Shown piece by piece: positions 1-64,000 of a stretch of DNA of 64,000 nt. The notes under the pieces are model-generated. The model made no database searches and had not been told where the DNA came from. It saw nothing but the letters and a program-made list of their open reading frames with translations. Within the stretch, counting starts at the first letter, position 1, and the number at the start of each line of letters is the position of its first letter. This DNA comes from Flavobacteriales bacterium. Its GTDB lineage: Bacteria > Bacteroidota > Bacteroidia > Flavobacteriales_C > GCA-002722245. The position numbers and the translations under genes are program-made. The stretch covers positions 124,001 to 188,000 of the forward strand of contig JAHEZM010000003.1 of NCBI GenBank assembly GCA_023251075.1, in the 5' to 3' direction.

Positions 1-505
1 ACCAGGTGCCAATTCTATTGATGTTGTCGTTTACAAATTGCAAATTTCCTTTATCGTATTGTACCGAAGTAACGATAGGATTTTTTAGCATTTGTTCCTC
101 AATTTTTTTCAGACTGTCGAGATGGGTATAAGCAGCTTTAATTCTTACATCAATAGAAACGGGTAATGGATTTTTTCCATCGAGCATTTCCAAAAATTTT
201 TCATCGTCTTTTAATTCCGATTGCATGATGGCCACCGCCGAATCCTGATCAATTAAATTGGCTTCCAACACATAATCCTGCACATCTAAATATTTTTTGA
301 ATTGATTTATTTCTACCTCTTTTGCACCATCTTTAATATAAACTGAACATTCGAAATGCTCTTTTACCTTATCGGCCAAGGTGCGGGCATTAATAACTAC
401 CAAACCCAATAAACCCACTACAAATAAAACCAGTGAAATACTTACTACTGTTGAGAAGTAAGATATTCTTGTGCGCCAGGTATTATTAAAACTTTTCCAT
501 TCCAT
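1..505 (-). CDS. ftsX: Cell division permease-like protein FtsX, N-terminal part (runs off the window)
   Basis: The first 168 residues are readable on the minus strand from an ATG at 505; the rest lies before base 1. The protein opens MEWKSFNNTWRTRISYF, followed by one hydrophobic segment (about residues 17-38) and a periplasmic stretch including VSIDVRIKAAYTHLDSLKKI and DKGNLQFVNDNINRI. This is the layout of FtsX, whose extracellular domain lies between TM1 and TM2. FtsX works with the ATPase FtsE in divisome-linked control of peptidoglycan hydrolysis. It is divergent from leuS with about 116 bp between the starts. Assignment rests on topology and the N-terminal pattern; the C-terminal membrane helices are not visible. 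Confidence 0.8.
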   Translation of the reverse strand, partial: MEWKSFNNTWRTRISYFSTVVSISLVLFVVGLLGLVVINARTLADKVKEHFECSVYIKDGAKEVEINQFKKYLDVQDYVLEANLIDQDSAVAIMQSELKDDEKFLEMLDGKNPLPVSIDVRIKAAYTHLDSLKKIEEQMLKNPIVTSVQYDKGNLQFVNDNINRIGTW

Positions 506-534
506 CGCGACTAAAATAATAGTTTTTAGTGTAT

Positions 535-600
535 AGTTCACAGATAACAGTTTTTTCTTTGAACTATTGCCTGTGAACTTTTTTCTTTTCCGTATTTTCG
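535..600. promoter_or_regulatory. ftsX-leuS divergent intergenic region with inverted repeat and candidate leuS promoter
   Basis: A 9-bp inverted repeat (AGTTCACAG at 535-543, CTGTGAACT at 571-579) sits between the divergent ftsX and leuS starts. TATTTTCG at 593-600 resembles the Bacteroidetes -7 box (TAnnTTTG) and lies 21 nt before the GTG start of leuS. The function of the repeat is unknown: it could be an operator or a small REP-like palindrome. Confidence 0.4.
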
Positions 601-621
601 CAATTCATAAATTATAATTCC

Positions 622-3555
622 GTGGAATACAATTTCAAAGAAGTAGAAGCTAAATGGAGGGCTAAATGGGCTTCCGATAAAACATATAAATCAGAAATCA
701 ATTCTGATAAACCTAAGTGTTATGTGTTAGATATGTTTCCTTATCCTTCAGGAGCAGGATTACATGTGGGACATCCGCTGGGTTATATTGCATCAGATAT
801 TTATGCACGCTACAAAAGACTAAAAGGATTCAATGTTTTGCATCCTATGGGTTACGATTCTTTTGGTTTACCAGCTGAGCAATATGCTATTCAAACCGGA
901 CAACATCCTGCACTTACCACCGAACAAAACATCAACAGATATAGAGAGCAATTGGATAAAATTGGTTTTTCTTTCGATTGGGATAGAGAAGTGCGCACCA
1001 GCGATCCTTCTTATTATAAATGGACACAGTGGATTTTTATTCAGTTGTTCAATTCATGGTACAATCCGGAAACCAATAAAGCTGAAAGCATTGAAACATT
1101 GATTCCGAAAATCAAAAATTTTGATCAGCTATCGGAGAAAGAACAATCGGATATTTTGATGGAATATCGCTTGGCTTATTTAGGCGAGGCTTTTGTGAAT
1201 TGGTGTCCGGCGTTAGGAACTGTATTGGCGAACGACGAAGTGAAAGATGGTGTGAGTGAACGTGGCGGTCACCCGGTTGAACGCAAAATGATGAAGCAAT
1301 GGAGCATGCGTATTAGCAATTATGCGCAACGTTTGTTGGATGATTTAGAAGGAATTGATTGGACGGAAAGTATTAAAGAATCACAAAGATACTGGATAGG
1401 AAGATCTGAGGGAAGCAGTTTGAGATTTGAGGTGCAAAATTCAGAATTAAAACTTGAAGTATTCACCACTCGTCCGGACACTATTTTTGGCGTATCGTTT
1501 ATGGTGATTGCTCCCGAACATGAATTGGTAGAACAATTAACCAGCGCCGATCAAAAACAAGCTGTTGAAGATTATTTAGAAAAAACAAAAAACCGTTCTG
1601 AAAGAGAACGTATGGCCGATGTGAAAAACGTAACTGGAGTTTTCACCGGTGCTTATGCCATTCATCCTTTCAGCGGAAAACAAATTCCGGTGTGGATTGG
1701 TGATTATGTTTTAGCAGGATATGGAACAGGTGCGGTAATGGCCGTTGCCGGTCACGATAGCAGAGATTATGCTTTTGCTAAACAATTCAATTTACCTATT
1801 ATTCCTGTTGTAGAAGGAGGTGATTTAGAGAAAGAAGCTTACGAAGCGAAAGCAGGAAAAATTATTAATTCTGATTTCTTAGATGGTTTGGAAGTGAAAG
1901 ATGCAATGAAAAAAGTAATTGCAAAAATTGAAGAGTTAGGCTTAGGAAAAGGAAAAATAAATTACCGTTTGCGTGATGCAGTGTTTGGTCGACAACGATA
2001 CTGGGGAGAGCCTATTCCTGTTTTTTATAAAGATGGAATTCCGCAAGTTCTTCCAGAAAATGAATTGCCTTTGGTATTGCCCGAAGTAGATAAATTCTTA
2101 CCCACTGAAGATGGTGAACCACCATTGGCAAGAGCGAAAGATTGGAAATACAAAGGAGAGTTTGAGTATGAAACAACCACCATGCCTGGCTGGGCTGGTT
2201 CTTCATGGTATTTTTTGCGCTACATGGATCCAAAAAATGACTCTGCTTTTGTATCGAAAGAAGCAGTTGATTATTGGCAAAATGTAGATTTGTATATCGG
2301 AGGTTCTGAGCATGCTACAGGACATTTATTATATGTGCGTTTCTGGACTAAATTTTTGAACGACCGCGGATTTATTCCGGTAAATGAACCTGCTAAGAAA
2401 TTGATTAATCAGGGGATGATTCAGGGGAGAAGTAATTTTGTGTATAGATTTGATTTCCATGGAAAAGTGCTTTTTCAAAGTACATTTGAAGAGAATAGTG
2501 AGGGGATGGCCCGCGAATCATTTGAAGACGCTAAAGTTGAGGTAGAATCTGATGTATTGTATTATTTCGTGGACAATTCTCCAAATATTTTCCTTTCGCA
2601 TAATTACTATGCTGAATTTATTAATGGAAAGCTCTCAAAAGAAGACATATGTAATTTGGTAAAAATCAAATTTCCATTTTTTAACGATTATACAGAGAGA
2701 TACGGTGTTGATTTTGAACTAAGTTCCATTAAATTAACCGCATTGCATGTCGACGTAAATATTGTAGAAAATGATGTTTTAGATCTTGATGCTTTCAAAA
2801 ACTGGAGAGAAGAATACAAGAATGCAGAGTTCATTTTAGAGGACGGAAAATACATTTGTGGTAACGAAGTCGAAAAAATGTCGAAGTCGAAATGGAATGT
2901 GGTAAGTCCTGATTTAATCGTAGAAAAAAGTGGTGCCGATGTTCTTCGCTTATATGAAATGTTCTTGGGTCCATTAGAATTATCAAAACCATGGAATACC
3001 AATGGAATTTCAGGTGTATCAAACTTCATTAGAAAACTGTGGAGACTGTATAATCAGGATGGAGTTTGGAGTGTGAGTGAAGAGAAAGCTGAGAAAAAAG
3101 AATTAAAATCTTTACATAAAACCATCAAGAAAATTGTAGAAGATATTGAGCGTTTCTCCTTCAATACTTCTGTAAGTAATTTTATGATTTGTGTGAATGA
3201 ACTCACCGAATTGAAATGCAATAAACGAGAAGTGTTAGAGCCTTTAGCGATTATCATTTCGCCTTATGCGCCACATATTGCTGAGGAATTGTGGTTGAAA
3301 CTGGGTCATAAAGATTCTATTTTCACTGCTACTTTTCCTGTGTGCAATGAATCTTATTTGGTAGAAAGCTCTTTCAATTATCCTATTTCTTTCAATGGTA
3401 AAACGCGTTTCATGCGTGAGTTCGATTTATCGGTGCCTAAAGAGGAAGTGGAAAAAGAAGTAATGGCTATGGAACAAACACAAAAATATTTGGAAGGAAA
3501 AACTCCTAAAAAAGTAATTGTGGTGCCTGGTAAGATTGTGAATATTGTGTTGTAG
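622..3555 (+). CDS. leuS: Leucyl-tRNA synthetase with an enlarged leucine-specific region
   Basis: Class I aminoacyl-tRNA synthetase that charges tRNA-Leu. The HIGH motif is HVGH at residues 48-51 and KMSKS is at 752-756. The editing (CP1) region includes [20 protein letters not shown], and the C-terminal anticodon-binding region ends the protein. The start is GTG at 622, giving [12 protein letters not shown], the usual beginning in this phylum. At 977 residues it is longer than E. coli LeuRS (about 860). Between about residues 611 and 706, just before [13 protein letters not shown], lies roughly 75 extra residues compared with Bacteroidetes LeuRS as I remember them. All catalytic motifs are intact, so it should be active. 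A palindromic repeat element follows the stop directly. Confidence 0.97.
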
Positions 3556-3585
3556 GTTCTTTGCAACATCATTCACTTTCACCCA

Positions 3586-3833
3586 CTTCGCCATTGCGAA
3601 ATTTTTGTACCCAAAAATAAAGCAATCTTATTCATCAAAAACTTACAGTAAATTACCGTCGGTTTTAACCGACGGAAAAAAGAACACATACAGGGCTTTA
3701 GCCAAAAAATATTGTTCGGCTAAAGCCTTATTATGAAAACAATCAAATCCGTCGGTTAAAACCGACGGCAATTGAAATTAAAAATACTATAAGATTGCTT
3801 TATTTTGGGTACAAAAATTTCGCAATGACGAAG
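3586..3833. repeat. Nested palindromic element, copy A (REP/MITE-like)
   Basis: A 248-bp inverted-repeat structure. The outer arms run from CTTCGCCATTGCG (3586-3598) through AAGCAATCTTA (to 3630) and are mirrored at 3790-3833. Inside are two 20-nt palindromes built on CCGTCGGTT/AACCGACGG (3656-3675 and 3749-3768). They flank a central hairpin, GGCTTTAGCC / GGCTAAAGCC (3694-3727). It fills the gap between convergent leuS and the acyltransferase gene, so it can also act as a two-way terminator. A closely similar copy in opposite orientation lies at 17160-17398. There is no coding capacity, so any mobility would need a transposase supplied in trans. Confidence 0.9.
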
Positions 3834-3840
3834 CGAGGGG

Positions 3841-4920
3841 TTACGAGGTGGTTGATGGTTTGGATTTTAGATACTCATAAGCTGGCTTTTCAATGGCATG
3901 ATAAGCCAGCCATGCTACCACCCATAACAACATAAAATTCCTATCGGGGAAAGCATAAATATTCCATAAAACTGAGTTTACAAAATTGATGTGGATGAGG
4001 TAAAAAATGAAAGAGGCGTATCCCATTTGTATCATTAATTTCGTTTGAAGAATTTTCGATAACCATGTTTTTTCTGTTGCTAACCCTAATAACAATATGG
4101 AGATAAAAACAGGCAGCAAGAGATGATTGATAGCTAAGCCAAAAGGATTTTCAAATCCATGAGTCCATATTTCTTTTTGAAGAGGAATCATTGCTATTAT
4201 ACAAAGCACAATGCCTGTTGAGCCAATTAAAGTAGCATGTTTGATTCTGAATAATTTAAAGTTTTTGATTTCTTTTAAATGCAAAGCCAACAATACGCCC
4301 AGCAGGAATTCGAAAAAGCGCCCTTGAAAAGTACTGATGGTGATGGTTAAAGGATCATTAAAGAAACCTTTGGTATTTAAGTTAAGGTAATCCAGAGAAA
4401 AACCTACACCAATACAGAATAAGCTAAATATGAGTAAGGCCGTAAAACATTGAATAATTCCATATCGATGAATGATCCAAAATAGAACAGGTGCTAGGGC
4501 ATAAAACGTAAGTTCTACGGTAAGCGACCAGGATTGTGGAATACCGCTTAAAACAAAGGAAGAGAAATATCCTTTGAGTAAAGAAATATTCAAAAATATT
4601 TCCAATGATCCGGGAGCTGTGGTAAAGCAATATTTAGCTACAATAATTAAAAGATAAACGGGATAAATTCGGGCCAAACGGGTACGTACATATTGCCAAT
4701 AGGCGCTGCGATTCAATTCTATAGTTTTTTCGTAATAATTGTAAGCAATTAAAAACCCACTTAGCACAAAGAAAATGGTCACCCCAATATGCCATTCATT
4801 CAAAAATCGGTTGATGTAATCGGGGAAAGTATTTCTCCAGAATTTGCGGTTATGGTACACAAAAATCATAATAGCCGCTATGGCCCGCAATCCTGTTAAA
4901 GCGCTAAATTTTTGCTTCAT
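3841..4920 (-). CDS. Acyltransferase 3 family membrane protein (OafA/YrhL-like)
   Basis: An integral membrane O-acyltransferase of the acyltransferase-3 family (359 residues). It starts MKQKFSALTGLRAIAAIMIF followed by VYHN, the first-helix pattern with the conserved His (H23). FFVLSGFLIAYNYYEK and SWSLTVELTFYALAP are the other family signatures. About ten hydrophobic helices follow. Such enzymes move acyl groups onto surface sugars or peptidoglycan; the acceptor cannot be told here. I prefer the ATG at 4920 over an in-frame TTG at 4926. It converges with leuS and diverges from the DUF3108 gene. A second, distinct paralogue is at 27070-28140. Confidence 0.9.
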   Translation of the reverse strand: MKQKFSALTGLRAIAAIMIFVYHNRKFWRNTFPDYINRFLNEWHIGVTIFFVLSGFLIAYNYYEKTIELNRSAYWQYVRTRLARIYPVYLLIIVAKYCFTTAPGSLEIFLNISLLKGYFSSFVLSGIPQSWSLTVELTFYALAPVLFWIIHRYGIIQCFTALLIFSLFCIGVGFSLDYLNLNTKGFFNDPLTITISTFQGRFFEFLLGVLLALHLKEIKNFKLFRIKHATLIGSTGIVLCIIAMIPLQKEIWTHGFENPFGLAINHLLLPVFISILLLGLATEKTWLSKILQTKLMIQMGYASFIFYLIHINFVNSVLWNIYAFPDRNFMLLWVVAWLAYHAIEKPAYEYLKSKPSTTS

Positions 4921-5036
4921 ACGCAATGATACAAAAAGCTGGAAAGTTTTCTATAGCATTTAAAGCAACTTTCCTTCAATTGCTGCGTTTTTCATTTGGA
5001 ACGCTTTTTGTACCTATTTCAAAAACAATACTTCTT

Positions 5037-5864
5037 ATGAAAACTTCAAGAGTAATACTTCCGCTGGCTATTGGTGCACTTTTTATGTACTCTTTTATAG
5101 CTCAACCTTCCGAAAAATCTAGTGAAAACAATACTATTCAATCATTTTCCAAGCTTCGAAAAATTCAAAATTTGGCCTTCAAAAGAGGAGAGAAACTGAA
5201 ATATCGTATCCATTACGGTGTGGTGGATGCCGGTACTGCTACTTTAGAAGTAGTAAATGATACTATGAAGATTGCCAAACGTCCCACTTTACATGTGATT
5301 GCGCGTGGACAAACCAACTCTGTTTGGGATAAAGTTTATTTGGTTCGCGATAAATACGAAAGCTATATTGATGAAGAGGCTCTATTGCCTTGGTATCATA
5401 TCAGAAGAGTAAATGAAGGTGGATATAAAATTGAACACGATATTATGTTCAACCATTTCAAAAAAGAAGCGGTTTCCAACAAAACAAAATATAAAACCGA
5501 TACCAATACTCAGGATATGATTTCGGCTTTGTATTATGCCCGTACTTTAGATTTTGCGTCTGCTAAAAAAGGTGATTTATTTACTGTGAATACTTTTTTC
5601 GATTTTGAAAATTATCCTATGAAAGTGAAATATATGGGTACTGAAATCATCTCTTCTGAAGTAGGAAAAATTAACTGCTATAAATTTCATCCGGTGATGC
5701 AAAAAGGTAGAGTTTTTAAAACGGAAGAAGATATGACCGTTTGGATTTCTGCCGACACGAATAAAATACCTGTTCGTGTGCAAACAAATATTTTAGTGGG
5801 TTCTGTAAAAATGGATTTAATAGAATATTCGGGACTTGCAGCCAAATTGAACAAGGCGAAATAA
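5037..5864 (+). CDS. DUF3108 family exported protein
   Basis: A 275-residue protein. An upstream in-frame ATG at 4926 exists, but the ATG at 5037 gives a proper export signal (MKTSRVILPLAIGALFMYSF). The mature part contains FKRGEKLKYRIHYGVVDAGT and ISADTNKIPVRVQTNILVGS, the typical start and end of DUF3108 domains. These are beta-rich periplasmic or outer-leaflet proteins related in fold to lipoprotein carriers; their biochemical role is not established. An M23 peptidase follows 78 bp downstream on the same strand, suggesting an envelope role and possible co-transcription. Confidence 0.85.
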   Translation: MKTSRVILPLAIGALFMYSFIAQPSEKSSENNTIQSFSKLRKIQNLAFKRGEKLKYRIHYGVVDAGTATLEVVNDTMKIAKRPTLHVIARGQTNSVWDKVYLVRDKYESYIDEEALLPWYHIRRVNEGGYKIEHDIMFNHFKKEAVSNKTKYKTDTNTQDMISALYYARTLDFASAKKGDLFTVNTFFDFENYPMKVKYMGTEIISSEVGKINCYKFHPVMQKGRVFKTEEDMTVWISADTNKIPVRVQTNILVGSVKMDLIEYSGLAAKLNKAK

Positions 5865-5942
5865 TAACTTTTTAAAAAAGCAAATAAAATCTTTTTGCAT
5901 TTATTTGTATTTTCCCGTCGCGTAAAAAAATAAGAAGGGAAA

Positions 5943-7184
5943 ATGAAAAAGTATTTACTTACTGTAATAGCAATACTGGCTGGTTTTTCCATCGTTTATT
6001 TCGCCTTTATTAAAGGCGGTGGAATGTTTGGTAGTGAGGATGAAATCACAAAATTAAAAGAAGATTCTGCATCTGCTGTAAAATATGGTTTCACTGTTGA
6101 TTCGTTTCATGTGGTGGAAGATAAAGTGGAAAAAAATCAATTGATCAGCGATATCTTTTTGAAACATCATGTTCCTTATGATGACATTGCGGAAGTGTTA
6201 AAAAAAGGAAAAGATATTTTTGATGTGCGCAAGTTTCGCGCCGATCAACCCTACACCGTTTTTTGTTCTAAAGATTCTACCAAGCGTGCGAAATGTTTTG
6301 TTTACGAAATTAATGCTATTGAATATGTAGTGTATGATTTTCGCGATAGTATTTATGTGTATATGGGTAAAAAGCCTGTGGTTACTTTAGAGCAAAGAGC
6401 CTCGGGTGTAATCAATAGTTCTTTGTATGAAGCGATGACAGATAATGGCTTATCGGCTGCGTTGGCTAATGAGCTGGCGGCAGTGTATGCATGGACTATC
6501 GATTTTTACCGTATTCAAAAAGGCGACAAATTCAAAGTAATTTATGATGAGGTGCAAGTGGAAGGAGAAACTGTAGAAATTAAAAAAATTAAATCGGCTG
6601 TTTTCGAACACGATGGAAAAGAATATTATGCCATCAACTTTCAACAAGATGGATTAACGGGGTATTACGATGAAGAGAGTAGGGGATTAAAAAGAGCTTT
6701 CTTAAAAGCACCTGTGAAGTTTTCTCATATTTCTTCTCGCTTCACCATGAAGAGATTTCACCCGGTACAACACCGCTGGAAAGCGCATTTAGGAACCGAT
6801 TATGCGGCTCCTGTGGGAACACCTATTATGAGTACGGCCGATGGAACCGTGATTGCCGCAACCTACAATAGTGGCAATGGAAACTATGTAAAAGTTCAGC
6901 ACAATAAAACTTATACTACTCAATATTTACACATGTCGAAAATCGCAAGTGGTATGCGTAATGGAGTGCATGTATCACAAGGACAAGTGATAGGTTATGT
7001 TGGTTCTACGGGTTTATCCAGCGGTCCGCATGTGTGTTACCGCTTCTGGAAAAATGGAGTTCAGGTAGACGCCCTGAGAGAAAAATTACCTATGTCGGAA
7101 CCTATCAAAAGTGCTAATCGCGGTGCTTTCGATAAAGTGCGTGATGAAATGGTGGAGGCACTGAAAGAAATCGAATACAAATAA
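5943..7184 (+). CDS. M23 (LytM-type) peptidase with a Cys in the HxH motif
   Basis: An envelope peptidase with an N-terminal membrane anchor (residues 3-23, KYLLTVIAILAGFSIVYFAF) and a central accessory region. The C-terminal LytM domain covers about residues 260-385. Zinc and catalytic positions: H282 and D286 in HLGTDYAAP, H330 in QYLHMS, and H363 in GPHVCYRFW. Canonical LytM enzymes have H-x-H at the last site, where the second His binds zinc. Here it is H363-V-C365, so Cys takes the ligand position. I recall similar PHVCFRFW sequences in other Bacteroidetes, so this may be a lineage variant rather than a dead enzyme. Likely role: cleavage of peptidoglycan cross-bridges or activation of amidases. 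Confidence 0.9.
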   Translation: MKKYLLTVIAILAGFSIVYFAFIKGGGMFGSEDEITKLKEDSASAVKYGFTVDSFHVVEDKVEKNQLISDIFLKHHVPYDDIAEVLKKGKDIFDVRKFRADQPYTVFCSKDSTKRAKCFVYEINAIEYVVYDFRDSIYVYMGKKPVVTLEQRASGVINSSLYEAMTDNGLSAALANELAAVYAWTIDFYRIQKGDKFKVIYDEVQVEGETVEIKKIKSAVFEHDGKEYYAINFQQDGLTGYYDEESRGLKRAFLKAPVKFSHISSRFTMKRFHPVQHRWKAHLGTDYAAPVGTPIMSTADGTVIAATYNSGNGNYVKVQHNKTYTTQYLHMSKIASGMRNGVHVSQGQVIGYVGSTGLSSGPHVCYRFWKNGVQVDALREKLPMSEPIKSANRGAFDKVRDEMVEALKEIEYK

Positions 7185-7254
7185 TTTTCCTTCCTTATAG
7201 TTCAGCATAAAATATTATTTCAAAAGTAATTTTTAGGATTTGAAGTGCTAATTC

Positions 7255-7380
7255 ATCTTCTCCCTTTTTTAAAGGGAGAGCGTGAAAGGCAAGAGGGATT
7301 TGTTTTAAGTATTTTGTATTTAAATCCCTCTACCCTAACACCAGCAATTCCGCACTCTCCTTTTAAAAAAGGGAGAAGAT
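7255..7380. repeat. 126-bp nested inverted repeat
   Basis: Outer arms ATCTTCTCCCTTTTTT... (7255-7284) and its complement (7351-7380) surround an inner pair, AGAGGGATTT (7292-7301) and AAATCCCTCT (7323-7332). It lies after the M23 peptidase and before the GbsR-type regulator, where it probably also ends transcription. A single-hairpin relative, TTCTCCCTTT-AGA-AAAGGGAGAA, is at 23076-23098. This looks like a dispersed REP-type element. Confidence 0.8.
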
Positions 7381-7421
7381 AAATTACCAACCCACACTCA
7401 ATAAAACTCATATCATAAAAT

Positions 7422-7445
7422 AACTTTCAAAATATTTTGAAAGTT
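7422..7445. promoter_or_regulatory. Perfect 24-bp palindrome, probable operator of the GbsR/MarR regulator
   Basis: The 24 bases are an exact palindrome with half-site AACTTTCAAAAT. The palindrome covers the candidate -33 box TTTG (7436-7439) of the regulator's own promoter. MarR/GbsR dimers bind palindromes of this size, so autorepression is the simplest reading (inference). A degenerate version precedes the next gene at 7989-8010. Confidence 0.75.
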
Positions 7446-7466
7446 CAAAAACATATTTTATATTTG
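7436..7466 (+). promoter_or_regulatory. Bacteroidetes-type promoter of the GbsR-led operon
   Basis: TTTG (7436-7439), a 19-nt spacer and TATATTTG (7459-7466) match the TTTG / TAnnTTTG consensus with normal spacing. The ATG at 7471 follows only 4 nt after the -7 box, so the transcript should be leaderless or nearly so. The -33 box is inside the palindromic operator. Confidence 0.7.
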
Positions 7467-7470
7467 TTTT

Positions 7471-7974
7471 ATGGAATTACAAGAAGCAAAAAACGAATTT
7501 ATTCAAGCATGGGGTACCTTCGGTAGCGAATGGGGAATCAATCGCACCATGGCTCAAATTCATGCTTTGCTTTTGGTGAGTGCAGAATCATTGAGTACGG
7601 AAGATATTATGGAACAATTGGATGTATCTCGTGGTAATGTAAATATGAATACCAGAGAATTAATTGCTTGGGGGATTGTGTATAGAGTGACTAAAAAAGG
7701 AGAACGAAGAGAGTTTTTTGAGGCTGAAAAAGATATTTATAAAGTGGCCATAAAAATCATGAAAGAGAGAAGGAAAAGAGAGTTGGGACCTGTTTTAGAA
7801 ACATTAAATGAATTGAAGCAAATTAAAAGTAGCGATAAAGAATCAAAAGAATTCAAGCGTGTAATTTCCGATATCAGTGCCTTTGGAGAGAGTACCGACA
7901 AAATGATTGAAAGAATGATTAAGGCAGATGAAAACTGGTTTACCGGTTCATTGATGAGATTTTTGACGAAGTAA
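7471..7974 (+). CDS. GbsR/MarR-family transcriptional regulator
   Basis: A 167-residue winged-helix regulator. TMAQIHALLLVSAESLSTEDIMEQLDVSRGNVNMNTRELIAWGIV (residues 25-69) is the DNA-binding domain, with recognition helix around SRGNVNMNTREL, followed by a wing with KKGERREFF. The long C-terminal helices form the dimer part. GbsR-type proteins sense small ligands and repress nearby operons. Its own promoter is overlapped by a 24-bp palindrome, and a degenerate copy lies between this gene and the desaturase. It leads seven co-directional genes running to 13055. The ligand is unknown; given the targets, a lipid or osmotic signal is plausible (inference). Confidence 0.88.
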   Translation: MELQEAKNEFIQAWGTFGSEWGINRTMAQIHALLLVSAESLSTEDIMEQLDVSRGNVNMNTRELIAWGIVYRVTKKGERREFFEAEKDIYKVAIKIMKERRKRELGPVLETLNELKQIKSSDKESKEFKRVISDISAFGESTDKMIERMIKADENWFTGSLMRFLTK

Positions 7975-7988
7975 TTTTTTTGATAAAA

Positions 7989-8010
7989 AGTTTCAAATAA
8001 AACTGAAAGT
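7989..8010. promoter_or_regulatory. Degenerate second copy of the operator palindrome
   Basis: AGTTTCAAATAAAACTGAAAGT matches 16 of 22 positions of the core of the perfect palindrome at 7422-7445; both outer half-sites (TTTCAA and TGAAAGT) are conserved. It lies 25 bp before the desaturase start, so the regulator may also act on an internal promoter. Confidence 0.5.
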
Positions 8011-8034
8011 ATTGAAAATATAAAAACTATCTCT

Positions 8035-8823
8035 ATGGAAAATAATATTGAAAGGAGTTTAGAAAAAATAGAATGGACCGATCTCCTGGCCCAAAGCAAA
8101 CGAGAAATAATTTTCGAATTACTATTGCCCTTACCTGTTTTTATTGCCGCTGCAGTATTGGTTTATTACGGGTTCTTATGGTTGGCTTTTCCTGTTGCCT
8201 TTATTGCATTTTTGTTAGGGTTGCGTTTGGTTCATGGAGCATTTCATTATTCTTTGGGGTTGAAAAAAACAACTACCGAATGGGTAATGTTTGTAATGAG
8301 TTGTTTAATGTTTATTCCCATTCATTCTGTAAAATTCAATCATTTAATGCATCACAAACATTGTTTAAATGAAATGGACATAGAAGGAAAAAGCGCCAGA
8401 ATGAAATGGTGGCAAGCGTTATTGTATGGTCCTATTTTCCCCTTCGAATTATTTATCAATGCAATGAAAAAAGGAAATATTAAAATTAAAAGATGGATTA
8501 TGTTCGAATTAATTGCTTTAGCTTTTGTTTTAGCTTTAACATTGATCACTGAAAATAAAATACTATTAGAATATATTGTTTTGATGGTGATAGGAGAATG
8601 CCTCACTGCTTTCTTTGCGGTATGGACAGTTCATCACGATTTGGACAAAGAGGATATACAATCTCGAACCATTCGAAAAAAATGGTTTGGAAAAATGACT
8701 TTCAATATGTTTTTTCATTTTGAACACCATCAATTTCCAAAAGTTCCTACCAATCATTTAGAAACTTTAGCCAATAGAATTGATAAAGCAGTACCAGAAT
8801 TAAAATTAAAAGAAGTGATATGA
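8035..8823 (+). CDS. Fatty acid desaturase superfamily membrane protein
   Basis: A 262-residue di-iron membrane enzyme. The histidine clusters are H67/H71 in VHGAFHYSLG, H103-H109 in NHLMHHKHC, H200/H201 in WTVHHD, and H228/H231/H232 in FFHFEHHQFP. Two hydrophobic hairpins surround them (about 30-62 and 150-195). The clusters fit desaturases and hydroxylases of lipids. At 262 residues it is shorter than acyl-lipid desaturases (usually above 300), closer to beta-carotene hydroxylase-like or small FA_desaturase members. The substrate cannot be assigned. First structural gene of the GbsR-led cluster, with a candidate operator just upstream. Confidence 0.88.
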   Translation: MENNIERSLEKIEWTDLLAQSKREIIFELLLPLPVFIAAAVLVYYGFLWLAFPVAFIAFLLGLRLVHGAFHYSLGLKKTTTEWVMFVMSCLMFIPIHSVKFNHLMHHKHCLNEMDIEGKSARMKWWQALLYGPIFPFELFINAMKKGNIKIKRWIMFELIALAFVLALTLITENKILLEYIVLMVIGECLTAFFAVWTVHHDLDKEDIQSRTIRKKWFGKMTFNMFFHFEHHQFPKVPTNHLETLANRIDKAVPELKLKEVI

Positions 8824-8836
8824 AATGAGCCATGAC

Positions 8837-8857
8837 GTGTCACGGTAAACGTGACAC
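8837..8857. repeat. Short intra-operon hairpin
   Basis: A perfect 8-bp stem, GTGTCACG / CGTGACAC, with a 5-nt loop lies between the desaturase and the DCC-domain gene. No T-tract follows, so it is more likely an RNA-processing or stability element, or a small REP unit, than a terminator. Confidence 0.6.
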
Positions 8858-8909
8858 CGATGAGGGTCAGGCGAATTCCATATGACCTTAAAAATAAAAT
8901 TATCTACAT

Positions 8910-9725
8910 ATGAAAACCTCCAATAAAATAATATTCTTCGATAATGGGTGTCGTGTTTGTCGGGCTGGCGCTTCCTTAGTAAGTGGCACTGGTATTTCTG
9001 ATCAGTTGAATCCTTTGCAAACTATTGAAAAATCAATGGTTTGCGATTTGGATAAAACACGTTATTGCAATGAAATTGCGGTACTCGATAAAGAAACTAA
9101 AGAAACACGTTATGGTGTGAAAGGAATGCTGTGGGTGCTGGAAGAAAGAATAGGCAAAATAGTTAATGTTTTTTTGTGGCCCCCTCTTTATTACAGCATC
9201 GATTTTTTGTATCATATTTTTTCCTACAACAGAAAAATGATTGCACCGGTTTACGGAAAAGTAGAAAATGATTGTAAGCCTGAATTCAATTGGACTTACC
9301 GTTTGGTTTATATTTCCCTTTGTGTAGTTATTTCTGTACTCGTTACCTTTTGGATGGGGGAAAGTTTAAGTCATTTAACCTGGTTTAAAATGAATGGTTT
9401 AGCTATGCTTCTTTTTGCCGGAACCGGATGGATAACTCACATTATCATGTTTCCTCTTTTTCGAATTCCTGAAAAAATGGAATATCTCGGACATCTATGC
9501 ACAGTAATGCTTAGCGGAATACTACTACAAGTTCCTTTTCTTATTTATTGTTCCGTTTTTGGAGTAAATGAAATGTTGCTGCTGTTCAGTTTAGTGTTGA
9601 GTGATGTACTAATGATTTACATGCATTTTAAACGAACTAAGTATTTAAATATATCCAATAGCGTTTCTTTTGCCTGGTGGTTTACTTTACATATTACAGC
9701 TTTTGTATCATTATTATTCAATTAG
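8910..9725 (+). CDS. DCC-type thiol oxidoreductase domain fused to a membrane domain
   Basis: Residues 1-110 form a DCC (DUF393) thioredoxin-like domain. IIFFDNGCRVCRAG carries the C14-x-x-C17 redox pair after a beta strand, and the domain closes with FSYNRKMIAPVYGKV. In DCC proteins the start is usually DGxCxxC; here it is D-N-G-C. Residues about 130-271 are five or so hydrophobic helices that I do not recognise, with few polar landmarks. The fusion suggests dithiol chemistry coupled to a membrane substrate or electron carrier (inference). It sits between the desaturase and an SRPBCC protein whose start lies 4 nt after this stop, so it is certainly in the operon. Confidence 0.82.
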   Translation: MKTSNKIIFFDNGCRVCRAGASLVSGTGISDQLNPLQTIEKSMVCDLDKTRYCNEIAVLDKETKETRYGVKGMLWVLEERIGKIVNVFLWPPLYYSIDFLYHIFSYNRKMIAPVYGKVENDCKPEFNWTYRLVYISLCVVISVLVTFWMGESLSHLTWFKMNGLAMLLFAGTGWITHIIMFPLFRIPEKMEYLGHLCTVMLSGILLQVPFLIYCSVFGVNEMLLLFSLVLSDVLMIYMHFKRTKYLNISNSVSFAWWFTLHITAFVSLLFN

Positions 9726-9729
9726 ATTT

Positions 9730-10212
9730 ATGCCTCTAATCATTCTACATACCGAAATTTATGCTCCTCGGGAAATCTGTTTTGATTTATCGAGAAGTAT
9801 GGAAGTCCATGTTTTGTCGATGAAAAAGTACAATGAAAAAATTATTGGCGAAAGAAAATCAGGATTAATTCAGGAAGGTGAAGAGGTGGAGTTTGAGGCT
9901 AAACATTTAGGAATTACACAAACGCACAAAGGAAAAGTGAAAGATGTTCATTTTCCGTTTTCCTTTGTTGATGTAATGGTACAAGGAACTTTTAAATCTT
10001 TGCATCACCATCATTCCTTCCATGAAAAAAATGGAATTACTTTGATGATCGATACTTTTAAATACGAATCTCCATTGGGAATTTTGGGTCGGTGGGCAGA
10101 TCATTTATTTCTTGAAAAATATATGAAAAAATTAATAGAAGGGAGAAATACTTTTATCAAAAAAATGGCGGAGAGTAATGAATGGAAAAATATTTTGAAT
10201 TATGAAGTTTAA
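9730..10212 (+). CDS. SRPBCC-fold ligand-binding protein
   Basis: A 160-residue protein starting MPLIILHTEIYAPREICFDL, the first strand and helix of START/polyketide-cyclase-like (SRPBCC) proteins of the cyclase/CoxG-like group. GILGRWADHLFLEKYMKKLI near the end is the long C-terminal helix typical of the fold. SRPBCC proteins hold hydrophobic ligands in a deep pocket. The start at 9730 is preferred over an in-frame upstream ATG at 9670 that would overlap the previous gene. It overlaps the next gene by 11 bp, a sign of translational coupling. Confidence 0.82.
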   Translation: MPLIILHTEIYAPREICFDLSRSMEVHVLSMKKYNEKIIGERKSGLIQEGEEVEFEAKHLGITQTHKGKVKDVHFPFSFVDVMVQGTFKSLHHHHSFHEKNGITLMIDTFKYESPLGILGRWADHLFLEKYMKKLIEGRNTFIKKMAESNEWKNILNYEV

Positions 10213-10855
10213 AGGTGAATTACATCAGGTAAAGCTCATTAATTTCTCGGTGGAGAAAGAAGAGTTAAATGGATTATTACCCAAAGAATTGAAGTTGTTC
10301 GATTATCACGGAAGGGCTTTGATTTCTATGGTTGATGTACATTTAAAGAATATGAAAATGACTTCTTTTATGCCTTCTTTTTCCTATCGTCATTTAGCTT
10401 TTCGTGTGTTGGTAGATGATACCGAATTTAACCAAGAAGAACCTAAAGGAATTTATTTTTTACAATCGTTTTCTAGTAATCCATTGATGGTGGTGGGAGG
10501 AAATATGATAGCGAATTATCAGTTGAATTTAGCTAAAATAGAATCTAGTTTTAATACCTTGAAAATTCAACAAAAAGATAAATTTCTGCATTATGCTTTG
10601 AGTGGAAGTGATGCCGTAAAAAATGAAGATTTGTTTACCGTAATTAAAAGAATTGATAGAGCCTATGCTGCTAAAAATAATAAAGTGGAAGTAACACGAA
10701 TCACTCGAAAAGAGTGGCCTATTAAACCTGTTTCATTATTGAATTTTGAAACCAATTATTTTAAAACAGCCCGATTGGAAGGAGCTTTCGAAGTAGGTAA
10801 AGTAATTCATTACGTTTGGGAAAAACCTGAATTAGTTCAAAGGAAGTTGTTATGA
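10202..10855 (+). CDS. DUF2071 (YqjF-like) protein
   Basis: A 217-residue cytoplasmic protein of the DUF2071/YqjF group, related in fold to acetoacetate decarboxylase. Features include LNGLLPKELKLFDYHGRALI at the start and a central YRHLAFRVLVDD. Function is unknown for the family; in other bacteria it is found next to DCC, SRPBCC and NAD-binding genes as here, as I recall. It starts inside the end of the SRPBCC gene and overlaps the following SDR gene by 4 bp, so the three are translationally coupled and probably act together. Confidence 0.8.
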   Translation: MKFKGELHQVKLINFSVEKEELNGLLPKELKLFDYHGRALISMVDVHLKNMKMTSFMPSFSYRHLAFRVLVDDTEFNQEEPKGIYFLQSFSSNPLMVVGGNMIANYQLNLAKIESSFNTLKIQQKDKFLHYALSGSDAVKNEDLFTVIKRIDRAYAAKNNKVEVTRITRKEWPIKPVSLLNFETNYFKTARLEGAFEVGKVIHYVWEKPELVQRKLL

Positions 10856-11706
10856 GAATAGTAATTTTTGGTGGTACCGGACAAATTGGTACAATGGTAA
10901 CACAACAATTGATAGCTGCCTATCCAAACGATGAAGTATTGGCATGTTCTCGTTCTGCTCAAGGAAAAAATAAAATTGCATTTAATATTTATCAAAATAG
11001 TTGGAGTGTATTAGGAAAAGTAGATGTGTTGATCAACATCGTTGGAATTATTGAAGAGAAAGGAGAAAACACTTTTGAAAAAGTGCATGTACAATTGGTA
11101 AAAGATATTATTGCAAAGCGCAATGAAATAGGGAATCCCAGAATTATTCATATATCGGTATGTGGCGCCGATACTAAAAGTAAAGCCGAATATGCGCGCA
11201 CCAAGGGAGTAGCAGATGAATTATTAATACAAGAAAAAAATGTGGCCATCGTTCGTCCGAGTTTTGTATTAACTCCAGGAACCGCTATTGTACAAAAAGT
11301 AAATATGGTGATAAAATTAGGCAAAGCAACTTTCGGATTTTTATTTCTTCCCAAACATTTTCTCACTGCAAAATTTCAACCTGTAATGGGAGAGGATGTT
11401 GCGAAAACTATAGTGAAATTAGTTATTTCCAACGATGAAGGGGTTGTTTATACCACTGGTCCTCACGTAATGACATTAGTAGATATGATTGCTTATACTA
11501 AATCGAAATACAAAATTATTGCATTGCCAAAATGGTTGATGCATCCTGTATTTTTATTGCTTACTAAATTCAAAAACCCTTTTATGAATCGCGATCAATA
11601 TTATCTCTTAGCCCAAGATAATATTGCCGATAATTCGAGGATGGAAAAAATACTGGGAAGAAAAGCAAAGGATACAAATGATTTTTGGAAAAGAGAAATT
11701 AAATAA
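10852..11706 (+). CDS. Atypical SDR, NAD(P)-binding epimerase-like protein
   Basis: A 284-residue Rossmann protein: IVIFGGTGQIGTMVTQQLI holds the G-x-x-G-x-x-G nucleotide-binding loop (residues 7-13). VDVLINIVGIIE is the strand-4 region, and HISVCGADTKSKAEYARTKG carries the Y-x3-K-like position (YARTK). The second half, ending in a LMHPVFLLLTKFKN-like segment, resembles NDUFA9/NmrA-type atypical SDRs, which bind NAD(P)H and may be redox sensors or lipid/quinone-linked reductases. It overlaps the DUF2071 gene by ATGA. Substrate unknown. Confidence 0.82.
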   Translation: MRIVIFGGTGQIGTMVTQQLIAAYPNDEVLACSRSAQGKNKIAFNIYQNSWSVLGKVDVLINIVGIIEEKGENTFEKVHVQLVKDIIAKRNEIGNPRIIHISVCGADTKSKAEYARTKGVADELLIQEKNVAIVRPSFVLTPGTAIVQKVNMVIKLGKATFGFLFLPKHFLTAKFQPVMGEDVAKTIVKLVISNDEGVVYTTGPHVMTLVDMIAYTKSKYKIIALPKWLMHPVFLLLTKFKNPFMNRDQYYLLAQDNIADNSRMEKILGRKAKDTNDFWKREIK

Positions 11707-11714
11707 AAAACAAG

Positions 11715-12638
11715 ATGAAAAATATTTGGAATAAAATATCGAATGATTGGAAAGGAGCCTTGTATGCCAATTTAGTGGGATGTATTCTTTGTGTATTCGC
11801 CACATTATTATCTGAACAGGTTAGTGAAATGAGAGGCTTGATGGTTTTTTCAGAATTTTTTATTGTGCCTTTCATCATGGGAATATTGTGTGTGAAATTT
11901 CTCAACGAAGATGAATTATCGGGAAAAAAATTATTTGTTGTAGCGATTCAGGTTTTTGCTATTACCTTGGCATGGGCTGTATTTATATTGGGCGAAGGAT
12001 ATATTTGTTTGCTGATCGTTTCTCCTGTTATTATTGCTTGTTTGTATGCGGGTGCTTTATTGGGAAGACTTTTGTATAACCGACATTTAGATCGTTTTAA
12101 AAGTAGCATCATAGGAGTATTGTTGGTGGTGTATTTGTTGGATATTATTTTCACACATTCTATACCTTATGAAGTGGGAGATACCCTACTGGTTAATGCT
12201 CCACCCTCTAAAGTTTGGAACAATGTTGTTGCTTTTGATGAGGTAGAAGATCCATCTGAATACTGGTTGTTTGATATTGGTTTACCTAAGGTGGTGAAAG
12301 CAACGGTAATCGAAAGAAAAGTAGGTGGTGATAGAAAATGTGTTTTTGAAAATGGCATTGCTTTCGATGAAAAAATTGTGGTGTATGATTCACTCAAAGA
12401 TTTAACTTTTGATATTGTGAAAATGCCAGAAGACCCTGAAATTATTGGGCATATCAATTTGAAACGCGGACAATTTAAATTGAAGGACAATGGCAATGGA
12501 ACAACGACGTTAATAGGTACGAGCTGGTATGATTTAAAAGTATTTCCTGCGTGGTATTATAATATTTGGGCAGAAAGCATTACTCGTGAAGTACATTTGC
12601 GCGCTATGAAACACATTAAAAAATTAAGTGAAAGATAG
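11715..12638 (+). CDS. Membrane protein with C-terminal SRPBCC domain
   Basis: A 307-residue protein. The N-terminal half has four to five hydrophobic helices (about residues 12-30, 38-56, 68-92, 94-112 and 126-146). After SIPYEVGDTLLVNAPPSKVWNNV the C-terminal half follows the SRPBCC pattern: beta strand, helix, GDRKCVFENGIAFDEKIVVY strands, and a last long helix LRAMKHIKKL. It probably binds a lipid-like ligand at the membrane surface (inference). It lies 8 nt after the SDR gene, and its stop touches the next start, so both are in the operon. This is the second SRPBCC domain in the cluster. Confidence 0.75.
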   Translation: MKNIWNKISNDWKGALYANLVGCILCVFATLLSEQVSEMRGLMVFSEFFIVPFIMGILCVKFLNEDELSGKKLFVVAIQVFAITLAWAVFILGEGYICLLIVSPVIIACLYAGALLGRLLYNRHLDRFKSSIIGVLLVVYLLDIIFTHSIPYEVGDTLLVNAPPSKVWNNVVAFDEVEDPSEYWLFDIGLPKVVKATVIERKVGGDRKCVFENGIAFDEKIVVYDSLKDLTFDIVKMPEDPEIIGHINLKRGQFKLKDNGNGTTTLIGTSWYDLKVFPAWYYNIWAESITREVHLRAMKHIKKLSER

Positions 12639-13055
12639 GTGTTTAAATTCATCGTAAAATATTTTCATTTTTTGTCGAAAATCCCTTTTCTGGTTCATTT
12701 TTTTGACGCGATGATGTTGCTATATTCTTTTGTTTTTTATCATTCCCGATTTAAAATTATTTGTTCAGTGGAAGAAGAATTAACGCAATGGAAAGGAATT
12801 AATTTTTCAATGCATCATTTTGGTGGTTTACAAATCAATTATCAAAAAAATGAATTGGGTCATATTCATGGCAATGGTTTGTTAGACGTATATGTAGGGA
12901 GTGAACGCAAAAATTATTTCATTCAAAATTTGCACTGTGAAGATCATCATATTTTAGATAAAAGTAATTCGTGGGTTTCTTTTTGGATTAAAAGAGAAGA
13001 AGATTATAACAAAGCCATAAATATTTTGGCTGAAGTTTATAGAAATCGAATGTAA
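12639..13055 (+). CDS. DUF5519 (luciferase-domain) family protein
   Basis: A 138-residue protein starting at a GTG placed directly after the previous stop codon. The pattern H-x-F-G-G-L...ELGHIHGNGLLDV...H-C-E-D-HHILD-x-S-NSWVSFWIKREEDYNKAI-x-I-L matches the family that databases call luciferase-domain or DUF5519. This family is found in bacteria and fungi, has no known reaction and is not related to light emission by any evidence here. The N-terminal about 40 residues (hydrophobic, FLVHFFDAMMLLYSFVFY) are extra and may anchor it to the membrane. Last gene of the GbsR-led cluster. Confidence 0.75.
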   Translation: MFKFIVKYFHFLSKIPFLVHFFDAMMLLYSFVFYHSRFKIICSVEEELTQWKGINFSMHHFGGLQINYQKNELGHIHGNGLLDVYVGSERKNYFIQNLHCEDHHILDKSNSWVSFWIKREEDYNKAINILAEVYRNRM

Positions 13056-13138
13056 ATCCGGTAATACTTTAATAAATTTTTCCTCCTCACTAAACCTTTT
13101 CTATCTCCGTTCGTCTTACTGAAGAAAATATTAAAATT

Positions 13139-13450
13139 ATGTTTATGAAATACACGAAATTAATTTTAGTCGCATTGTTTGTAGTGGTCACTTTTACAGC
13201 CAATGCGCAAACAGAAACTCCGGCAATTAATCACACACAAAAGAAGGAGAGAAAAAGAATAAAACAAGGAGTTGCATCAGGTGAATTGAACAAAGCGGAA
13301 GCAAGAAGGTTGCGAAAAGAGCAGAGAAGAATAGCAAGAATGGAGCAACATGCCAAAGCAGATGGAACAGTAACGAAAGCTGAACGAAGAAGAATTAAGA
13401 AAGAACAAAGGGCAGCAAGCCGTCATATAGTTCGTGAAAAGCATGATTAA
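13139..13450 (+). CDS. Small, very basic exported protein of unknown function
   Basis: 103 residues: a signal peptide (KLILVALFVVVTFTANAQ) followed by a highly charged body, almost entirely Lys, Arg, Glu and Ala. Two similar helical motifs can be seen: GVASGELNKAEARRLRKEQR and ADGTVTKAERRRIKKEQR. Each has an acidic or Gly turn then a Thr/Asn-x-x-Glu helix cap, reminiscent of a degenerate EF-hand-like helix pair. Similar conserved hypothetical proteins occur in other Gram-negative bacteria, as I recall. M3 (ATG at 13145) is an equally good start. A hairpin terminator follows at 13488. Confidence 0.75.
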   Translation: MFMKYTKLILVALFVVVTFTANAQTETPAINHTQKKERKRIKQGVASGELNKAEARRLRKEQRRIARMEQHAKADGTVTKAERRRIKKEQRAASRHIVREKHD

Positions 13451-13487
13451 CACTCGCTTTCCTATAGTATAGATTTAACCTATAGTG

Positions 13488-13520
13488 ATCCTTCTCCAAC
13501 TTGGAGAAGGATTTCTATTT
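13488..13520 (+). terminator. Terminator after the small basic protein gene
   Basis: A 12-bp perfect inverted repeat (ATCCTTCTCCAA at 13488-13499 and its complement at 13501-13512) is followed by TTCTATTTT. It ends transcription ahead of osmC. Confidence 0.75.
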
Positions 13521-13547
13521 TAGCAGCCGAACTAAAATAAAATCTAT

Positions 13548-13958
13548 ATGAAAAGAACAGCAACAGCTCAATGGGCAGGAACAGGAAAAGAAGGAAAAGG
13601 AAATCTTTCTACTCAAAGTACAGTTTTGAATAAAACACAATATTCATTCGGCTCCCGATTTGAAGAAGGTGTAGGAACCAATCCGGAGGAATTGGTAGCA
13701 GCAGCACATGCAGGATGTTTCACTATGAAATTAAGTTTTGTATTGGTAGCAGCTGGTTTTACGGCTGAATCATTGGAAACTACTTGTGCTGTTACTTTGG
13801 AAAACGGAGCAATTACTTCTTCAGCCTTGAAATTAACAGCTAAAGTTCCGGGTATTTCTGCTGAACAATTTGCTACTGCTGCTAATGAAGCAAAAGTAAA
13901 TTGTCCGATTTCAAAATTATTGAACACTGAAATATCTTTGGAATATATATTGGCGTAA
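13548..13958 (+). CDS. OsmC-family organic hydroperoxide reductase
   Basis: A 136-residue OsmC/Ohr-fold protein with both redox cysteines: C57 in AHAGCFTMKL (peroxidatic) and C119 in KVNCPISKLL (resolving). Arg37 and the NPEELVAAAHAGC helix complete the active site. It reduces organic hydroperoxides with thiols in the cytoplasm as part of oxidative or osmotic stress defence. The sequence AQWAGTGKEGKGNLSTQS near the start is typical of the OsmC rather than the Ohr branch. It stands alone with its own terminator at 13982. Confidence 0.93.
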   Translation: MKRTATAQWAGTGKEGKGNLSTQSTVLNKTQYSFGSRFEEGVGTNPEELVAAAHAGCFTMKLSFVLVAAGFTAESLETTCAVTLENGAITSSALKLTAKVPGISAEQFATAANEAKVNCPISKLLNTEISLEYILA

Positions 13959-13981
13959 GTCAAAGCTAAAGTCACAAAGAT

Positions 13982-14016
13982 AAATCCCGGTTGAGAAATC
14001 GGGATTTTTATTTTTT
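13982..14016 (+). terminator. Terminator after osmC-like gene
   Basis: AAATCCCG (13982-13989) pairs with CGGGATTT, followed by TTTATTTTTTT. Classical intrinsic terminator shape. Confidence 0.85.
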
Positions 14017-14074
14017 TATGATTTTACTCAATTATCTTTTTGAATTATTTCTGCTATAATTTAAGCAAATCAAG

Positions 14075-14082
14075 TATCTTTG
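14075..14082 (+). promoter_or_regulatory. Candidate -7 box of the ABC exporter operon
   Basis: TATCTTTG is a full match to TAnnTTTG and lies 24 nt before the ATG at 14107. No clear -33 box is seen. It explains why the in-frame ATG-like start at 14080 is not the real one: it is inside the promoter. Confidence 0.55.
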
Positions 14083-14106
14083 CAGGGTCTTAGTAAATCA
14101 TTAATT

Positions 14107-15219
14107 ATGAAGGATTTAAAGTTCACCAGCTGGCTGCTTTTAAGCAGTTCAATATTCTTGATTTCTTGTGGTGGAGAGGAAACCATTCAGCCCCACAGAG
14201 CAAAATCTATTGTGGAGTCGGTTTACGCATCAGGAACCATTATCCCTAAAAATGAACATAATGTTTTTTCCTTGATTGGTGGAACGATTTTAAAGAAATA
14301 TGTGAAAGATGGCGATACAGTAAAAAAAGGCCAAATTTTATATGAAATCAGTAGCGATGCTCCATCGGCTCGTGTTAATTCAGCGAAGGCAGCTTATCAA
14401 AAATCTTCTTCCGATGCCTCTTCTAATTCTTCTATTTTAAGTGACTTGAGTTTGTTGGTAGAGAATGCTCAGGCGAAATGTGCTTTAGATAGCGCAGTGT
14501 ATTTCAAATACAAAAAAATGCGAGAGAATGATGCTATTTCTCAGTTGCAGGTAGATCAGGCTAAATTACAATACACGGTTTCAGCTAACGCTGTGAAATC
14601 GGCAAAAGAAAAATATCAGGCAGCTAAAAGAGATGCGCAAGTAATTTTAAGCAGTGCACAAAGTCAGCTGGCTTCTGCAGAAAACGATTTGAATAATTTT
14701 ATCATTCGCAGTGATGTAGATGGTGTGGTTTATAAAACCTATAAGGAAATAGGAGAAACAGTGCGCATGAACGAAATGTTGGTTTTGTTAGGAGAAAAAA
14801 CTTCACGCATTATCAAAATGCAAGTGGATCAGCAAGACATTCAAAAAATAAAATTGAATCAGGAAGTGCTCTTTAAAACAGATGTTACCGGAACCAAAAT
14901 TTACAAGGCAACGGTGGCAAGAGTTTATCCTTTGATGAATGAAGCCGATCAAACTTTTAGAGTGGATGCTACTTTTCCCGATTCATTGTCGCTTTCTTTC
15001 GTACATATCACAGTAGAATCAAATATTTTAATTCAGGAAAAATTAAATCCTTTAGTAGTTCCCAGAAAAGTATTGATGAAAGGGGATAGTCTTCAAGTAT
15101 TAGAGAATGGTGAAATAAAAACAACAGCCGTAAAATTGGGCGTACTAACTTTAGATGATGCAGAAATTTTATCGGGAGTAAATGAGCAATCAGAAATTGT
15201 AATTCCTACAGATAAATAA
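14107..15219 (+). CDS. Periplasmic adaptor (membrane fusion) lipoprotein of an ABC exporter
   Basis: A 370-residue HlyD/MacA-type adaptor. The start at 14107 gives a lipoprotein signal ending FLISC, so it is probably an inner-membrane lipoprotein. A biotinyl/lipoyl half-motif (GGTILKKYVKDGDTVKKGQI) is followed by a long coiled-coil hairpin (about residues 90-200). The second half-motif is IIRSDVDGVVYKTYKEIGET, then beta-barrel domains. Its stop overlaps the permease start (TAATG), and the ATPase follows in the same manner, giving a MacA-MacB-like tripartite exporter with separate permease and ATPase. The cargo is unknown; lipoproteins, peptides or macrolides are all possible. Confidence 0.88.
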   Translation: MKDLKFTSWLLLSSSIFLISCGGEETIQPHRAKSIVESVYASGTIIPKNEHNVFSLIGGTILKKYVKDGDTVKKGQILYEISSDAPSARVNSAKAAYQKSSSDASSNSSILSDLSLLVENAQAKCALDSAVYFKYKKMRENDAISQLQVDQAKLQYTVSANAVKSAKEKYQAAKRDAQVILSSAQSQLASAENDLNNFIIRSDVDGVVYKTYKEIGETVRMNEMLVLLGEKTSRIIKMQVDQQDIQKIKLNQEVLFKTDVTGTKIYKATVARVYPLMNEADQTFRVDATFPDSLSLSFVHITVESNILIQEKLNPLVVPRKVLMKGDSLQVLENGEIKTTAVKLGVLTLDDAEILSGVNEQSEIVIPTDK

Positions 15220-16478
15220 TGAAACTTCCGGTTAATTTAAATATCGCTAAAACACATTTGCTTTCTCGCAAAAAGCAATCTATTGTGGCTATGCTGGGAG
15301 TTACTTTTGGTATTGCGATGTTTATTTTGATGATCAGTTTCATGAAGGGAGTGAACAAATTTTTGGAAGAAACTATGTTATCAATGACTCCTGATATTCA
15401 TATTTTCAATGATTATAAAACAGATTTTTCTCAATCGATTACTAAGGAGTATTTGGATGATACCACGCGTTTGGCAGGTGTTCGCCATCCTCGCCCGAAA
15501 CAAATTACATTGAACATCAAAAATGCGCCACAAATTCTCGATGATATTCGGCAGGATGACAAGGTAATTGCTGCATCACCTATGTTGAGTTCTCAGGTTT
15601 TTTTCAATTACGGTCCGGTACAAATCAATGGTGTAATTAACGGGGTGGATATATTGGAAGAAGCCAGATTGTATTCTTTAAAAGACAAAGTAAAAGATGG
15701 TAGATTGGAAAATTTATTGACCAGCGACAATGGTGTAATTATGGGGGTGGGCTTGGCAGAAAAATTAAATGTACATATGGGTGATATGGTGGCTTTGGCT
15801 ACGCCTACAGGTACTTCTATTCGCTTGCGTGTGGTAGGCACTTATCAAATAGGAATTGGCGCTGTAGATAATTACAGAAGTTATGTAAATATTTCTACGG
15901 TGCAGCAACTATTGGGAAAAGATAAAAATTACATTACCGATATCAATGTTAAGTTGCGCGACAATAAACTGGCACATGATTTAGCTATTGAATTTCAAAA
16001 AAAATACAATTATAAAGCTGAAGATTGGGAGATTACCAACTCCTCCGTTGAAGCGTCGAATTTAGTGCGTGATGTTTTAACTTATGTGGTTAGCGCAACG
16101 ATGTTGATTGTTGCCGGATTTGGAATTTACAATATCATGAACATGCTAATTTCAAATAAGTTGAAAGACATTGCTATTTTGAAAGCTCAAGGATTTGCGC
16201 GTAAAGACATCATTGAAATATTTTTAGCACAATCCATTACTATCGGATTTTTTGGCGCACTGTCGGGAATATTTTTAGGCTTTTTGTTATCGTATGGTTT
16301 ATCGAATGTTCCGTTTCCGGCACAAGGCACATTTTCGTTAAAATATTTCCCCGTAATTTTTGAACCCTTGCATTATATTTTTGGAGTATTGTTTGGTATT
16401 ACTACCACTTTAATCGCAGGATTAATGCCTTCAGTGAAAGCATCAAAAATCGATCCGGTGGCAATTTTAAGAGGATAA
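15219..16478 (+). CDS. ABC transporter permease (MacB/FtsX-LolCE type)
   Basis: A 419-residue type VII ABC permease. The first TM helix (about residues 22-42, IVAMLGVTFGIAMFILMISF) is followed by a large periplasmic domain (about 45-270). Three C-terminal helices carry the FtsX-domain pattern, including NIMNMLISNKLKDIAILKAQ and the terminal PSVKASKIDPVAILRG. This topology moves substrates by mechanotransmission rather than through a channel. It is translationally coupled to the adaptor upstream and ATPase downstream. Confidence 0.92.
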   Translation: MKLPVNLNIAKTHLLSRKKQSIVAMLGVTFGIAMFILMISFMKGVNKFLEETMLSMTPDIHIFNDYKTDFSQSITKEYLDDTTRLAGVRHPRPKQITLNIKNAPQILDDIRQDDKVIAASPMLSSQVFFNYGPVQINGVINGVDILEEARLYSLKDKVKDGRLENLLTSDNGVIMGVGLAEKLNVHMGDMVALATPTGTSIRLRVVGTYQIGIGAVDNYRSYVNISTVQQLLGKDKNYITDINVKLRDNKLAHDLAIEFQKKYNYKAEDWEITNSSVEASNLVRDVLTYVVSATMLIVAGFGIYNIMNMLISNKLKDIAILKAQGFARKDIIEIFLAQSITIGFFGALSGIFLGFLLSYGLSNVPFPAQGTFSLKYFPVIFEPLHYIFGVLFGITTTLIAGLMPSVKASKIDPVAILRG

Positions 16479-17149
16479 TGGCAGAGATTTTAAAGACATA
16501 TAAAGTCAATAAATATTTCACTGAACCTGAAAAATTTCATGTGATTAAAGACATTGACCTATCCATTTCTGCTGGCGATTTTGTAACTATTGTGGGTAAA
16601 TCGGGCTGTGGAAAATCAACTTTATTGTATTTACTTTCTACGTTAGATACCGATTATGAGGGGAAGATAGAAATCAATAACACTGTGGTGACAGGATTGA
16701 GTCAAAACGATTTGGCTAAATTCAGAAATGAAAATATTGGATTCATTTTTCAATTTCATTTTTTGTTGCCTGAATTCAGTGCCTTAGAAAATGTAATGAT
16801 GCCTGCGCTAAAACGCGGAAAGTTTTCGCCGGAGGAAATTGAATACCATGCAATGGAAAGATTGAAACAGGTGCAAATGCAGGATTTTGCTTTGAAGCCA
16901 TCGGGGAAATTATCGGGCGGACAACAACAAAGAGTTGCCGTAGCCAGAGCGATGATCAACGATCCTAAAGTGATAATGGCCGATGAACCAACAGGAAATT
17001 TAGATTCGGTAAATACAGGCTTGGTGTTCGATATTTTTAAAGAGATGTCGGTAAAAGGAAATACGATCATTGCAGTTACGCACGATAATGATTTCGCCAG
17101 TAAATCAGATAGAATTATTGAAATGAAAGATGGAGTTATTGTTCGTTAA
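16478..17149 (+). CDS. ABC transporter ATP-binding protein (LolD/MacB type)
   Basis: 223 residues with all nucleotide-binding motifs: Walker A GKSGCGKST (40-48), Q-loop in GFIFQFHFLLPEFSALENV, signature LSGGQQQRVAVARA, Walker B KVIMADEPTGNLD and switch His in AVTHDND. The LLPEFSALENVMMP stretch is typical of the LolD/MacB/FtsE group. It starts inside the permease stop codon region and forms the energising subunit of that exporter. A palindromic element begins about 10 bp after the stop. Confidence 0.95.
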   Translation: MAEILKTYKVNKYFTEPEKFHVIKDIDLSISAGDFVTIVGKSGCGKSTLLYLLSTLDTDYEGKIEINNTVVTGLSQNDLAKFRNENIGFIFQFHFLLPEFSALENVMMPALKRGKFSPEEIEYHAMERLKQVQMQDFALKPSGKLSGGQQQRVAVARAMINDPKVIMADEPTGNLDSVNTGLVFDIFKEMSVKGNTIIAVTHDNDFASKSDRIIEMKDGVIVR

Positions 17150-17159
17150 TCCCCAGTGC

Positions 17160-17398
17160 GTTACGAGATTTTTGAGAACAAAAACAAATCAATCTTATAG
17201 TGTTTTTAATTTCAATTGCCGTCGGTTTTAACCGACGGATTTGATTGTTTTTATAATAAGGCTTTAGCCGAACAATATTTTTGGCTAAAGCCCCGTACAT
17301 GTTCTTTTTTCCGTCGGTTAAAACCGACGGCAATTTACTGGAAGTTTTTGATCAATAAGATTGCTTAATTTTTGTACTCAAAAATATCGCAATCACGA
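17160..17398. repeat. Nested palindromic element, copy B (reverse orientation of 3586-3833)
   Basis: This is the near-complete reverse complement of the element at 3586-3833. The two CCGTCGGTT-type 20-nt palindromes are at 17219-17238 and 17311-17330, the GGCTTTAGCC/GGCTAAAGCC hairpin lies between them, and the AATCTTAT / ATAAGATT outer arms are present but more diverged. Few mismatches are visible in the core. It again fills a convergent junction, between the ABC ATPase gene and the pterin dehydratase gene. Confidence 0.9.
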
Positions 17399-17406
17399 GT
17401 TGGGAG

Positions 17407-17643
17407 TTATCTCAGCAAAGCTTCAATTTGTTCTGCCAATCTGTAATCTTTTTCTGTAATTTTTTCTTCGCTGTGAGTAGTTAAATTGATGATCACCATA
17501 TTGTACGAATTCGACCAATCGGGATGGTGGTTTGCTTTTTCAGAAATCATGGCTACTTCAGTCATAAAAGCAAAAGCTTCAATAAAATTTTTGAATTTAA
17601 AAGTAGCTTCTAATGAGTTATTTTTTTCTTTGAAATAATTCAT
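17407..17643 (-). CDS. 4a-hydroxytetrahydrobiopterin dehydratase (PCD/DCoH)
   Basis: A 78-residue single-domain enzyme. The family signature SEKANHHPDW (H39, H40, P41, W43), then SNSYNMVIINLTTH and ITEKDYRLAEQIE, is complete. It dehydrates the 4a-carbinolamine pterin made by aromatic amino acid hydroxylases. At 78 residues it is about 20 shorter than many family members but keeps the whole catalytic core. No hydroxylase gene is seen in the window. It converges on the ABC operon through the palindromic element. Confidence 0.93.
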   Translation of the reverse strand: MNYFKEKNNSLEATFKFKNFIEAFAFMTEVAMISEKANHHPDWSNSYNMVIINLTTHSEEKITEKDYRLAEQIEALLR

Positions 17644-17808
17644 AGTATATGGTTTATGCGCTTAAGGTAATAAATTATCCTTCATTTAGCCATTTCAGCC
17701 TTGAGCAAAGTTCAAAGGAGAGGGTGAATCGATATTTTTTCGATTTTTTATTTAGTCAAATCTCCGGCTTAATTGTTATTTAGGTATAACTCTATTAAAG
17801 AAGAACCT

Positions 17809-20800
17809 ATGCAACTCACTTTTACTAAGTCATCATATTTTCTAATTGTATTGATATCATTGTGTTTTAGCGTGATGGGTGCTCCTAAATATACCATTGA
17901 TATGAAACTTACTCCTATTCCCAATACTGGGGAAATTAATGGTTCAATGCGATTATGCAATAATACTAATGTGGCCTTCCCCTCTAATATTACTTTTTTT
18001 TGGCCTAGTGTTGTTGCTTTTGGAGGACCTGCGGCAACCATAAACGGGTCCAATGTTACCTTTAACTTTCAATCGTGGGAGATACCGGGTCCAAATTCTT
18101 GTAAAGATGTATCGGTTTGGGGTGGACATTATTCCGGTAATTTTGTACTACCTCCTTACGGATTAACGCCTGGTGGTGATACCGTGGAAGTATTAGTAAC
18201 CGATCCTAAATTTTTACCTAAGTCATACAATGCTAATCCCTGGAAATATAAATTCAGTAAAGAATGTTTTATTCCCTCTCCCAATAAATTGTGTTTAGGG
18301 CAGGCTTTGATTGCCGAGTGGAGTGGACCTTCTAATAAAGATTACGCCGAAGTGCGTGTACCCACCAATAGAAAATCGTGGGCGTTGGCTGCTGCCCATA
18401 CCCATCGTTTATTTACTAACATGGTAGGTGCAGAAATCACTACATTAAACTTTTCTTTTGCCCAATCTATGATTGAAGGACGTATGGGCTGTGATGCAAG
18501 TTTTTCAGCGGCAGGTGGCGCTAGCAAATTGAATTTCAGAGCCATTTCAGTATCGGGGGGTTGTTTTCAAATCTTATCTGGTGGATGGGCGCAATTACAA
18601 CAATATTACCCCGATTTATACAATAATCCTGCTCACCCTTTGAGCTATGGTACTACTATCAGCGGAGATAATTTTGTTACATCATGTCTTTCAAAGGCAA
18701 TGTACGATTATACTTCTTTTATTTATTGGGAAAAGAAATTTTGTTATAATCCTATCGACTTTTTTGCCAAGGCTGTTGATCCCTATGTGGCAGAAGAAGT
18801 ATTGGCCTATGCATACCATGATGGGTCGGAGGGAGCAGGAAATTTGTTAGCCAATGTTTTTACTACTCAACGTGCCGCTTATGAGGCAAATCCTAATGTG
18901 ATTTCAACTCTGGTGGGATTGAATGGATCGGGAGGTTTAAGTTATGGTGAACGGATGAGAAATAATTTAATTCAGTTGGGGAATGATTGGGCGACGGCTC
19001 CGGCCTTGGTTTCCAACGATGCAAAATACAATTGGGGAACTGGTACGGGAAAACCATCATATTACCAGAACTACGGTTGTTATAACGAGTGTTTTAATTG
19101 GAGTGATATTGATTCTTATATCGATGAAGCTGCCGCATTATTCTGGCATGCTGATGTGCCAGCAGTAAAAAAAGAAGTAAAAAAGGAGTTTGATAAATTA
19201 CGACCTTATACCGTTACGTTTAATCATAAGGATTCTGTTCAGGTTTGTGAAGTGAGTGGAAAAATAGATAAGTGTGCCAACACCCAAACCTGCGCTAAAA
19301 AAGTTTGGGTTTACACCTATTATTATGACACACTTTACAGCGGCTGTGTTAACTATGAAGATTTAGGTCCGGTGATTGATGCAATTGTTTTGGCTTTCCC
19401 TGCTTACAGTGGTGAAAAGGGTTTTGGAGAAACATATTTTGCATCTGCTTGTCCCTCCCCTACTGCAAATTTAAATTATTTCAGGTCTCCGATTTGCTCT
19501 GGTGAGAAAACCGAGTTGTACGTGAATTTATTTGGTGCTGCTCCTTTTTCTTATTCTGTGCAGGGTCCGAATAACGTTATTTACACGAGAACAAATGTTT
19601 CGGTTCCTACTGATGTGATAGTGGTTTCAGAACCCGGTGAGTATAAGCTTTTAAGTATGACAGATAGTAAAGGCGGAATCTTTTTAAATTGTCATAAAGC
19701 GAATGTCTTGGTTCCAAAAAAATTAACTCCAAATGGAGAATGGGATAAAGGTAATGTGGGGAAATGTGAAGTAGGATGTTTAAAAAATACTTCGCCTTTG
19801 GTGGTAAAATTTACGGGAGGGTCGGCACCTTGGTCGTTCACTTATTTAGATGCCAATGGTGCAACAAAAACAGTGAATAATATTAACACGAATACTTATA
19901 CGATTAGCGCTACTCCTGATAAAGGAACGTATTATTTGAAGCAAGTAAAATCGGGATTATGCGATACTTCACTGAATGAAAAAATCGAAATTTGTAACGA
20001 TACTTGCATCAAACCAACAGCCACTATTTGGGGTGTGAAAAAAGTTTGTGCAGGAGATTCGGTACAGTTGAATTTAAGCATGACAGGTAAAGCACCTTTT
20101 ACTGTTTATGTAAAAATTGGCAACACGCAAAAAGTATATACTGCTAGCGATACCACTTTTAAATTTTACGCAAAAGTTGCCGGAACTTATACTATCGATA
20201 GTGTGGCTTCCGGTAAGTGTAGTGATGCAGGTAAAGGTTCTGCAACACTCACTGTTGATGCTATTGCAGATGTAAATATCGGTCCGGCTGATACGGTAAT
20301 TTGTACCGGATCGTCGCTTGTATTGAACGCTGGAACAGGATATACTTCTTATACCTGGTTGAATGGAAGTACAACTCCCACTGTAAATGTAACTACTTCA
20401 GGAAAGTATAAAGTCACTGTAAAAAATGCAACGGGTTGTAGCAAATCAGATTCTATCAATGTTACCATTGGAAATTCAATCGCAGTAAAGTTAGGAAATG
20501 ACACGACGCTATGTTCCGGAGCATCGCTTATCTTAAATGCAGGAACAGGATTTTCAAAATATACATGGAATCCGGGAGCAGAAACTTCTTCTACTAAAAC
20601 AGTAAATACAGCAGGAACTTATATTGTGAATGTAGAAAATACTGCGGGCTGCAAAGGTGCCGATACCATTGTAATATCAGTAGGTGCGGCTGTTTTGGTT
20701 GATTTAGGAAATGATACTACGAGTATTTGTCCGGGCAATTCTTACACTTTAAATCCATCAGTAACAGGTGGAAATAATGTATATACTTATCAGTGGAGTG

Positions 20801-22971
20801 GAGGAAGTACTTCTACACAAGCTTCGGTAAATGCCTCTTCTGGCGGGTGGTATAAATTGTTGGTAAAAGATGGAGTGGGTTGTTCTGCAAAAGACAGTGC
20901 GTTTATTAAACAAAGTGCGCATTTGAGTATTAGTTTAGCCGACAAAGAAATTTGTGAAGGTGATTCTGTGAAGCTCAATGCTGGTTATGATCATGGAAAT
21001 TATAAAGTGAATTGGAATACTGGGTATAATCAACAATTCATGACTGTTAAAATTGCTGGAATTTATGGTGTGGTGGTAGATGATGGCCATGGCTGCTCAG
21101 GAAGTGATAGCATGACACTTACTGTGAATCCTTTACCAATAGTGAATTTGGGTGTAGACAAAAATGTGTGTGCAGGATCTACGGTTACTCTTGTCAATAC
21201 AATTGTAAATTCAACCTATATTAATTTGTGGAGTACTTTAGCTACTACTCCAAGTATTACTGTTGGCTCGGCAGGCAATTATATTTTAGGTGTAAAAGAT
21301 AGTAAAGGATGTGTTGCAAGCGATACGGTTAAAGTAAATATCATTGCTTTACCAACACCCAATGTGTTGCGTGATACAGCAGTGTGCAAAGGAAATGGAG
21401 TAACGTTTGATGAAAGTTCATACAACAATGGAAATGGTACATATACCTATAAGTGGAGTGATAAGAGTACTGCTTCCACACTTGTTTTAAACAACATCAC
21501 CACCCCTACTACAGCGAGTGTTGAAGTTACCGATCAATATGGTTGTAAAGGAAGTGAGCAAGTTAATGTTACTATTCTTGCTGGTTTACCTGTTACCATA
21601 AGTGGCGACAGTGTTTTATGTGCCGGAGAAAGCACTACTTTAAATACGAATTACAAGGCAGCAAATGGATATCAATTTATGTGGAGCATTGCTGCAACAA
21701 CGGAAAGTATTTCTGTTAACACCGCAGCAAATATCACCGTTACTGTAGATAACGGATTGGGTTGTGTAGGAACAGATAACATGAAGGTAGTAGTGAATCC
21801 GCTTCCTGATTTGTCTACTATTTCTAACACAGAATTTTTCTGTGAAGGATCTTCTTTAAACATCGGAAAAAATTTAGGAAATCAATATTCGTATACTTGG
21901 AATAGTGGAGAAAATACCCCAATCATTTCCGTAACACAAGGCAATACTTATCAATTGCATGTGATTAATATTGCCACTCAATGTTTTTCAGATGTGAATA
22001 TTACCGTAACCGAAAATCCATCACCATTGGTTGATTTACCTGCTGATATAGATGATTGTGAAGGGCAATCTTTTGTAGTAGCTCCTGTTTCTGTCAACAA
22101 CGCTTATACTTATAAATGGAATGGAGTAGCAGGTTCTGCTTCCAAAACAATTGCTGCTTCCGGTAAATATATTTTAACGGCAGTAGATGCAAATTTATGT
22201 ACTGCGAAAGATTCTATTCAAGTGAATTTGAGAGTTGTTCCTGTAGTGAATTTAATGAACGGTGCAGATACTATTGTGTTATGCGCAGGAGAAGCAGAAA
22301 CATTGGAGGCAGGAAATAATGGCATGACTTATTTATGGAGTAATGACGCTATATCGCAAAATATTGCAGTGAGTGCAAAAGGTAATTATTCTGTAGTGGT
22401 AACCAATGGAAAATGTAGTGATCAGGATGATATTTATGTGAATGTAATTGATTTGCCAACTACACTTTTGGATCATCAGCAAAAAACAATTTTCTGTTTT
22501 GAAGAGGAAGCACCAATCAGGGTTTCGGCAAACGGATTCACACCTAGTTCTTCTTACTCTTATGTGTGGAATACTGGCGAAACACAAAGCGGAATTAATG
22601 CAGATAAAGAAGGTATTTATACTTTAACCTTAACTGCTAAAAACTGCTCGGTGAAAGATGAAATCAAGTTGATAGATTATTGTGAATCAAGTTTATTTAT
22701 TCCCAATACTTTCACACCCAATGGCGATAATAAAAATGAAGTATTTAAAGTGGAAGGTAAACATGTAAACGATTTTGAAATGTACATTTTCAATCGTTGG
22801 GGAGAACTGATTTTTTATAGCAATGATATTTCACACGGATGGGATGGAAAATACAGCGGACAAAAAGTGCAGGAGGATGTTTATGTGTGGAAATTACGAT
22901 ATAGCGTGAATAAAGAAACAGGTAAAAAAACACCAGTAGATAGAACAGGAGTTGTTACCGTATTGTACTAA
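17809..22971 (+). CDS. Giant T9SS-secreted protein: possible lysozyme-like N-terminus, Ig-like repeats, CHU_C tail
   Basis: 1720 residues from the ATG at 17809, which gives a signal peptide ending VMGAP. Residues about 20-150 look like a Cys-containing beta-sandwich, perhaps carbohydrate binding. Residues about 200-430 are helical with FAQSMIEGRMGCD, SGGCFQILSGGW and EVLAYAYHDGSEGAGN. The Glu, the aromatic-Gln-Ile and the Ala-Tyr motifs recall lysozyme-like transglycosylases, but I could not confirm this. From about residue 830 come about ten repeats of 70-85 residues (pattern LGNDTTLCSGASLILNAGTG ... YTW ... GTY.V.V....GC). The end, IPNTFTPNGDNKNEVF ... FNRWGELIF, is a type B T9SS sorting domain. 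Likely a surface or released adhesin/hydrolase. Confidence 0.85.
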   Translation: MQLTFTKSSYFLIVLISLCFSVMGAPKYTIDMKLTPIPNTGEINGSMRLCNNTNVAFPSNITFFWPSVVAFGGPAATINGSNVTFNFQSWEIPGPNSCKDVSVWGGHYSGNFVLPPYGLTPGGDTVEVLVTDPKFLPKSYNANPWKYKFSKECFIPSPNKLCLGQALIAEWSGPSNKDYAEVRVPTNRKSWALAAAHTHRLFTNMVGAEITTLNFSFAQSMIEGRMGCDASFSAAGGASKLNFRAISVSGGCFQILSGGWAQLQQYYPDLYNNPAHPLSYGTTISGDNFVTSCLSKAMYDYTSFIYWEKKFCYNPIDFFAKAVDPYVAEEVLAYAYHDGSEGAGNLLANVFTTQRAAYEANPNVISTLVGLNGSGGLSYGERMRNNLIQLGNDWATAPALVSNDAKYNWGTGTGKPSYYQNYGCYNECFNWSDIDSYIDEAAALFWHADVPAVKKEVKKEFDKLRPYTVTFNHKDSVQVCEVSGKIDKCANTQTCAKKVWVYTYYYDTLYSGCVNYEDLGPVIDAIVLAFPAYSGEKGFGETYFASACPSPTANLNYFRSPICSGEKTELYVNLFGAAPFSYSVQGPNNVIYTRTNVSVPTDVIVVSEPGEYKLLSMTDSKGGIFLNCHKANVLVPKKLTPNGEWDKGNVGKCEVGCLKNTSPLVVKFTGGSAPWSFTYLDANGATKTVNNINTNTYTISATPDKGTYYLKQVKSGLCDTSLNEKIEICNDTCIKPTATIWGVKKVCAGDSVQLNLSMTGKAPFTVYVKIGNTQKVYTASDTTFKFYAKVAGTYTIDSVASGKCSDAGKGSATLTVDAIADVNIGPADTVICTGSSLVLNAGTGYTSYTWLNGSTTPTVNVTTSGKYKVTVKNATGCSKSDSINVTIGNSIAVKLGNDTTLCSGASLILNAGTGFSKYTWNPGAETSSTKTVNTAGTYIVNVENTAGCKGADTIVISVGAAVLVDLGNDTTSICPGNSYTLNPSVTGGNNVYTYQWSGGSTSTQASVNASSGGWYKLLVKDGVGCSAKDSAFIKQSAHLSISLADKEICEGDSVKLNAGYDHGNYKVNWNTGYNQQFMTVKIAGIYGVVVDDGHGCSGSDSMTLTVNPLPIVNLGVDKNVCAGSTVTLVNTIVNSTYINLWSTLATTPSITVGSAGNYILGVKDSKGCVASDTVKVNIIALPTPNVLRDTAVCKGNGVTFDESSYNNGNGTYTYKWSDKSTASTLVLNNITTPTTASVEVTDQYGCKGSEQVNVTILAGLPVTISGDSVLCAGESTTLNTNYKAANGYQFMWSIAATTESISVNTAANITVTVDNGLGCVGTDNMKVVVNPLPDLSTISNTEFFCEGSSLNIGKNLGNQYSYTWNSGENTPIISVTQGNTYQLHVINIATQCFSDVNITVTENPSPLVDLPADIDDCEGQSFVVAPVSVNNAYTYKWNGVAGSASKTIAASGKYILTAVDANLCTAKDSIQVNLRVVPVVNLMNGADTIVLCAGEAETLEAGNNGMTYLWSNDAISQNIAVSAKGNYSVVVTNGKCSDQDDIYVNVIDLPTTLLDHQQKTIFCFEEEAPIRVSANGFTPSSSYSYVWNTGETQSGINADKEGIYTLTLTAKNCSVKDEIKLIDYCESSLFIPNTFTPNGDNKNEVFKVEGKHVNDFEMYIFNRWGELIFYSNDISHGWDGKYSGQKVQEDVYVWKLRYSVNKETGKKTPVDRTGVVTVLY

Positions 22972-23005
22972 AGATAACAATGGTTAAAGGCCATCGTTAA
23001 GGGGG

Positions 23006-23040
23006 AAGAACCGTTGAGCAATCAACGGTTCTTCTGTTTT
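23006..23040 (+). terminator. Strong terminator after the giant secreted protein gene
   Basis: A perfect 12-bp stem (AAGAACCGTTGA at 23006-23017 with TCAACGGTTCTT at 23022-23033) closes a GCAA (GNRA) tetraloop and is followed by CTGTTTT. Free-standing and very stable. Confidence 0.9.
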
Positions 23041-23075
23041 CTGGGAAGTTCTTTTTTTTTCGATGGTAATTTAAA

Positions 23076-23098
23076 TTCTCCCTTTAGAAAAGGGAGAA
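23076..23098. repeat. Single-hairpin relative of the 7255-7380 element
   Basis: TTCTCCCTTT and AAAGGGAGAA, separated by three bases, reproduce the outer hairpin of the element at 7255-7380. It lies in the convergent gap before the lipoprotein gene at 23126-24022. Confidence 0.7.
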
Positions 23099-23125
23099 GT
23101 AGGATTAGTGTCGCATTATTAAATA

Positions 23126-24022
23126 TTATTCGCTTACTTTTTTAAGTTCTTTTCCATCCCACCTGTAAGAAACGGTGCTATCGCAAATCACCCCCATGCT
23201 ATATTCTTCTGTTTTTTCATTGGTAATTGCACCATATTCATATTTATGGAAATAGATCAAATCACTTTCGGCATTTTCAGGGAATGTAACATCAGTAGTA
23301 CTTTCTCCTCCTTCGTCTCCATCATCATAATATTGATAGGTATTGAATATTTCTTTCATTGTATTGTTCGCATCGAGAATGTAAGTTTGTGTACTGCTAC
23401 AGCCACAGCAGGCGCCCACATGTTCAAACGACAACAATATATCTGCATTTTTCCAACCAGAAATATTGATTTCTTTTACAATTTCTGCCGATGTTTCTTG
23501 TAAGTGAAAAGTATCTGTAAAATGTTTTTTAAGTAAATCGTATTTGAAAATAGATCGATCCACTACAAAATATTTTATGCTTTTTGTTTTTGATGTTTTG
23601 CTGAATGAATGCGTGGCAATATCTTTTCTTTGTATAAAAGCACTTTTACCATTAATGTCTATTTCATCCCAGTTGTTGTCGAAATCCAAACCAACAATTT
23701 TGATTGCAGTATTAAATTTTAGAGTTTGAATGATAGCGCTGGAAGTATCATTTTTATTATAAACTTTAGCTGTGGCCGATAAAATAACCGGATGCAGATA
23801 ATTTACATAACCATTGTTCAATTCCTCTTTATCCTGAATATAACTTGCTTCTTTATATTGTTTTTTTGGCTTAATTTTTTTAGGAATAAAAGTATTTGGT
23901 AATGAATCTGATTTACTTTTTTCGTTGCTCTGCGCATTCTCATTATTTTGGGTACAAGAACACAACAACGCGATAATGACTACTATACCAAAGTGATTCA
24001 TTGTAGATAAATTATTATTCAT
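23126..24022 (-). CDS. Lipoprotein with SH3-like domain, function unknown
   Basis: About 298 residues. The signal (MNHFGIVVIIALLCSC from an internal Met) has a lipobox LLCSC, so it is a lipoprotein. The start could be 24034, 24022 or 24001; the last is closest to a usual signal length. After a low-complexity Lys/Ser linker, the region ATAKVYNKNDTSSAIIQTLKF to GKSAFIQRKDI looks like a bacterial SH3 domain, often a cell-wall or peptide binding module. The C-terminal half has an unusual ACCGCSS cysteine cluster and an acidic stretch (YYDDGDEGGES). No catalytic motif is recognised. Confidence 0.7.
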   Translation of the reverse strand: MNNNLSTMNHFGIVVIIALLCSCTQNNENAQSNEKSKSDSLPNTFIPKKIKPKKQYKEASYIQDKEELNNGYVNYLHPVILSATAKVYNKNDTSSAIIQTLKFNTAIKIVGLDFDNNWDEIDINGKSAFIQRKDIATHSFSKTSKTKSIKYFVVDRSIFKYDLLKKHFTDTFHLQETSAEIVKEINISGWKNADILLSFEHVGACCGCSSTQTYILDANNTMKEIFNTYQYYDDGDEGGESTTDVTFPENAESDLIYFHKYEYGAITNEKTEEYSMGVICDSTVSYRWDGKELKKVSE

Positions 24023-24114
24023 GAATATAAGCATAGTAAGTGAAATTTAACTGTATTCTAAATAAAATCGTAAATTGCCTAAAGAAAGTATAATCCTATA
24101 AAAATCAATATTGC

Positions 24115-24567
24115 ATGAAAAATTTGTTTGACGAAAACGTAAAAAAAGAAATTTTACAACGTGTTGAAAAGTTAACACCAGAAACAAAAGCAGTATGGGG
24201 AAAGATGAATGTTAACCAAGCCATTCATCATATGGCCTTAGCTTTTAAAATACCTACAGGAGAGCTAGATCCAACTCCTGTAAACCCTCCTAAAATGCCC
24301 AAATGGCTGATGAAATTTTTTCTTTTGTCGGTAAAGCCACCCAAAAACGGAGCAGAAACTTTTAAAGAAATGAATATGGTTGCTAATAATATTCAACCTA
24401 ACAATTTCGAGGAAGAGAAAAAATATTTCAAAGCGATGATAGAAAAATTCAATTCCTCGGAAAAATTAATTCCTGAAAATAAGTTGGCTGGAAAATTTAG
24501 TCGTGCCGATTGGGGGAAATTAAATTACAATCATACCGATCATCATTTGCGACAATTTGGGGTATAG
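24115..24567 (+). CDS. DUF1569 family protein (DinB-like)
   Basis: A 150-residue protein with conserved His positions at the places expected for DUF1569/DinB-like four-helix bundles: VNQAIHHMALAFK near the start and LNYNHTDHHLRQFGV at the very end. The order helix-His...His-x-x-x-His suggests a metal site. DinB-like proteins include thiol-dependent S-transferases, but the substrate of this branch is unknown. Diverges from the lipoprotein gene and converges with the small lipoprotein at 24643. Confidence 0.85.
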   Translation: MKNLFDENVKKEILQRVEKLTPETKAVWGKMNVNQAIHHMALAFKIPTGELDPTPVNPPKMPKWLMKFFLLSVKPPKNGAETFKEMNMVANNIQPNNFEEEKKYFKAMIEKFNSSEKLIPENKLAGKFSRADWGKLNYNHTDHHLRQFGV

Positions 24568-24642
24568 AAATGAACCGAAAAGATTGTCCAAGAGGGAGAT
24601 TGGTAAGTTGTCTACATTCTATTTTATAGCAAATAAAGGGCG

Positions 24643-25035
24643 TTATTTAATATTTAAAGTAAAGGAACCGCCATTTCCACAAGCCATTAAAGAACCATTG
24701 TATTTGCCTTTGGGAAGTTCGTTTAAATTTAAAACTCCTTTTTCTCCGTTAGAAAACCGAATCGATTTAGAAATTCCATTGGATGAAGAAAAATGGTATT
24801 TTGTTTCTGTTCCCCAAGCTTGTAGTTGAAGAATATTTTCTTTGCAATTCTCATTAACCACTATGGTGGTATCAAAATGAGGGGTAGAAGGCATATCTAT
24901 ATTAGGTGGAATTTTTAGTTGATAAAAGCAAGTGTCATTTTTTTCAGATACCGCAGTACTTAAATTCTGATCCTTACAGCTCAATGAAAATATGCTTAGT
25001 AAAACTATGTTTAATAAAAACAATTTTATTGCCAT
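24643..25035 (-). CDS. Small putative lipoprotein, unknown
   Basis: 130 residues with a lipoprotein signal (FLLNIVLLSIFSLSC). The mature part holds a few cysteines (DTCFYQL, NENCKEN, MACGNGG) and ends in a beta-rich stretch, LPKGKYNGSLMACGNGGSF, reminiscent of small secreted beta-sandwich proteins. I do not recognise the family. The plus-strand frame over the same bases is a shadow: it lacks a plausible domain and starts inside DUF1569. Confidence 0.6.
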   Translation of the reverse strand: MAIKLFLLNIVLLSIFSLSCKDQNLSTAVSEKNDTCFYQLKIPPNIDMPSTPHFDTTIVVNENCKENILQLQAWGTETKYHFSSSNGISKSIRFSNGEKGVLNLNELPKGKYNGSLMACGNGGSFTLNIK

Positions 25036-25078
25036 TGTATTATAATTAAATGTAAAGGTGAAATTACATCAAATTACT

Positions 25079-25400
25079 CTATTCTCTAATTTCTATAATA
25101 TGGAGTGGTTGGATGGTTTGTGAATATACTTGATAATTTGAATTAGATCGCGCCTTATCGTAGCGTAAAATTATTTTATTTTGTACTGGCACTTTGTTCA
25201 TCCAAAATTTTACCGTGAATTGCAAACTGTCTTTTTTGTTTTTGGAGATGCTGTCGGTTTTTACTTTTGCCACCACCCGTAAATTTTTTTTCCAGAGAGG
25301 GTAAATATTTGAAATATAAGGTGTTTAGCAGCACCTTTTTAATTATGGACAAAATACAGACGTAAATAAGTTGTTTTTTCGAATTGCTTTTGGAAATCAA
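25079..25400 (-). pseudogene. Possible small frameshifted gene (homopolymer T run)
   Basis: Two minus-strand frames overlap. The first, from a TTG at 25400 touching the previous stop, encodes a start with a hydrophobic stretch (IYVCILSIIKKVLLN). The second carries a plausible beta-rich C-terminus (AKVKTDSISKNKKDSLQF ... QTIQPLHIIEIRE) ending at 25079 but has no ATG. They would join into about 107 residues by a one-base change in the 8-T run at 25284-25291. I do not recognise the product. It may be a decayed gene, a sequencing indel or non-coding. Confidence 0.35.
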
Positions 25401-25924
25401 TTGCTTTTTAATTCTTTCATTTTTGCTTTTAGTTGTGCAAAGGAGTAGCGGTCGGCATTGCTGGTGCCCACGTACCTAAACACCTCTTTTCCTGTAGTAT
25501 CAAGTATAATTAATGCCGGATAATGTACTTCTTCGTTGTGGAAGAAATATCCATTTTTTATTTTGAATTGATTGGCAAGCGAGGCATTTACATCTTGATA
25601 AATAGGAAATTTATTTAAAATTCTATCCGGAACTTTATCAGTCCATTTTTTTATGTCTTCTTTAGCATCTGGTTTGATAAAAATTTGAAGAACATCAGGT
25701 AATGAATCAGCATTAGCGGCGTAATCGCTGGTGTGACGAAGGCAATACGGACATTCTGTTTTAAGCAAAAAGTGTAGTACTACATATTTTCCTTTTGCTT
25801 CGCTTAAGGTGAATTTGCTGGAATCGCTAACAGAATACAAGGTGAAATTATTGGGATTATTCGTTTGTGCTGAAATATTTACACCCGCAATGAGTAGGAT
25901 TAACATTGAAAGCCATTTTTTCAT
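25397..25924 (-). CDS. Exported thioredoxin-fold (AhpC/TSA-like) protein
   Basis: 175 residues from the ATG at 25924, which places a signal peptide MKKWLSMLILLIAGVNISAQ at the N-terminus; the longer reading frame adds 13 residues of no value. GKYVVLHFLLKTECPYCLRH carries a C-P-Y-C redox motif after the first thioredoxin strand, and HYPALIILDTTGKEVFRYVG holds the cis-Pro region. TlpA/ResA-type proteins with CxxC act as periplasmic thiol reductases. The family branch here appears close to peroxiredoxin-like proteins; substrate unknown. Confidence 0.82.
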   Translation of the reverse strand: MKKWLSMLILLIAGVNISAQTNNPNNFTLYSVSDSSKFTLSEAKGKYVVLHFLLKTECPYCLRHTSDYAANADSLPDVLQIFIKPDAKEDIKKWTDKVPDRILNKFPIYQDVNASLANQFKIKNGYFFHNEEVHYPALIILDTTGKEVFRYVGTSNADRYSFAQLKAKMKELKSN

Positions 25925-26045
25925 AAAATTTGTTTTTAAGTTGTGTTTAGCAAATAAAAGCAAGAAGCAATAGAAAAGAGAATAACTTGTCCGGACAAAT
26001 ACCGGACGACCTTCAAATACTTAGAAAAGTAGGTAGAAGAATATT

Positions 26046-26078
26046 TTTGTTTTTTCTATGGTCTTAATTCTATCTTTG
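26046..26078 (+). promoter_or_regulatory. Promoter for the small outer-membrane-like protein gene
   Basis: TTTG (26046-26049), a 21-nt spacer and TATCTTTG (26071-26078) match the Bacteroidetes consensus. The ATG at 26108 follows 29 nt later. Confidence 0.65.
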
Positions 26079-26107
26079 TTTTACTAATGTAAATTAAACT
26101 ACTTTTT

Positions 26108-26551
26108 ATGAAAAAAATAATTCTCTTGTTTTTGTTGGTGGTGAGTTGTTTTGTGAGTTATTCGCAAATGGGATTAACTATGTACACTTCCGGAAGTGTT
26201 GGTTTAAATACCAATACAATTAAAAAGTTAAGTATTGATGCTAAGTTTTTTTTGAATAGTTCTTTAGAGTCGATGCCAATGGAAATGAATGTTATTTACA
26301 ATTTTCAACCCAAAACATATCATCGATTTTCATGCGGAGTAGGTGCTAATTTTAGTCCTTTTCGAGGCTATGATCAAATGAACTATTTTGTTTTGCCTTT
26401 ATCCGTAGAACTTTATCCTTTACAAAACTTAAAACAGTTTTCACTAGTAACCGAGGTGGCTCCTTTATTAACCACAAATGATGATTTGGCTTTAAGATAT
26501 ATGTTTGGTTTGCGTTATACTTTTGATAAAAAAAGTGGGCAAGAAAAATAA
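26108..26551 (+). CDS. Small exported beta-rich protein, probably outer membrane
   Basis: 147 residues with a signal peptide ending SCFVSYSQM. The mature protein alternates polar and hydrophobic residues in strand-like runs (KKLSIDAKFFLNS, MEMNVIYNFQ, HRFSCGVGANFSPFRG, FSLVTEVAPLL, LRYMFGLRYTF) and ends close to an aromatic, as small outer-membrane barrels do. About six to eight strands can be counted. No family recognised. Confidence 0.65.
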   Translation: MKKIILLFLLVVSCFVSYSQMGLTMYTSGSVGLNTNTIKKLSIDAKFFLNSSLESMPMEMNVIYNFQPKTYHRFSCGVGANFSPFRGYDQMNYFVLPLSVELYPLQNLKQFSLVTEVAPLLTTNDDLALRYMFGLRYTFDKKSGQEK

Positions 26552-26652
26552 AGTATTTCAAATTCATTAAATAACAGTTATTCTAAAAAGAAGAAACCCA
26601 TTATTCAACGGGCGATTTTTTTTATTACATTGCCCCGATAAATTATAATATT

Positions 26653-27003
26653 ATGTCAGAATTTCCTCCTTGTCCGAAATGCAAATCTCCTTTCACTTAC
26701 GATTCAGGAATGTTTTTAACTTGTCCGGAATGCGGTCATGAATGGACTGCCGAAGAAGCCACGGTTGAAGAAACTGTAAGCGATGACACCATGGTAGTTA
26801 AGGATAGTAATGGTGCCATTTTGCAAGATGGAGATTCAGTTGTCGTGATAAAAGATTTACCAGTAAAAGGATATTCTAAAAGTATCAAGGCCGGCACAAA
26901 AGTGAAAAACATTCGCCTGGTGGAAGGAGATCACAATATCGATTGTAAAGTAGATGGTTTTGGCTCAATGGCTTTGAAATCTATTTTTGTGAAGAAGGCG
27001 TAA
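26653..27003 (+). CDS. PhnA/YjdM family zinc-ribbon protein
   Basis: 116 residues. A zinc ribbon with CPKC (8-11) and CPEC (24-27), then a KOW-like beta domain: [43 protein letters not shown], ending [20 protein letters not shown]. This is the complete PhnA/YjdM layout at its normal length. Despite the historical name it is not required for phosphonate use, and its role is unsettled. Stands alone on the plus strand. Confidence 0.95.
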
Positions 27004-27069
27004 AAGTTTCGAAAAACAAATTACAGTTTTATAAGTTTTTCTTATGGTCCTATTTATCGAAATAGCAGC

Positions 27070-28140
27070 ATGAACAAATTTCATTTAAAAGGATTAAATA
27101 CCTATCGTGCATTTGCTGCTTTAATTGTGATCATCGGACACACCGAAATGTTTAAAAAGAAATATGGTTTTAAGAATGCTTTGGAATTCGATTTTTTTAA
27201 GTTTACCGGACAACATGTTGGTGTTGTATTGTTTTTTGCTTTAAGCGGATTTTTAATCACCTTGTTGTTGCTTAAAGAAAAAGAAAAGCACCATTCTTTT
27301 AGTTTAAAAAAATTCTATTTAAGAAGAATATTCAGAGTTTGGCCGCTGTATTATTTGGTGCTCATTTTAGGTTTTTTCTTATTGAATTATTCTCCTTCAT
27401 TAACTACTGCTTTATTGTGCGCAACTATTTTTCCAAACGTAGCACATGCTTTACATATGGGGTGGACGGCGAGTCCACAACTATGGTCGATTGGTGTAGA
27501 AGAACAATTTTATATTGCCTGGCCCTGGTTATTGAAAATTGAAAAGCATCTACTATTGGTGTTTGTTTCTTTCTTTTTATTCTTCGCATTTCTTCCACAT
27601 TTTTTGGTGCCTTTTTTATCGCGGTTTAATGTGGCCAGTTCACTCATTGATTTTTTAGGCGAATTTTTTTACGGTACTAAATTTCATTGTATGGCAGCTG
27701 GTGGAATTTTTGCATTACTTTACCATCAAAAACATTTCGTTGTTGATTGGTTAAACAGAAATATTTGGGCAAGCTATTTTTTTGTGCTGCTACCCTTTGT
27801 ACTTTGGTTTGCAGCAGTACATATTCCTTTTTTTACAGATGAAATGTATGCTTTGCTTTTTGCCATCTCTATATTGCTTATTTCCACCAATACAAAACTC
27901 ATAAACATCGACTATAGCATTCCCAATTATTTGGGGAAAATTTCTTTTGGTTTGTATATGTATCACTGGATCATTTTAGAACTTATTTTTAGAAATAATT
28001 GGATACACGTGAATACTTATTTCCGTTTCAATATCATATTATATACCCTTGTATTAGCTGTTACAATAGGTGTTTCATCATTTTCATATCATTTTATAGA
28101 GAAGAGGTTTTTACGAATAAAAGAGAAGTACAGCAGATAA
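27070..28140 (+). CDS. Acyltransferase 3 family membrane protein
   Basis: 356 residues, about ten TM helices. LKGLNTYRAFAALIVIIGHT carries the conserved first-helix His (H24). GVVLFFALSGFLITLLLLKE, FYLRRIFRVWPLYYLVLIL and SPQLWSIGVEEQFYIAWPWL are the classic OafA/YrhL-type signatures, with the catalytic-loop R-x-x-R-I-x-P-like and E-E-Q-F-Y positions intact. It is a better match to the canonical family than the paralogue at 3841-4920. It probably O-acetylates a surface glycan; no glycan operon is adjacent. Confidence 0.93.
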   Translation: MNKFHLKGLNTYRAFAALIVIIGHTEMFKKKYGFKNALEFDFFKFTGQHVGVVLFFALSGFLITLLLLKEKEKHHSFSLKKFYLRRIFRVWPLYYLVLILGFFLLNYSPSLTTALLCATIFPNVAHALHMGWTASPQLWSIGVEEQFYIAWPWLLKIEKHLLLVFVSFFLFFAFLPHFLVPFLSRFNVASSLIDFLGEFFYGTKFHCMAAGGIFALLYHQKHFVVDWLNRNIWASYFFVLLPFVLWFAAVHIPFFTDEMYALLFAISILLISTNTKLINIDYSIPNYLGKISFGLYMYHWIILELIFRNNWIHVNTYFRFNIILYTLVLAVTIGVSSFSYHFIEKRFLRIKEKYSR

Positions 28141-28154
28141 ATCTGTTAAATAGA

Positions 28155-28176
28155 AAAACACATTTTGTTGTGTTTT
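28155..28176. terminator. Bidirectional hairpin between convergent acyltransferase and desaturase genes
   Basis: AAAACACA (28155-28162) pairs with TGTGTTTT (28169-28176) around a 6-nt loop. The flanking A and T runs allow use on both strands. Confidence 0.6.
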
Positions 28177-28207
28177 AGTGGGAAAAACCATTGGTCCCTT
28201 AATTTTG

Positions 28208-29344
28208 TTAATCGTTATTTTGTTGAATGCTGTGCTGTGTAAGAATTACATCAGCACTATTTTTTAAGTGTTTTAGATGCGAAGAAATTCCTTCAAAAAA
28301 AGTGAATGATTTGTACCAATCTACTTTGTTCTCTTCTAATGTTTCTTTAATGATGGCTGTTAGTGCGCGATAATGAACGTGGCATGTATCTGGAAATAAA
28401 TGATGCGCCACATGCAAGTTGAATCCTCCAAAAATAAAATTCGCCACCCGACTGTCTGGATTAAAATCAATGGTAGTAATAATTTGATGTTTTGTCCATG
28501 TGTCGTTTATTAAACCAGCCGATTCATCCGCCTGTACATAGTCAACTTCTTCAACATGATGAGAAACATAAGATAGGTACGACAATCCTAGTGAAACGAA
28601 CAGGTGCGCAATAACGAACGCACCTATAATTTGTGTTAGCGAAAAAACATCGCTACATAAATGGGCAGGTAATACAATGAAATTAATGAAGTAGAAAAAT
28701 TTAATGAAAATAACTTTTGTGAATTCAATTATCGGAGTTTTTCTGTTGTTAAATTCAAAACGATTTTTATCAAAAAAATAAGCGAAATCAACATAAAAAA
28801 GCCATAGTAATGAAAAGGTTAAATAAAGAAAAGAGGCGTAAATATGCTGATATTTATGAATTTTATGAGATTTTTGTTTTGGGTCAAGCAGGAAAAAACT
28901 GGTGATTTCTAATTCAGAATCATGATTGTAAACATTAGGGTAAATATGATGAAGGTGGTTGTGTTTCACTTGCCAGAAGTACCCACTCATACCGTTAATT
29001 GCAAAAATGAATTGAATAATAAAATTGTCGGTTTTTTTATTTCCTGTCACACAATGATGCGCAGCATCATGACCTATGTTTAAGCCCACAATCAACAAGG
29101 AAACAAATAATACAATATAGCAGAGAATCAGCAACAAAAAAGTAGATACATACACGATGCCGTAGTATGCGGCAGCAGCGAGGGTTAGCATGGAAAGTAA
29201 TTTAAACCAAAGAAAGGCATTTGCATTTTTCCCGCTTTTTTGAGTAAAAAAATATTTTTCAGATTTTAATTTAATCTGCTTGAATATAAGATCTGTCGTA
29301 TCTTTCGATTCATATTTTAGTTTTTTCTTTTTAATAGAATCCAT
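28208..29344 (-). CDS. Acyl-lipid/acyl-CoA fatty acid desaturase (front-end type)
   Basis: 378 residues from the ATG at 29344; the longer frame to 29410 adds no domain. The three histidine boxes are complete: NIGHDAAHHC, VKHNHLHHIYPN and LHVAHHLFPDTCHVHY. Four TM helices are arranged in two pairs. The long third box (H-x-x-HH with following CHVHY) is typical of the delta-5/delta-6 and linoleoyl-CoA type desaturases common in Bacteroidetes. There is no fused cytochrome b5 domain, so an external electron donor is needed. Separate from the shorter desaturase-like protein at 8035. Confidence 0.93.
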   Translation of the reverse strand: MDSIKKKKLKYESKDTTDLIFKQIKLKSEKYFFTQKSGKNANAFLWFKLLSMLTLAAAAYYGIVYVSTFLLLILCYIVLFVSLLIVGLNIGHDAAHHCVTGNKKTDNFIIQFIFAINGMSGYFWQVKHNHLHHIYPNVYNHDSELEITSFFLLDPKQKSHKIHKYQHIYASFLYLTFSLLWLFYVDFAYFFDKNRFEFNNRKTPIIEFTKVIFIKFFYFINFIVLPAHLCSDVFSLTQIIGAFVIAHLFVSLGLSYLSYVSHHVEEVDYVQADESAGLINDTWTKHQIITTIDFNPDSRVANFIFGGFNLHVAHHLFPDTCHVHYRALTAIIKETLEENKVDWYKSFTFFEGISSHLKHLKNSADVILTQHSIQQNND

Positions 29345-29524
29345 ATAAGGAATTGTGTGCTGTTGGTTTGTGAAATTAGCAATACATAATGAAAAACAAA
29401 ATATTAACACAGGTGTAGGGGTGAAAATGCAGCGTTTGGCCAGTGGGTCAAGTTTATTCAGTCAATTCATTATTATTTCCATATTTTATTTTCTCTTCTT
29501 TCATCAACTGTCATATACTTGAGT

Positions 29525-30724
29525 ATGTTATTAGTTAGTATTGGAAATAGAACAAACACTGTTTTAGTAATTTGGAAAACATCGTTACTTATTTTTTTCG
29601 TACTAGTTGTTTGTTATAGTTCTTATTCACAAAACCTAGTACCCAACGGAAGTTTTGAACTTAAATCGGCTTGTCCCACTTATGCTTTTCAGGCCAATAA
29701 AATTATTTCCTGGTATGATTTACCCATGCATCAAGGCACTGTGGATTACTTCGATGTATGCGCTACAAACGTAATCGCGCAAGTACCTGTGAACTATATG
29801 GGCAGCGAGATAGCGGCCTCAGGAAATTCGTACATAGGATTAATTACTTACGGAGCGAACACCAATAATCGAGAGTATTTGGAAACCAAACTTGTATCGC
29901 CAATGACTGCCGGAGTGGAGTATGTAGTTTCATTCAAATATTCAGTTGCTGAGGAATGTAAAAATGCCTGCGCAAATTTTGGAGTGTACTTTTCTACAAC
30001 ACAAGCACAAGGAACCTACAACAACGGCCCTATACCAGTTTCAGCTCAATTAAGCACTTTGTCGATTGATACTAATAAATCAGGATGGTCTACTATTAGT
30101 TGGAATTATATAGCGGCAGGAGGGGAGGAATACGTAACATTAGGAAATTTTCTAGATGACGTAAATTCTACTGTTCAGGTGTTAAATGCAGGCTCTGGCA
30201 GTTATGGATATATTTATATTGATGATGTCTCCATTGAACAAATTAAATGCACCCTTCAAGTTAATTTAGGAAATGACAGTTCATTGTGCTTTGGTAAAAC
30301 TTTAATATTAGATGCAAGCACTAAAGATGCTCAATACTTATGGTCTGATAATTCAACCGACTCCATTTTAACCACTGGTTCGGAAGGTAACTATTGGGTT
30401 AAAGTAACGGTGGGTAATTGTGAGGCATTTGATACAGTTACCATCAAATTCTTAAATTGCGCAGTATTGAAATTGCCTAATGTTTTTACGCCAAATAATG
30501 ATGGATTTAACGATTATTTTTCTCCAATTGTTAGCAATCAAATAGCATCAATGCGAACTACAATTTATGATAGGTGGGGGGTAAAATTATATGAAACAGA
30601 TAATCCATTGATTGAATGGGATGGTCAAAATCATTCAGCTGGTACTTATTTTTGGGTTGTAAATTATATTAATCTGGAGGGTGTCAATAAGACCTTAAAT
30701 GGTTGTGTGACGATCATCAGGTGA
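29525..30724 (+). CDS. T9SS-secreted protein with CHU_C sorting domain
   Basis: 399 residues from the ATG at 29525, preferred over an upstream TTG. The signal peptide ends VCYSSYSQN. The body starts NLVPNGSFELKSACPTYAFQ and continues as a jelly-roll beta-sandwich (NPNGSFE-type carbohydrate-binding-like fold) to DDVSIEQIKC. One Ig-like repeat (LGNDSSLCFGKTLILDAST) and the type B sorting domain LPNVFTPNNDGFNDYF ... YDRWGVKLYE ... GTYFWVVNY close the protein. Probably cell-surface or released; ligand unknown. Confidence 0.9.
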   Translation: MLLVSIGNRTNTVLVIWKTSLLIFFVLVVCYSSYSQNLVPNGSFELKSACPTYAFQANKIISWYDLPMHQGTVDYFDVCATNVIAQVPVNYMGSEIAASGNSYIGLITYGANTNNREYLETKLVSPMTAGVEYVVSFKYSVAEECKNACANFGVYFSTTQAQGTYNNGPIPVSAQLSTLSIDTNKSGWSTISWNYIAAGGEEYVTLGNFLDDVNSTVQVLNAGSGSYGYIYIDDVSIEQIKCTLQVNLGNDSSLCFGKTLILDASTKDAQYLWSDNSTDSILTTGSEGNYWVKVTVGNCEAFDTVTIKFLNCAVLKLPNVFTPNNDGFNDYFSPIVSNQIASMRTTIYDRWGVKLYETDNPLIEWDGQNHSAGTYFWVVNYINLEGVNKTLNGCVTIIR

Positions 30725-30901
30725 AGTCATCATCATCTGCCTTTGTAACAGAATAGCAAATCAAATATTTTCTTTTTTAACCATACAGACACAGAATTTT
30801 ACACATTATTTTCAAAATTTCAATATACTTTTCGAGCTGATCAAACGTCTATTGAATAGAACGCTATACAAGATCATTCTATTCACTTTAAATTTTTAGC
30901 T

Positions 30902-31237
30902 ATGAGAGTGCTGATATTAAATGACGATAAATTCTTTTTGGATAAAGCAAGAAGATATTTTTTCAAAAGAGGATTCCAAATTCACTTGGGGGATAATGGT
31001 GTGGATGGTTTAGTTTATATCGTAAATTATCAACCTGAAGTTATCATCACTAATATACATTTGAATGCTCTTAGCGGAATAGATTTATACCGCTTGGTAA
31101 AAAGTAAAAGTAACTTTAGTGGAAAATTTTATTTCATTAGAAATGAAAATGATGATGATGAATTTGATTGCGATAATGAGCGACATAAAATTTATTCAGA
31201 GAAAACAGCCTTCAATAAAATTTTACTTTTTTTGTAG
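30902..31237 (+). CDS. Degenerate response-regulator receiver domain protein
   Basis: 111 residues that follow the CheY-like pattern: MRVLILNDDKFFLDKARRYF (acidic pair D8, D9), then YQPEVIITNIHLNALSGIDL, and KTAFNKILLFL at the end. The phospho-acceptor Asp expected in VIITDIHLPALSG is Asn51, and the conserved Pro is Asn55. The segment after the fourth strand (NENDDDEFDCDNE) is abnormally acidic. It therefore cannot be phosphorylated at the usual site, so it is either a pseudo-receiver signalling by binding or a decaying gene. No partner kinase is adjacent. Confidence 0.75.
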   Translation: MRVLILNDDKFFLDKARRYFFKRGFQIHLGDNGVDGLVYIVNYQPEVIITNIHLNALSGIDLYRLVKSKSNFSGKFYFIRNENDDDEFDCDNERHKIYSEKTAFNKILLFL

Positions 31238-31266
31238 TTAGAGTTGAAAGACGAATAACTAAAAAA

Positions 31267-31644
31267 TCAATTTACTGTAACGTAAATAATTTGTTTTTTT
31301 GATGGAGGAAGAGTATCGGGATCAAATGGATGGCGGTAAATCATCACAATACTATCATTCCCTTTTTGTGTTCCTTCAAAAACAAAAGAGTCGATTCTTT
31401 TGCCTCCGCTTACACCCCCATTAGGGCAATCAGTGTGGCTCGATTTAATCATTTTTAAATGATCATTCGGCGAGTTTTTCCATTGCCATTGTGTACCGCA
31501 ACCCTGACAATTTTCAAGATCGAAGCTCAAGCGATCTTTCACGTTTATAGTGTATGAATCTTTGGGTAAATTGGGCGCACTACATTCTTTATGACACGAA
31601 GAAAAAACCAGAATTGCGCAAATAAAAAGTAATAATTTTTTCAT
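31267..31644 (-). CDS. Lipoprotein resembling chagasin-type (I42) protease inhibitors
   Basis: 125 residues with a lipoprotein signal (LFICAILVFSSC). The mature sequence has the three loop regions of chagasin/ICP-like inhibitors in order: a Gly-containing loop before WQWK (NCQGCGTQWQW), a GG loop (GGVSGGKRIDSFVFEG) and a terminal R-x-P-F segment (VMIYRHPFDPD). Chagasins block papain-like cysteine proteases. The canonical NPTTG loop is altered here by two cysteines, so activity is uncertain. Assignment is by pattern, not alignment. Confidence 0.6.
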   Translation of the reverse strand: MKKLLLFICAILVFSSCHKECSAPNLPKDSYTINVKDRLSFDLENCQGCGTQWQWKNSPNDHLKMIKSSHTDCPNGGVSGGKRIDSFVFEGTQKGNDSIVMIYRHPFDPDTLPPSKKQIIYVTVN

Positions 31645-31798
31645 GTATTGGAAGATAACCTGATTGTGTTATCAACCAAAAATAAAATATCATAAAAATA
31701 ACTATGTGAATGAAGTTTATAGAAAGCTGAATAATTGAATGTGTTCCACTTCTTAAATAATTATAGTTTATCCCGTTCCTCTGGTAAACAAATAATAA

Positions 31799-32239
31799 TT
31801 ATTTAGCGATTGAAGGGCTAACGATTGCATTATTATCTGGTTTTGTAGTACTTGTGCTAGTTCCTTCAACACCACCAGTAGGAGGATTAGGAATTATTGG
31901 CCTGTCGGTAGTGCCTATTATTGGTTCAGTGGAAATTAAAATAAACTCCCATTTTCCTAAATTTTTTGTCAGTTTGTAAGTGAGCTCTTTGCCGGGAATT
32001 ACTTTCACATTTCCTTTTATGGAATCTAAATTTGAATCTGAAAAAAGTACTGAGAATTTTAACGATGTATCGGCGATGGCAGTAATTTCAACATTTGTTT
32101 CAGCAATACTATTTTGTTTTATTCCTTTAACGAAAACAAAAATATTCCCATCTCCAGAAGCAATAATCACATTTCCTCCCTGACCAAAAGATGCTGCACT
32201 ACAGAACATGGTGGCCATTATTAGTATTTTATTGAGCAT
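31799..32239 (-). CDS. Exported protein related to the N-terminal domain of DUF4476 proteins
   Basis: 146 residues; signal peptide ending CSAASFGQG. The domain from VIIASGDGNIFVFVKGIKQN to VLFSDSNLDSIKGNVKVIPG matches the N-terminal beta domain that I recall in front of DUF4476 in Bacteroidetes (pattern 'sedG..f.l.vNG..qN...... v...'). The DUF4476 domain itself is absent. A Pro/Thr/Ser-rich tail (PNPPTGGVEGTSTSTTKPDN) follows. Function unknown. Confidence 0.55.
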   Translation of the reverse strand: MLNKILIMATMFCSAASFGQGGNVIIASGDGNIFVFVKGIKQNSIAETNVEITAIADTSLKFSVLFSDSNLDSIKGNVKVIPGKELTYKLTKNLGKWEFILISTEPIIGTTDRPIIPNPPTGGVEGTSTSTTKPDNNAIVSPSIAK

Positions 32240-32598
32240 ATAAATTGATTTTTAATTACTGAACAAAGTCGTAGTGCTTTTACCGAAATAAAAGGAAAAA
32301 GTTTCTTGTGTGCCGCTAAGTTACAAACATAGTGGAGCAGGGAATTGAAAATGCACAAAACTAATTATGCTCCGCTTAGCATGCCTTTTCTTTTCGCTAA
32401 GCGGTCTTAGCATTTAAGGGTTTTGCCTTGCTAATATAAAAAATAAGCCGAAGTTTGTGGAGTGGAAGAATCGCTTAGATTTGATATTAAGAGGAGAAAG
32501 GAACTTTCGGTTTTAGAAAATGCAGCCTAAGCGAGGCAAGGATATGAATTTTTTCTGATGCGATAGAGTGCTATATTAGGACACTAATTCATGAGGTA
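32240..32598. repeat. 359-bp gene-free stretch with CCGCTAAG palindromes
   Basis: No open frame of interest. It contains an imperfect palindrome CCGCTAAGTT...ATAGTGG (32313-32336) and a longer hairpin CCGCTTAGC / GCTAAGCGG (32372-32404, 15-nt loop), plus GCCTAAGCGAGGCAAGG near 32524. The same core occurs at 34986-35008 and near 37992, so it is a small repeat family. No promoter stands out before the M50-TPR gene. Confidence 0.65.
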
Positions 32599-33760
32599 AT
32601 GTTAAATGAATACCCTTTTCTTACAATTATTTGCATTGTTGCTTTAACGCATCCCATTACCGTGTTTGTACATGAAATGGGACATGCAATTGCAATGTTA
32701 TTTTTAACAAGAGATAAGGTCATCGTTTTTCTGGGTTCTTATGGAGATAAATCAAATAGTTTTAGAATTAAAATCGGATTATTAGAGATCTGGTTTTTTA
32801 AGAATCCTTTAATATGGAAGTCGGGACTTTGTGTTCCTCCTCAAAAAGAGATCTCTCTTAATAAACAGATTATTTATACGCTTATGGGGCCATGCGCCTC
32901 TTTTATATTAGCATTGCTAGCTTGCTTGCCTATTACTTTGATTTTTCAACAATGGGAGAATTTGCCATTTTTATTTTTTTGTTATCTGCCGTATATGATT
33001 TATTCCAAAATTTAATTCCCAATGAACGACAAATTGTATTGAGTGATGGTACGATAACTTATAATGATGGCGCGCAATTGGGCTTCCTGTTTTTACTCAA
33101 AAGAATTTCCCGAAGTAAGATAAATCCACTACAATTATACAACGACAAAAAATATGCTGAAGCCTCGGAAGAGTTTCAGAAAATTATACAGAAGGGATAT
33201 AAACGCGATTTCATTTATGGCTTGCTATTAAGCTCTTTATTACAAATTTGTGATTATAAAAAAGCGAAAATAGTAGCCGATGAATATCTAGAATTAAAGC
33301 CTAAAAGCGCTAACGATTATGTAAACATCGGTTTAGTCAATTCGTTTCTTGATTTTCATGATACGGCCCTCGAATGCTATGAAATGGCTTTGAAAGTAAA
33401 TTCAGAAAATGTGTTTGCACTTAACAATATCGGCTTCACTTATAACAATATGGGAAAATATGAAGAAGCAATTCAACTCATGGATAAATTGCTTGTTCTT
33501 GATCCCAATTTTTCACATGCCTATAGCAACAGAGGATTGGCAAAAATAAAAATAGGCATATTAGAAAGTGGACTGGAAGATTTAAATCATTCTTTAAAAT
33601 TGGATGAAAAAAATGCATACGCCTACAGGCATTTGGGAATTTATCATCTCGAAAAAACGAGAAAGATGAAGCGTTAAAACATTTCAAAAAAGCGAAAGAA
33701 ATAAATCCTTTGGTTTATAAAATTGATGAATTGATTTTAAGTGCAGAAAAGGGTAGTTAG
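32599..33760 (+). pseudogene. Membrane M50-like metalloprotease fused to TPR repeats, two frameshifts
   Basis: Three frames make up one gene. The first (from ATG 32599) has a membrane helix with the zinc motif HEMGH (H25-E26-x-x-H29) and a second conserved-looking membrane segment. It shifts at the 7-T run 32974-32980 into a frame with the end of the membrane domain (FLLSAVYDLFQNLIPN) and about four TPR units (e.g. NNIGFTYNNMGKYEEAIQLM). It then shifts at the 6-A run 33652-33657 into NEKDEALKHFKKAKEINPLV, ending at 33760. A terminator overlaps that stop, supporting the joined reading. Both shifts are single-base at homopolymers: either decay or sequencing error. M50 proteases cleave within the membrane. 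Confidence 0.8.
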
Positions 33761-33779
33761 GTCGCTACCCTTTTTTTTA
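33751..33779 (+). terminator. Terminator overlapping the stop of the M50-TPR gene
   Basis: GGGTAG (33751-33756) pairs with CTACCC (33765-33770), followed by eight T. The restored M50-TPR stop codon (33758-33760) lies in its loop. Confidence 0.85.
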
Positions 33780-33837
33780 TTTCGGGTTTGCGGATTGGAA
33801 TATTTTTTAGTGTGGGAAGGAATGTTATTTTTAAAGG

Positions 33838-34797
33838 ATGAAAAAAGCGATAGATAAAATAGAAGAGATATTTCCTTGTCTACAGATTTATAATCAAGAC
33901 ATATATAGCGGAGAATGGTTATTTAGAGGACAAGGAAATTCTAAATGGAATGTTACTCCCAGTTTTTTAAGAATGATAAAAACCGAAAATGTAGGAATTA
34001 AAAATCTTAAAGAATTTTACAAACTTCATGATAGTAGAGTAGATGAATTCTTTTCTTATTTAGAAGAGCATCAAATACAGCCTTTTCAAAATCCAAAACA
34101 TAAATATTCTATTTCGTTTACTTCACCTTTAGGAAAGAGCAATGACGATTTTATTAAAATTTTATCTGATAAAATTAGCTTGTCCCAGCATTATGGATTG
34201 GAAACTCTTTACGTTGATTGGACAAAAGATCCATTAATAGCGATTTGGTTTGCTATTGAGCAATGGGCTTTTCAGTCAGAGAATGAAAATTTAGTTTTAT
34301 GGATGATTCGGCGCGACCATCATCTATTTTCTCAAGGAACTCATATTCCAATTAAAGTAGAAAAATACAAAGCAACAATTGAGATTATCGAAGAAAGTCC
34401 TACAGCAAAAAAGGGAAATAAGCATTCAACTCTCCAAAAAGGATATTTTTCTGTAGTAAGGATTTGGTCAGATGATTTACAAGAAAAATCATTAGAAGAT
34501 ATTCCTTTTGAATGGGTAGAGAAACTATCCAATATTGATGAGCTATTACTTAATAGAGCCATTGCCAATGATATTAAAAATTATGGGGAAGGAGGTTTTA
34601 CAAAAGAATTATTTGAAGAGCATTATCAAAATGTAGGTGACCTTTTTCGACGAGTTGAAATTGATAAAAAGTTAATTCCAGAAATATTAAATGTTTTAAG
34701 AAAAGTATTTGGAAAAGCTGGCTTATATCCTTCTATGCAGGGCTGTGCAAATAACGTAAAACTTAACGCTAAAATTGAAAATAAATTATGTCATTAA
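33838..34797 (+). CDS. FRG-domain protein
   Basis: 319 residues. The FRG signature is clear: GEWLFRGQGNSKWNVTPSFL at 25-44 (F29-R30-G31), LSQHYGLETLYVDWTKDPL in the middle, then IAIWFA, and near the end a conserved FGKAGLYPSMQGCANNVK. FRG domains are a poorly understood ADP-ribosyltransferase-like group found widely in phage defence islands and as toxin-like effectors. No antitoxin or sensor partner is evident next to it. The neighbours are the frameshifted M50-TPR gene upstream and a repeat-rich gap downstream, consistent with a stand-alone accessory gene. Confidence 0.88.
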   Translation: MKKAIDKIEEIFPCLQIYNQDIYSGEWLFRGQGNSKWNVTPSFLRMIKTENVGIKNLKEFYKLHDSRVDEFFSYLEEHQIQPFQNPKHKYSISFTSPLGKSNDDFIKILSDKISLSQHYGLETLYVDWTKDPLIAIWFAIEQWAFQSENENLVLWMIRRDHHLFSQGTHIPIKVEKYKATIEIIEESPTAKKGNKHSTLQKGYFSVVRIWSDDLQEKSLEDIPFEWVEKLSNIDELLLNRAIANDIKNYGEGGFTKELFEEHYQNVGDLFRRVEIDKKLIPEILNVLRKVFGKAGLYPSMQGCANNVKLNAKIENKLCH

Positions 34798-34898
34798 TCC
34801 TTTGGAATTACTTTGTCGTTTTTGAAAAAGATTTAGAAAATCTTTCTCCGCCTCGTGAAGATAGCATAGCATAACTTTACGAAACTAAATAATTGCAT

Positions 34899-35008
34899 GG
34901 AAGTTTTTAACTTCCTTTTTCTGCCAAAAAAACATTGTGTTTTAATGTAAGAAGTTGAAAACTTTTATGAGGGTATTTGTGTGTTCCGCTAAGTTGAAAA
35001 CTTAGCGG
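34899..35008. repeat. Hairpin cluster between convergent genes (includes CCGCTAAGTT palindrome)
   Basis: GGAAGTT-TTT-AACTTCC (34899-34915) followed by TTTTT can end the FRG transcript. A second perfect hairpin with 10-bp arms, CCGCTAAGTT / AACTTAGCGG (34986-35008, loop GAA), belongs to the repeat family seen at 32313 and 32372. The rest of 34798-35040 shows nothing coding. Confidence 0.75.
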
Positions 35009-35040
35009 GGCAGAGGTGGCGGGGGGTCAAAGCAAAGATA

Positions 35041-35664
35041 CTATTGGAAGGTAATACTCTTTTTATAATTTTGAAATTTTAGAATGATTTCTAGATTTTC
35101 AGATTTTTCTTTTCGATGAATCGAAAACACTTCGTCAAATTTTCTCAAAATTTCATATGTTCCTTTTCTAATATCTATCACTCCAAGATTTGATTTAGTA
35201 TCAGGGAAAACATGTTCTTGAACAATTAGCTTATCGCCAAGTAAATACATTATAGGAGAAAAGTATTTATCATTTATTTCTTCTATTTCTACTGAACAAT
35301 CAAAATACCCTATATATTCAAGGTCATCGTCAAACAATTTTGTCTCATACTTCTTTTCAAGTATATCCATAGCTTCTTCGGATTCATGTAAAAAATGAAA
35401 TTCAATTGTAGTGGATCCGATGCAAAATAAATGATTATTTACTTTTATCTTTTCCTTCTTCTCTTTTCCGATTAATTTATAAATAAAGCCATAGAGAATT
35501 TTATTTCTGAAAAATTCAAAAAATATAAAAAGAGGCGAAAGAAGTATTAAAAGAGGTATTAATATTATAATGAAAGGAAGGAGAACTAATACAAATAATA
35601 CGGAATAATTTTTTCTAAATTTTTCCCAAAATGAATAATCAATATTTACCTCTTTGATAATCAT
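35041..35664 (-). CDS. Membrane-anchored protein of unknown function
   Basis: 207 residues. A very hydrophobic N-terminal region (about residues 21-55, VLFVLVLLPFIIILIPLLIL and following) forms one or two TM helices; the remainder is soluble and acidic, with beta-strand patterning. No family recognised. It begins 1 nt after the stop of the fused dehydrogenase gene, so it is almost certainly co-transcribed with it. Its role relative to that enzyme is unknown. Confidence 0.65.
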   Translation of the reverse strand: MIIKEVNIDYSFWEKFRKNYSVLFVLVLLPFIIILIPLLILLSPLFIFFEFFRNKILYGFIYKLIGKEKKEKIKVNNHLFCIGSTTIEFHFLHESEEAMDILEKKYETKLFDDDLEYIGYFDCSVEIEEINDKYFSPIMYLLGDKLIVQEHVFPDTKSNLGVIDIRKGTYEILRKFDEVFSIHRKEKSENLEIILKFQNYKKSITFQ

Positions 35665-35665
35665 A

Positions 35666-37810
35666 TCAAATCTTCACCACCTCCCCACTCCTCAAACTCT
35701 CCAACACCTTAAACGTCACCTTGCTCACCGCATACAAATCCTCAAAACTTATCGCCGGATTTCCGCTTTTTATCGCAGTTGCAAATGCTTCAAATTCGCC
35801 TTGGAAGCCTTTATCCTGGTTTGAGTTTTTTGATTTGTTTTTAGAGGTTCCTAAGAAGATGGTTAGTTCACGAAAGTTATCCATCTGCATCGCGATGTTG
35901 GGTGCAAAAACTTCGATGTATTCTTTTGGCATTTGTCCGTTACCATGACACATGTAACAAATACTTGCAGTAGAGCCATTTTCAAAAGTAAGATTCACCA
36001 TTACATTGTCTTCGTCGGGAACTGATTTATCTTCTTTTTTAATGCAAGTAGCATATACTGTAGAAACTTTGCTTCCTGCTAAAAACATTGCTGTGTCAAC
36101 GAAATGACATAACTCACCTAAAATTCTTCCGCCACCAATTGCAGGATCTTGTATCCAGGAATTGAGCGGAATTATTCCTGCGTTAATTCTATAAATAATT
36201 CCCAGTGGCAGGTTGCCGCAAGCGGTTTTCATTTTTTTCACCAGTGGAGAAAATCTGCGATTGTAGCCTACTTGTAAAATTGGTTTTTGTGTAAGCGATT
36301 CATATTTCACTTTGATTTCTTCCAATTCATTCTCATTTATGGTGAGTGGTTTTTCTACAAAAACATGTTTGCCTTTATCGAGAGCGCGCATCACTTTTTC
36401 ACCGTGGTCGTTATGACGTGTAGTGATCAAAACCGTGTTGATGTCCTTGTGTTGAATCAACTCATTTGCATCGGTAGTGATGAATTTAAAATTGTGTTTT
36501 TTTCCTGTAGAATGTGCCGAAACTCCTGTTGCGGTACAAACGCCTGTGAAGTTGAATCCGCCTACTTTTTTGAGGTTAGGAATGATTACTCCCTTGGTGA
36601 AATTACCGGCGCCAATCAATCCCATATTGATCTCTTTGGAATTAACAGTTTGATTATTTACGGCAATGGGTTTGCGGCTATCGCTCGATGTTTCGCTGTA
36701 TTTTAAAACGATTCCGAGATAGTATTCTTTTACTTTTCCTTCAAGTAGATCGTAAGCATCCAAAGCTTTTTCGAAACCTAATTTGTGTGTGATTAATTTT
36801 TGCGGAGTTACCTTTCCTTCTTCCACCAAACCTAAAAATGCTTCGAAATTTCTTTGCTCTGTCCAGCGTACATGCGCGAATGGATAATCGATTCCTTGCT
36901 CTTCGTATTGTGCATCATATCTTCCCGGACCGTAAGCCATGCTCAGTTTCAGCTCCAATTCTTTTTTGTAATAATATTCGCGCGGAATATCCATGCCCAC
37001 CAAACCAACAATGATCACTCTTCCCTTCATGCGGCAAATTTCACCGGCATCTGCAACAGGCTGATTACTGCTCGTAGAAGCGGTAATGATAACGGCATCG
37101 ACACCTCTTCCGTCGCTGAAGTTTTTTGCAGCATTGATCAAATCGTCTGGTGCACAAACGGCATCTGCACCTAGTTCTTTCGCCAATTCTAATTTTTTAG
37201 TATCGAAATCGGTACCAATAACTTTACAGCCATTTGCTTTCAACAATTGAACAGTAATTTGTCCGAGTAAACCCATTCCAATCACTGCTACTCTTTCGCC
37301 AATCATTGGTGCAGTTTGTCTAATTCCTTGCAAAGCAATAGCCCCCACCGTCACAAAAGCAGCTTCTTCATCGCTTACTTTTTCGGGAACTTTTACCAAC
37401 AAATTTTTAGGAACATAATTGATTTCGCTGTGGTTGGCATAACCTGCACCGCCACATGCTACACGATCACCCACGGTAATTCCTGTTACATTTTTTCCTA
37501 CTTCTAAAACTTCACCCACGCAGGAATAACCCAGTGGTATGGGCGTATCTAATTTTGTAAAAACTTTTTCGAGTGTATTTTTTATGCCCTCCTGTTTCAT
37601 TTTAGTGATGACTTGCTTCACCAAATCGGGACGTGCTTGTGCTTTTCCAAGCAATGATTTTTTAGCCAAATCAACAATCATTTTTTCGGTACCTGCTGAT
37701 ACCAGAGAGGAGCGTGTTCTTATCACCACGCCGTTGTCGCCACACACAGGAGCCGGAACATCGAATAAGCCGAGCTCACCTGTTTTATATGATTGAATGA
37801 GTTGTTTCAT
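35666..37810 (-). CDS. Bi-domain oxidoreductase: zinc-type alcohol dehydrogenase fused to Gfo/Idh/MocA
   Basis: 714 residues. Residues 1-370 are an MDR/zinc-type alcohol dehydrogenase: GYSCVGEVLEVGKNVTG, VGDRVACGGAGYANH, and the Rossmann part VAVIGMGLLGQITVQLLKAN. Residues about 395-714 are a Gfo/Idh/MocA oxidoreductase: NMGLIGAGNFTKGVIIPNLK, GKHVFVEKPLTIN (E-K-P catalytic Lys) and GGGRILGELCHFVDTA. Such fusions occur in surface polysaccharide loci and are thought to act on sugar nucleotides; here no glycosyltransferases surround it. The usual structural-zinc cysteine cluster of MDRs is not obvious. Confidence 0.92.
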   Translation of the reverse strand: MKQLIQSYKTGELGLFDVPAPVCGDNGVVIRTRSSLVSAGTEKMIVDLAKKSLLGKAQARPDLVKQVITKMKQEGIKNTLEKVFTKLDTPIPLGYSCVGEVLEVGKNVTGITVGDRVACGGAGYANHSEINYVPKNLLVKVPEKVSDEEAAFVTVGAIALQGIRQTAPMIGERVAVIGMGLLGQITVQLLKANGCKVIGTDFDTKKLELAKELGADAVCAPDDLINAAKNFSDGRGVDAVIITASTSSNQPVADAGEICRMKGRVIIVGLVGMDIPREYYYKKELELKLSMAYGPGRYDAQYEEQGIDYPFAHVRWTEQRNFEAFLGLVEEGKVTPQKLITHKLGFEKALDAYDLLEGKVKEYYLGIVLKYSETSSDSRKPIAVNNQTVNSKEINMGLIGAGNFTKGVIIPNLKKVGGFNFTGVCTATGVSAHSTGKKHNFKFITTDANELIQHKDINTVLITTRHNDHGEKVMRALDKGKHVFVEKPLTINENELEEIKVKYESLTQKPILQVGYNRRFSPLVKKMKTACGNLPLGIIYRINAGIIPLNSWIQDPAIGGGRILGELCHFVDTAMFLAGSKVSTVYATCIKKEDKSVPDEDNVMVNLTFENGSTASICYMCHGNGQMPKEYIEVFAPNIAMQMDNFRELTIFLGTSKNKSKNSNQDKGFQGEFEAFATAIKSGNPAISFEDLYAVSKVTFKVLESLRSGEVVKI

Positions 37811-37855
37811 GAAAATTTTCGTTTGTGCGAATTTAACATTTTTAACGGGAAAATT

Positions 37856-38052
37856 TTAACTACAGAGGCACAGAGTTCACAGAGATGTAAATTATTGAAA
37901 TTTTCTACACGCAGACACTGCGTTTATTGGAGTGCACAGAGAGCATGACTTGAAAATAAATACCATTTTTCGAGAGTGCACTCTGTGTACTCCGCTAAGC
38001 AAGGCGTCTTTGCGTTCGTTTTTTTCTGTGCACTCTGTGCCTCCGTGGTTAA
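37856..38052. repeat. Large inverted repeat of the 'cacagag' type
   Basis: The left arm TTAACTACAGAGGCACAGAG (from 37856) is mirrored by TCTGTGCACTCTGTGCCTCC-type sequence ending at 38052; an inner pair around GAGTGCACAGAG and GTGCACTCTGTG is nested inside. A CCGCTAAG core is also present near 37992. Fragments of similar sequence appear near 41104-41132 and 47570-47590. It takes up half of the 394-bp gap before the metzincin gene; the remainder (38053-38204) shows nothing clear. Confidence 0.8.
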
Positions 38053-38204
38053 AATAGTTCCCCGAACTGTCTTTTTTTATCTTCTATTTTCTTTATATAC
38101 CAAGGTTTTTCATAAATATATTCCCTCGTGTGAAATGTATAAATGGAAAATTTCTGATTTGAATACCAAGTCTCTTATTTTCAAATTCGCTGAAACTACT
38201 TTTT

Positions 38205-40640
38205 ATGGGGAAACAAAAACTTATTCTTATTTTATTATTTGTTGTGAAATTGGGCTTAGCGCAAGACACCACAGATATAAGCTCTTCTATCGCTCCTTGG
38301 TTAACGGGAAGCAAAGAAAACATTCAATTAAATTTATTGGATGTGGTTGAAATAACCAATCCATCGTTTATTCAAAGTGATAACAGATTGGTAATTACTG
38401 CTAATTTGAAAAATCAAAAAGGAGAATTCCTGTACAAAAATTTTAATGGTGAGATCTCTGGATACATTCATTTTGAAAACGGGAAGTTGGCGTATCAAAT
38501 TCAACAAGTGAATGGAAAAATTGTAGCGATTTCCGTACCATTAAAAACTATTTTGATGGAGAAGAAAGCGAGTATTAATCCACAAACTTTAGGCGGACCA
38601 GAAGCATCGGGTGGCCGACGATTACCTATTGGAAATAATTTAACAGCGGGTGCTTTGTATTTAGAAAGTAAGCCAGGGTCTTCCAATATTTTATATCTCG
38701 ATTTCGACGGTGAAGATATAACAGGGATGGGCTATAATTTTTACAACATGGCGAACACCGGAGCTTCTGATGATGCTATTCGTGGTATTTGGGAAATAGT
38801 GTCTGCCGATTATGCTGCTTTTGATTTGAATGTTACTACCAGCAGAACATTATATGATAACGCCGATCCAACAAAACGTGGTTGGTGTATTTTTGGAAAT
38901 AATGCACTTAGTGGTGGTGCAGCAGGTCTATCATTCGTAAATGTTTTTGGAACCGGAAAAGCATCTGTTGTAAGTACAAGTGTTTTGGGTTTAGGTGCCA
39001 ATTGCGGAAATGCAGCAGCGCATGAAACCGGACACGCTCTTGGTCTGTCGCATGATGGTACAGGCTGGCCTGGACCATCGGCGGAATATTATGGCGGAAA
39101 TTCGGATTGGATACCTATTATGGGTTCTTGCTATGGAACTTACATCACCTGGAGCAAAGGAGAATATCCTGATGCCAATCAGAAACAAGATGATATTTCC
39201 ATTATTGCTCAACATGTGGGTTTTAGAAGTGATGATAATGTATTGTCGTCGGCATTGATTTTGGGTGCAGGTGATAGTATCAACTGGCAAGAAAACGGTG
39301 GAATTATTGAAACAGTAAACGATGTAGATACTTTTACTTTTGAAATGACCGCCACTGGAAATGTTCATTTATTGCTGGGTACTGCAACGGATTATACCGA
39401 TTTAGATATTGAAGCTAAATTGCTCAATAGTACTTTTTCTGTTTTGGGAACAAGCAATAAAGATCATTCCCGACAAGCAGAATTCACCATGAATTTACCA
39501 GCTGGTAAATATTATTTGTTGGTGAAAGGTGGATCAGAACCTGCTTATTTTACAACTTACAGTTCTTTCGGATACTATGAAATTACAGGCACTATAGAGA
39601 ATTACAAAAAAGCAGATTACGATGTAGTGGTGTCGAAAATTAATGGTATGAATAATTTTTGTGGTGATTTTGTAAGTGCTGATATCGAACTAAAAAATCT
39701 TGGAACAAAAACAATCAGTGGTGGTAGTGTAAATATTTATGTGGATGGAAATTTAGATACTACAATGGCTGTTTCTTCTATCGTTGCGCAAGGTACTATT
39801 GCATTCAACGGAATTAAATTTTATGCTACTGGTATACATCAAATTAAAGCAGAATACCTAGCGTTACAAGGAGTTGTAGAGCAATCGCTAAAAAACAACA
39901 ACCTGCTGAAAGAATATAATTTAAGTGCTGGGTTGGAAATGAATTTTTCTACCGATTTGCTTTCTTACACCAACAATTCAACTTTGAAATGGAATGTAAA
40001 AGATCAAAGTAACGCTTTGGTTTTTTCGTCGGATGATCTTAATGCGGTAGATGAAATTACGGTAAAAAAACAAAAATTTTGTTTGACTCCGGGTTGCTAC
40101 AATTTTGAGTTGAGCGGAAATTTCAATTTGTGTTCAACCAACTATAATGCGTATAACAATGGCACTACTTATTGGGGTGGAGATATTGTGGCGTATCAGG
40201 GTAAAGTGTATAAAGCAAAATGGTGGACTCAAAAAGTGCCTACCGCCAGTGATTGGGAAAATATTGGTACTTGCAACGGAGGAACTTATTTTGCAGAGAT
40301 GGAAAATATAGATGAAAGTACTTTGGTTTACAACACTACTTCTTCACAATTTTCAAGCATTGTTACAAAGCAATTTTGTGTGAACAATACAACTTCTGCT
40401 CACGAAATTTCCTCTGCTGATATTAAAATTTATCCTAATCCAGTAAATGATATTTTAAACATTTCTGCTTCTCAAAATATTTCTAAAATTGTGGTGACTG
40501 ATATGTCGGGAAAATTAATTCATGTTTCCATACTTTCTGGAAATACTTTACAAATTAATGTTTCTGATTATAGCGAAGGAATTTATTTGTTGCAAGTAAC
40601 TACAGAAACATCGCAAAGCAATTTGAAATTTATTAAATAG
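38205..40640 (+). CDS. T9SS-secreted metzincin-type metalloprotease with chitin-binding module
   Basis: 811 residues. The signal peptide ends VKLGLAQ. The zinc motif HETGHALGLSH (H273, E274, H277, H283) and a Met-turn candidate in WIPIMGSCY define a metzincin (reprolysin-like) catalytic domain, preceded by a propeptide. Next come a PPC-like domain (about residues 350-465), a CARDB-like domain (about 475-570) and a CBM5/12-type chitin-binding module (YWGGDIVAYQGKVYKAKWWT). The type A T9SS tail starts with IKIYPNPVNDILNISAS. Probably degrades protein on or near chitinous particles. Starts at ATG 38205 after a repeat-rich gap. Confidence 0.93.
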   Translation: MGKQKLILILLFVVKLGLAQDTTDISSSIAPWLTGSKENIQLNLLDVVEITNPSFIQSDNRLVITANLKNQKGEFLYKNFNGEISGYIHFENGKLAYQIQQVNGKIVAISVPLKTILMEKKASINPQTLGGPEASGGRRLPIGNNLTAGALYLESKPGSSNILYLDFDGEDITGMGYNFYNMANTGASDDAIRGIWEIVSADYAAFDLNVTTSRTLYDNADPTKRGWCIFGNNALSGGAAGLSFVNVFGTGKASVVSTSVLGLGANCGNAAAHETGHALGLSHDGTGWPGPSAEYYGGNSDWIPIMGSCYGTYITWSKGEYPDANQKQDDISIIAQHVGFRSDDNVLSSALILGAGDSINWQENGGIIETVNDVDTFTFEMTATGNVHLLLGTATDYTDLDIEAKLLNSTFSVLGTSNKDHSRQAEFTMNLPAGKYYLLVKGGSEPAYFTTYSSFGYYEITGTIENYKKADYDVVVSKINGMNNFCGDFVSADIELKNLGTKTISGGSVNIYVDGNLDTTMAVSSIVAQGTIAFNGIKFYATGIHQIKAEYLALQGVVEQSLKNNNLLKEYNLSAGLEMNFSTDLLSYTNNSTLKWNVKDQSNALVFSSDDLNAVDEITVKKQKFCLTPGCYNFELSGNFNLCSTNYNAYNNGTTYWGGDIVAYQGKVYKAKWWTQKVPTASDWENIGTCNGGTYFAEMENIDESTLVYNTTSSQFSSIVTKQFCVNNTTSAHEISSADIKIYPNPVNDILNISASQNISKIVVTDMSGKLIHVSILSGNTLQINVSDYSEGIYLLQVTTETSQSNLKFIK

Positions 40641-40700
40641 GATAAATCACTGTGCTCGTTTTTTATATCTTTATTCAAAACCATTTAATTAAAGATAAAA

Positions 40701-41072
40701 ATGAGTGCAGCAACTATTTTAATATTATTGGCTATTGGTTTGGTGGCTGGTGTTTTAAGCGGAATGATAGGTATTGGTGGTGGGATTGTGATGGTGCCGG
40801 CTATGGTTTATTTTTTGGGTTTAGATCAGCACACTGCCCAAGGAACTAGTTTAGCGATGATGCTTTTGCCAGTTGGAATTTTAGGTGTGTATAACTACTA
40901 CAATCAAGGTAATGTAGAAGTAAAACATGCCTTGGTTTTAGCCATTACTTTTGTGGTGGGCGGATACTTTGGTTCTAAATATTCTTTATCGGTGGATCAA
41001 TCTTTACTTAAGAAAATATTTGGCGGTATTATGATGTTGGTAGCCCTTAAAATGATCTTCTTCGATAAATAA
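40701..41072 (+). CDS. Half-size TSUP (TauE/SafE) family permease
   Basis: 123 residues with four TM helices. AIGLVAGVLSGMIGIGGGIV is the family's first-repeat signature (GxxxGxxGxGGG), and DQHTAQGTSLAMMLLPVG completes it. TSUP transporters (sulfite, sulfonate and organic anion export) usually have two such repeats of about 120 residues. Only one is encoded here, so it probably works as a dimer. The 61-bp gap to the metzincin gene suggests a separate transcript. Confidence 0.9.
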   Translation: MSAATILILLAIGLVAGVLSGMIGIGGGIVMVPAMVYFLGLDQHTAQGTSLAMMLLPVGILGVYNYYNQGNVEVKHALVLAITFVVGGYFGSKYSLSVDQSLLKKIFGGIMMLVALKMIFFDK

Positions 41073-41322
41073 TTTTTTTCTTCAGGCAACGAACTCTTTT
41101 CTTTTTGTCTTTGTGTTCACGGGACTATTTTAGATTGTGTTTTTTCATGTTTTATTTCTGAAATAATTTGGCTTTGGATGGTTGGGTAGTGTTTACGTAA
41201 CTAATTCAAAATCAAATTAATATGTTAATTGTTTCTATATACGGAAAGTAATTTATTTTACTTTTTGTTTTTCGGTACAAGGGCTTTAGGGGTATATTTA
41301 TTTATAATCATATTAACGGGGT
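41073..41322. other. Gene-free spacer with fragment of 'cacagag'-type repeat
   Basis: The stretch TTTGTGTTCACGGGACTATTTTA near 41110-41133 resembles, in reverse, AAAATAGTTCCCCGAA next to the 37856-38052 element. Otherwise AT-rich with no strong hairpin and no open frame. It should hold the promoter of the large gene at 41323, but no clear TAnnTTTG is seen. Confidence 0.4.
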
Positions 41323-44300
41323 ATGAAAAGGGGGAATTTTTTAAAACATCTTTTTAGCATTGTTATGCTGTGTTTTTTATGCAGCTACAATGTGTACGCA
41401 GTTCACGTTTTCGGAGGTGAATTGGAAGCTAACTGTACGGGTGGTGGTAACTATAATTTCAAATTAACATTGTATGTAGATTGTTCGCGGGTTGCTGGTA
41501 TGCCAGTAACAGAGAAATTTGATGTGTACGATGTGAATAATGTTTTAGTGAAATCGGTTACACTAAATATGCTAACGCGTGATACTCTTCCTGTAATTGC
41601 TAACGTATGCGCACAAGCTGCTGCCGGAACCTGCGTGGGAAGGGTAGTGCTTACGGGTACAGATGTATTGCCCGCTGTGGTAGGTGGATATACTTTAGCT
41701 TATACTAGTTGCTGTAGAAATTCAAACATTTCTAATTTGGTTAACCCTGGTTCTACTTCTCAAATTTATATTTTAAAACTTCCTGGTAGTGATGTAGTGA
41801 ATACTTGTAATTCAGCTGCAAAATTTACCAGTTTACCTCCTTCAGAAATTTGTACGAATATGGCTATGTCGGTTGATTTTTCTGCCACTGATGCCGATGG
41901 TGATCTATTGAAATACCGATTGGTGAATCCATTGGGAGATGCCAATGGAGCAACTACTCAACCACCCAATCCTAAAGTTACTTTTTCTAATTCTTATTCT
42001 TATACCAATCCATTGGGCTCATCTATTCAAATCGATAGTTTAACCGGAATCATTACCGGTACTCCTAAAACAATTGGTTTGTATGTAATTGGGGTGGAAG
42101 TAGAGGAGTGGAGAAACGGAAAAAAAATTGGATCAAAGATTCGTGATTTCACTTATACTATTGTTGCTTGTTCTCCTCAACTGTCTACTAATAATCCAAC
42201 GGTTTCTACCTGTGCCAATTTACCTGTTCAATTTGATTATACTTTTGCAGGCGCATTAAAAGCCGGAACTACACCCAAATGGAATTTTGGTGATCCTGCT
42301 TCGGGCGCAAATAATATAGCTAACATTAAAAACCCTACACATCAGTATACCGCATTGGGAACTTATTATGCTACAGTAGAAATTAAAGATTTTTGCGACA
42401 ATACATTAAATGATACAGTGCGTGTAGATATTGTTGAAACCAAAGCGAATGTGCAGGCTGGCGGACCTTATTGCAAAGGTGATATGGTTACTCTTACCAG
42501 TAGTGATGCAGGCTGTACACAAATGACTTATTATGCTGATGCCACCACCGCTACTGTTTTAACTACAGGTTGTACACACACCTTTACATTGAATACTGAT
42601 TCGCAATGTGTGTATTTTGAACCCTTCGTTGATCCAACAGTAAGAACAGTAGGTGCAAATGGTTTTCAATCCTGGGGAACTGATGTTACCAACGCTGCAA
42701 CTTTTGATGCTGTTGTGCCTTTAACCATCGATGGTTTTATGGTAAATGGTGATCAGTATTGGAATGGTTGTACACCTTTTGCTGCCACTATTTCGGTGAT
42801 GAAAGGTGGACAAACTATTGCCGGACCAGTGAATAAAACCATTGGTTGTGATGGTTCTGTGGCTACTACTATTTCTGGTTTGAATTTTAAAGTTCCTGTG
42901 GGTACCGGATATTCATTAAAAATTACGGGAGCTACTTTAAAGCCAACTACAGGAAGCACAGTAAATAGTCAGCTTGGTTTGATTAAAGTAAACGATTCAG
43001 GCCCTTTTTACAACATCAAAGTTTCATCAGATCAGAAGTGTGCGAAACGTGAAAAAATTTGTGTGAAAAGCGATTGTCCTTGTCCCGATACTTCATTGAA
43101 ATTTCCTGCTGCCATTTGTTCCAACGTAGATTTTGATTTGGCTACTTTAAAAACAAATACAACTTCTCCGGGTACCTGGAGCATAGTTCAAAAACCTAGC
43201 GGAAATAATTCAGCATTAATTACAGGAACAAAGTTTAATGCGAATAAAAATGGAGATGGCGGACAATACAAATTATTGTATAAGATAAGTGGTGGTCCTT
43301 TTCCTAATTGTATCGATTCCAATATTCGTTATATCACAGTAAATAAAAAAGACACTGCGAAGATCACCAGAAATCAAGGTCCGTTTTGTTTATCCGATGG
43401 AGTACAAAATTTGAAAAAAGAAATTATTTCTTCTGCCGGAGTATGGAGTGGAAATGGAATTACAGATGTGAATGCAGGAAAATTTGATCCGCTGATTGCC
43501 GGTGTGGGTGCACATAAAATAACTTATACCACTTCAGGAGTTTGTTCGGTAAATGATACTATTACGATTGTAGTTGTATCGCAAAAATTTTCCAATATTA
43601 CCACTCCTGATACGTCAGTTTGCAGAAATGCTGTAAATTTTAAAATCCGCTTGAGTACCAATTCAACTGCAGGTGGGTTGTGGGTTTCATCACCCACAGG
43701 AATGGTGAATGTGAATGGAAATTTTCAACCACAAAACGGAGTAGCGGGTAATTCTTATAAAGTGTATTATGTTTTGCAGGGGGCTACTTTAGCTTGTAGT
43801 GCAATCGACAGTGTTACGATCACTTTGAATCCAATTGATACTGCTAAAATTACTTTGCATCAAGGTCCGTTTTGTATTGCTGGCGGAACACAAAATTTAC
43901 AACTCGAAAATATTTCTCATACTGGTGTGTGGAGTGGTAACGGAATAACGAATACTGCAACAGGTATATTTAATCCGGCAACTGCTGGGGCTGGTTTGCA
44001 TGTAATTACTTATACTACAGACGGTAGCTGTAAGGTGCAAGATACTGTTCAAATTACAGTGAAAGCAAAAATGATTTCTTCTATTCTTACCAATGATACA
44101 ACGGTGTGTAAAAACACTTCAAATTTTTCTATTCGCTTATCTAATAATTCCAATTCAGGAGGTGTTTGGTTAAATGGATTAACTTCTGCAACTGCTGTTT
44201 TTAATCCTACCATTTCAGCCAGCGGAAGTTATAAATTGTATTATGCAGTACAAGGATTAACATTGGCATGTAGTGCGGTAGATAGTGTTGCTGTAACTGT

Positions 44301-45570
44301 AAAAGATAATGCGGATGCATCATTGGTAACTCCAGCAAAAATCGATTTTTGTCCGGGAGATACAGGTGTAACTATTCATCCTACTATTCACCCTGCTAAA
44401 GGATTGTGGTGGAGTGTTCCATCGGGTTTAGTGAATTCTTCTGGTAAATTTAATCCTGCTACTATGGCTGCCGGAAAAGCGAAAGTGTATTATGGAATTG
44501 CAGGAATGTGTGGCGACACAAGCAATATTGAATTCACTATGCATTCGAAAAAAAATCCAAAAATTACTGCATTCGGACCATTGTGCAAAAGTGCAACGGC
44601 AATAACGATGCAATCGGTTGATGTTGGTTCATGGTCGGTTGATGGCATTTCTCAAAATGCATCTTTTCTTCCTGCCGACTTCACCCCTGGATGGCATAAA
44701 GTAAAATTGAATATCAATGATTTTTGTCCTGTGGTGGATTCTATTCAGGTGGAAGTAAAAGATATTCCTTCTACTCGTTTTACCGCTGATACTTTTTCGG
44801 GCTGTATTCCTTTGGTGGTGAATTTTGATGATGGATCGGATTCAACAGCAATTACTAGTAGTTGGTTGATTGTGCAGAATAATAAAGTGAAGGATTCTAT
44901 AGTTGCCAAACCCAATATGCAATACAATTTTTCAGTACCAGGATGTTACGATGTGGTTTTAAAAAATCAATATGCTTACGGTTGTGAAAGTAAATTTCAA
45001 ATGCCCAGTCAGATTTGTGTAGAGGGCCGACCAAAAGCAAATTTTGAGTTTTTAGATTTACCGAAATCAATTGAAGATCCAACCGTTAATATTCAAAATT
45101 TATCGAGTGATGCTTTCAAATACTGTTGGTTAATGCCAGAAGGAAGACCAGACACCAGTTCTTTGGAAAATCCTTATGTAAGTTATTTGCCAGCGCGACA
45201 AGATACTTTTCAAGTTACTCTGGTAGCAAGTAATAGTTGGTGCGGAGATACCATTACCAAAGACATTATTTTTCGCGATGTGTTTAATGTTTATACTCCT
45301 AATGCTTTTTCTCCTAATGGAGATGGAAAAAATGATGTGTTTCTTCCTTTGGGCAGAAATATGGTGAGTGATCATTATGAGTTTTTAGTGTTTAACCGAT
45401 GGGGAGAATTGATTTATCGTTCAATGAATCCGGGAGAAGGGTGGAATGGTAAACGTGATAATGATATGCGTGATGCGCAAATAGATGTTTATGTATGGAA
45501 ATTAGTTGCCTTGGATCAGTATAAAAATAAGAAGGAAGAATTTCATGGAATTATAACCTTAGTGAGGTAA
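41323..45570 (+). CDS. Giant T9SS-secreted protein with PKD-like domains and CHU_C tail
   Basis: 1415 residues. The signal peptide ends SYNVYAVH. The N-terminal domain (residues 28-280) starts HVFGGELEANCTGGGNYNFK and is Cys-containing, typical of large gliding-bacteria surface proteins. A PKD-like domain follows (PKWNFGDPASGANN, YTALGTYYATVEI). From residue 677 a 162-residue two-module unit (DTAKITRNQGPFC...) is repeated from 839 (DTAKITLHQGPFC...). Later come PKD-like modules (SFSVPGCYDVVLKNQYAYGC-like) and the type B sorting domain VYTPNAFSPNGDGKNDVF ... FNRWGELIYRS. Likely a cell-surface adhesin. No enzymatic motif. Confidence 0.9.
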   Translation: MKRGNFLKHLFSIVMLCFLCSYNVYAVHVFGGELEANCTGGGNYNFKLTLYVDCSRVAGMPVTEKFDVYDVNNVLVKSVTLNMLTRDTLPVIANVCAQAAAGTCVGRVVLTGTDVLPAVVGGYTLAYTSCCRNSNISNLVNPGSTSQIYILKLPGSDVVNTCNSAAKFTSLPPSEICTNMAMSVDFSATDADGDLLKYRLVNPLGDANGATTQPPNPKVTFSNSYSYTNPLGSSIQIDSLTGIITGTPKTIGLYVIGVEVEEWRNGKKIGSKIRDFTYTIVACSPQLSTNNPTVSTCANLPVQFDYTFAGALKAGTTPKWNFGDPASGANNIANIKNPTHQYTALGTYYATVEIKDFCDNTLNDTVRVDIVETKANVQAGGPYCKGDMVTLTSSDAGCTQMTYYADATTATVLTTGCTHTFTLNTDSQCVYFEPFVDPTVRTVGANGFQSWGTDVTNAATFDAVVPLTIDGFMVNGDQYWNGCTPFAATISVMKGGQTIAGPVNKTIGCDGSVATTISGLNFKVPVGTGYSLKITGATLKPTTGSTVNSQLGLIKVNDSGPFYNIKVSSDQKCAKREKICVKSDCPCPDTSLKFPAAICSNVDFDLATLKTNTTSPGTWSIVQKPSGNNSALITGTKFNANKNGDGGQYKLLYKISGGPFPNCIDSNIRYITVNKKDTAKITRNQGPFCLSDGVQNLKKEIISSAGVWSGNGITDVNAGKFDPLIAGVGAHKITYTTSGVCSVNDTITIVVVSQKFSNITTPDTSVCRNAVNFKIRLSTNSTAGGLWVSSPTGMVNVNGNFQPQNGVAGNSYKVYYVLQGATLACSAIDSVTITLNPIDTAKITLHQGPFCIAGGTQNLQLENISHTGVWSGNGITNTATGIFNPATAGAGLHVITYTTDGSCKVQDTVQITVKAKMISSILTNDTTVCKNTSNFSIRLSNNSNSGGVWLNGLTSATAVFNPTISASGSYKLYYAVQGLTLACSAVDSVAVTVKDNADASLVTPAKIDFCPGDTGVTIHPTIHPAKGLWWSVPSGLVNSSGKFNPATMAAGKAKVYYGIAGMCGDTSNIEFTMHSKKNPKITAFGPLCKSATAITMQSVDVGSWSVDGISQNASFLPADFTPGWHKVKLNINDFCPVVDSIQVEVKDIPSTRFTADTFSGCIPLVVNFDDGSDSTAITSSWLIVQNNKVKDSIVAKPNMQYNFSVPGCYDVVLKNQYAYGCESKFQMPSQICVEGRPKANFEFLDLPKSIEDPTVNIQNLSSDAFKYCWLMPEGRPDTSSLENPYVSYLPARQDTFQVTLVASNSWCGDTITKDIIFRDVFNVYTPNAFSPNGDGKNDVFLPLGRNMVSDHYEFLVFNRWGELIYRSMNPGEGWNGKRDNDMRDAQIDVYVWKLVALDQYKNKKEEFHGIITLVR

Positions 45571-45769
45571 CAGATCGTTAGTAATAATCTTTTTTGTTGT
45601 TAGAATACCAAGGAGTCCAGAGATTCAGCGTTGTTTTTCAAATGGTAATAATTCGATTTTTTTGATTTGAAATATTTAGATTTTGTGTCGATTTTTATTA
45701 CTCTCAAGGAAAATAAAATATTGCCGTCCGTGATATTTTATGCATCTAATAGTAGTAGTACCTGTTTGG

Positions 45770-45801
45770 AAAAACCGCTTCATCCCAAGAAGCGGTTTTT
45801 T
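45770..45801. terminator. Bidirectional terminator between convergent genes
   Basis: AAAAACCGCTT (45770-45780) pairs with AAGCGGTTTTT (45790-45800). A and T runs on both sides make it usable for the giant gene (+) and the helical-repeat gene (-), whose stop codon overlaps its edge. Confidence 0.88.
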
Positions 45802-47332
45802 ACATTTCTACCACTTCCATAGAAAACAATTCTGCATAATTTTCACGGAAAGAATTTTTATTTATTTTGGAATTTATCCAGGCCTTGAATACCGACATTT
45901 CGGTAAGTAATTTCCAATCTCCGGTGGTGGTCATTACCTTTAGTCTCCCTTTAATTTCTGAAGCAGCATCCGCTAAATTTTTGCCGTTGTGAATTTCCTT
46001 TAAGTTCGATTGAAACCAACGTAAAATATATTTTCCTGTTTCCTGATTGTGATTCAATTTTAAGAGTTCCCGGTATATCGATTTTATTTGATAAGCAATC
46101 AGTTCAAAGTTCTTCAATTCAAAATGTAAAATCAATTGATAGAATTTTATGGATAATTGAAATTCAATTCTAAATGCACTTTTAAGATGTACCATATTAT
46201 TTAACCATGGAATACATTTTTTGAGTTCTCCCTGAGTAAAATAAACCAGAAAAACCATGTCGTAAAAAATGATTTTAAAATAATCGGATATCAATTTATC
46301 ATTGGCTTCAAACCACAATATTGCTTCCTCTAAAATGTCTTCCGCTTTTTCGAATTGGTTGGTTTGACAAAAATAAGTGAGTGAGTGAATGTAATAAGTA
46401 GAGCGTTGAAGAGGTTCGATGTGTTCGCATAAATTTTCTGCCGATTTAAAATTTTTCAACTCTTTTAATAATGGTGGAATAGCATTGTAATCGCTTACAT
46501 TTATTTTTACATTGATGAGATTTACCAGGTGTTTTACAAAACGCATAGGGTTGTTACGATTAACAGTGGTATCGGCCCGTAACAATTCCATTTGTTTTAA
46601 TTTTACTTCTTCATCTTTTTTGAATTCACCCATTAAATAATAACCCTGACTCAAGGCACATAACTTTCCCCACCGTGCTAAAAAACTATCGTTTTCATCT
46701 ATTTCTTTTAATGAAGGATGAGAAACTAATAAATTAATTTGTTGGATACTTTTTTCTTCTTTCACAAAATTATCGGCAAACATTATTTCTGCTAAATCAA
46801 TGTTGATGTCTATTATCTTTTCCTGCTTTCTTAATTTTTCTGCGAGTTCTAAATATTCTTTTTGGTAAGGAAATTTTACGCCCATTTTTCCAATGAAATA
46901 AATGTCGAGCATTTTTGAATATATTTCATTGGCAGTTTGCAATTCTTCATTTTCGAGTGCTAATTTTAATGCTCTTTCATAGTTGTTGAGAGCTTGTTCA
47001 TGTAATCCTTTTTTATACAATATCACCGACTGATTTAAAATGCTTTTGATTTTTATTTCAATCAAATTTTCTTCATGGTATTGAGTTAAGCGTTTTAGAA
47101 TTAAATTGTATAAATGGTTTTTACTTTTTGAAATGTTTTTGATGAAGGCTTCGTTTCTGAATTTTTTGATGATTTTATCTTCGTTGTATTCTTCTTGTGC
47201 AGCTATTGCATCGAACAATTTAATGTATGAGTTTTCGTCTCCTTTGGAAGGAGCGAAGGCCATTTTTTTGATGTATCCTTTCTCGGTAGGAGAGAGAGAA
47301 TGTATCAACTCAAACAAATGATTGGATGCCAT
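45800..47332 (-). CDS. Helical-repeat (TPR-like) protein of unknown function
   Basis: 510 residues, almost entirely alpha helical. TPR-like pairs can be picked out, for example ILYKKGLHEQALNNYERALK (about 108-127) and FCQTNQFEKAEDILEEAIL (about 310-330). The start, MASNHLFELIHSLSPTEKGY, is a recurrent opening of Bacteroidetes conserved hypothetical proteins. There is no signal peptide, so it is cytoplasmic and probably a scaffold. No neighbour in the same direction shares its transcript. Confidence 0.75.
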   Translation of the reverse strand: MASNHLFELIHSLSPTEKGYIKKMAFAPSKGDENSYIKLFDAIAAQEEYNEDKIIKKFRNEAFIKNISKSKNHLYNLILKRLTQYHEENLIEIKIKSILNQSVILYKKGLHEQALNNYERALKLALENEELQTANEIYSKMLDIYFIGKMGVKFPYQKEYLELAEKLRKQEKIIDINIDLAEIMFADNFVKEEKSIQQINLLVSHPSLKEIDENDSFLARWGKLCALSQGYYLMGEFKKDEEVKLKQMELLRADTTVNRNNPMRFVKHLVNLINVKINVSDYNAIPPLLKELKNFKSAENLCEHIEPLQRSTYYIHSLTYFCQTNQFEKAEDILEEAILWFEANDKLISDYFKIIFYDMVFLVYFTQGELKKCIPWLNNMVHLKSAFRIEFQLSIKFYQLILHFELKNFELIAYQIKSIYRELLKLNHNQETGKYILRWFQSNLKEIHNGKNLADAASEIKGRLKVMTTTGDWKLLTEMSVFKAWINSKINKNSFRENYAELFSMEVVEM

Positions 47333-47642
47333 AAATAATAAATTAAGTTCCCCTTAAATAGTAGTTCTCAAAAAAGTACGCCTTTTTTTCTTGCCTGTCA
47401 AGAAATGACTCCCTTCTAAGATATTTCAAAATAGATTCTTTGGGTTGAATAAAATGCAATGAAATTTACCTTTCAGTATAGTGGTTCGAATTTATAAACA
47501 ACCTAAAATCAACACAATAAATTGATTTCAAGGAGTAATTTAGATCTCTGCTTTAAAATCATCATTGTAAAAAACACAGGGTACACAGGACTCTAAACAG
47601 TCATATCATTTTCAACGCGTAATTTTTATATCTTTGCCCGTG
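47333..47642 (+). promoter_or_regulatory. 310-bp divergent spacer with promoter of the M20 gene
   Basis: TATCTTTG at 47629-47636 matches the TAnnTTTG box and lies 6 nt before the ATG at 47643, so the message should be leaderless or nearly so. ACACAGGGTACACAGGA (about 47575-47591) is a fragment resembling the 37856-38052 repeat family. The rest is AT-rich without a clear feature. Confidence 0.55.
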
Positions 47643-48827
47643 ATGAAAGAAAAAGTACAAGGTTTAGCAAAAGATTTCCTGAAAGATATTATTCAGGTTC
47701 GTCGCCATTTGCATGCTAATCCTGAATTGTCTTTCAAAGAATACAAAACCTCACAATACATTCAACAGTTTTTAGATCAAATTGGTGTGAAATACACTGC
47801 GGGTTATGTTGAAACCGGTATTGTAGCGCATATTGAAGGTAAGAATCCTTCTAAAAAAGTAATTGCTTTAAGAGCCGATATGGATGCTCTGCCTATTTTC
47901 GAGGAAAATGAAGTTTCTTATTGTTCTAAAAATGAGGGAGTGATGCATGCCTGTGGCCATGATGTGCACACGTCTTCTTTGTTGGGAACAGCCAAAATAT
48001 TACATGCATTAAGAGATCAGTTTGAAGGAACGGTAAAACTCATTTTTCAACCAGGAGAAGAGGTATTGCCTGGTGGTGCTTCTTTGATGATTAAAGAAGG
48101 TGCACTAAAAAATCCTGATGCTGAGTTGATTATTGGTCAGCATGTTTTTCCTTCTATGGATGCCGGAAAAGTTGGTTTTCGCAGAGGGATGTATATGGCC
48201 AGTTGCGATGAGATTTATGTTACAGTGAAAGGGAAAGGCGGACATGGGGCTATGCCTCAAAATATTATCGATCCTATTTTAATTGCTTCTCATATGGTGG
48301 TGGCGCTGCAACAAGTGGTAAGCCGTCACAATTCTCCTATTATTCCTTCTGTACTTTCTTTCGGAAGAATAGAAGGTTTGGGTGTTACCAACGTAATTCC
48401 TGATATCGTTAAAATGGAAGGAACTTTCCGCACTATGGATGAAGAGTGGAGGGTTCGTGCTCATGAAATTATGTTTAAAATGGCCAATAATATTGCCGAA
48501 GGAATGGGCGGTACGGTTGATTTCGATATTCAGAAAGGCTATCCTTTTTTGGTGAACGAAGAAAATACTACGGTACAATCGTGGGCTTTGGCCGATGAGT
48601 ATTTGGGGAAAGAGAACGTGGAGGAATTGGATTTACGATTGACTTCTGAAGATTTTGCTTTCTATTCTCAGGTAATGCCTTCTTGTTTCTATCGTTTAGG
48701 AGTGAGGAATAAAGCCAAAGGAATTACTTCTAATATTCACACTTCTACTTTTGATATTGATGAAACGGCCCTGGAAACCGGAATGGGTTTGATGGCTTGG
48801 ATTGCTATGGGTTTATTGAAAAAATAA
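47643..48827 (+). CDS. M20-family amidohydrolase (N-acyl amino acid / hippurate hydrolase-like)
   Basis: 394 residues from the ATG at 47643; an in-frame TTG nine bases upstream lies inside the promoter box. RRHLHANPELSFKEYKT, ALRADMDALPIFEENE, MHACGHDVHTSSLLG (metal-binding C-G-H-D-x-H) and FQPGEEVLPGGASLMI (catalytic Glu pair) are the complete M20D signatures. The dimerisation insert GKGGHGAMPQNIIDPILIAS is also in place. It hydrolyses N-acyl amino acids or similar amides in the cytoplasm; the exact substrate is not predictable. Confidence 0.95.
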   Translation: MKEKVQGLAKDFLKDIIQVRRHLHANPELSFKEYKTSQYIQQFLDQIGVKYTAGYVETGIVAHIEGKNPSKKVIALRADMDALPIFEENEVSYCSKNEGVMHACGHDVHTSSLLGTAKILHALRDQFEGTVKLIFQPGEEVLPGGASLMIKEGALKNPDAELIIGQHVFPSMDAGKVGFRRGMYMASCDEIYVTVKGKGGHGAMPQNIIDPILIASHMVVALQQVVSRHNSPIIPSVLSFGRIEGLGVTNVIPDIVKMEGTFRTMDEEWRVRAHEIMFKMANNIAEGMGGTVDFDIQKGYPFLVNEENTTVQSWALADEYLGKENVEELDLRLTSEDFAFYSQVMPSCFYRLGVRNKAKGITSNIHTSTFDIDETALETGMGLMAWIAMGLLKK

Positions 48828-48831
48828 AAAA

Positions 48832-48851
48832 CCCCCGAATTTCTTCGAGGG
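48832..48851 (-). terminator. Terminator for the small exported protein (minus) at the convergent junction
   Basis: CCCCCGAA / TTCGAGGG with a TTTC loop and one mismatch. On the minus strand it is followed by a long U-tract (the A-rich run 48818-48831), so it mainly serves the minus-strand gene; the plus-strand M20 gene ends just before it. Confidence 0.75.
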
Positions 48852-48885
48852 CTTATTACCTTTTAAAATGTTGCTGTAAGTAGTA

Positions 48886-49212
48886 TTAACTTCTTTTGAA
48901 AGATGAAGAATGCTCTTCGTTATTCTTATTCGACATTACACATTTGTATTCACCAGCACCTAGGTTGCTCACATCAATGTGATGGCTCATTGCCGATTCA
49001 TCTAAATGGTAAGTGTAAAGTGTTTTTCCTGTAGCATCAGTGATTTTAACTTCCACAACGTCACCTTTAATAGTAAGGTAATCGTCCATATTAGAAATCA
49101 CCGACATTTTTGTATTGTTTGAAGTGTTGTCTGACACTATCATTGTTCCTGCTGATAAATTTGCTGCGCTAATCATGAAAGCCATCGCGATAATCAATCT
49201 TACATTATTCAT
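48886..49212 (-). CDS. Small exported protein, stand-alone T9SS-tail-like beta domain
   Basis: 108 residues; signal peptide ending ISAANLSAG. The mature part VVEVKITDATGKTLYTYHLD ... IDVSNLGAGEYKCVMSNKNNE follows the strand order of type A T9SS C-terminal domains (V.i.d.tGk.vy... i.vs.L..G.Y.v.v), but nothing precedes it and the ending is SSSFKRS. It may therefore be a small secreted beta-sandwich in its own right. Related small proteins are common in Bacteroidetes, as I recall; the function is unknown. Confidence 0.7.
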   Translation of the reverse strand: MNNVRLIIAMAFMISAANLSAGTMIVSDNTSNNTKMSVISNMDDYLTIKGDVVEVKITDATGKTLYTYHLDESAMSHHIDVSNLGAGEYKCVMSNKNNEEHSSSFKRS

Positions 49213-49368
49213 AATTCAAAGTATTTAATTTGTAATTCGTCTAACCATATTCTTTAACGGTCGAAAATGATAAAAGGATACAATTAATTGAAAATTACGG
49301 GTATTGTCGTACAAAAAAATGGCTGCATAAAATGCAGCCATTGTATAATGTAATAGAGGTTTGGCTTA

Positions 49369-51561
49369 CTAATTCGCCACTTCACTTAGAAATTTCACTC
49401 TCATCAATCGCATGTCATCTTCCGATAATTCTTCTCCATCAAATTCCTCCATAGCAGTTTCTATAGAGTCGGTTTCTGCTTCGTTGAAATAATCGAAAAT
49501 CTCTTCCTGTAAATCTTCATCTACAATATCATCGATATAATAGTTCAAATCGATTTTGGTTCCCGATGCAACGATAGCCTCTATTTCAGCTAAAATATCG
49601 GTATAAGTTTTTCCCTTCGCTTTGGCAATATCCTGCAAAGGAACTTTCCTATCAATGTTTTGAATAATATATACCTTTAACCCGCTTTTATTTACCGCTG
49701 ATTTGATCACCAGATCTTGCGGACGATCAATATCATTTTCTTTAACATAAGTAGCAATGGCTTCAATAAAAGCTTTACCAAATTTTGCTGCTTTTCCTTG
49801 TCCCACTCCCGCAATCTGTTGTAACTCGTCCATTGTTATAGGATACTGAATAGCCATATCTTGCAAAGAAGGATCTTGAAAAACTACAAATGGCGGAACA
49901 CCTTTTTCTTTGGCGATTTTCTTGCGAACATCTTTCAATAAATTCAACAAAGCTTCATCAGCAACGGCAGTTTTTGATGAATTTTCTTCATTGTTTTCCG
50001 GAATTTTATCGTAATCGTGATTTTGAGTCAACATTACTGAAATAGGATTCAATAAAAATTGTTCTCCTTGTTCCGTCAATTTCAAGGTACCATAAGATTC
50101 TATGTCTTTATCCAGGAATCCGTGAACACAGGTTTGTCGGATTACTGCATTCCAGAATTTGAAATCTTTTTCTTTACCTGCTCCAAATTTTTCATGGGTA
50201 TGGTGACGATGGTCTTTGATATCCTGGTGAGGCATTCCGGTAATGAAATCGGAAATGTACTTCGATTTGAATTTCTCTTTTAATTCTTTCACTGTTTCCA
50301 GTAATATCTGAACGTATTGAGAACCTTCGAATTTTTCTTTAGGGTGACGGCAATTGTCGCAACCGTTGTTGCATTTATTTTCGTTATAAGCTTCACCGAA
50401 ATAACGCAATAACATTTTTCTTCTGCACACTGCAGATTCAGCAAAATTTACCATTTCGGTTAACAATTGCTTTCCTATTTCCATCTCTGCAATAGGTTTA
50501 CCTACCAGGAATTTTTCTAATTTTTCAATGTCTTTGTAAGCGTAGTAAGTAATACAAACACCTTCTCCGCCATCTCTTCCGGCTCTACCTGTTTCCTGGT
50601 AATATCCTTCTAAGCTTTTAGGAATATCATAGTGAATTACAAAGCGAACATCGGGTTTATCAATACCCATCCCAAAGGCGATAGTGGCTACAATTACATT
50701 TACATCTTCCATCAAAAAAGCATCTTGGTGCGAAGCACGTGTTGCCGCTTCTAGTCCTGCGTGGTAAGGCAAAGCCTTAATACCATTCAACACCAGCAAT
50801 TCAGCAACTTCTTCTACTTTTTTTCTACTCAAGCAATAAATAACTCCCGATTTATCTTCGTGAGATTTAATGAAGCGAACAATATCTTTATTGATGTCGT
50901 GTTTCGGACGAACCTCGTAATATAAATTAGAACGGTTGAAAGAATCTTTAAAAACCTTGGCATCCATCATATTCAAATTCTTCTGAATATCCTGTTGCAC
51001 TTTAGGTGTTGCCGTTGCAGTTAAAGCAATGATGGGCCGGCGGGTAATATCTTCAATAATGGTTTTTAATCTTCTGTATTCTGGTCTGAAATCGTGTCCC
51101 CACTCGCTAATACAGTGTGCTTCATCAATAGCGAAGAAAGAAACGTTGATGCTTTTTAAAAATTCAATGTTTTCATTTTTGGTTAATGATTCAGGAGCAA
51201 CGTATAATAATTTTGTTTTTCCTTCTTTAACATCAGCTTTCACCAAACTGATCTGACTCTTGGTTAAAGAAGAGTTGAGGTAGTGAGCAATTTTATCTTC
51301 TTCTGCGTGTCCGCGAATAGCATCCACCTGATTTTTCATTAATGCGATCAACGGCGAAACCACCACAGCAGTTCCTTCACTCATTAAGGCAGGTAATTGA
51401 TAACATAAAGATTTTCCGCCTCCAGTAGGCATAATCACAAAAGTATCATTGCCCTCTAATAAATTGCGAATGATCTCTTCTTGGCGGCCTTTAAACTTGC
51501 TAAATCCGAAATATTTCTTCAGCCCCTCGGTTATTGTACTTTCAACTACATCTGTTGTCAT
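49369..51561 (-). CDS. recQ: ATP-dependent DNA helicase RecQ
   Basis: 730 residues. Helicase motifs: Walker A TGGGKSLCYQLPA (K50), DEAH box FAIDEAHCISEWGHDF, motif IV-VI including YYQETGRAGRDGGEG. The RecQ zinc site CRRKMLLRYFGE ... CNNGCDNCRHP and winged-helix RQC domain follow. The HRDC domain lies at about residues 525-605 (VPPFVVFQDPSLQDMA). About 120 residues after the HRDC form an acidic C-terminal extension. It unwinds recombination intermediates and stalled forks. Divergent from kdsD, with only about 107 bp between them. Confidence 0.97.
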   Translation of the reverse strand: MTTDVVESTITEGLKKYFGFSKFKGRQEEIIRNLLEGNDTFVIMPTGGGKSLCYQLPALMSEGTAVVVSPLIALMKNQVDAIRGHAEEDKIAHYLNSSLTKSQISLVKADVKEGKTKLLYVAPESLTKNENIEFLKSINVSFFAIDEAHCISEWGHDFRPEYRRLKTIIEDITRRPIIALTATATPKVQQDIQKNLNMMDAKVFKDSFNRSNLYYEVRPKHDINKDIVRFIKSHEDKSGVIYCLSRKKVEEVAELLVLNGIKALPYHAGLEAATRASHQDAFLMEDVNVIVATIAFGMGIDKPDVRFVIHYDIPKSLEGYYQETGRAGRDGGEGVCITYYAYKDIEKLEKFLVGKPIAEMEIGKQLLTEMVNFAESAVCRRKMLLRYFGEAYNENKCNNGCDNCRHPKEKFEGSQYVQILLETVKELKEKFKSKYISDFITGMPHQDIKDHRHHTHEKFGAGKEKDFKFWNAVIRQTCVHGFLDKDIESYGTLKLTEQGEQFLLNPISVMLTQNHDYDKIPENNEENSSKTAVADEALLNLLKDVRKKIAKEKGVPPFVVFQDPSLQDMAIQYPITMDELQQIAGVGQGKAAKFGKAFIEAIATYVKENDIDRPQDLVIKSAVNKSGLKVYIIQNIDRKVPLQDIAKAKGKTYTDILAEIEAIVASGTKIDLNYYIDDIVDEDLQEEIFDYFNEAETDSIETAMEEFDGEELSEDDMRLMRVKFLSEVAN

Positions 51562-51668
51562 TATTCCTTGTTTCAGTAAATTCGTTTTTTATCGAAATAG
51601 AGATTAAATTTACAACATAAAGTAACACGGGAAAAGTCTTAAATTAGATTTCTCATAAAAATAACATT

Positions 51669-52640
51669 TTGACAACTAAAAATAAGGTGATAGAGCGTGC
51701 TAAAAGCACTATAGATATTGAAGTACAAGCCTTATTGGCTTTGAAAGAAAAAATAGGGAATTCTTTTTCTGATGCGGTTGAAGTGTTGTTGAAATGTCGC
51801 GGAAGAGTGGTTATTACGGGAATTGGCAAAAGCGCAAACATCGCGCAAAAGATCGTTGCTACCTTAAATTCTACAGGAACTCCTTCTATTTTTATGCACG
51901 CTGCTGATGCTATTCATGGCGATTTAGGTGTGGTGCAAAAGGATGATGTGGTAATTTGTATTTCTAATTCGGGAAATAGTCCGGAGATTAAAGTGCTTAT
52001 CCCTTTCCTTAAAGCACGCGGTAACAAGCTTATCGCATTAGCCGGAAATGAAAATTCTGTTTTGGCTAAAGAAGCTGATTTCTTCATTTATACCGGAGTA
52101 GAGAAAGAAGCGTGTACCATTAATCTAGCACCAACAGCGAGCACTACAGCGCAATTGGCAATAGGCGATGCAATAGCGGTTTGCTTATTAGAGCTTAAGG
52201 GCTTTACTGCCGAAGATTTCGCGAAATTTCATCCGGGAGGCGCTTTAGGTAAGCAATTGACTTTAAAATTGGAAGATATCGCCGTAAAAAATGCAGTTCC
52301 AAAAGTGAAAGAAAATGCTTCTATCAAAGAAGTGATTTATGAAATATCATCCAAGCGTTTGGGTGCAACAGTAGTGGTGAACGAAAGTGATAAAATCACT
52401 GGTATCATTACCGATGGTGACATCAGAAGAATGATTGAGAAAGGCAGCGATATTCAATCTTTACAAGCCAAAGATATTATGGGCCATAATCCTAAAACCA
52501 TTCAAAAAGATGAACTGGCTATTCGCGGTTTGGAAATGTTGGAAGTCAAAAATATTACACAACTCATCGTAGTAGATGCTTCTGAAAAGTATTTTGGGAT
52601 GGTTCATTTTCACGATTTAATTAGAGAAGGATTGAAATAA
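51669..52640 (+). CDS. kdsD: Arabinose-5-phosphate isomerase KdsD (KpsF/GutQ family)
   Basis: 323 residues with an SIS sugar isomerase domain (about 35-170: RVVITGIGKSANIAQKIVA, FMHAADAIHGDLGVVQKDD, ISNSGNSPEIKVLIPFLKA). A CBS pair follows (about 205-320, ITGIITDGDIRRMIEKGSD). It makes arabinose-5-phosphate for Kdo, part of lipopolysaccharide inner core synthesis. The start appears to be TTG at 51669; no ATG lies close, and the sequence from there aligns with the usual N-terminus. It diverges from recQ, an arrangement I recall from other Bacteroidetes. Confidence 0.93.
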   Translation: MTTKNKVIERAKSTIDIEVQALLALKEKIGNSFSDAVEVLLKCRGRVVITGIGKSANIAQKIVATLNSTGTPSIFMHAADAIHGDLGVVQKDDVVICISNSGNSPEIKVLIPFLKARGNKLIALAGNENSVLAKEADFFIYTGVEKEACTINLAPTASTTAQLAIGDAIAVCLLELKGFTAEDFAKFHPGGALGKQLTLKLEDIAVKNAVPKVKENASIKEVIYEISSKRLGATVVVNESDKITGIITDGDIRRMIEKGSDIQSLQAKDIMGHNPKTIQKDELAIRGLEMLEVKNITQLIVVDASEKYFGMVHFHDLIREGLK

Positions 52641-52678
52641 AATATTAAAACTTAAATTAGCACTTTAAACTTATTATC

Positions 52679-54082
52679 ATGAGCAAATTCGACGTAGTAG
52701 TTATCGGTTCTGGTCCTGGGGGCTATGTTGCAGCAATTCGTTGTGCGCAATTGGGTATGAAAACCGCCATTATTGAAAAATACAATACTTTGGGAGGCAC
52801 CTGTTTGAATGTAGGTTGTATTCCTTCTAAGGCTCTTTTAGATTCTTCTGAGCATTATCACAATGCTACGCATACTTTCAAAGAACATGGTATCGACGTT
52901 AAAGGTCTTTCTGTGAATATCAAACAAATGATTCAACGCAAAAGCGAAGTGGTAGCTCAAACTTCAGGTGGTATCGACTTCCTGATGAAAAAAAACAAAA
53001 TCACTGTATATAAAGGATTGGGTTCTTTCGTGAATAAAAATACGATTCAAATCACTTCTGATAAAGGAACTGAAACTATTGAAACTTCTAAAACTATTAT
53101 TGCTACAGGTTCTAAACCTTCTGCTTTCCCTGGAATGGAGATCGATAAAAAACGTGTAATTACTTCTACCGAAGCTTTAAACTTAAGCGAAGTACCAAAA
53201 AATCTAATCGTAATTGGTGGTGGTGTGATTGGTTTGGAGCTAGGTTCTGTTTACGCTCGTTTGGGCGCTAAAGTACAAGTGGTGGAATTTGCAGGCGGCA
53301 TTATTCCTACAATGGATAAGGCTTTGGGCAAAGAATTACAAAAAGCATTAACGAAATTAGGATTCGAATTCTTCTTCAATCATAAAGTACTTTCTGCTAA
53401 AGCATCGGCAAAAGAAGCTGTTGTTGTTGCAGAAAATAGCAAAGGGGAAAAAGTAGAATTTAAAGGTGACTACTGCTTGATCTCAGTGGGTAGAAAACCA
53501 TATACAGAAGGTTTAGGTTTAGATAAAGCAGGAGTGAAAGTAGACGATAGAGGAAGAATTGACGTGAACAATCATTTGGAAACAAATGTTGCCGGAATTT
53601 ATGCTATTGGCGACGTGGTGAAAGGTGCAATGCTAGCACACAAAGCAGAAGAAGAAGGTGTTTATGTAGCGGAAGTGATTGCCGGACAAAAACCACATAT
53701 CGATTACAACTTAATTCCTGGTGTAGTATACACTTGGCCTGAGGTTGCTGCAGTGGGGCAAACTGAAGAACAATTGAAAGAATCTAAAACTCCATACAAA
53801 GTTGGAAGCTTCCCATTCAAAGCAAGTGGTCGTGCTCGCGCAAGTATGGATGCTGAATTCGGATTCGTTAAAGTATTGGCTCACGCCGAAACCGACGAAG
53901 TTTTAGGAGTTCACATGATTGGTCCGCGTGTAGCAGATATGATTGCCGAAGCAGTAGTAGCTATGGAATTCCGTGCTTCTGCTGAAGATATTTCTCGTAT
54001 TTGCCATGCACACCCTACTTTCACTGAATCATTGAAAGAGGCTGCGTTGGATGCTACCGGGAAAAGAGCGTTGCATATATAG
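52679..54082 (+). CDS. lpdA: Dihydrolipoyl dehydrogenase
   Basis: 467 residues. FAD site VVIGSGPGGYVAA (G10-x-G12-x-x-G15), redox-active disulfide C42/C47 in GGTCLNVGCIPSK, NAD site IVIGGGVIGLELGSVYARLG and the C-terminal H-x-x-x-x-E pair in CHAHPTFTESLKEA. All catalytic elements are present, so it should be a working E3 subunit for pyruvate, 2-oxoglutarate, branched-chain or glycine complexes. No E1/E2 genes are adjacent, so it probably serves several complexes. It follows kdsD by 38 bp. Confidence 0.97.
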   Translation: MSKFDVVVIGSGPGGYVAAIRCAQLGMKTAIIEKYNTLGGTCLNVGCIPSKALLDSSEHYHNATHTFKEHGIDVKGLSVNIKQMIQRKSEVVAQTSGGIDFLMKKNKITVYKGLGSFVNKNTIQITSDKGTETIETSKTIIATGSKPSAFPGMEIDKKRVITSTEALNLSEVPKNLIVIGGGVIGLELGSVYARLGAKVQVVEFAGGIIPTMDKALGKELQKALTKLGFEFFFNHKVLSAKASAKEAVVVAENSKGEKVEFKGDYCLISVGRKPYTEGLGLDKAGVKVDDRGRIDVNNHLETNVAGIYAIGDVVKGAMLAHKAEEEGVYVAEVIAGQKPHIDYNLIPGVVYTWPEVAAVGQTEEQLKESKTPYKVGSFPFKASGRARASMDAEFGFVKVLAHAETDEVLGVHMIGPRVADMIAEAVVAMEFRASAEDISRICHAHPTFTESLKEAALDATGKRALHI

Positions 54083-54121
54083 TGGGGCAATTACTAATCG
54101 ACAATTATTATCAAAAAAAGT

Positions 54122-54658
54122 ATGAAATACTGTATCTTATTTCTTTCCACTTTTTTGTTAGTTTGTTGTAAAACAAATAACGAAACCCCTGAAGAAGTGT
54201 CTCAGAAGTGGACTGATTTAACGAGGATTTATATTATTCAGTCGTATGTGAAATCAACCCCCGGTAGCTTAAATAAAATATTTGAAGAAACAATTAAAGC
54301 TATCAATATTGATAGATCGAAATCAAGCATGTTTGACAGCATTGAAACCGAAGTAATGTTTGCGCAAGACACGTCTTTTTTATATGTTAAACAAAGAAAA
54401 AACGATGGAAGCTTAACCTTTGATGGTATTCTCATTAATAGAGCATACTATGGAACTGCTGAATGGTTCAATGAAAAAGGTACATGGTCTTTAGTTGGTC
54501 ATTACTACAATAATGTTCCTTGCGGTAACTGGACTTATTACGGAGAGAATTTGGAAATAGATAGTATAGTAAATAAAGGAAATGAAGATTTATTGCTTAA
54601 ACTTTATACGGAAAGTTTGCCAAGCAGGCATATTTCATATAAACCAGATGATTTGTAG
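54122..54658 (+). CDS. Putative lipoprotein, unknown
   Basis: 178 residues; the signal LFLSTFLLVCC has a lipobox-like VCC. The C-terminal half contains FNEKGTWSLVGHYYNNVPCG and NWTYYGENLEIDSIVNKG. These resemble MORN-like or 'toxin-antitoxin YwqK-type' repeat strands (short G-x-W-x-x-Y units), common in Bacteroidetes lipoproteins. That likeness is tentative. It lies 39 bp after lpdA. Confidence 0.65.
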   Translation: MKYCILFLSTFLLVCCKTNNETPEEVSQKWTDLTRIYIIQSYVKSTPGSLNKIFEETIKAINIDRSKSSMFDSIETEVMFAQDTSFLYVKQRKNDGSLTFDGILINRAYYGTAEWFNEKGTWSLVGHYYNNVPCGNWTYYGENLEIDSIVNKGNEDLLLKLYTESLPSRHISYKPDDL

Positions 54659-54671
54659 AAGAAACCCAGTA

Positions 54672-54858
54672 ATTTCAGATTTTGCGTAGCGAATCTGAAA
54701 TCCCTTTTTCAGGCATTTGTAATGCCGATGCGCCACACATAAAAAGTAGCTCTATCGCGATTGAAAATCGCTATACGGCAACGCCTTATGAATACATAAA
54801 AATAGACAGAAGCGTGAACTAAATCAAGATTTCAAATTCGCTACGCAAAATTTGAAAT
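54672..54858. repeat. Composite palindromic element
   Basis: Left hairpin ATTTCAGATT...AATCTGAAAT (54672-54701) and right hairpin ATTTCAAATT...AATTTGAAAT (54829-54858) share a GCGTAGCGAA / TTCGCTACGC core and are inverted relative to each other. Between them are small hairpins (GGCATTTGTAATGCC near 54712-54726 and GCGATTGAAAATCGC near 54758-54772). A REP-type array, unlike the other families here. Confidence 0.8.
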
Positions 54859-54933
54859 AACGAAGAAACGTTCAGCTTAATTTCCCACTCCATAAATTAT
54901 TTTTATATTAGACTATTGATAGTAAATAGTAAA

Positions 54934-55923
54934 ATGAATACAAAAGAGAAAATACTTCATCTTTTTAAGAGCACTAAAGACTTATCGGTTAAGGAGATTG
55001 TAGATAAATTGATGGTGTCGAAACAGGGCGTTCATTTGGCCTTAAATCAATTATTAGAAGAAAAAAAAGTGCAAAAATTTGGGAGAACTCCCAAAACAAT
55101 ATATCGTTTGTTTAATGACAAGCAGCAGATTATTTCACACAACAAATTAAGTGAATTGCCCGAAGCAGATATACAATTACTAGAAAGCAAAATGTTGCTT
55201 ATTTCGGAAATTGGAGAGTTTTTAACTGGTATCTCTGCCTTTGAACGATGGTGTGAAGCACGTAAACAACCCATTGACAAAACATTTGTTGAGTTTAAGC
55301 AAACACTCAAAAAATATGAAGTTTATCAAGATAAAAATGGGATGATTGACGGTATGCCGAAGTTAAAAAACACAAAGGGCTACGATAAAATATATCTCGA
55401 CAAGCTTTATTACCTGGATTTCTACGCCATTGAAAGATTTGGAAAAACAAGATTGGGAACCTTATTGCACTATGCAAAACAAGGTCAAAACAAAATGTTA
55501 ATGATGAAAATAGTAGAAGAAATTCGTACAAAAATCAACACCTTTATCGCCGAAATGAAAGCTGATGCGATAGCATTTGTTCCTCCAACAATTCGAAGAG
55601 AGGTTCAAATTATGAAATTTCTCGAGACTCATTTACAGATTCATCTTCCGGTGGTTAAAATCCAAAAAATTAGCGGACTAATTCCTGTGCCTCAAAAATC
55701 ATTGAATAAACTAGAAGAGAGAATTCGTAACGCTGATAATACTTTCGCTATTAATGAAACTGTAAAATATAAACACGTTATTTTATTTGACGATGCTGTA
55801 GGCTCTGGTTCTACGTTAAATCAAATTGCAGGAAAATTAAAAGAAAAGAAAATTGCTATGAAAATAACAGGTGTTGCTATCGTGGGGAGCTTCAAAGGCT
55901 TTGATGTTATTACTGATATTTAA
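54934..55923 (+). CDS. Winged-helix DNA-binding domain fused to a ComF-like phosphoribosyltransferase domain
   Basis: 329 residues from the ATG at 54934. Residues about 1-65 are a winged helix (ILHLFKSTKDLSVKEIVDKL, VSKQGVHLALNQLLEEKKV, RTPKTIYRLF). The C-terminal part (about 205-329) is PRT-like: SGLIPVPQKSLNKLEERIRN followed by HVILFDDAVGSGSTLNQIAG, where DDAVGSGST (286-294) is the PRPP-loop position. IPVPQ-x-x-L...R...N is the ComF-type motif. A transcription factor sensing PRPP or a nucleotide (as PurR does) is one reading; a role with DNA uptake genes is another. No competence genes are near. Confidence 0.78.
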   Translation: MNTKEKILHLFKSTKDLSVKEIVDKLMVSKQGVHLALNQLLEEKKVQKFGRTPKTIYRLFNDKQQIISHNKLSELPEADIQLLESKMLLISEIGEFLTGISAFERWCEARKQPIDKTFVEFKQTLKKYEVYQDKNGMIDGMPKLKNTKGYDKIYLDKLYYLDFYAIERFGKTRLGTLLHYAKQGQNKMLMMKIVEEIRTKINTFIAEMKADAIAFVPPTIRREVQIMKFLETHLQIHLPVVKIQKISGLIPVPQKSLNKLEERIRNADNTFAINETVKYKHVILFDDAVGSGSTLNQIAGKLKEKKIAMKITGVAIVGSFKGFDVITDI

Positions 55924-55992
55924 AGACTTAGCAAAGAAGATCCAAACAAAAATCATATTTCATTCCTCCCCGCTTTTCCCTATTTTTAAACC

Positions 55993-56940
55993 ATGAAAGA
56001 TTTTCTTCGCCGTTTTAAAATCAGCTATGTTCTCTACAATTTTTTTAGAAAAAAAGATTTGCAGCACAATGAAGCGATGTACACTAAACTGGGATTAAAA
56101 AAGAAATATTTTTCTCCGGTGAACAGTAGTGATTTCGAAAATCTTCCACAAGAAATTCCTTGGTTAGATAAAGAAGATTCGAAAGTAGTTCTTCCAAAAA
56201 ATGAGCAATTTCAGGTATTACCAGCGAATATTCAAAATGAATTGTTGAACTATAGCGGTAAAGGATACGCTATTCTTCCCGGATTTTTTGATACACAAAC
56301 TATCGATAAAATCAATGCTGAAATTGATTCAATGGTTGCACAAGGCAAAGCCAACTGGCGATACAACAATAGCAAAATCATGTTCGCTATTCACGAGTCC
56401 CCTTTCTTAAAAAGTATTGGCAAAAACGAACAGCTCAACAAAATTTTATCACTTCTCTTGGGCAAAAAATCAAAGCTTTTTCAAAGCATTAATTTCTTGT
56501 ATGGCAGTGAACAAAAAACACATAGTGATAGCGTACATATGACCACTTATCCTCTTGGGTATATGATTGCGTTGTGGGTAGCATTGGAAGATATTGCAGA
56601 AGATCAGGGGCCGTTACACTATTACCCTGGCAGCCATAAACTTCCTTATGTAATGAATAAAGACTACAACAACGAAGGAAATCAATTTTTGGTAGGCGAT
56701 AAGTTGTACTATGATTACGAAGATAAAATCGAAAAAATAATAAAGGAAAAAAAATTAGGAAAAGAAACTTTTTTAGCTAAAAAAGGAGATGTTTTTATTT
56801 GGCATGCCAACCTGATGCATGGCGGAAATAAACACCTTAACAAACAGAAAACACGCAAGAGTATGGTGTTTCATTACTTCTCTGAAAATGTGGTTTCTTA
56901 CCATGAATTTACGCAACGTCCGGCATTGATTAAAGACTAG
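55993..56940 (+). CDS. Phytanoyl-CoA dioxygenase (PhyH)-like protein
   Basis: 315 residues. Fe(II)/2-oxoglutarate oxygenase core: H177-x-D179 in KTHSDSVHM, distal His in FIWHANLMHGGN and a candidate 2-OG-binding Arg in KTRKSMVFHYFSE. EDQGPLHYYPGSHKLPYV is the PhyH signature. The N-terminal about 80 residues are an extra basic helical region. Such enzymes hydroxylate small molecules or lipids; the substrate is unknown. TATTTTTA at 55981-55988 may be its -7 box, 4 nt before the ATG. It lies 25 bp before hemH. Confidence 0.88.
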   Translation: MKDFLRRFKISYVLYNFFRKKDLQHNEAMYTKLGLKKKYFSPVNSSDFENLPQEIPWLDKEDSKVVLPKNEQFQVLPANIQNELLNYSGKGYAILPGFFDTQTIDKINAEIDSMVAQGKANWRYNNSKIMFAIHESPFLKSIGKNEQLNKILSLLLGKKSKLFQSINFLYGSEQKTHSDSVHMTTYPLGYMIALWVALEDIAEDQGPLHYYPGSHKLPYVMNKDYNNEGNQFLVGDKLYYDYEDKIEKIIKEKKLGKETFLAKKGDVFIWHANLMHGGNKHLNKQKTRKSMVFHYFSENVVSYHEFTQRPALIKD

Positions 56941-56951
56941 AGAATTTTCTT

Positions 56952-56959
56952 TATTTTCG
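56952..56959 (+). promoter_or_regulatory. Candidate -7 box directly before hemH
   Basis: TATTTTCG resembles TAnnTTTG and ends 6 nt before the ATG at 56966, suggesting a leaderless or nearly leaderless hemH transcript in addition to read-through from the PhyH gene. Confidence 0.4.
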
Positions 56960-56965
56960 TCCCAC

Positions 56966-57967
56966 ATGAAAGCAGTATTATTAGTTCAGCTCGGAACGCC
57001 TGATAAACCAGAAAAAGCAGATGTTAAAAGATATCTCAAAGAGTTTTTAAATGACCCTAGAGTAATTGATTATCCTGCATTTAAAAGAACCTTATTGGTG
57101 AATGGAATTATTATTCCTGCCCGATTGAACAACTCTACTACGATTTACAAAAAAGTATTTACGGATAAAGGTTCTCCTTTGCTTTTTCATACGACAGAAT
57201 TAGCTAAAAAATTACAGATAGAAATGGGCAGTGAATATTTGGTGAAATTTGCTATGCGCTACCAAAATCCTTCTGTAACCAATGTTTTAGCAGAATTGGA
57301 AAAATTGCCTTTGGAAGAATTAATTGTTGTCCCGTTGTATCCGCAATATGCATCTTCGTCTACTGGTAGTACCACACAAAAGGTTTTAGAAGTAGTGAGC
57401 AAATGGGAAACTATACCAACCGTTCGTTTTGTGAATCGCTTTTTTGATGATGGAGGTTATTTGAATTGCGTTGCAGAACAAGGTTTAAAACACGATTGGA
57501 AAGCTTACGACAAAGTAGTTTTTAGTTTTCATGGTTTGCCCGAAAGACACATAACAAAAGGCTGTAAGGTTGCCAACTGCAAAAAAGAAGATTGTATTTC
57601 AAAATGTGACGATGATAGAAAATATTGTTACCGTTCCTCTTGCTACGAAACGGCGCGAAGAGTAGCTGCAAAAATGAATATTCCCGATGAAAAATATGTG
57701 GTTGTTTTTCAATCGCGATTAGGAAAAGACCCTTGGATTCAACCTTTTGCTGATGTTGAGCTGGTAAATTTGGCCCAGGCTGGTGCTAAAAAATTATTGT
57801 TTTTCTCTCCTGCTTTTGTTGCCGATTGTTTGGAAACTATAGTAGAAATTGGTGAAGAATATCAGGAGATATTTCATAAGAATGGGGGCGAAAAAGTGCA
57901 GTTGGTGGAAAGCTTAAACAGTAATGATAGCTGGGTGAATGCGCTAAAAAAACTAGTAATAAAGTAG
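56966..57967 (+). CDS. hemH: Ferrochelatase with a six-cysteine insertion
   Basis: 333 residues. VLLVQLGTPDKPEKADVKRY, VPLYPQYASSSTGSTTQKV and the active-site His189 in FSFHGLPERH are the ferrochelatase signatures; SPAFVADCLETIVEIGEE holds the conserved Glu region. It inserts iron (or metal) into a tetrapyrrole at the end of heme synthesis. Residues 200-226 carry six cysteines: C200, C205, C210, C214, C221 and C226. Some bacterial ferrochelatases hold a [2Fe-2S] cluster through an internal segment like this, so a cluster is plausible. It lies 25 bp after the PhyH gene. Confidence 0.96.
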   Translation: MKAVLLVQLGTPDKPEKADVKRYLKEFLNDPRVIDYPAFKRTLLVNGIIIPARLNNSTTIYKKVFTDKGSPLLFHTTELAKKLQIEMGSEYLVKFAMRYQNPSVTNVLAELEKLPLEELIVVPLYPQYASSSTGSTTQKVLEVVSKWETIPTVRFVNRFFDDGGYLNCVAEQGLKHDWKAYDKVVFSFHGLPERHITKGCKVANCKKEDCISKCDDDRKYCYRSSCYETARRVAAKMNIPDEKYVVVFQSRLGKDPWIQPFADVELVNLAQAGAKKLLFFSPAFVADCLETIVEIGEEYQEIFHKNGGEKVQLVESLNSNDSWVNALKKLVIK

Positions 57968-58055
57968 CCGTCGATTTGTAATTTTCTTACATACTTTCAT
58001 TTTGATTCATAGTTAGTTGTTTGGATATTGGTTTCGTACCACATAAACTACTACT

Positions 58056-59372
58056 ATGAAAAAAAACTTTACTACTTGTTTAACCTCCTTTGCTTTATTT
58101 TTTTGTTTTTCGATACAAGCGCAACAACTACCAAAACCAGCACTGGTTGGTTATTGGGAAACATGGACTAATCTTTCCTTAACACAAATTAATCCTAGTT
58201 ACAATGTCATCAATGTTGCCTTTGCTACTACTGCTAATGGTTCCGATTGTAATATGCAATTTACTGCTCCTTGGTTTTATTCGGTATCGGGGTTTAAAGC
58301 CGATATACAAACTTTGCAAGGTCAGGGCAAAAAAGTATTGTTGAGTATTGGAGGAGCTGCCGATCCTACTTATCTTAATAATTATAGGGAGCGAGATACC
58401 TTTGTAACTTCTTTAAATGCCATTTTAGACAATTATCCTTTCGATGGAATTGATATTGATTTGGAAACAAGTTCTCTTAATTTTTCCAATATTTCATTGG
58501 CCAATCCAAATGATTCAGGTTTGGTTTATATGATAGATGCAATCAAAAAAGTGTTAGCGCATTATCAAAGCTCTCACACTAAAAGATGTTTGCTTACTAT
58601 GGCTCCTGAAATTATTTATGTACAAGGTGCTATTGGGGCAAATGGAGGAACTGCCGGAAATTATTTACCTCTTATTGATGCCTTAAGAGATGATTTGGAT
58701 TTGTTGATGGTTCAGCTCTATAATGCAGGAAATTCAGTGGGAGTAGATGGATGGGGTGGACAAATTCTGTATCCGCAAACATCTGATTTTATTATTGGTT
58801 TGACAGAGGCCGTGATTTTAGGTTTTCCTGTTCATCTGAATGGCGGACAGTATGAGAATTTCGTGGGTTTACCGGCCAGTAAAGTAGCGGTAGGTTTGCC
58901 TTCTTGCTACAATGCCGGAGGAAAATATACCGATACTGTTAAAGTTCGTGCTGCCGTAAAATATTTGCTGGGCATTGGTCCCAAACCAGAAATTTATACT
59001 TTAAAAAATCCTTCAGGATACATTGATTTGGGTGGATTCATGACCTGGTCGATTCAAAAAGATGTGAATTGCACTACTACTCCAGCCAATAGTTTCGTGA
59101 GAAATTTCACTTCTATTTATGGTGGGGTGGCTGTTGGTGAAACGGATGCTATTTCAAGTTTTGATGTTTACCCAAATCCAAGTTCTTCTTTTGTTTCCTT
59201 AATCGGATTAAAAGAAAATTCGGTTTTAGAAGTATTGAATCTTACAGGTCAGGTAATTTATAGTCAGCCTGTTTCATCAAACAATCAAATTAACCTTGAT
59301 ATTCAGAGTTTCTCACCAGGAATTTATTTTGTGAAAAGTGCGAATCAGATAAAGAAACTGATTGTGGAATAA
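58056..59372 (+). CDS. T9SS-secreted GH18 chitinase
   Basis: 438 residues; signal peptide ending FCFSIQAQQ. The GH18 catalytic motif D130-G-I-D133-I-D135-L-E137 is complete, with E137 as the acid. VGYWETWTN at the start, KVLLSIGGA and LLMVQLYNAG are the other conserved barrel strands. The C-terminal type A T9SS tail (FDVYPNPSSSFVSLIGL ... FSPGIYFVKSANQIKKLIVE) sends it outside the cell. Together with the chitin-binding metzincin at 38205 it points to growth on chitin-containing material. Single-domain enzyme; no separate chitin-binding module. Confidence 0.95.
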   Translation: MKKNFTTCLTSFALFFCFSIQAQQLPKPALVGYWETWTNLSLTQINPSYNVINVAFATTANGSDCNMQFTAPWFYSVSGFKADIQTLQGQGKKVLLSIGGAADPTYLNNYRERDTFVTSLNAILDNYPFDGIDIDLETSSLNFSNISLANPNDSGLVYMIDAIKKVLAHYQSSHTKRCLLTMAPEIIYVQGAIGANGGTAGNYLPLIDALRDDLDLLMVQLYNAGNSVGVDGWGGQILYPQTSDFIIGLTEAVILGFPVHLNGGQYENFVGLPASKVAVGLPSCYNAGGKYTDTVKVRAAVKYLLGIGPKPEIYTLKNPSGYIDLGGFMTWSIQKDVNCTTTPANSFVRNFTSIYGGVAVGETDAISSFDVYPNPSSSFVSLIGLKENSVLEVLNLTGQVIYSQPVSSNNQINLDIQSFSPGIYFVKSANQIKKLIVE

Positions 59373-59385
59373 TTCCTTTAATTTT

Positions 59386-59403
59386 GGACTTTATTGAAAG
59401 TCC
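59386..59403 (+). repeat. Hairpin touching the pabB start codon
   Basis: GGACTTT (59386-59392) pairs with AAAGTCC (59397-59403) around ATTG. It ends directly before the TTG start of pabB and 14 nt after the chitinase stop. It could terminate the chitinase message weakly or limit pabB initiation; no T-run follows. Confidence 0.6.
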
Positions 59404-60657
59404 TTGAGAATTAAAGAAAAAATACCTTTTACCATTGCTCAGCAATTGCCTCAGTTGCTGGCGTTAATGCAACGCGAAGAGGTAGCTTTGTTGTTGAATC
59501 CTTTGCAAGAAAAAAACGGATTTACACCTGTTCTGGCCTTGGGTGCTTTGCGTAGCATTCAAGGCCAGTACGGTAAAGCTTTCGATACCATTGAAGAATT
59601 TAGAAAAGATTGCGGTGAAATATTTGGTTATTTTTCTTACGATCTTAAAAATGAAATCGAAGAGTTAGAGTCAAATCATACTGACTTTACTGGTTTTCCC
59701 AATTATTTCTTTTTTGAGCCAAAGGTGATTTTTCGTATTGAAGAACATTCTTTGAATGTTGAATATTATGAAGAGCATGCCTGGCTCATTCAAACTTTAT
59801 TGAATCCTATTTTACCGGGTAAAAGCACAGCAATTTTTGATTTAAACGCACGAATATCTAAAGAAGAATATATCTCAAGCATTAATCAATTGAAACAACA
59901 TATTCATCGTGGCGATGTGTATGAAGTAAATTTTTGTCAGGAATTTTTCGCTGAAAATGCAACGATAAATCCTTATCGGGTTTTTGAAAAAATGTTGCAA
60001 AAATCCTCCACTCCTTTTTCTTCTTTTTTCAAAAAAAATGAATTGTTTTTATTGTCGGCATCTCCCGAAAGATTTTTACAGAAAGAAGGAAACAGGGTAT
60101 TGTCGGAACCTATAAAAGGTACTGCGAAACGCAATGCAGATGTGTTGTTGGATGAACAGAATAAAAAGGATTTACGAACTAGTATTAAGGAGCGCAGCGA
60201 GAATGTGATGATTGTAGATTTGGTACGCAATGATTTATCCACCTTCGCTAGTAAAGGATCGGTAAAAGTAGATGCCCTTTTTGCGGTACATAGTTTCCCG
60301 CAATGGCATCAAATGATTTCGAGCATTAGTTGTGAAGTAGAGGGAGATATTTCGCCTTTAAAAATTATTAAGAAGTGCTTTCCTATGGGTTCTATGACGG
60401 GTGCACCAAAGCTTCGCGCAATGCAGTTAATAGAGGAGTATGAACATTTTCAGCGCAATGTTTTTTCAGGTGCTGTGGGTTATTTTAAGGAAAATGATTT
60501 CGATTTCAATGTAGTAATTCGTTCTATTATTTATAACGCTAAAAAGCATTATGTTTCTTTAAGTGTAGGAAGTGCGATTACAGCAAATTGCGAAGCTGAA
60601 AAAGAATATGAAGAGTGTTTATTGAAAGCAAAAATGTGGTTCGAAATTTTAAAGTAA
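59404..60657 (+). CDS. pabB: Aminodeoxychorismate synthase component I (anthranilate synthase-like)
   Basis: 417 residues starting at TTG 59404. The chorismate-binding core is clear: INQLKQHIHRGDVYEVNFCQ, SPERFLQKEGNRVLSEPIKG, TAKRNADVLLDEQNKKDL, ERSENVMIVDLVRNDLS, GSMTGAPKLRAMQLIEEYE and GAVGYFKENDFDFNVVIRS. The sequence ERSENVMIVDLVRNDLS fits PabB better than TrpE. It makes 4-amino-4-deoxychorismate for folate with a separate glutaminase (PabA), not in the window. The N-terminal domain is short and the start uncertain. It is followed by tilS after 2 nt. Confidence 0.9.
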   Translation: MRIKEKIPFTIAQQLPQLLALMQREEVALLLNPLQEKNGFTPVLALGALRSIQGQYGKAFDTIEEFRKDCGEIFGYFSYDLKNEIEELESNHTDFTGFPNYFFFEPKVIFRIEEHSLNVEYYEEHAWLIQTLLNPILPGKSTAIFDLNARISKEEYISSINQLKQHIHRGDVYEVNFCQEFFAENATINPYRVFEKMLQKSSTPFSSFFKKNELFLLSASPERFLQKEGNRVLSEPIKGTAKRNADVLLDEQNKKDLRTSIKERSENVMIVDLVRNDLSTFASKGSVKVDALFAVHSFPQWHQMISSISCEVEGDISPLKIIKKCFPMGSMTGAPKLRAMQLIEEYEHFQRNVFSGAVGYFKENDFDFNVVIRSIIYNAKKHYVSLSVGSAITANCEAEKEYEECLLKAKMWFEILK

Positions 60658-60659
60658 AG

Positions 60660-61925
60660 ATGAAAGGAATTAAATCGACAGATAAAATTTTAGTAGCGGT
60701 AAGTGGTGGTGTAGATTCTATGGTATTGTTACATCAACTACATCAACAGAAAATTAAATTAGCGGTAGCTCATTGTAATTTTTCTTTGCGAGGAAAAGAA
60801 TCAGATGGTGACGAAGAGTTCATTAAAAAGTATTGCGCAAAATTGAAAATCACGTTTTATTCCAAATCTTTTCCTACTAAGAAATACGCAAAAAAAATGG
60901 GTGTTTCGACGCAAATGGCTGCACGAGAATTACGTTATCAATGGTTTAATGAATTGTGTGTTCAACATCGATTCAACAAAATTGCAGTAGCACATCACGC
61001 CGATGATCAAATAGAAACTGTTTTGTTGAATTTGGTTCGTGGAACCGGTATTTCAGGATTGGTGGGAATGAATGAGGTGAATGGAAAAGTTGTTCGTCCG
61101 CTTTTATCATTTTCCCGCGAAGAAATTATTCAATATGCCCAAAAGAATAAATTGAAATGGAGAGAAGATTCATCGAATACCGATGATTATTATTCAAGAA
61201 ATAAATTGCGTTTAAAAGTACTGCCTGTACTAAAGGAGCTCAATCCTTCTTTATTGAGTACTTTTCAAAACAGCAGAAAAAGATGGAAGAATATTCAATT
61301 GGTTTTTGAAAAGGCAAAGGCCGATTTTTTAGTAGCAGCGGCTTTTGAAGGAGGGTGGAAATTTGAAACAGAACAAGATGAAACGAACAAAGCATTTTTA
61401 AGCGAAATTTTATATGATTTCGGATTTACTCATTCAGTGGTTCATTATGTGGTGGTTGGAGAGGGAAAGCTTACGGGCAAGTGGTTTCAAGGCAAAAATT
61501 GCAGGTTGGTAAAAAACCGACAAGCTTGGATATTGAGTCCTGATTCGATGAAAGAGGAGGGTTTATTCCTGAAAAAAGAAGTGAAAATTACTCAACCTAT
61601 TTCTTTAGAATCCTCTCTACAATCAATAAAAAATATTGAAATTATTAAGAATTCCTCTTATGCTTTTTTAGATGCCAGCAAACTCCAATTTCCACTAAAG
61701 TTAAGAAAGTGGGAACGAGGAGATTGGTTTATTCCTTTTGGGATGAAAGGTAAAATGAAGTTGAGCGATTTTTTTACCAATAATAAATTTTCTCTTTTTG
61801 ATAAAGAGAATGCGTGGGTTTTGCAAAGCGGAAAAGACATTGTGTGGGTGGTAGGACATCGCATCGATCAAAGGTTTTCAATTGGTGAAAACACAAAAAA
61901 AGTATATCTTGCACAGCTGAAATAA
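60660..61925 (+). CDS. tilS: tRNA(Ile)-lysidine synthetase TilS
   Basis: 421 residues from the ATG at 60660, 2 nt after the pabB stop. The PP-loop motif SGGVDS (15-20) starts the N-type ATP pyrophosphatase domain; VAHCNFSLRGKESDGDEEF and VAHHADDQIETVLLNLVRGT are TilS signatures. The C-terminal substrate-binding domain has LRKWERGDWFIPFGMKGKMK and LSDFFTNNKFSLF. It converts C34 of tRNA-Ile(CAU) to lysidine and is essential for AUA decoding. The pabB-tilS order is an operon I recall from other Bacteroidetes. Confidence 0.96.
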   Translation: MKGIKSTDKILVAVSGGVDSMVLLHQLHQQKIKLAVAHCNFSLRGKESDGDEEFIKKYCAKLKITFYSKSFPTKKYAKKMGVSTQMAARELRYQWFNELCVQHRFNKIAVAHHADDQIETVLLNLVRGTGISGLVGMNEVNGKVVRPLLSFSREEIIQYAQKNKLKWREDSSNTDDYYSRNKLRLKVLPVLKELNPSLLSTFQNSRKRWKNIQLVFEKAKADFLVAAAFEGGWKFETEQDETNKAFLSEILYDFGFTHSVVHYVVVGEGKLTGKWFQGKNCRLVKNRQAWILSPDSMKEEGLFLKKEVKITQPISLESSLQSIKNIEIIKNSSYAFLDASKLQFPLKLRKWERGDWFIPFGMKGKMKLSDFFTNNKFSLFDKENAWVLQSGKDIVWVVGHRIDQRFSIGENTKKVYLAQLK

Positions 61926-61930
61926 GTGTT

Positions 61931-62422
61931 ATGAGCGACCCGAAATTATTCGAAGAAAAGCAGTATTTAGGAACCAATAAGATGCATCTCCTTATTCGTT
62001 TGGTGATTGCTATGGGTTGTTTTTCCTTATATCATTTTTCAGATGCCGATGATGAATCGAAAGAATTGTTTTTTACTTTGGGTATTGCAGCGCTGGCGAT
62101 TTCGGGTTTATTGGTTTTTGTGTTGCACATCAGCACAGTAGTAACCAATGGTAGTTTGGTTTTAGATGGGTTTTGGATGGCGAGAAGAGTGAAAATAGAT
62201 TTAAATTCAATAGTAAGCGCTGAAGTTACCAAGTATCCGCGCTTTGTTTTACACCGTGCAGTGTACAATTTACATCTTAAAGGAACCATTAAATTCTTTA
62301 CCAAAGGGAGTGAAGCAGTGTTGTTAACCGACCGCGACGGATTAAAATATTGCATTGGTTCTCAGAAAGCTAAGGAATTGTGCGTAGTGATTCAGAAACA
62401 AATTCAGTCGACTAAAGTATAA
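61931..62422 (+). CDS. Membrane protein with two TM helices and a PH-like beta domain
   Basis: 163 residues. Two close TM helices (about residues 20-36 and 47-69) are followed by a beta-rich domain beginning TNGSLVLDGFWMARRVKIDL and ending in a helix AKELCVVIQKQI. This TM-hairpin plus bacterial PH-like layout is common in membrane proteins of unknown function. It lies 5 nt after tilS, so it is in the same transcript; a functional link is unproven. Confidence 0.68.
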   Translation: MSDPKLFEEKQYLGTNKMHLLIRLVIAMGCFSLYHFSDADDESKELFFTLGIAALAISGLLVFVLHISTVVTNGSLVLDGFWMARRVKIDLNSIVSAEVTKYPRFVLHRAVYNLHLKGTIKFFTKGSEAVLLTDRDGLKYCIGSQKAKELCVVIQKQIQSTKV

Positions 62423-62476
62423 TCCGCACATAATTTTTTTTATATTTACTTTAATTGACCCAAAAACCAAACTCTT

Positions 62477-62791
62477 ATGTCAGCTAATAAATTGCCAGGT
62501 GGAGTACCCAGTGCTCAGCAAATTGATAAGGAACAAGTGAAGTTACTGCGTTTTAGTACTGAAGATGTTCTAACAGAAAAGCAAGAGATATTTCAAAGAG
62601 GGGTGGACTTGAAGCGAGCGGAAGCAATGGGCGCATCCAACAAATCAAACGTTAAACTTTATTTCAAATCATACAATGGAAATCGCTACAAGGTAGAAGC
62701 TACTATTTGGGCTGTTACCGAAAAAACAGTTTCATTGAAAGGCGAAGTGATGATTCCTATTGTGGCCATCTATAAGGTAGGATTGTTCTAG
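62477..62791 (+). CDS. Conserved small cytoplasmic protein, unknown
   Basis: 104 residues without a signal peptide. The N-terminal half is helical and charged (AQQIDKEQVKLLRFSTEDVL). The second half, NVKLYFKSYNGNRYKVEATI-WAVTEKTVSLKGEVMIPIVAI, looks like a small five-stranded beta unit. Such proteins recur in Bacteroidetes as conserved hypotheticals, in my recollection. Lies 54 bp after the tilS operon and 75 bp before the dsbD start. Confidence 0.68.
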   Translation: MSANKLPGGVPSAQQIDKEQVKLLRFSTEDVLTEKQEIFQRGVDLKRAEAMGASNKSNVKLYFKSYNGNRYKVEATIWAVTEKTVSLKGEVMIPIVAIYKVGLF

Positions 62792-62866
62792 ATTTTAACC
62801 ATTTTTATTCTTTCCAAAAGTCATGCAGTCTCCTTTTGTTTTATCTTGTAAAAAGAATTTAAAAGC

Positions 62867-64000
62867 ATGAGACGATTACTGTTTTCTTTTTTTTTCTTTT
62901 TATTTAGCGCTGTTGCTTTTGCCCAGTTTGGTAACTTGATTGATCCTGTAAAGTGGCATACTTCAGTAAGTAAGAAATCCGGTTGTGTTTATGAACTAAA
63001 GATGGAGATGAACTGTGATAAAGGTTTTCACATCTATTCTCAAACTCTTCCTCCCGGCCCCAACCCCACTATTTTTACATTTGAAAAAGGAAATTATGAA
63101 CTGATTGGTAAAGTAAAGGAACCTGCAGTACGTAAGATTCATGATGATGGCTTTGATATCGATATCAATGTGATAGAGAGTGGTGCGTTTGTACAGGAAA
63201 TTAAATTATTGGACGATAAAGCAATCAAAATTAAAGTCAATGTAGATTATTCTGCCTGCAATGATGAAAAATGTACTGGTGCAAATAAAGACTTTGTGTT
63301 TGATTTGAAAGGCACAGCAGCTTGTGTTTCCCAAGTGCTTCCTAAAGGAACTGTTAAACTGGTAAATCCCCCTGCTTTTGATGGCACAAAAGTAACCAAC
63401 GAACCTACTACTTTCATTATTGACGAAAGTGATATGGTTATTAGGGATACTTCCACTAAAGTCGAAAATAAAGCTTGTACAGTTAAATATTCCGAAAAAA
63501 CTAAGGATGAATCAAATTGGTGGTTGTTCTTATTGGCTTTTGGTGCTGGTGTTTTTGCGCTACTTACTCCTTGTGTTTTTCCAATGATTCCAATGACAGT
63601 GTCATTTTTTTTAAATGATGCGGAATCAAAGAAACATGGAAAATCAAAAGCCTTGTTTTTTGGAATTTCTATCATTTTAATTTTCTGTTTGATAGGAACT
63701 TTATTCAGTTTAGCTTTTGGTGGTGACGCCGCTAATTTATTGGCTACACATTGGATTCCAAATTTAATTTTCTTTTTAATTTTTATAATTTTTGCTGCTT
63801 CTTTCTTTGGCTTGTTTGAAATCACTTTACCCAGAAGATGGGTTGATGTTGCCGATAAGAATTCGGATAAAGGTGGGTACGTAGGCGTTTTCTTTATGGC
63901 GATGACTACTGTTTTAGTGTCATTTTCTTGTACTGGTCCGATTGCAGGGAGCCTATTGTTGCAAGCCTCTGAAGGAGAATTTCTCACCCCCTTAATTGGT
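62867..64000 (+). CDS. dsbD: Thiol:disulfide interchange protein DsbD, N-terminal part (runs off the window)
   Basis: 378 residues are readable from the ATG at 62867 to the window edge. The signal peptide is MRRLLFSFFFFLFSAVAFAQ. A periplasmic immunoglobulin-like alpha domain (about 20-200) includes the Cys pair in DYSACNDEKCTG. The membrane domain starts about residue 215, with the redox Cys in LLTPCVFPMIPMTVSFF and its partner in VSFSCTGPIAGSLLL. DsbD carries electrons from thioredoxin to the periplasm. The C-terminal thioredoxin domain lies beyond base 64000. A minus-strand frame in the same place is a shadow. Confidence 0.93.
   Translation, partial: MRRLLFSFFFFLFSAVAFAQFGNLIDPVKWHTSVSKKSGCVYELKMEMNCDKGFHIYSQTLPPGPNPTIFTFEKGNYELIGKVKEPAVRKIHDDGFDIDINVIESGAFVQEIKLLDDKAIKIKVNVDYSACNDEKCTGANKDFVFDLKGTAACVSQVLPKGTVKLVNPPAFDGTKVTNEPTTFIIDESDMVIRDTSTKVENKACTVKYSEKTKDESNWWLFLLAFGAGVFALLTPCVFPMIPMTVSFFLNDAESKKHGKSKALFFGISIILIFCLIGTLFSLAFGGDAANLLATHWIPNLIFFLIFIIFAASFFGLFEITLPRRWVDVADKNSDKGGYVGVFFMAMTTVLVSFSCTGPIAGSLLLQASEGEFLTPLIG

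Follow-up and report, generated by a model that had tools for sequence, protein, structure and literature searches.

A stretch of 64,000 nucleotides from a Flavobacteriales bacterium (the window; contig JAHEZM010000003.1, positions 124,001 to 188,000) contains a cluster of eight genes headed by a gbsR-type regulator (Table 1). All eight open reading frames are on the forward strand as given in the preliminary description of this DNA, and the successive junctions from genes 1 to 8 (+60, +86, +7, −11, −4, +8, and 0 bp) agree with the overlaps and gaps noted there. Gene 4 is assigned the ATG start at 9733, the start of the listed ORF being further upstream. The eight genes do not constitute a fixed set, as there is a core with a variable slot and a probable ninth gene. 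The latter codes for a small protein and is likewise located 3′ of the cluster in a sister species (G004), and the unit probably extends to this gene, upstream of a good terminator at 13487–13513. We found nothing on this cluster in the open-licence literature, including that on DUF2071, COG3361, and GbsR–menaquinone.

Table 1. Features of the gbsR-headed cluster, in coordinates of the window.
Feature	Coordinates	Strand	Basis
Operator site 1, AACTTTCAAAATATTTTGAAAGTT, perfect 24-bp palindrome	7422-7445		Sequence, locus comparison
Candidate Bacteroidota promoter, overlapping site 1	7436-7466	+	Read from sequence
gbsR-type (MarR superfamily) regulator, 167 aa (gene 1)	7471-7974	+	HMM: MarR_2 plus CudC/GbsR
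Operator site 2, AAGTTTCAAATAAAACTGAAAGTA, directly 3′ of gbsR stop	7988-8011		Locus comparison
FA_desaturase-family membrane protein (gene 2, variable slot)	8035-8823	+	HMM, His boxes
DCC domain fused to hydrophobic C-terminal half (gene 3, core)	8910-9725	+	HMM, alignment
Soluble SRPBCC/START-like protein (gene 4)	9733-10212	+	Assigned by resemblance
DUF2071 protein, acetoacetate-decarboxylase-like fold (gene 5)	10202-10855	+	Pfam, Foldseek
Atypical SDR, NDUFA9/complex I 39-kDa group (gene 6)	10852-11706	+	PDB profile matches
Hydrophobic N-terminal domain and C-terminal SRPBCC-like domain (gene 7)	11715-12638	+	HMM, weak
PF17648 'Luciferase domain' (DUF5519-type) protein, GTG start (gene 8)	12639-13055	+	HMM
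Small Arg/Lys-rich protein, hydrophobic N-terminus; probable ninth member	13139-13450	+	Conserved in G004
Intrinsic-terminator-like hairpin; probable unit end	13487-13523	+	Sequence scan

Conservation of the cluster in Bacteroidia

The core of the cassette recurs across many families of Bacteroidia, so the gene order is not a matter of chance, and the concern raised initially that the neighborhood might not be conserved in other genomes falls away. This core comprises GbsR, the DCC-membrane protein, DUF2071 and/or the SDR, and often an SRPBCC protein, with the minimal set GbsR-DCC-DUF2071-SDR present in Rhodocytophaga aerolata. The DCC-membrane fusion is encoded in 39 of 345 Bacteroidia genomes, and this GbsR heads the cluster in about 36. 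SDR orthologues are present in all ten genomes of the order (10/10) as well as in other families; those in family f28 are mostly without the rest of the cassette and were left out of the functional interpretation, and among the matches listed in the SDR-alignment search the Polaromonas and Rhizobiales loci have the SDR alone. A true YfcH occupies the SDR slot in relatives from other families, and the membrane-SRPBCC gene adjoins a PF17648 gene behind the same regulator at three loci (L103, L104, and L108). The retention of gene order, together with operators flanking gbsR (see below), supports the proposal that this is a single regulated unit headed by GbsR.

The slot following gbsR is variable and contains a desaturase, a CMAS-like methyltransferase, membrane proteins of ~120 aa, or DoxX, or is empty. 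The desaturase is not part of the core, and homologues are found behind GbsR in two other families (L121 and L156); the CMAS-family methyltransferase is present in the sister genus and at L174. Genes of these two types are what would be expected of a fatty-acid or phospholipid modification operon with a lipid-sensing regulator, in which quinone genes are simply co-regulated membrane components. We consider this unlikely, as both genes are missing from most loci, no role in fatty-acid metabolism is known for the DCC/SDR/DUF2071/SRPBCC core, and the targets of the operator elsewhere in related genomes (mqn genes, nuoF, NDH-2, and DAHP synthase) are not phospholipid genes.

In four genomes of family f40 (L102, L103, L104, and L108) a DPRP/cryptochrome-like photolyase gene lies directly upstream of gbsR-DCC-YfcH and is oriented in the same direction. 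This location, and the CMAS-like methyltransferase of the sister genus, would suit a photo-oxidative (light or singlet oxygen) cassette that repairs or remodels light-damaged lipids or pigments and whose regulator senses a damage product; YfcH/SRPBCC/CFA sets also resemble light-induced clusters, which serves as a lead only. However, no separate operator accompanies the photolyase genes, and as the operator lies between the photolyase gene and gbsR, co-regulation is not required. There is no photolyase gene at most loci, including that in the window, and the operators elsewhere in related genomes mark quinone and respiration genes instead, such that a photo-oxidative role seems similarly improbable.

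The GbsR-type regulator and its predicted operator

The gbsR gene is the sole copy in its genome and its product is a member of the GbsR/MarR family, matching Pfam MarR_2 above the cut-off and Mj223 (1ku9) over residues 3–150 (phmmer E 2e-16); orthologues are 45–89% identical. The top NCBIfam match is CudC, although at 48 bits this is far under the cut-off of 218. With the register taken from the CudC match and the cage residues from a published description (PMC6207618), the aromatic-cage positions of GbsR (93, 94, 96, 97, 100, and 101) correspond to KVAIKIMKERR here and are non-aromatic. The osmotic/choline link implied by the GbsR name is thus unsupported, as is osmotic sensing. The osmostress sub-group (GbsR, OpuAR, OpcR, and YvaV) is recognized by an aromatic cage together with linked betaine/choline genes, and no Opu or betaine genes were recognized near the examined loci. 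The family name and the CudC match would point to an osmostress or compatible-solute operon whose GbsR senses choline or betaine like that of Bacillus, but such an operon is already disfavored by these observations and is very improbable.

The window GbsR contains no cysteine, and thiol-based quinone sensing is therefore excluded by sequence. This argues against reading the cassette as a generic MarR-type detoxification unit directed at xenobiotic quinones or aromatics; such a regulon would also be unusual in having operators ahead of housekeeping genes for quinone biosynthesis and complex I. Aromatic ligands are often sensed by MarR superfamily regulators, and DoxX- and DCC-type proteins are encoded in the cluster, but we regard a detoxification role as rather doubtful, and a little more so than the lipid and light explanations above.

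In a 2018 survey, the GbsR proteins of Bacteroidetes showed no consistent role (PMC6207618). CydE of Alishewanella is a GbsR-type repressor of cydAB, encoding the cytochrome bd quinol oxidase, with sulfate as its reported inducer (PMC6207618). It resembles the window protein in lacking an aromatic cage, and it controls a quinol-linked respiratory enzyme (PMC6207618), but it is linked to cytochrome bd genes whereas none adjoin gbsR in the window; no cyd genes were recognized in the neighborhoods read, adjacent cydAB being the mark of the CydE sub-group.

The predicted operator is a palindrome, AACTTTCA-N8-TGAAAGTT, with one copy over the gbsR promoter and a second after the gbsR stop codon, the latter followed by an extra TTGAA half-site. 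Bacteroidota promoters have the consensus TTTG / TAnnTTTG, and the candidate gbsR promoter consists of TTTG (7436–7439), 19 nt, and then TATATTTG (7459–7466). The gbsR start codon is 4 nt past this −7 box, and the mRNA may therefore be leaderless. A scan for sigma-70 promoters gave 28 compared to 28.1 expected, which is chance level, and was discarded.

Both predicted operators are well supported by comparison of loci. Allowing up to two mismatches, site 1 is present in all 40 of the 40 loci carrying this gbsR and site 2 in 33 of them, and nearly all sites with at most one mismatch in the fetched loci flank gbsR. The exact motif is found in 41/345 Bacteroidia genomes, as opposed to 1/345 for a reversed control. 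In pattern searches, which constitute all of the regulon scans, the genome containing the window has four sites with 0–1 mismatch, of which two are inside genes and two are those of the cassette, the sole good intergenic sites at this level. Sites with two mismatches (37, versus 34 for the reversed control) were discarded, as there is no excess over the control and most of those read are intragenic.

The winged-helix family and A/T-rich inverted-repeat operators are shared with the choline/betaine-responsive repressors GbsR, OpcR, and OpuAR of Bacillus, for which promoter blocking by OpcR and a roadblock by GbsR have both been described (PMC7396694); these modes match cassette sites 1 and 2 in position. 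Unlike the Bacillus group, the cassette has no aromatic cage in its regulator and no solute genes recognized nearby, and its operator is conserved with an 8-bp spacer. We infer that GbsR binds at both sites, of which site 1 covers the −33 element of the gbsR promoter and site 2 lies ~565 bp further on, between gbsR and the first structural gene. Bound there, it would repress its own gene as well as those that follow, occluding the promoter at site 1 and acting at site 2 through a roadblock or looping.

Protein families of the structural genes

Gene 2 belongs to the FA_desaturase family (PF00487, 74 bits) with three His boxes (HGAFH, HLMHH, and HFEHH), and has no match in a PDB sequence search. 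Gene 3 scores 26.1 against the Pfam DCC1-like cut-off of 27.8, and thus just below it; it contains the DxxCxxC motif as D-N-G-C-x-x-C, in which D11, C14, and C17 are nearly invariant among orthologues. An AlphaFold2 model of gene 3 from two sequences has a pLDDT of 46. Gene 4 has no match in Pfam, NCBIfam, or PDB, and we take it to be an SRPBCC protein from its resemblance to that family, as the preliminary description had called it; there are weak Polyketide_cyc matches in a relative (L098), and gene 7 has a weak match to Polyketide_cyc2. Gene 8 has a PF17648 Luciferase domain, corresponding to the DUF5519 reported initially.

The gene 5 product is a DUF2071 protein (PF09844, 59.5 bits compared to a cut-off of 27), and Foldseek relates it to ADC and MppR with a probability of 1.0. 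Although the fold is that of the acetoacetate decarboxylase-like superfamily, the catalytic Schiff-base lysine is reportedly not conserved in DUF2071 (PMC4520260). Gene 6 has a weak NAD-binding match by HMM, and its best 30 PDB matches are nearly all NDUFA9/39-kDa subunits; with E values from 1e-27, its profile picks up both NDUFA9 chains and a chain (9g83) of an NAD-dependent epimerase/dehydratase. YxxxK is present in most of the window's family and FxxxK in many relatives. YfcH proteins score above 207 bits with TIGR01777 and have a DUF1731 C-terminus, whereas the gene 6 match is partial at 25.7 bits, and its identification as YfcH gives way to the NDUFA9 group, here in a regulated cassette and not in a complex I context.

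The operator at quinone and respiration genes of relatives

The same operator is present near the start codons of other genes in related genomes, including mqnE (five), mqnC (two), ECF sigma factors (three, with mqnB adjoining in two), DAHP synthase (three), NDH-2 in two families (f2 and f35), nuoF, a polyprenyl synthase, a COQ7-family gene, a YfcH SDR, and a UbiB-type kinase operon. Motif sites number 10 versus 1 control site in family f39 and 22 versus 5 in family f2, where the one-mismatch sites include some chance matches given the control expectation of 5. The mqnE, DAHP synthase, and COQ7 targets are clearest in f39, in which the GbsR is a 36%-identical paralogue; the f2 and f35 targets are in genomes with a GbsR orthologue that is ~50% identical where measured, so that in these two families the operator lies at quinone genes of relatives with the same regulator. 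Genes of the futalosine menaquinone pathway (MqnB, MqnC, and MqnE) are preceded by the operator in f39 and f2. The genome containing the window has no good MqnC but does have a MenD-like ORF, which points to use of the classical menaquinone pathway by this species, and with 0–1 mismatch the genome has no good operator at any quinone gene; the quinone link comes from the relatives.

The placement of the operator before menaquinone, polyprenyl, and NADH:quinone genes in relatives strengthens the isoprenoid or membrane-lipid direction proposed initially, and suggests that the cassette genes look after membrane quinones. We view the chances as evenly balanced that the cassette is an operon under autorepression whose products handle the isoprenoid quinones of the membrane, and the quinone function, derived from the related regulons, is about equally poised for and against. 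To our knowledge, no cassette enzyme has a known quinone reaction. In the proposed quinone-handling operon, an effector reporting quinone or respiratory state would bind GbsR and release it from DNA, such that the operon is expressed, and the products would work in the membrane, with isoprenoid quinones (here presumably menaquinone) or lipid damaged by quinones as their substrate. The DCC-membrane protein could serve as a redox partner through thiol-disulfide exchange, the hydrophobic ligand could be held or shuttled by the two SRPBCC proteins much as by COQ10, and the NDUFA9-type SDR is predicted to bind NAD(P)H. An intermediate with a ring or carbonyl group may be bound or acted on by the DUF2071 and luciferase-domain proteins, and adaptation of the lipid may fall to the variable desaturase, methyltransferase, and COQ7-type proteins.

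More tentatively, and with somewhat less than even confidence, these genes may be part of a system for quinone homeostasis in Bacteroidia that has not been described before, in which a GbsR repressor senses quinone or respiratory state and controls both quinone supply and an orphan cassette. If so, the supply arm would consist of the mqn genes, polyprenyl synthase, DAHP synthase, and NADH dehydrogenases, and the orphan families (DCC-membrane, DUF2071, NDUFA9-type SDR, SRPBCC, and luciferase-domain) would protect, modify, or recycle membrane quinones. The conserved operator provides the Bacteroidetes GbsR group with a testable regulon, and ties DUF2071, luciferase-domain/DUF5519, DCC-membrane fusion, and membrane-SRPBCC proteins to menaquinone and NADH:quinone metabolism.

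Gene content and probable extent of the transcription unit

The preliminary description had listed a cassette of eight genes, the first of them a GbsR-type regulator; all eight ORFs were found, all on the + strand, and its account of the junctions is confirmed. The first two spacings are +60 and +86 bp, and the remaining five are +7, -11, -4, +8, and 0 bp. HMM searches concur with its families for the regulator, desaturase, DCC, and DUF2071 genes and identify gene 8 as PF17648 ('Luciferase domain'), whereas they return only a weak Polyketide_cyc2 (SRPBCC-type) match for gene 7 and no family match for gene 4. We keep the putative SRPBCC label of gene 4 from a weak Polyketide_cyc match in a relative and a presumed resemblance to SRPBCC proteins. 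Gene 6, described only as an atypical SDR, can be placed more narrowly, as its profile matches chains of the NDUFA9/complex I 39-kDa type, the best at E 1e-27. Downstream, a small protein that keeps its place in a sister species and a predicted terminator suggest that the transcription unit ends at about the latter, and the next gene, OsmC, is probably outside it.

Coordinates of the cassette and nearby features in the window
Feature	Position	Remark
gbsR (gene 1)	7471-7974	+
Desaturase (gene 2)	8035-8823	+
DCC-membrane (gene 3)	8910-9725	+
SRPBCC (gene 4)	9733-10212	+
DUF2071 (gene 5)	10202-10855	+
SDR (gene 6)	10852-11706	+
Membrane-SRPBCC (gene 7)	11715-12638	+
Luciferase-domain (gene 8)	12639-13055	+
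Predicted operator site 1	7422-7445	perfect palindrome AACTTTCAAAATATTTTGAAAGTT, upstream of gbsR
Predicted operator site 2	7988-8011	imperfect copy, directly 3' of gbsR stop
Small protein	13139-13450	
Predicted terminator	13487-13523	hairpin-plus-T
TTCTCCCTTTTTTAAAGGGAGA repeats	7258-7377	two facing copies
Third TTCTCCCTTTTTTAAAGGGAGA copy	23076-23098	
Desaturase-DCC gap	8826-8890	A/T-rich around hairpin
GTGTCACGGTAAACGTGACAC hairpin	8837-8857	G+C-rich
Acyltransferase-like gene	3841-4926	opposite strand

The facing TTCTCCCTTTTTTAAAGGGAGA copies flank a stretch of ~100 bp in the interval from the M23 peptidase gene to gbsR and resemble a small repeat element; another locus (L042) has a comparable hairpin in front of its gbsR. 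The GTGTCACGGTAAACGTGACAC hairpin, present once within the window, may be either a repeat or a structure that serves in processing. The acyltransferase-like gene lies between leuS and a DUF3108-like gene, and is missing at this position in genome G004 (locus L004).

Conservation and turnover of the cassette

The gene-neighbourhood search proposed in the preliminary description found the core arrangement conserved in many families of Bacteroidia. A search with the DCC-membrane fusion located it in 39 of 345 Bacteroidia genomes, in about 36 of which the same GbsR heads the cluster, and every one of the 10 genomes sampled from the order has an SDR orthologue, as do several other families. Neighbourhood maps give a backbone of GbsR-DCC-(SRPBCC)-DUF2071-SDR in families f1, f20, and f37, with near-minimal cassettes at loci L048 and L069 (Rhodocytophaga aerolata); many clusters found via the fusion have a true YfcH/TIGR01777 SDR in the SDR slot instead. 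The pair of genes 7 and 8 is also found in L103, L104, and L108, and the desaturase is found again in L156 and in L121, where GbsR-desaturase-DCC-DUF2071 reproduces the window's order. With the conserved backbone, all eight window gene families thus occur elsewhere behind the same regulator.

The slot between gbsR and DCC varies between the mapped loci. It holds the desaturase in the window, nothing in some loci, and in relatives a ~120-aa membrane protein, a CMAS-family methyltransferase, or DoxX with an extra DUF2071 and a further probable methyltransferase (no Pfam match). The closest relative (G003, locus L040) lacks genes 4, 7, and 8; its DCC and SDR genes stand with those for a DoxX-like protein, a probable methyltransferase, and two DUF2071 proteins that have diverged, so that the make-up of the cassette changes rapidly within the genus. 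The ~120-aa membrane family, without a Pfam match where tested and often in tandem pairs, is repeatedly under the operator (L153, L159, L173, L189, L202, L217, L234, L235), and also in trans in G005, which belongs to the same family as the window's genome.

Predicted operators at gbsR and in trans

Site 1 overlaps a TTTG element followed after 19 nt by TATATTTG (7459-7466), a putative promoter with the usual Bacteroidota pattern. Allowing two mismatches, site 1 is present in all 40 loci carrying this gbsR, and 25 of these copies are exact at the 12 core positions; site 2 is present in 33 of the loci. Almost all sites with at most one mismatch in the fetched loci adjoin gbsR, and two of the few that do not (L113, L115) precede DCC. 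Of the 345 genomes, 41 contain an exact copy of the 16-base motif, versus one for the reversed control. These sequence comparisons strongly support a specific, conserved operator and gbsR autoregulation through this predicted element. We infer repression from the overlap of the operator with the putative promoter and from the behaviour of the GbsR family; in B. subtilis, GbsR acts as a roadblock and OpcR occludes the promoter (PMC7396694).

A search of the window's genome found no paralogue of the regulator. Of four sites with 0-1 mismatch, only two are intergenic, and these are the two cassette sites; sites with two mismatches show no excess (37 versus 34 in the reversed control). GbsR seems to control the cassette alone in this genome.

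Exact or one-mismatch sites away from gbsR were read with their neighbouring genes and have a bias to quinone and respiration genes that is plain by eye, the genes being named by hand. Site counts were 22 versus 5 in the control for family f2 and 10 versus 1 for f39. Operators precede mqnE (three f39 and two f2 genomes), mqnC (two f2 genomes; the L186 protein scores 407 against a cut-off of 428, that of L162 is named from sequence alone), DAHP synthase (three f39 genomes), nuoF, polyprenyl diphosphate synthase, a COQ7-family gene (G326), NDH-2 (G350, f2, Pfam NDH2_C; G278, f35, named from sequence alone), a CcmF-like gene (G119), a TetR-UbiB-type operon, a YfcH gene, and several genes of the ~120-aa family. 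In three f2 genomes (L181, L182, L188) the operator precedes an ECF sigma gene, followed in two by futalosine hydrolase (mqnB). A few sites are unexplained or within genes (L155, L158, L204, and several others) and are probably chance. The f39 loci (L166-L171, L193-L199) carry a GbsR paralogue in an operon with a COQ7-family gene, also under the operator, likely a menaquinone regulon, given the mqnE and DAHP synthase sites in all three genomes. The strongest of the f39 targets go with this GbsR, which is 36% identical to that of the window; the f2 and f35 genomes carry a ~50%-identical orthologue.

Relation to known GbsR systems and proposed role

The GbsR family is already known, and CydE, a GbsR-type repressor of a cytochrome bd quinol oxidase that lacks the aromatic cage, shows that such repressors can serve respiration and not osmotic control; for the GbsR genes of Bacteroidetes the same study arrived at no consistent picture (PMC6207618). 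The operon described here is real, conserved, and specifically regulated. In the open literature searched, neither the Bacteroidia regulon of GbsR nor this cassette appears to have been described.

The cassette proteins may handle a hydrophobic redox molecule in the membrane, which would fit a redox protein whose CxxC domain is joined to a membrane half (DCC), two SRPBCC-type putative ligand holders, an NDUFA9-type, presumably nucleotide-binding SDR, and an acetoacetate-decarboxylase-like pocket protein (gene 5). The gene 5 predicted structure (one of five models; pLDDT 70, moderate confidence) clearly matches the ADC fold, in agreement with PMC4520260 for DUF2071. In four f40 genomes (L102, L103, L104, and L108) gbsR-DCC-YfcH is directly preceded by a photolyase-related gene of the DPRP/cryptochrome-like type, which would also suit a light-stress role for the cassette, a reading that we consider unlikely. 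The putative quinone-related function of the window's cassette is transferred from relatives. The simplest account is that this GbsR-family repressor senses the quinone or respiratory status of the cell. It would control the cassette in most carriers, and its control would extend to quinone supply and NADH:quinone enzymes in some lineages.
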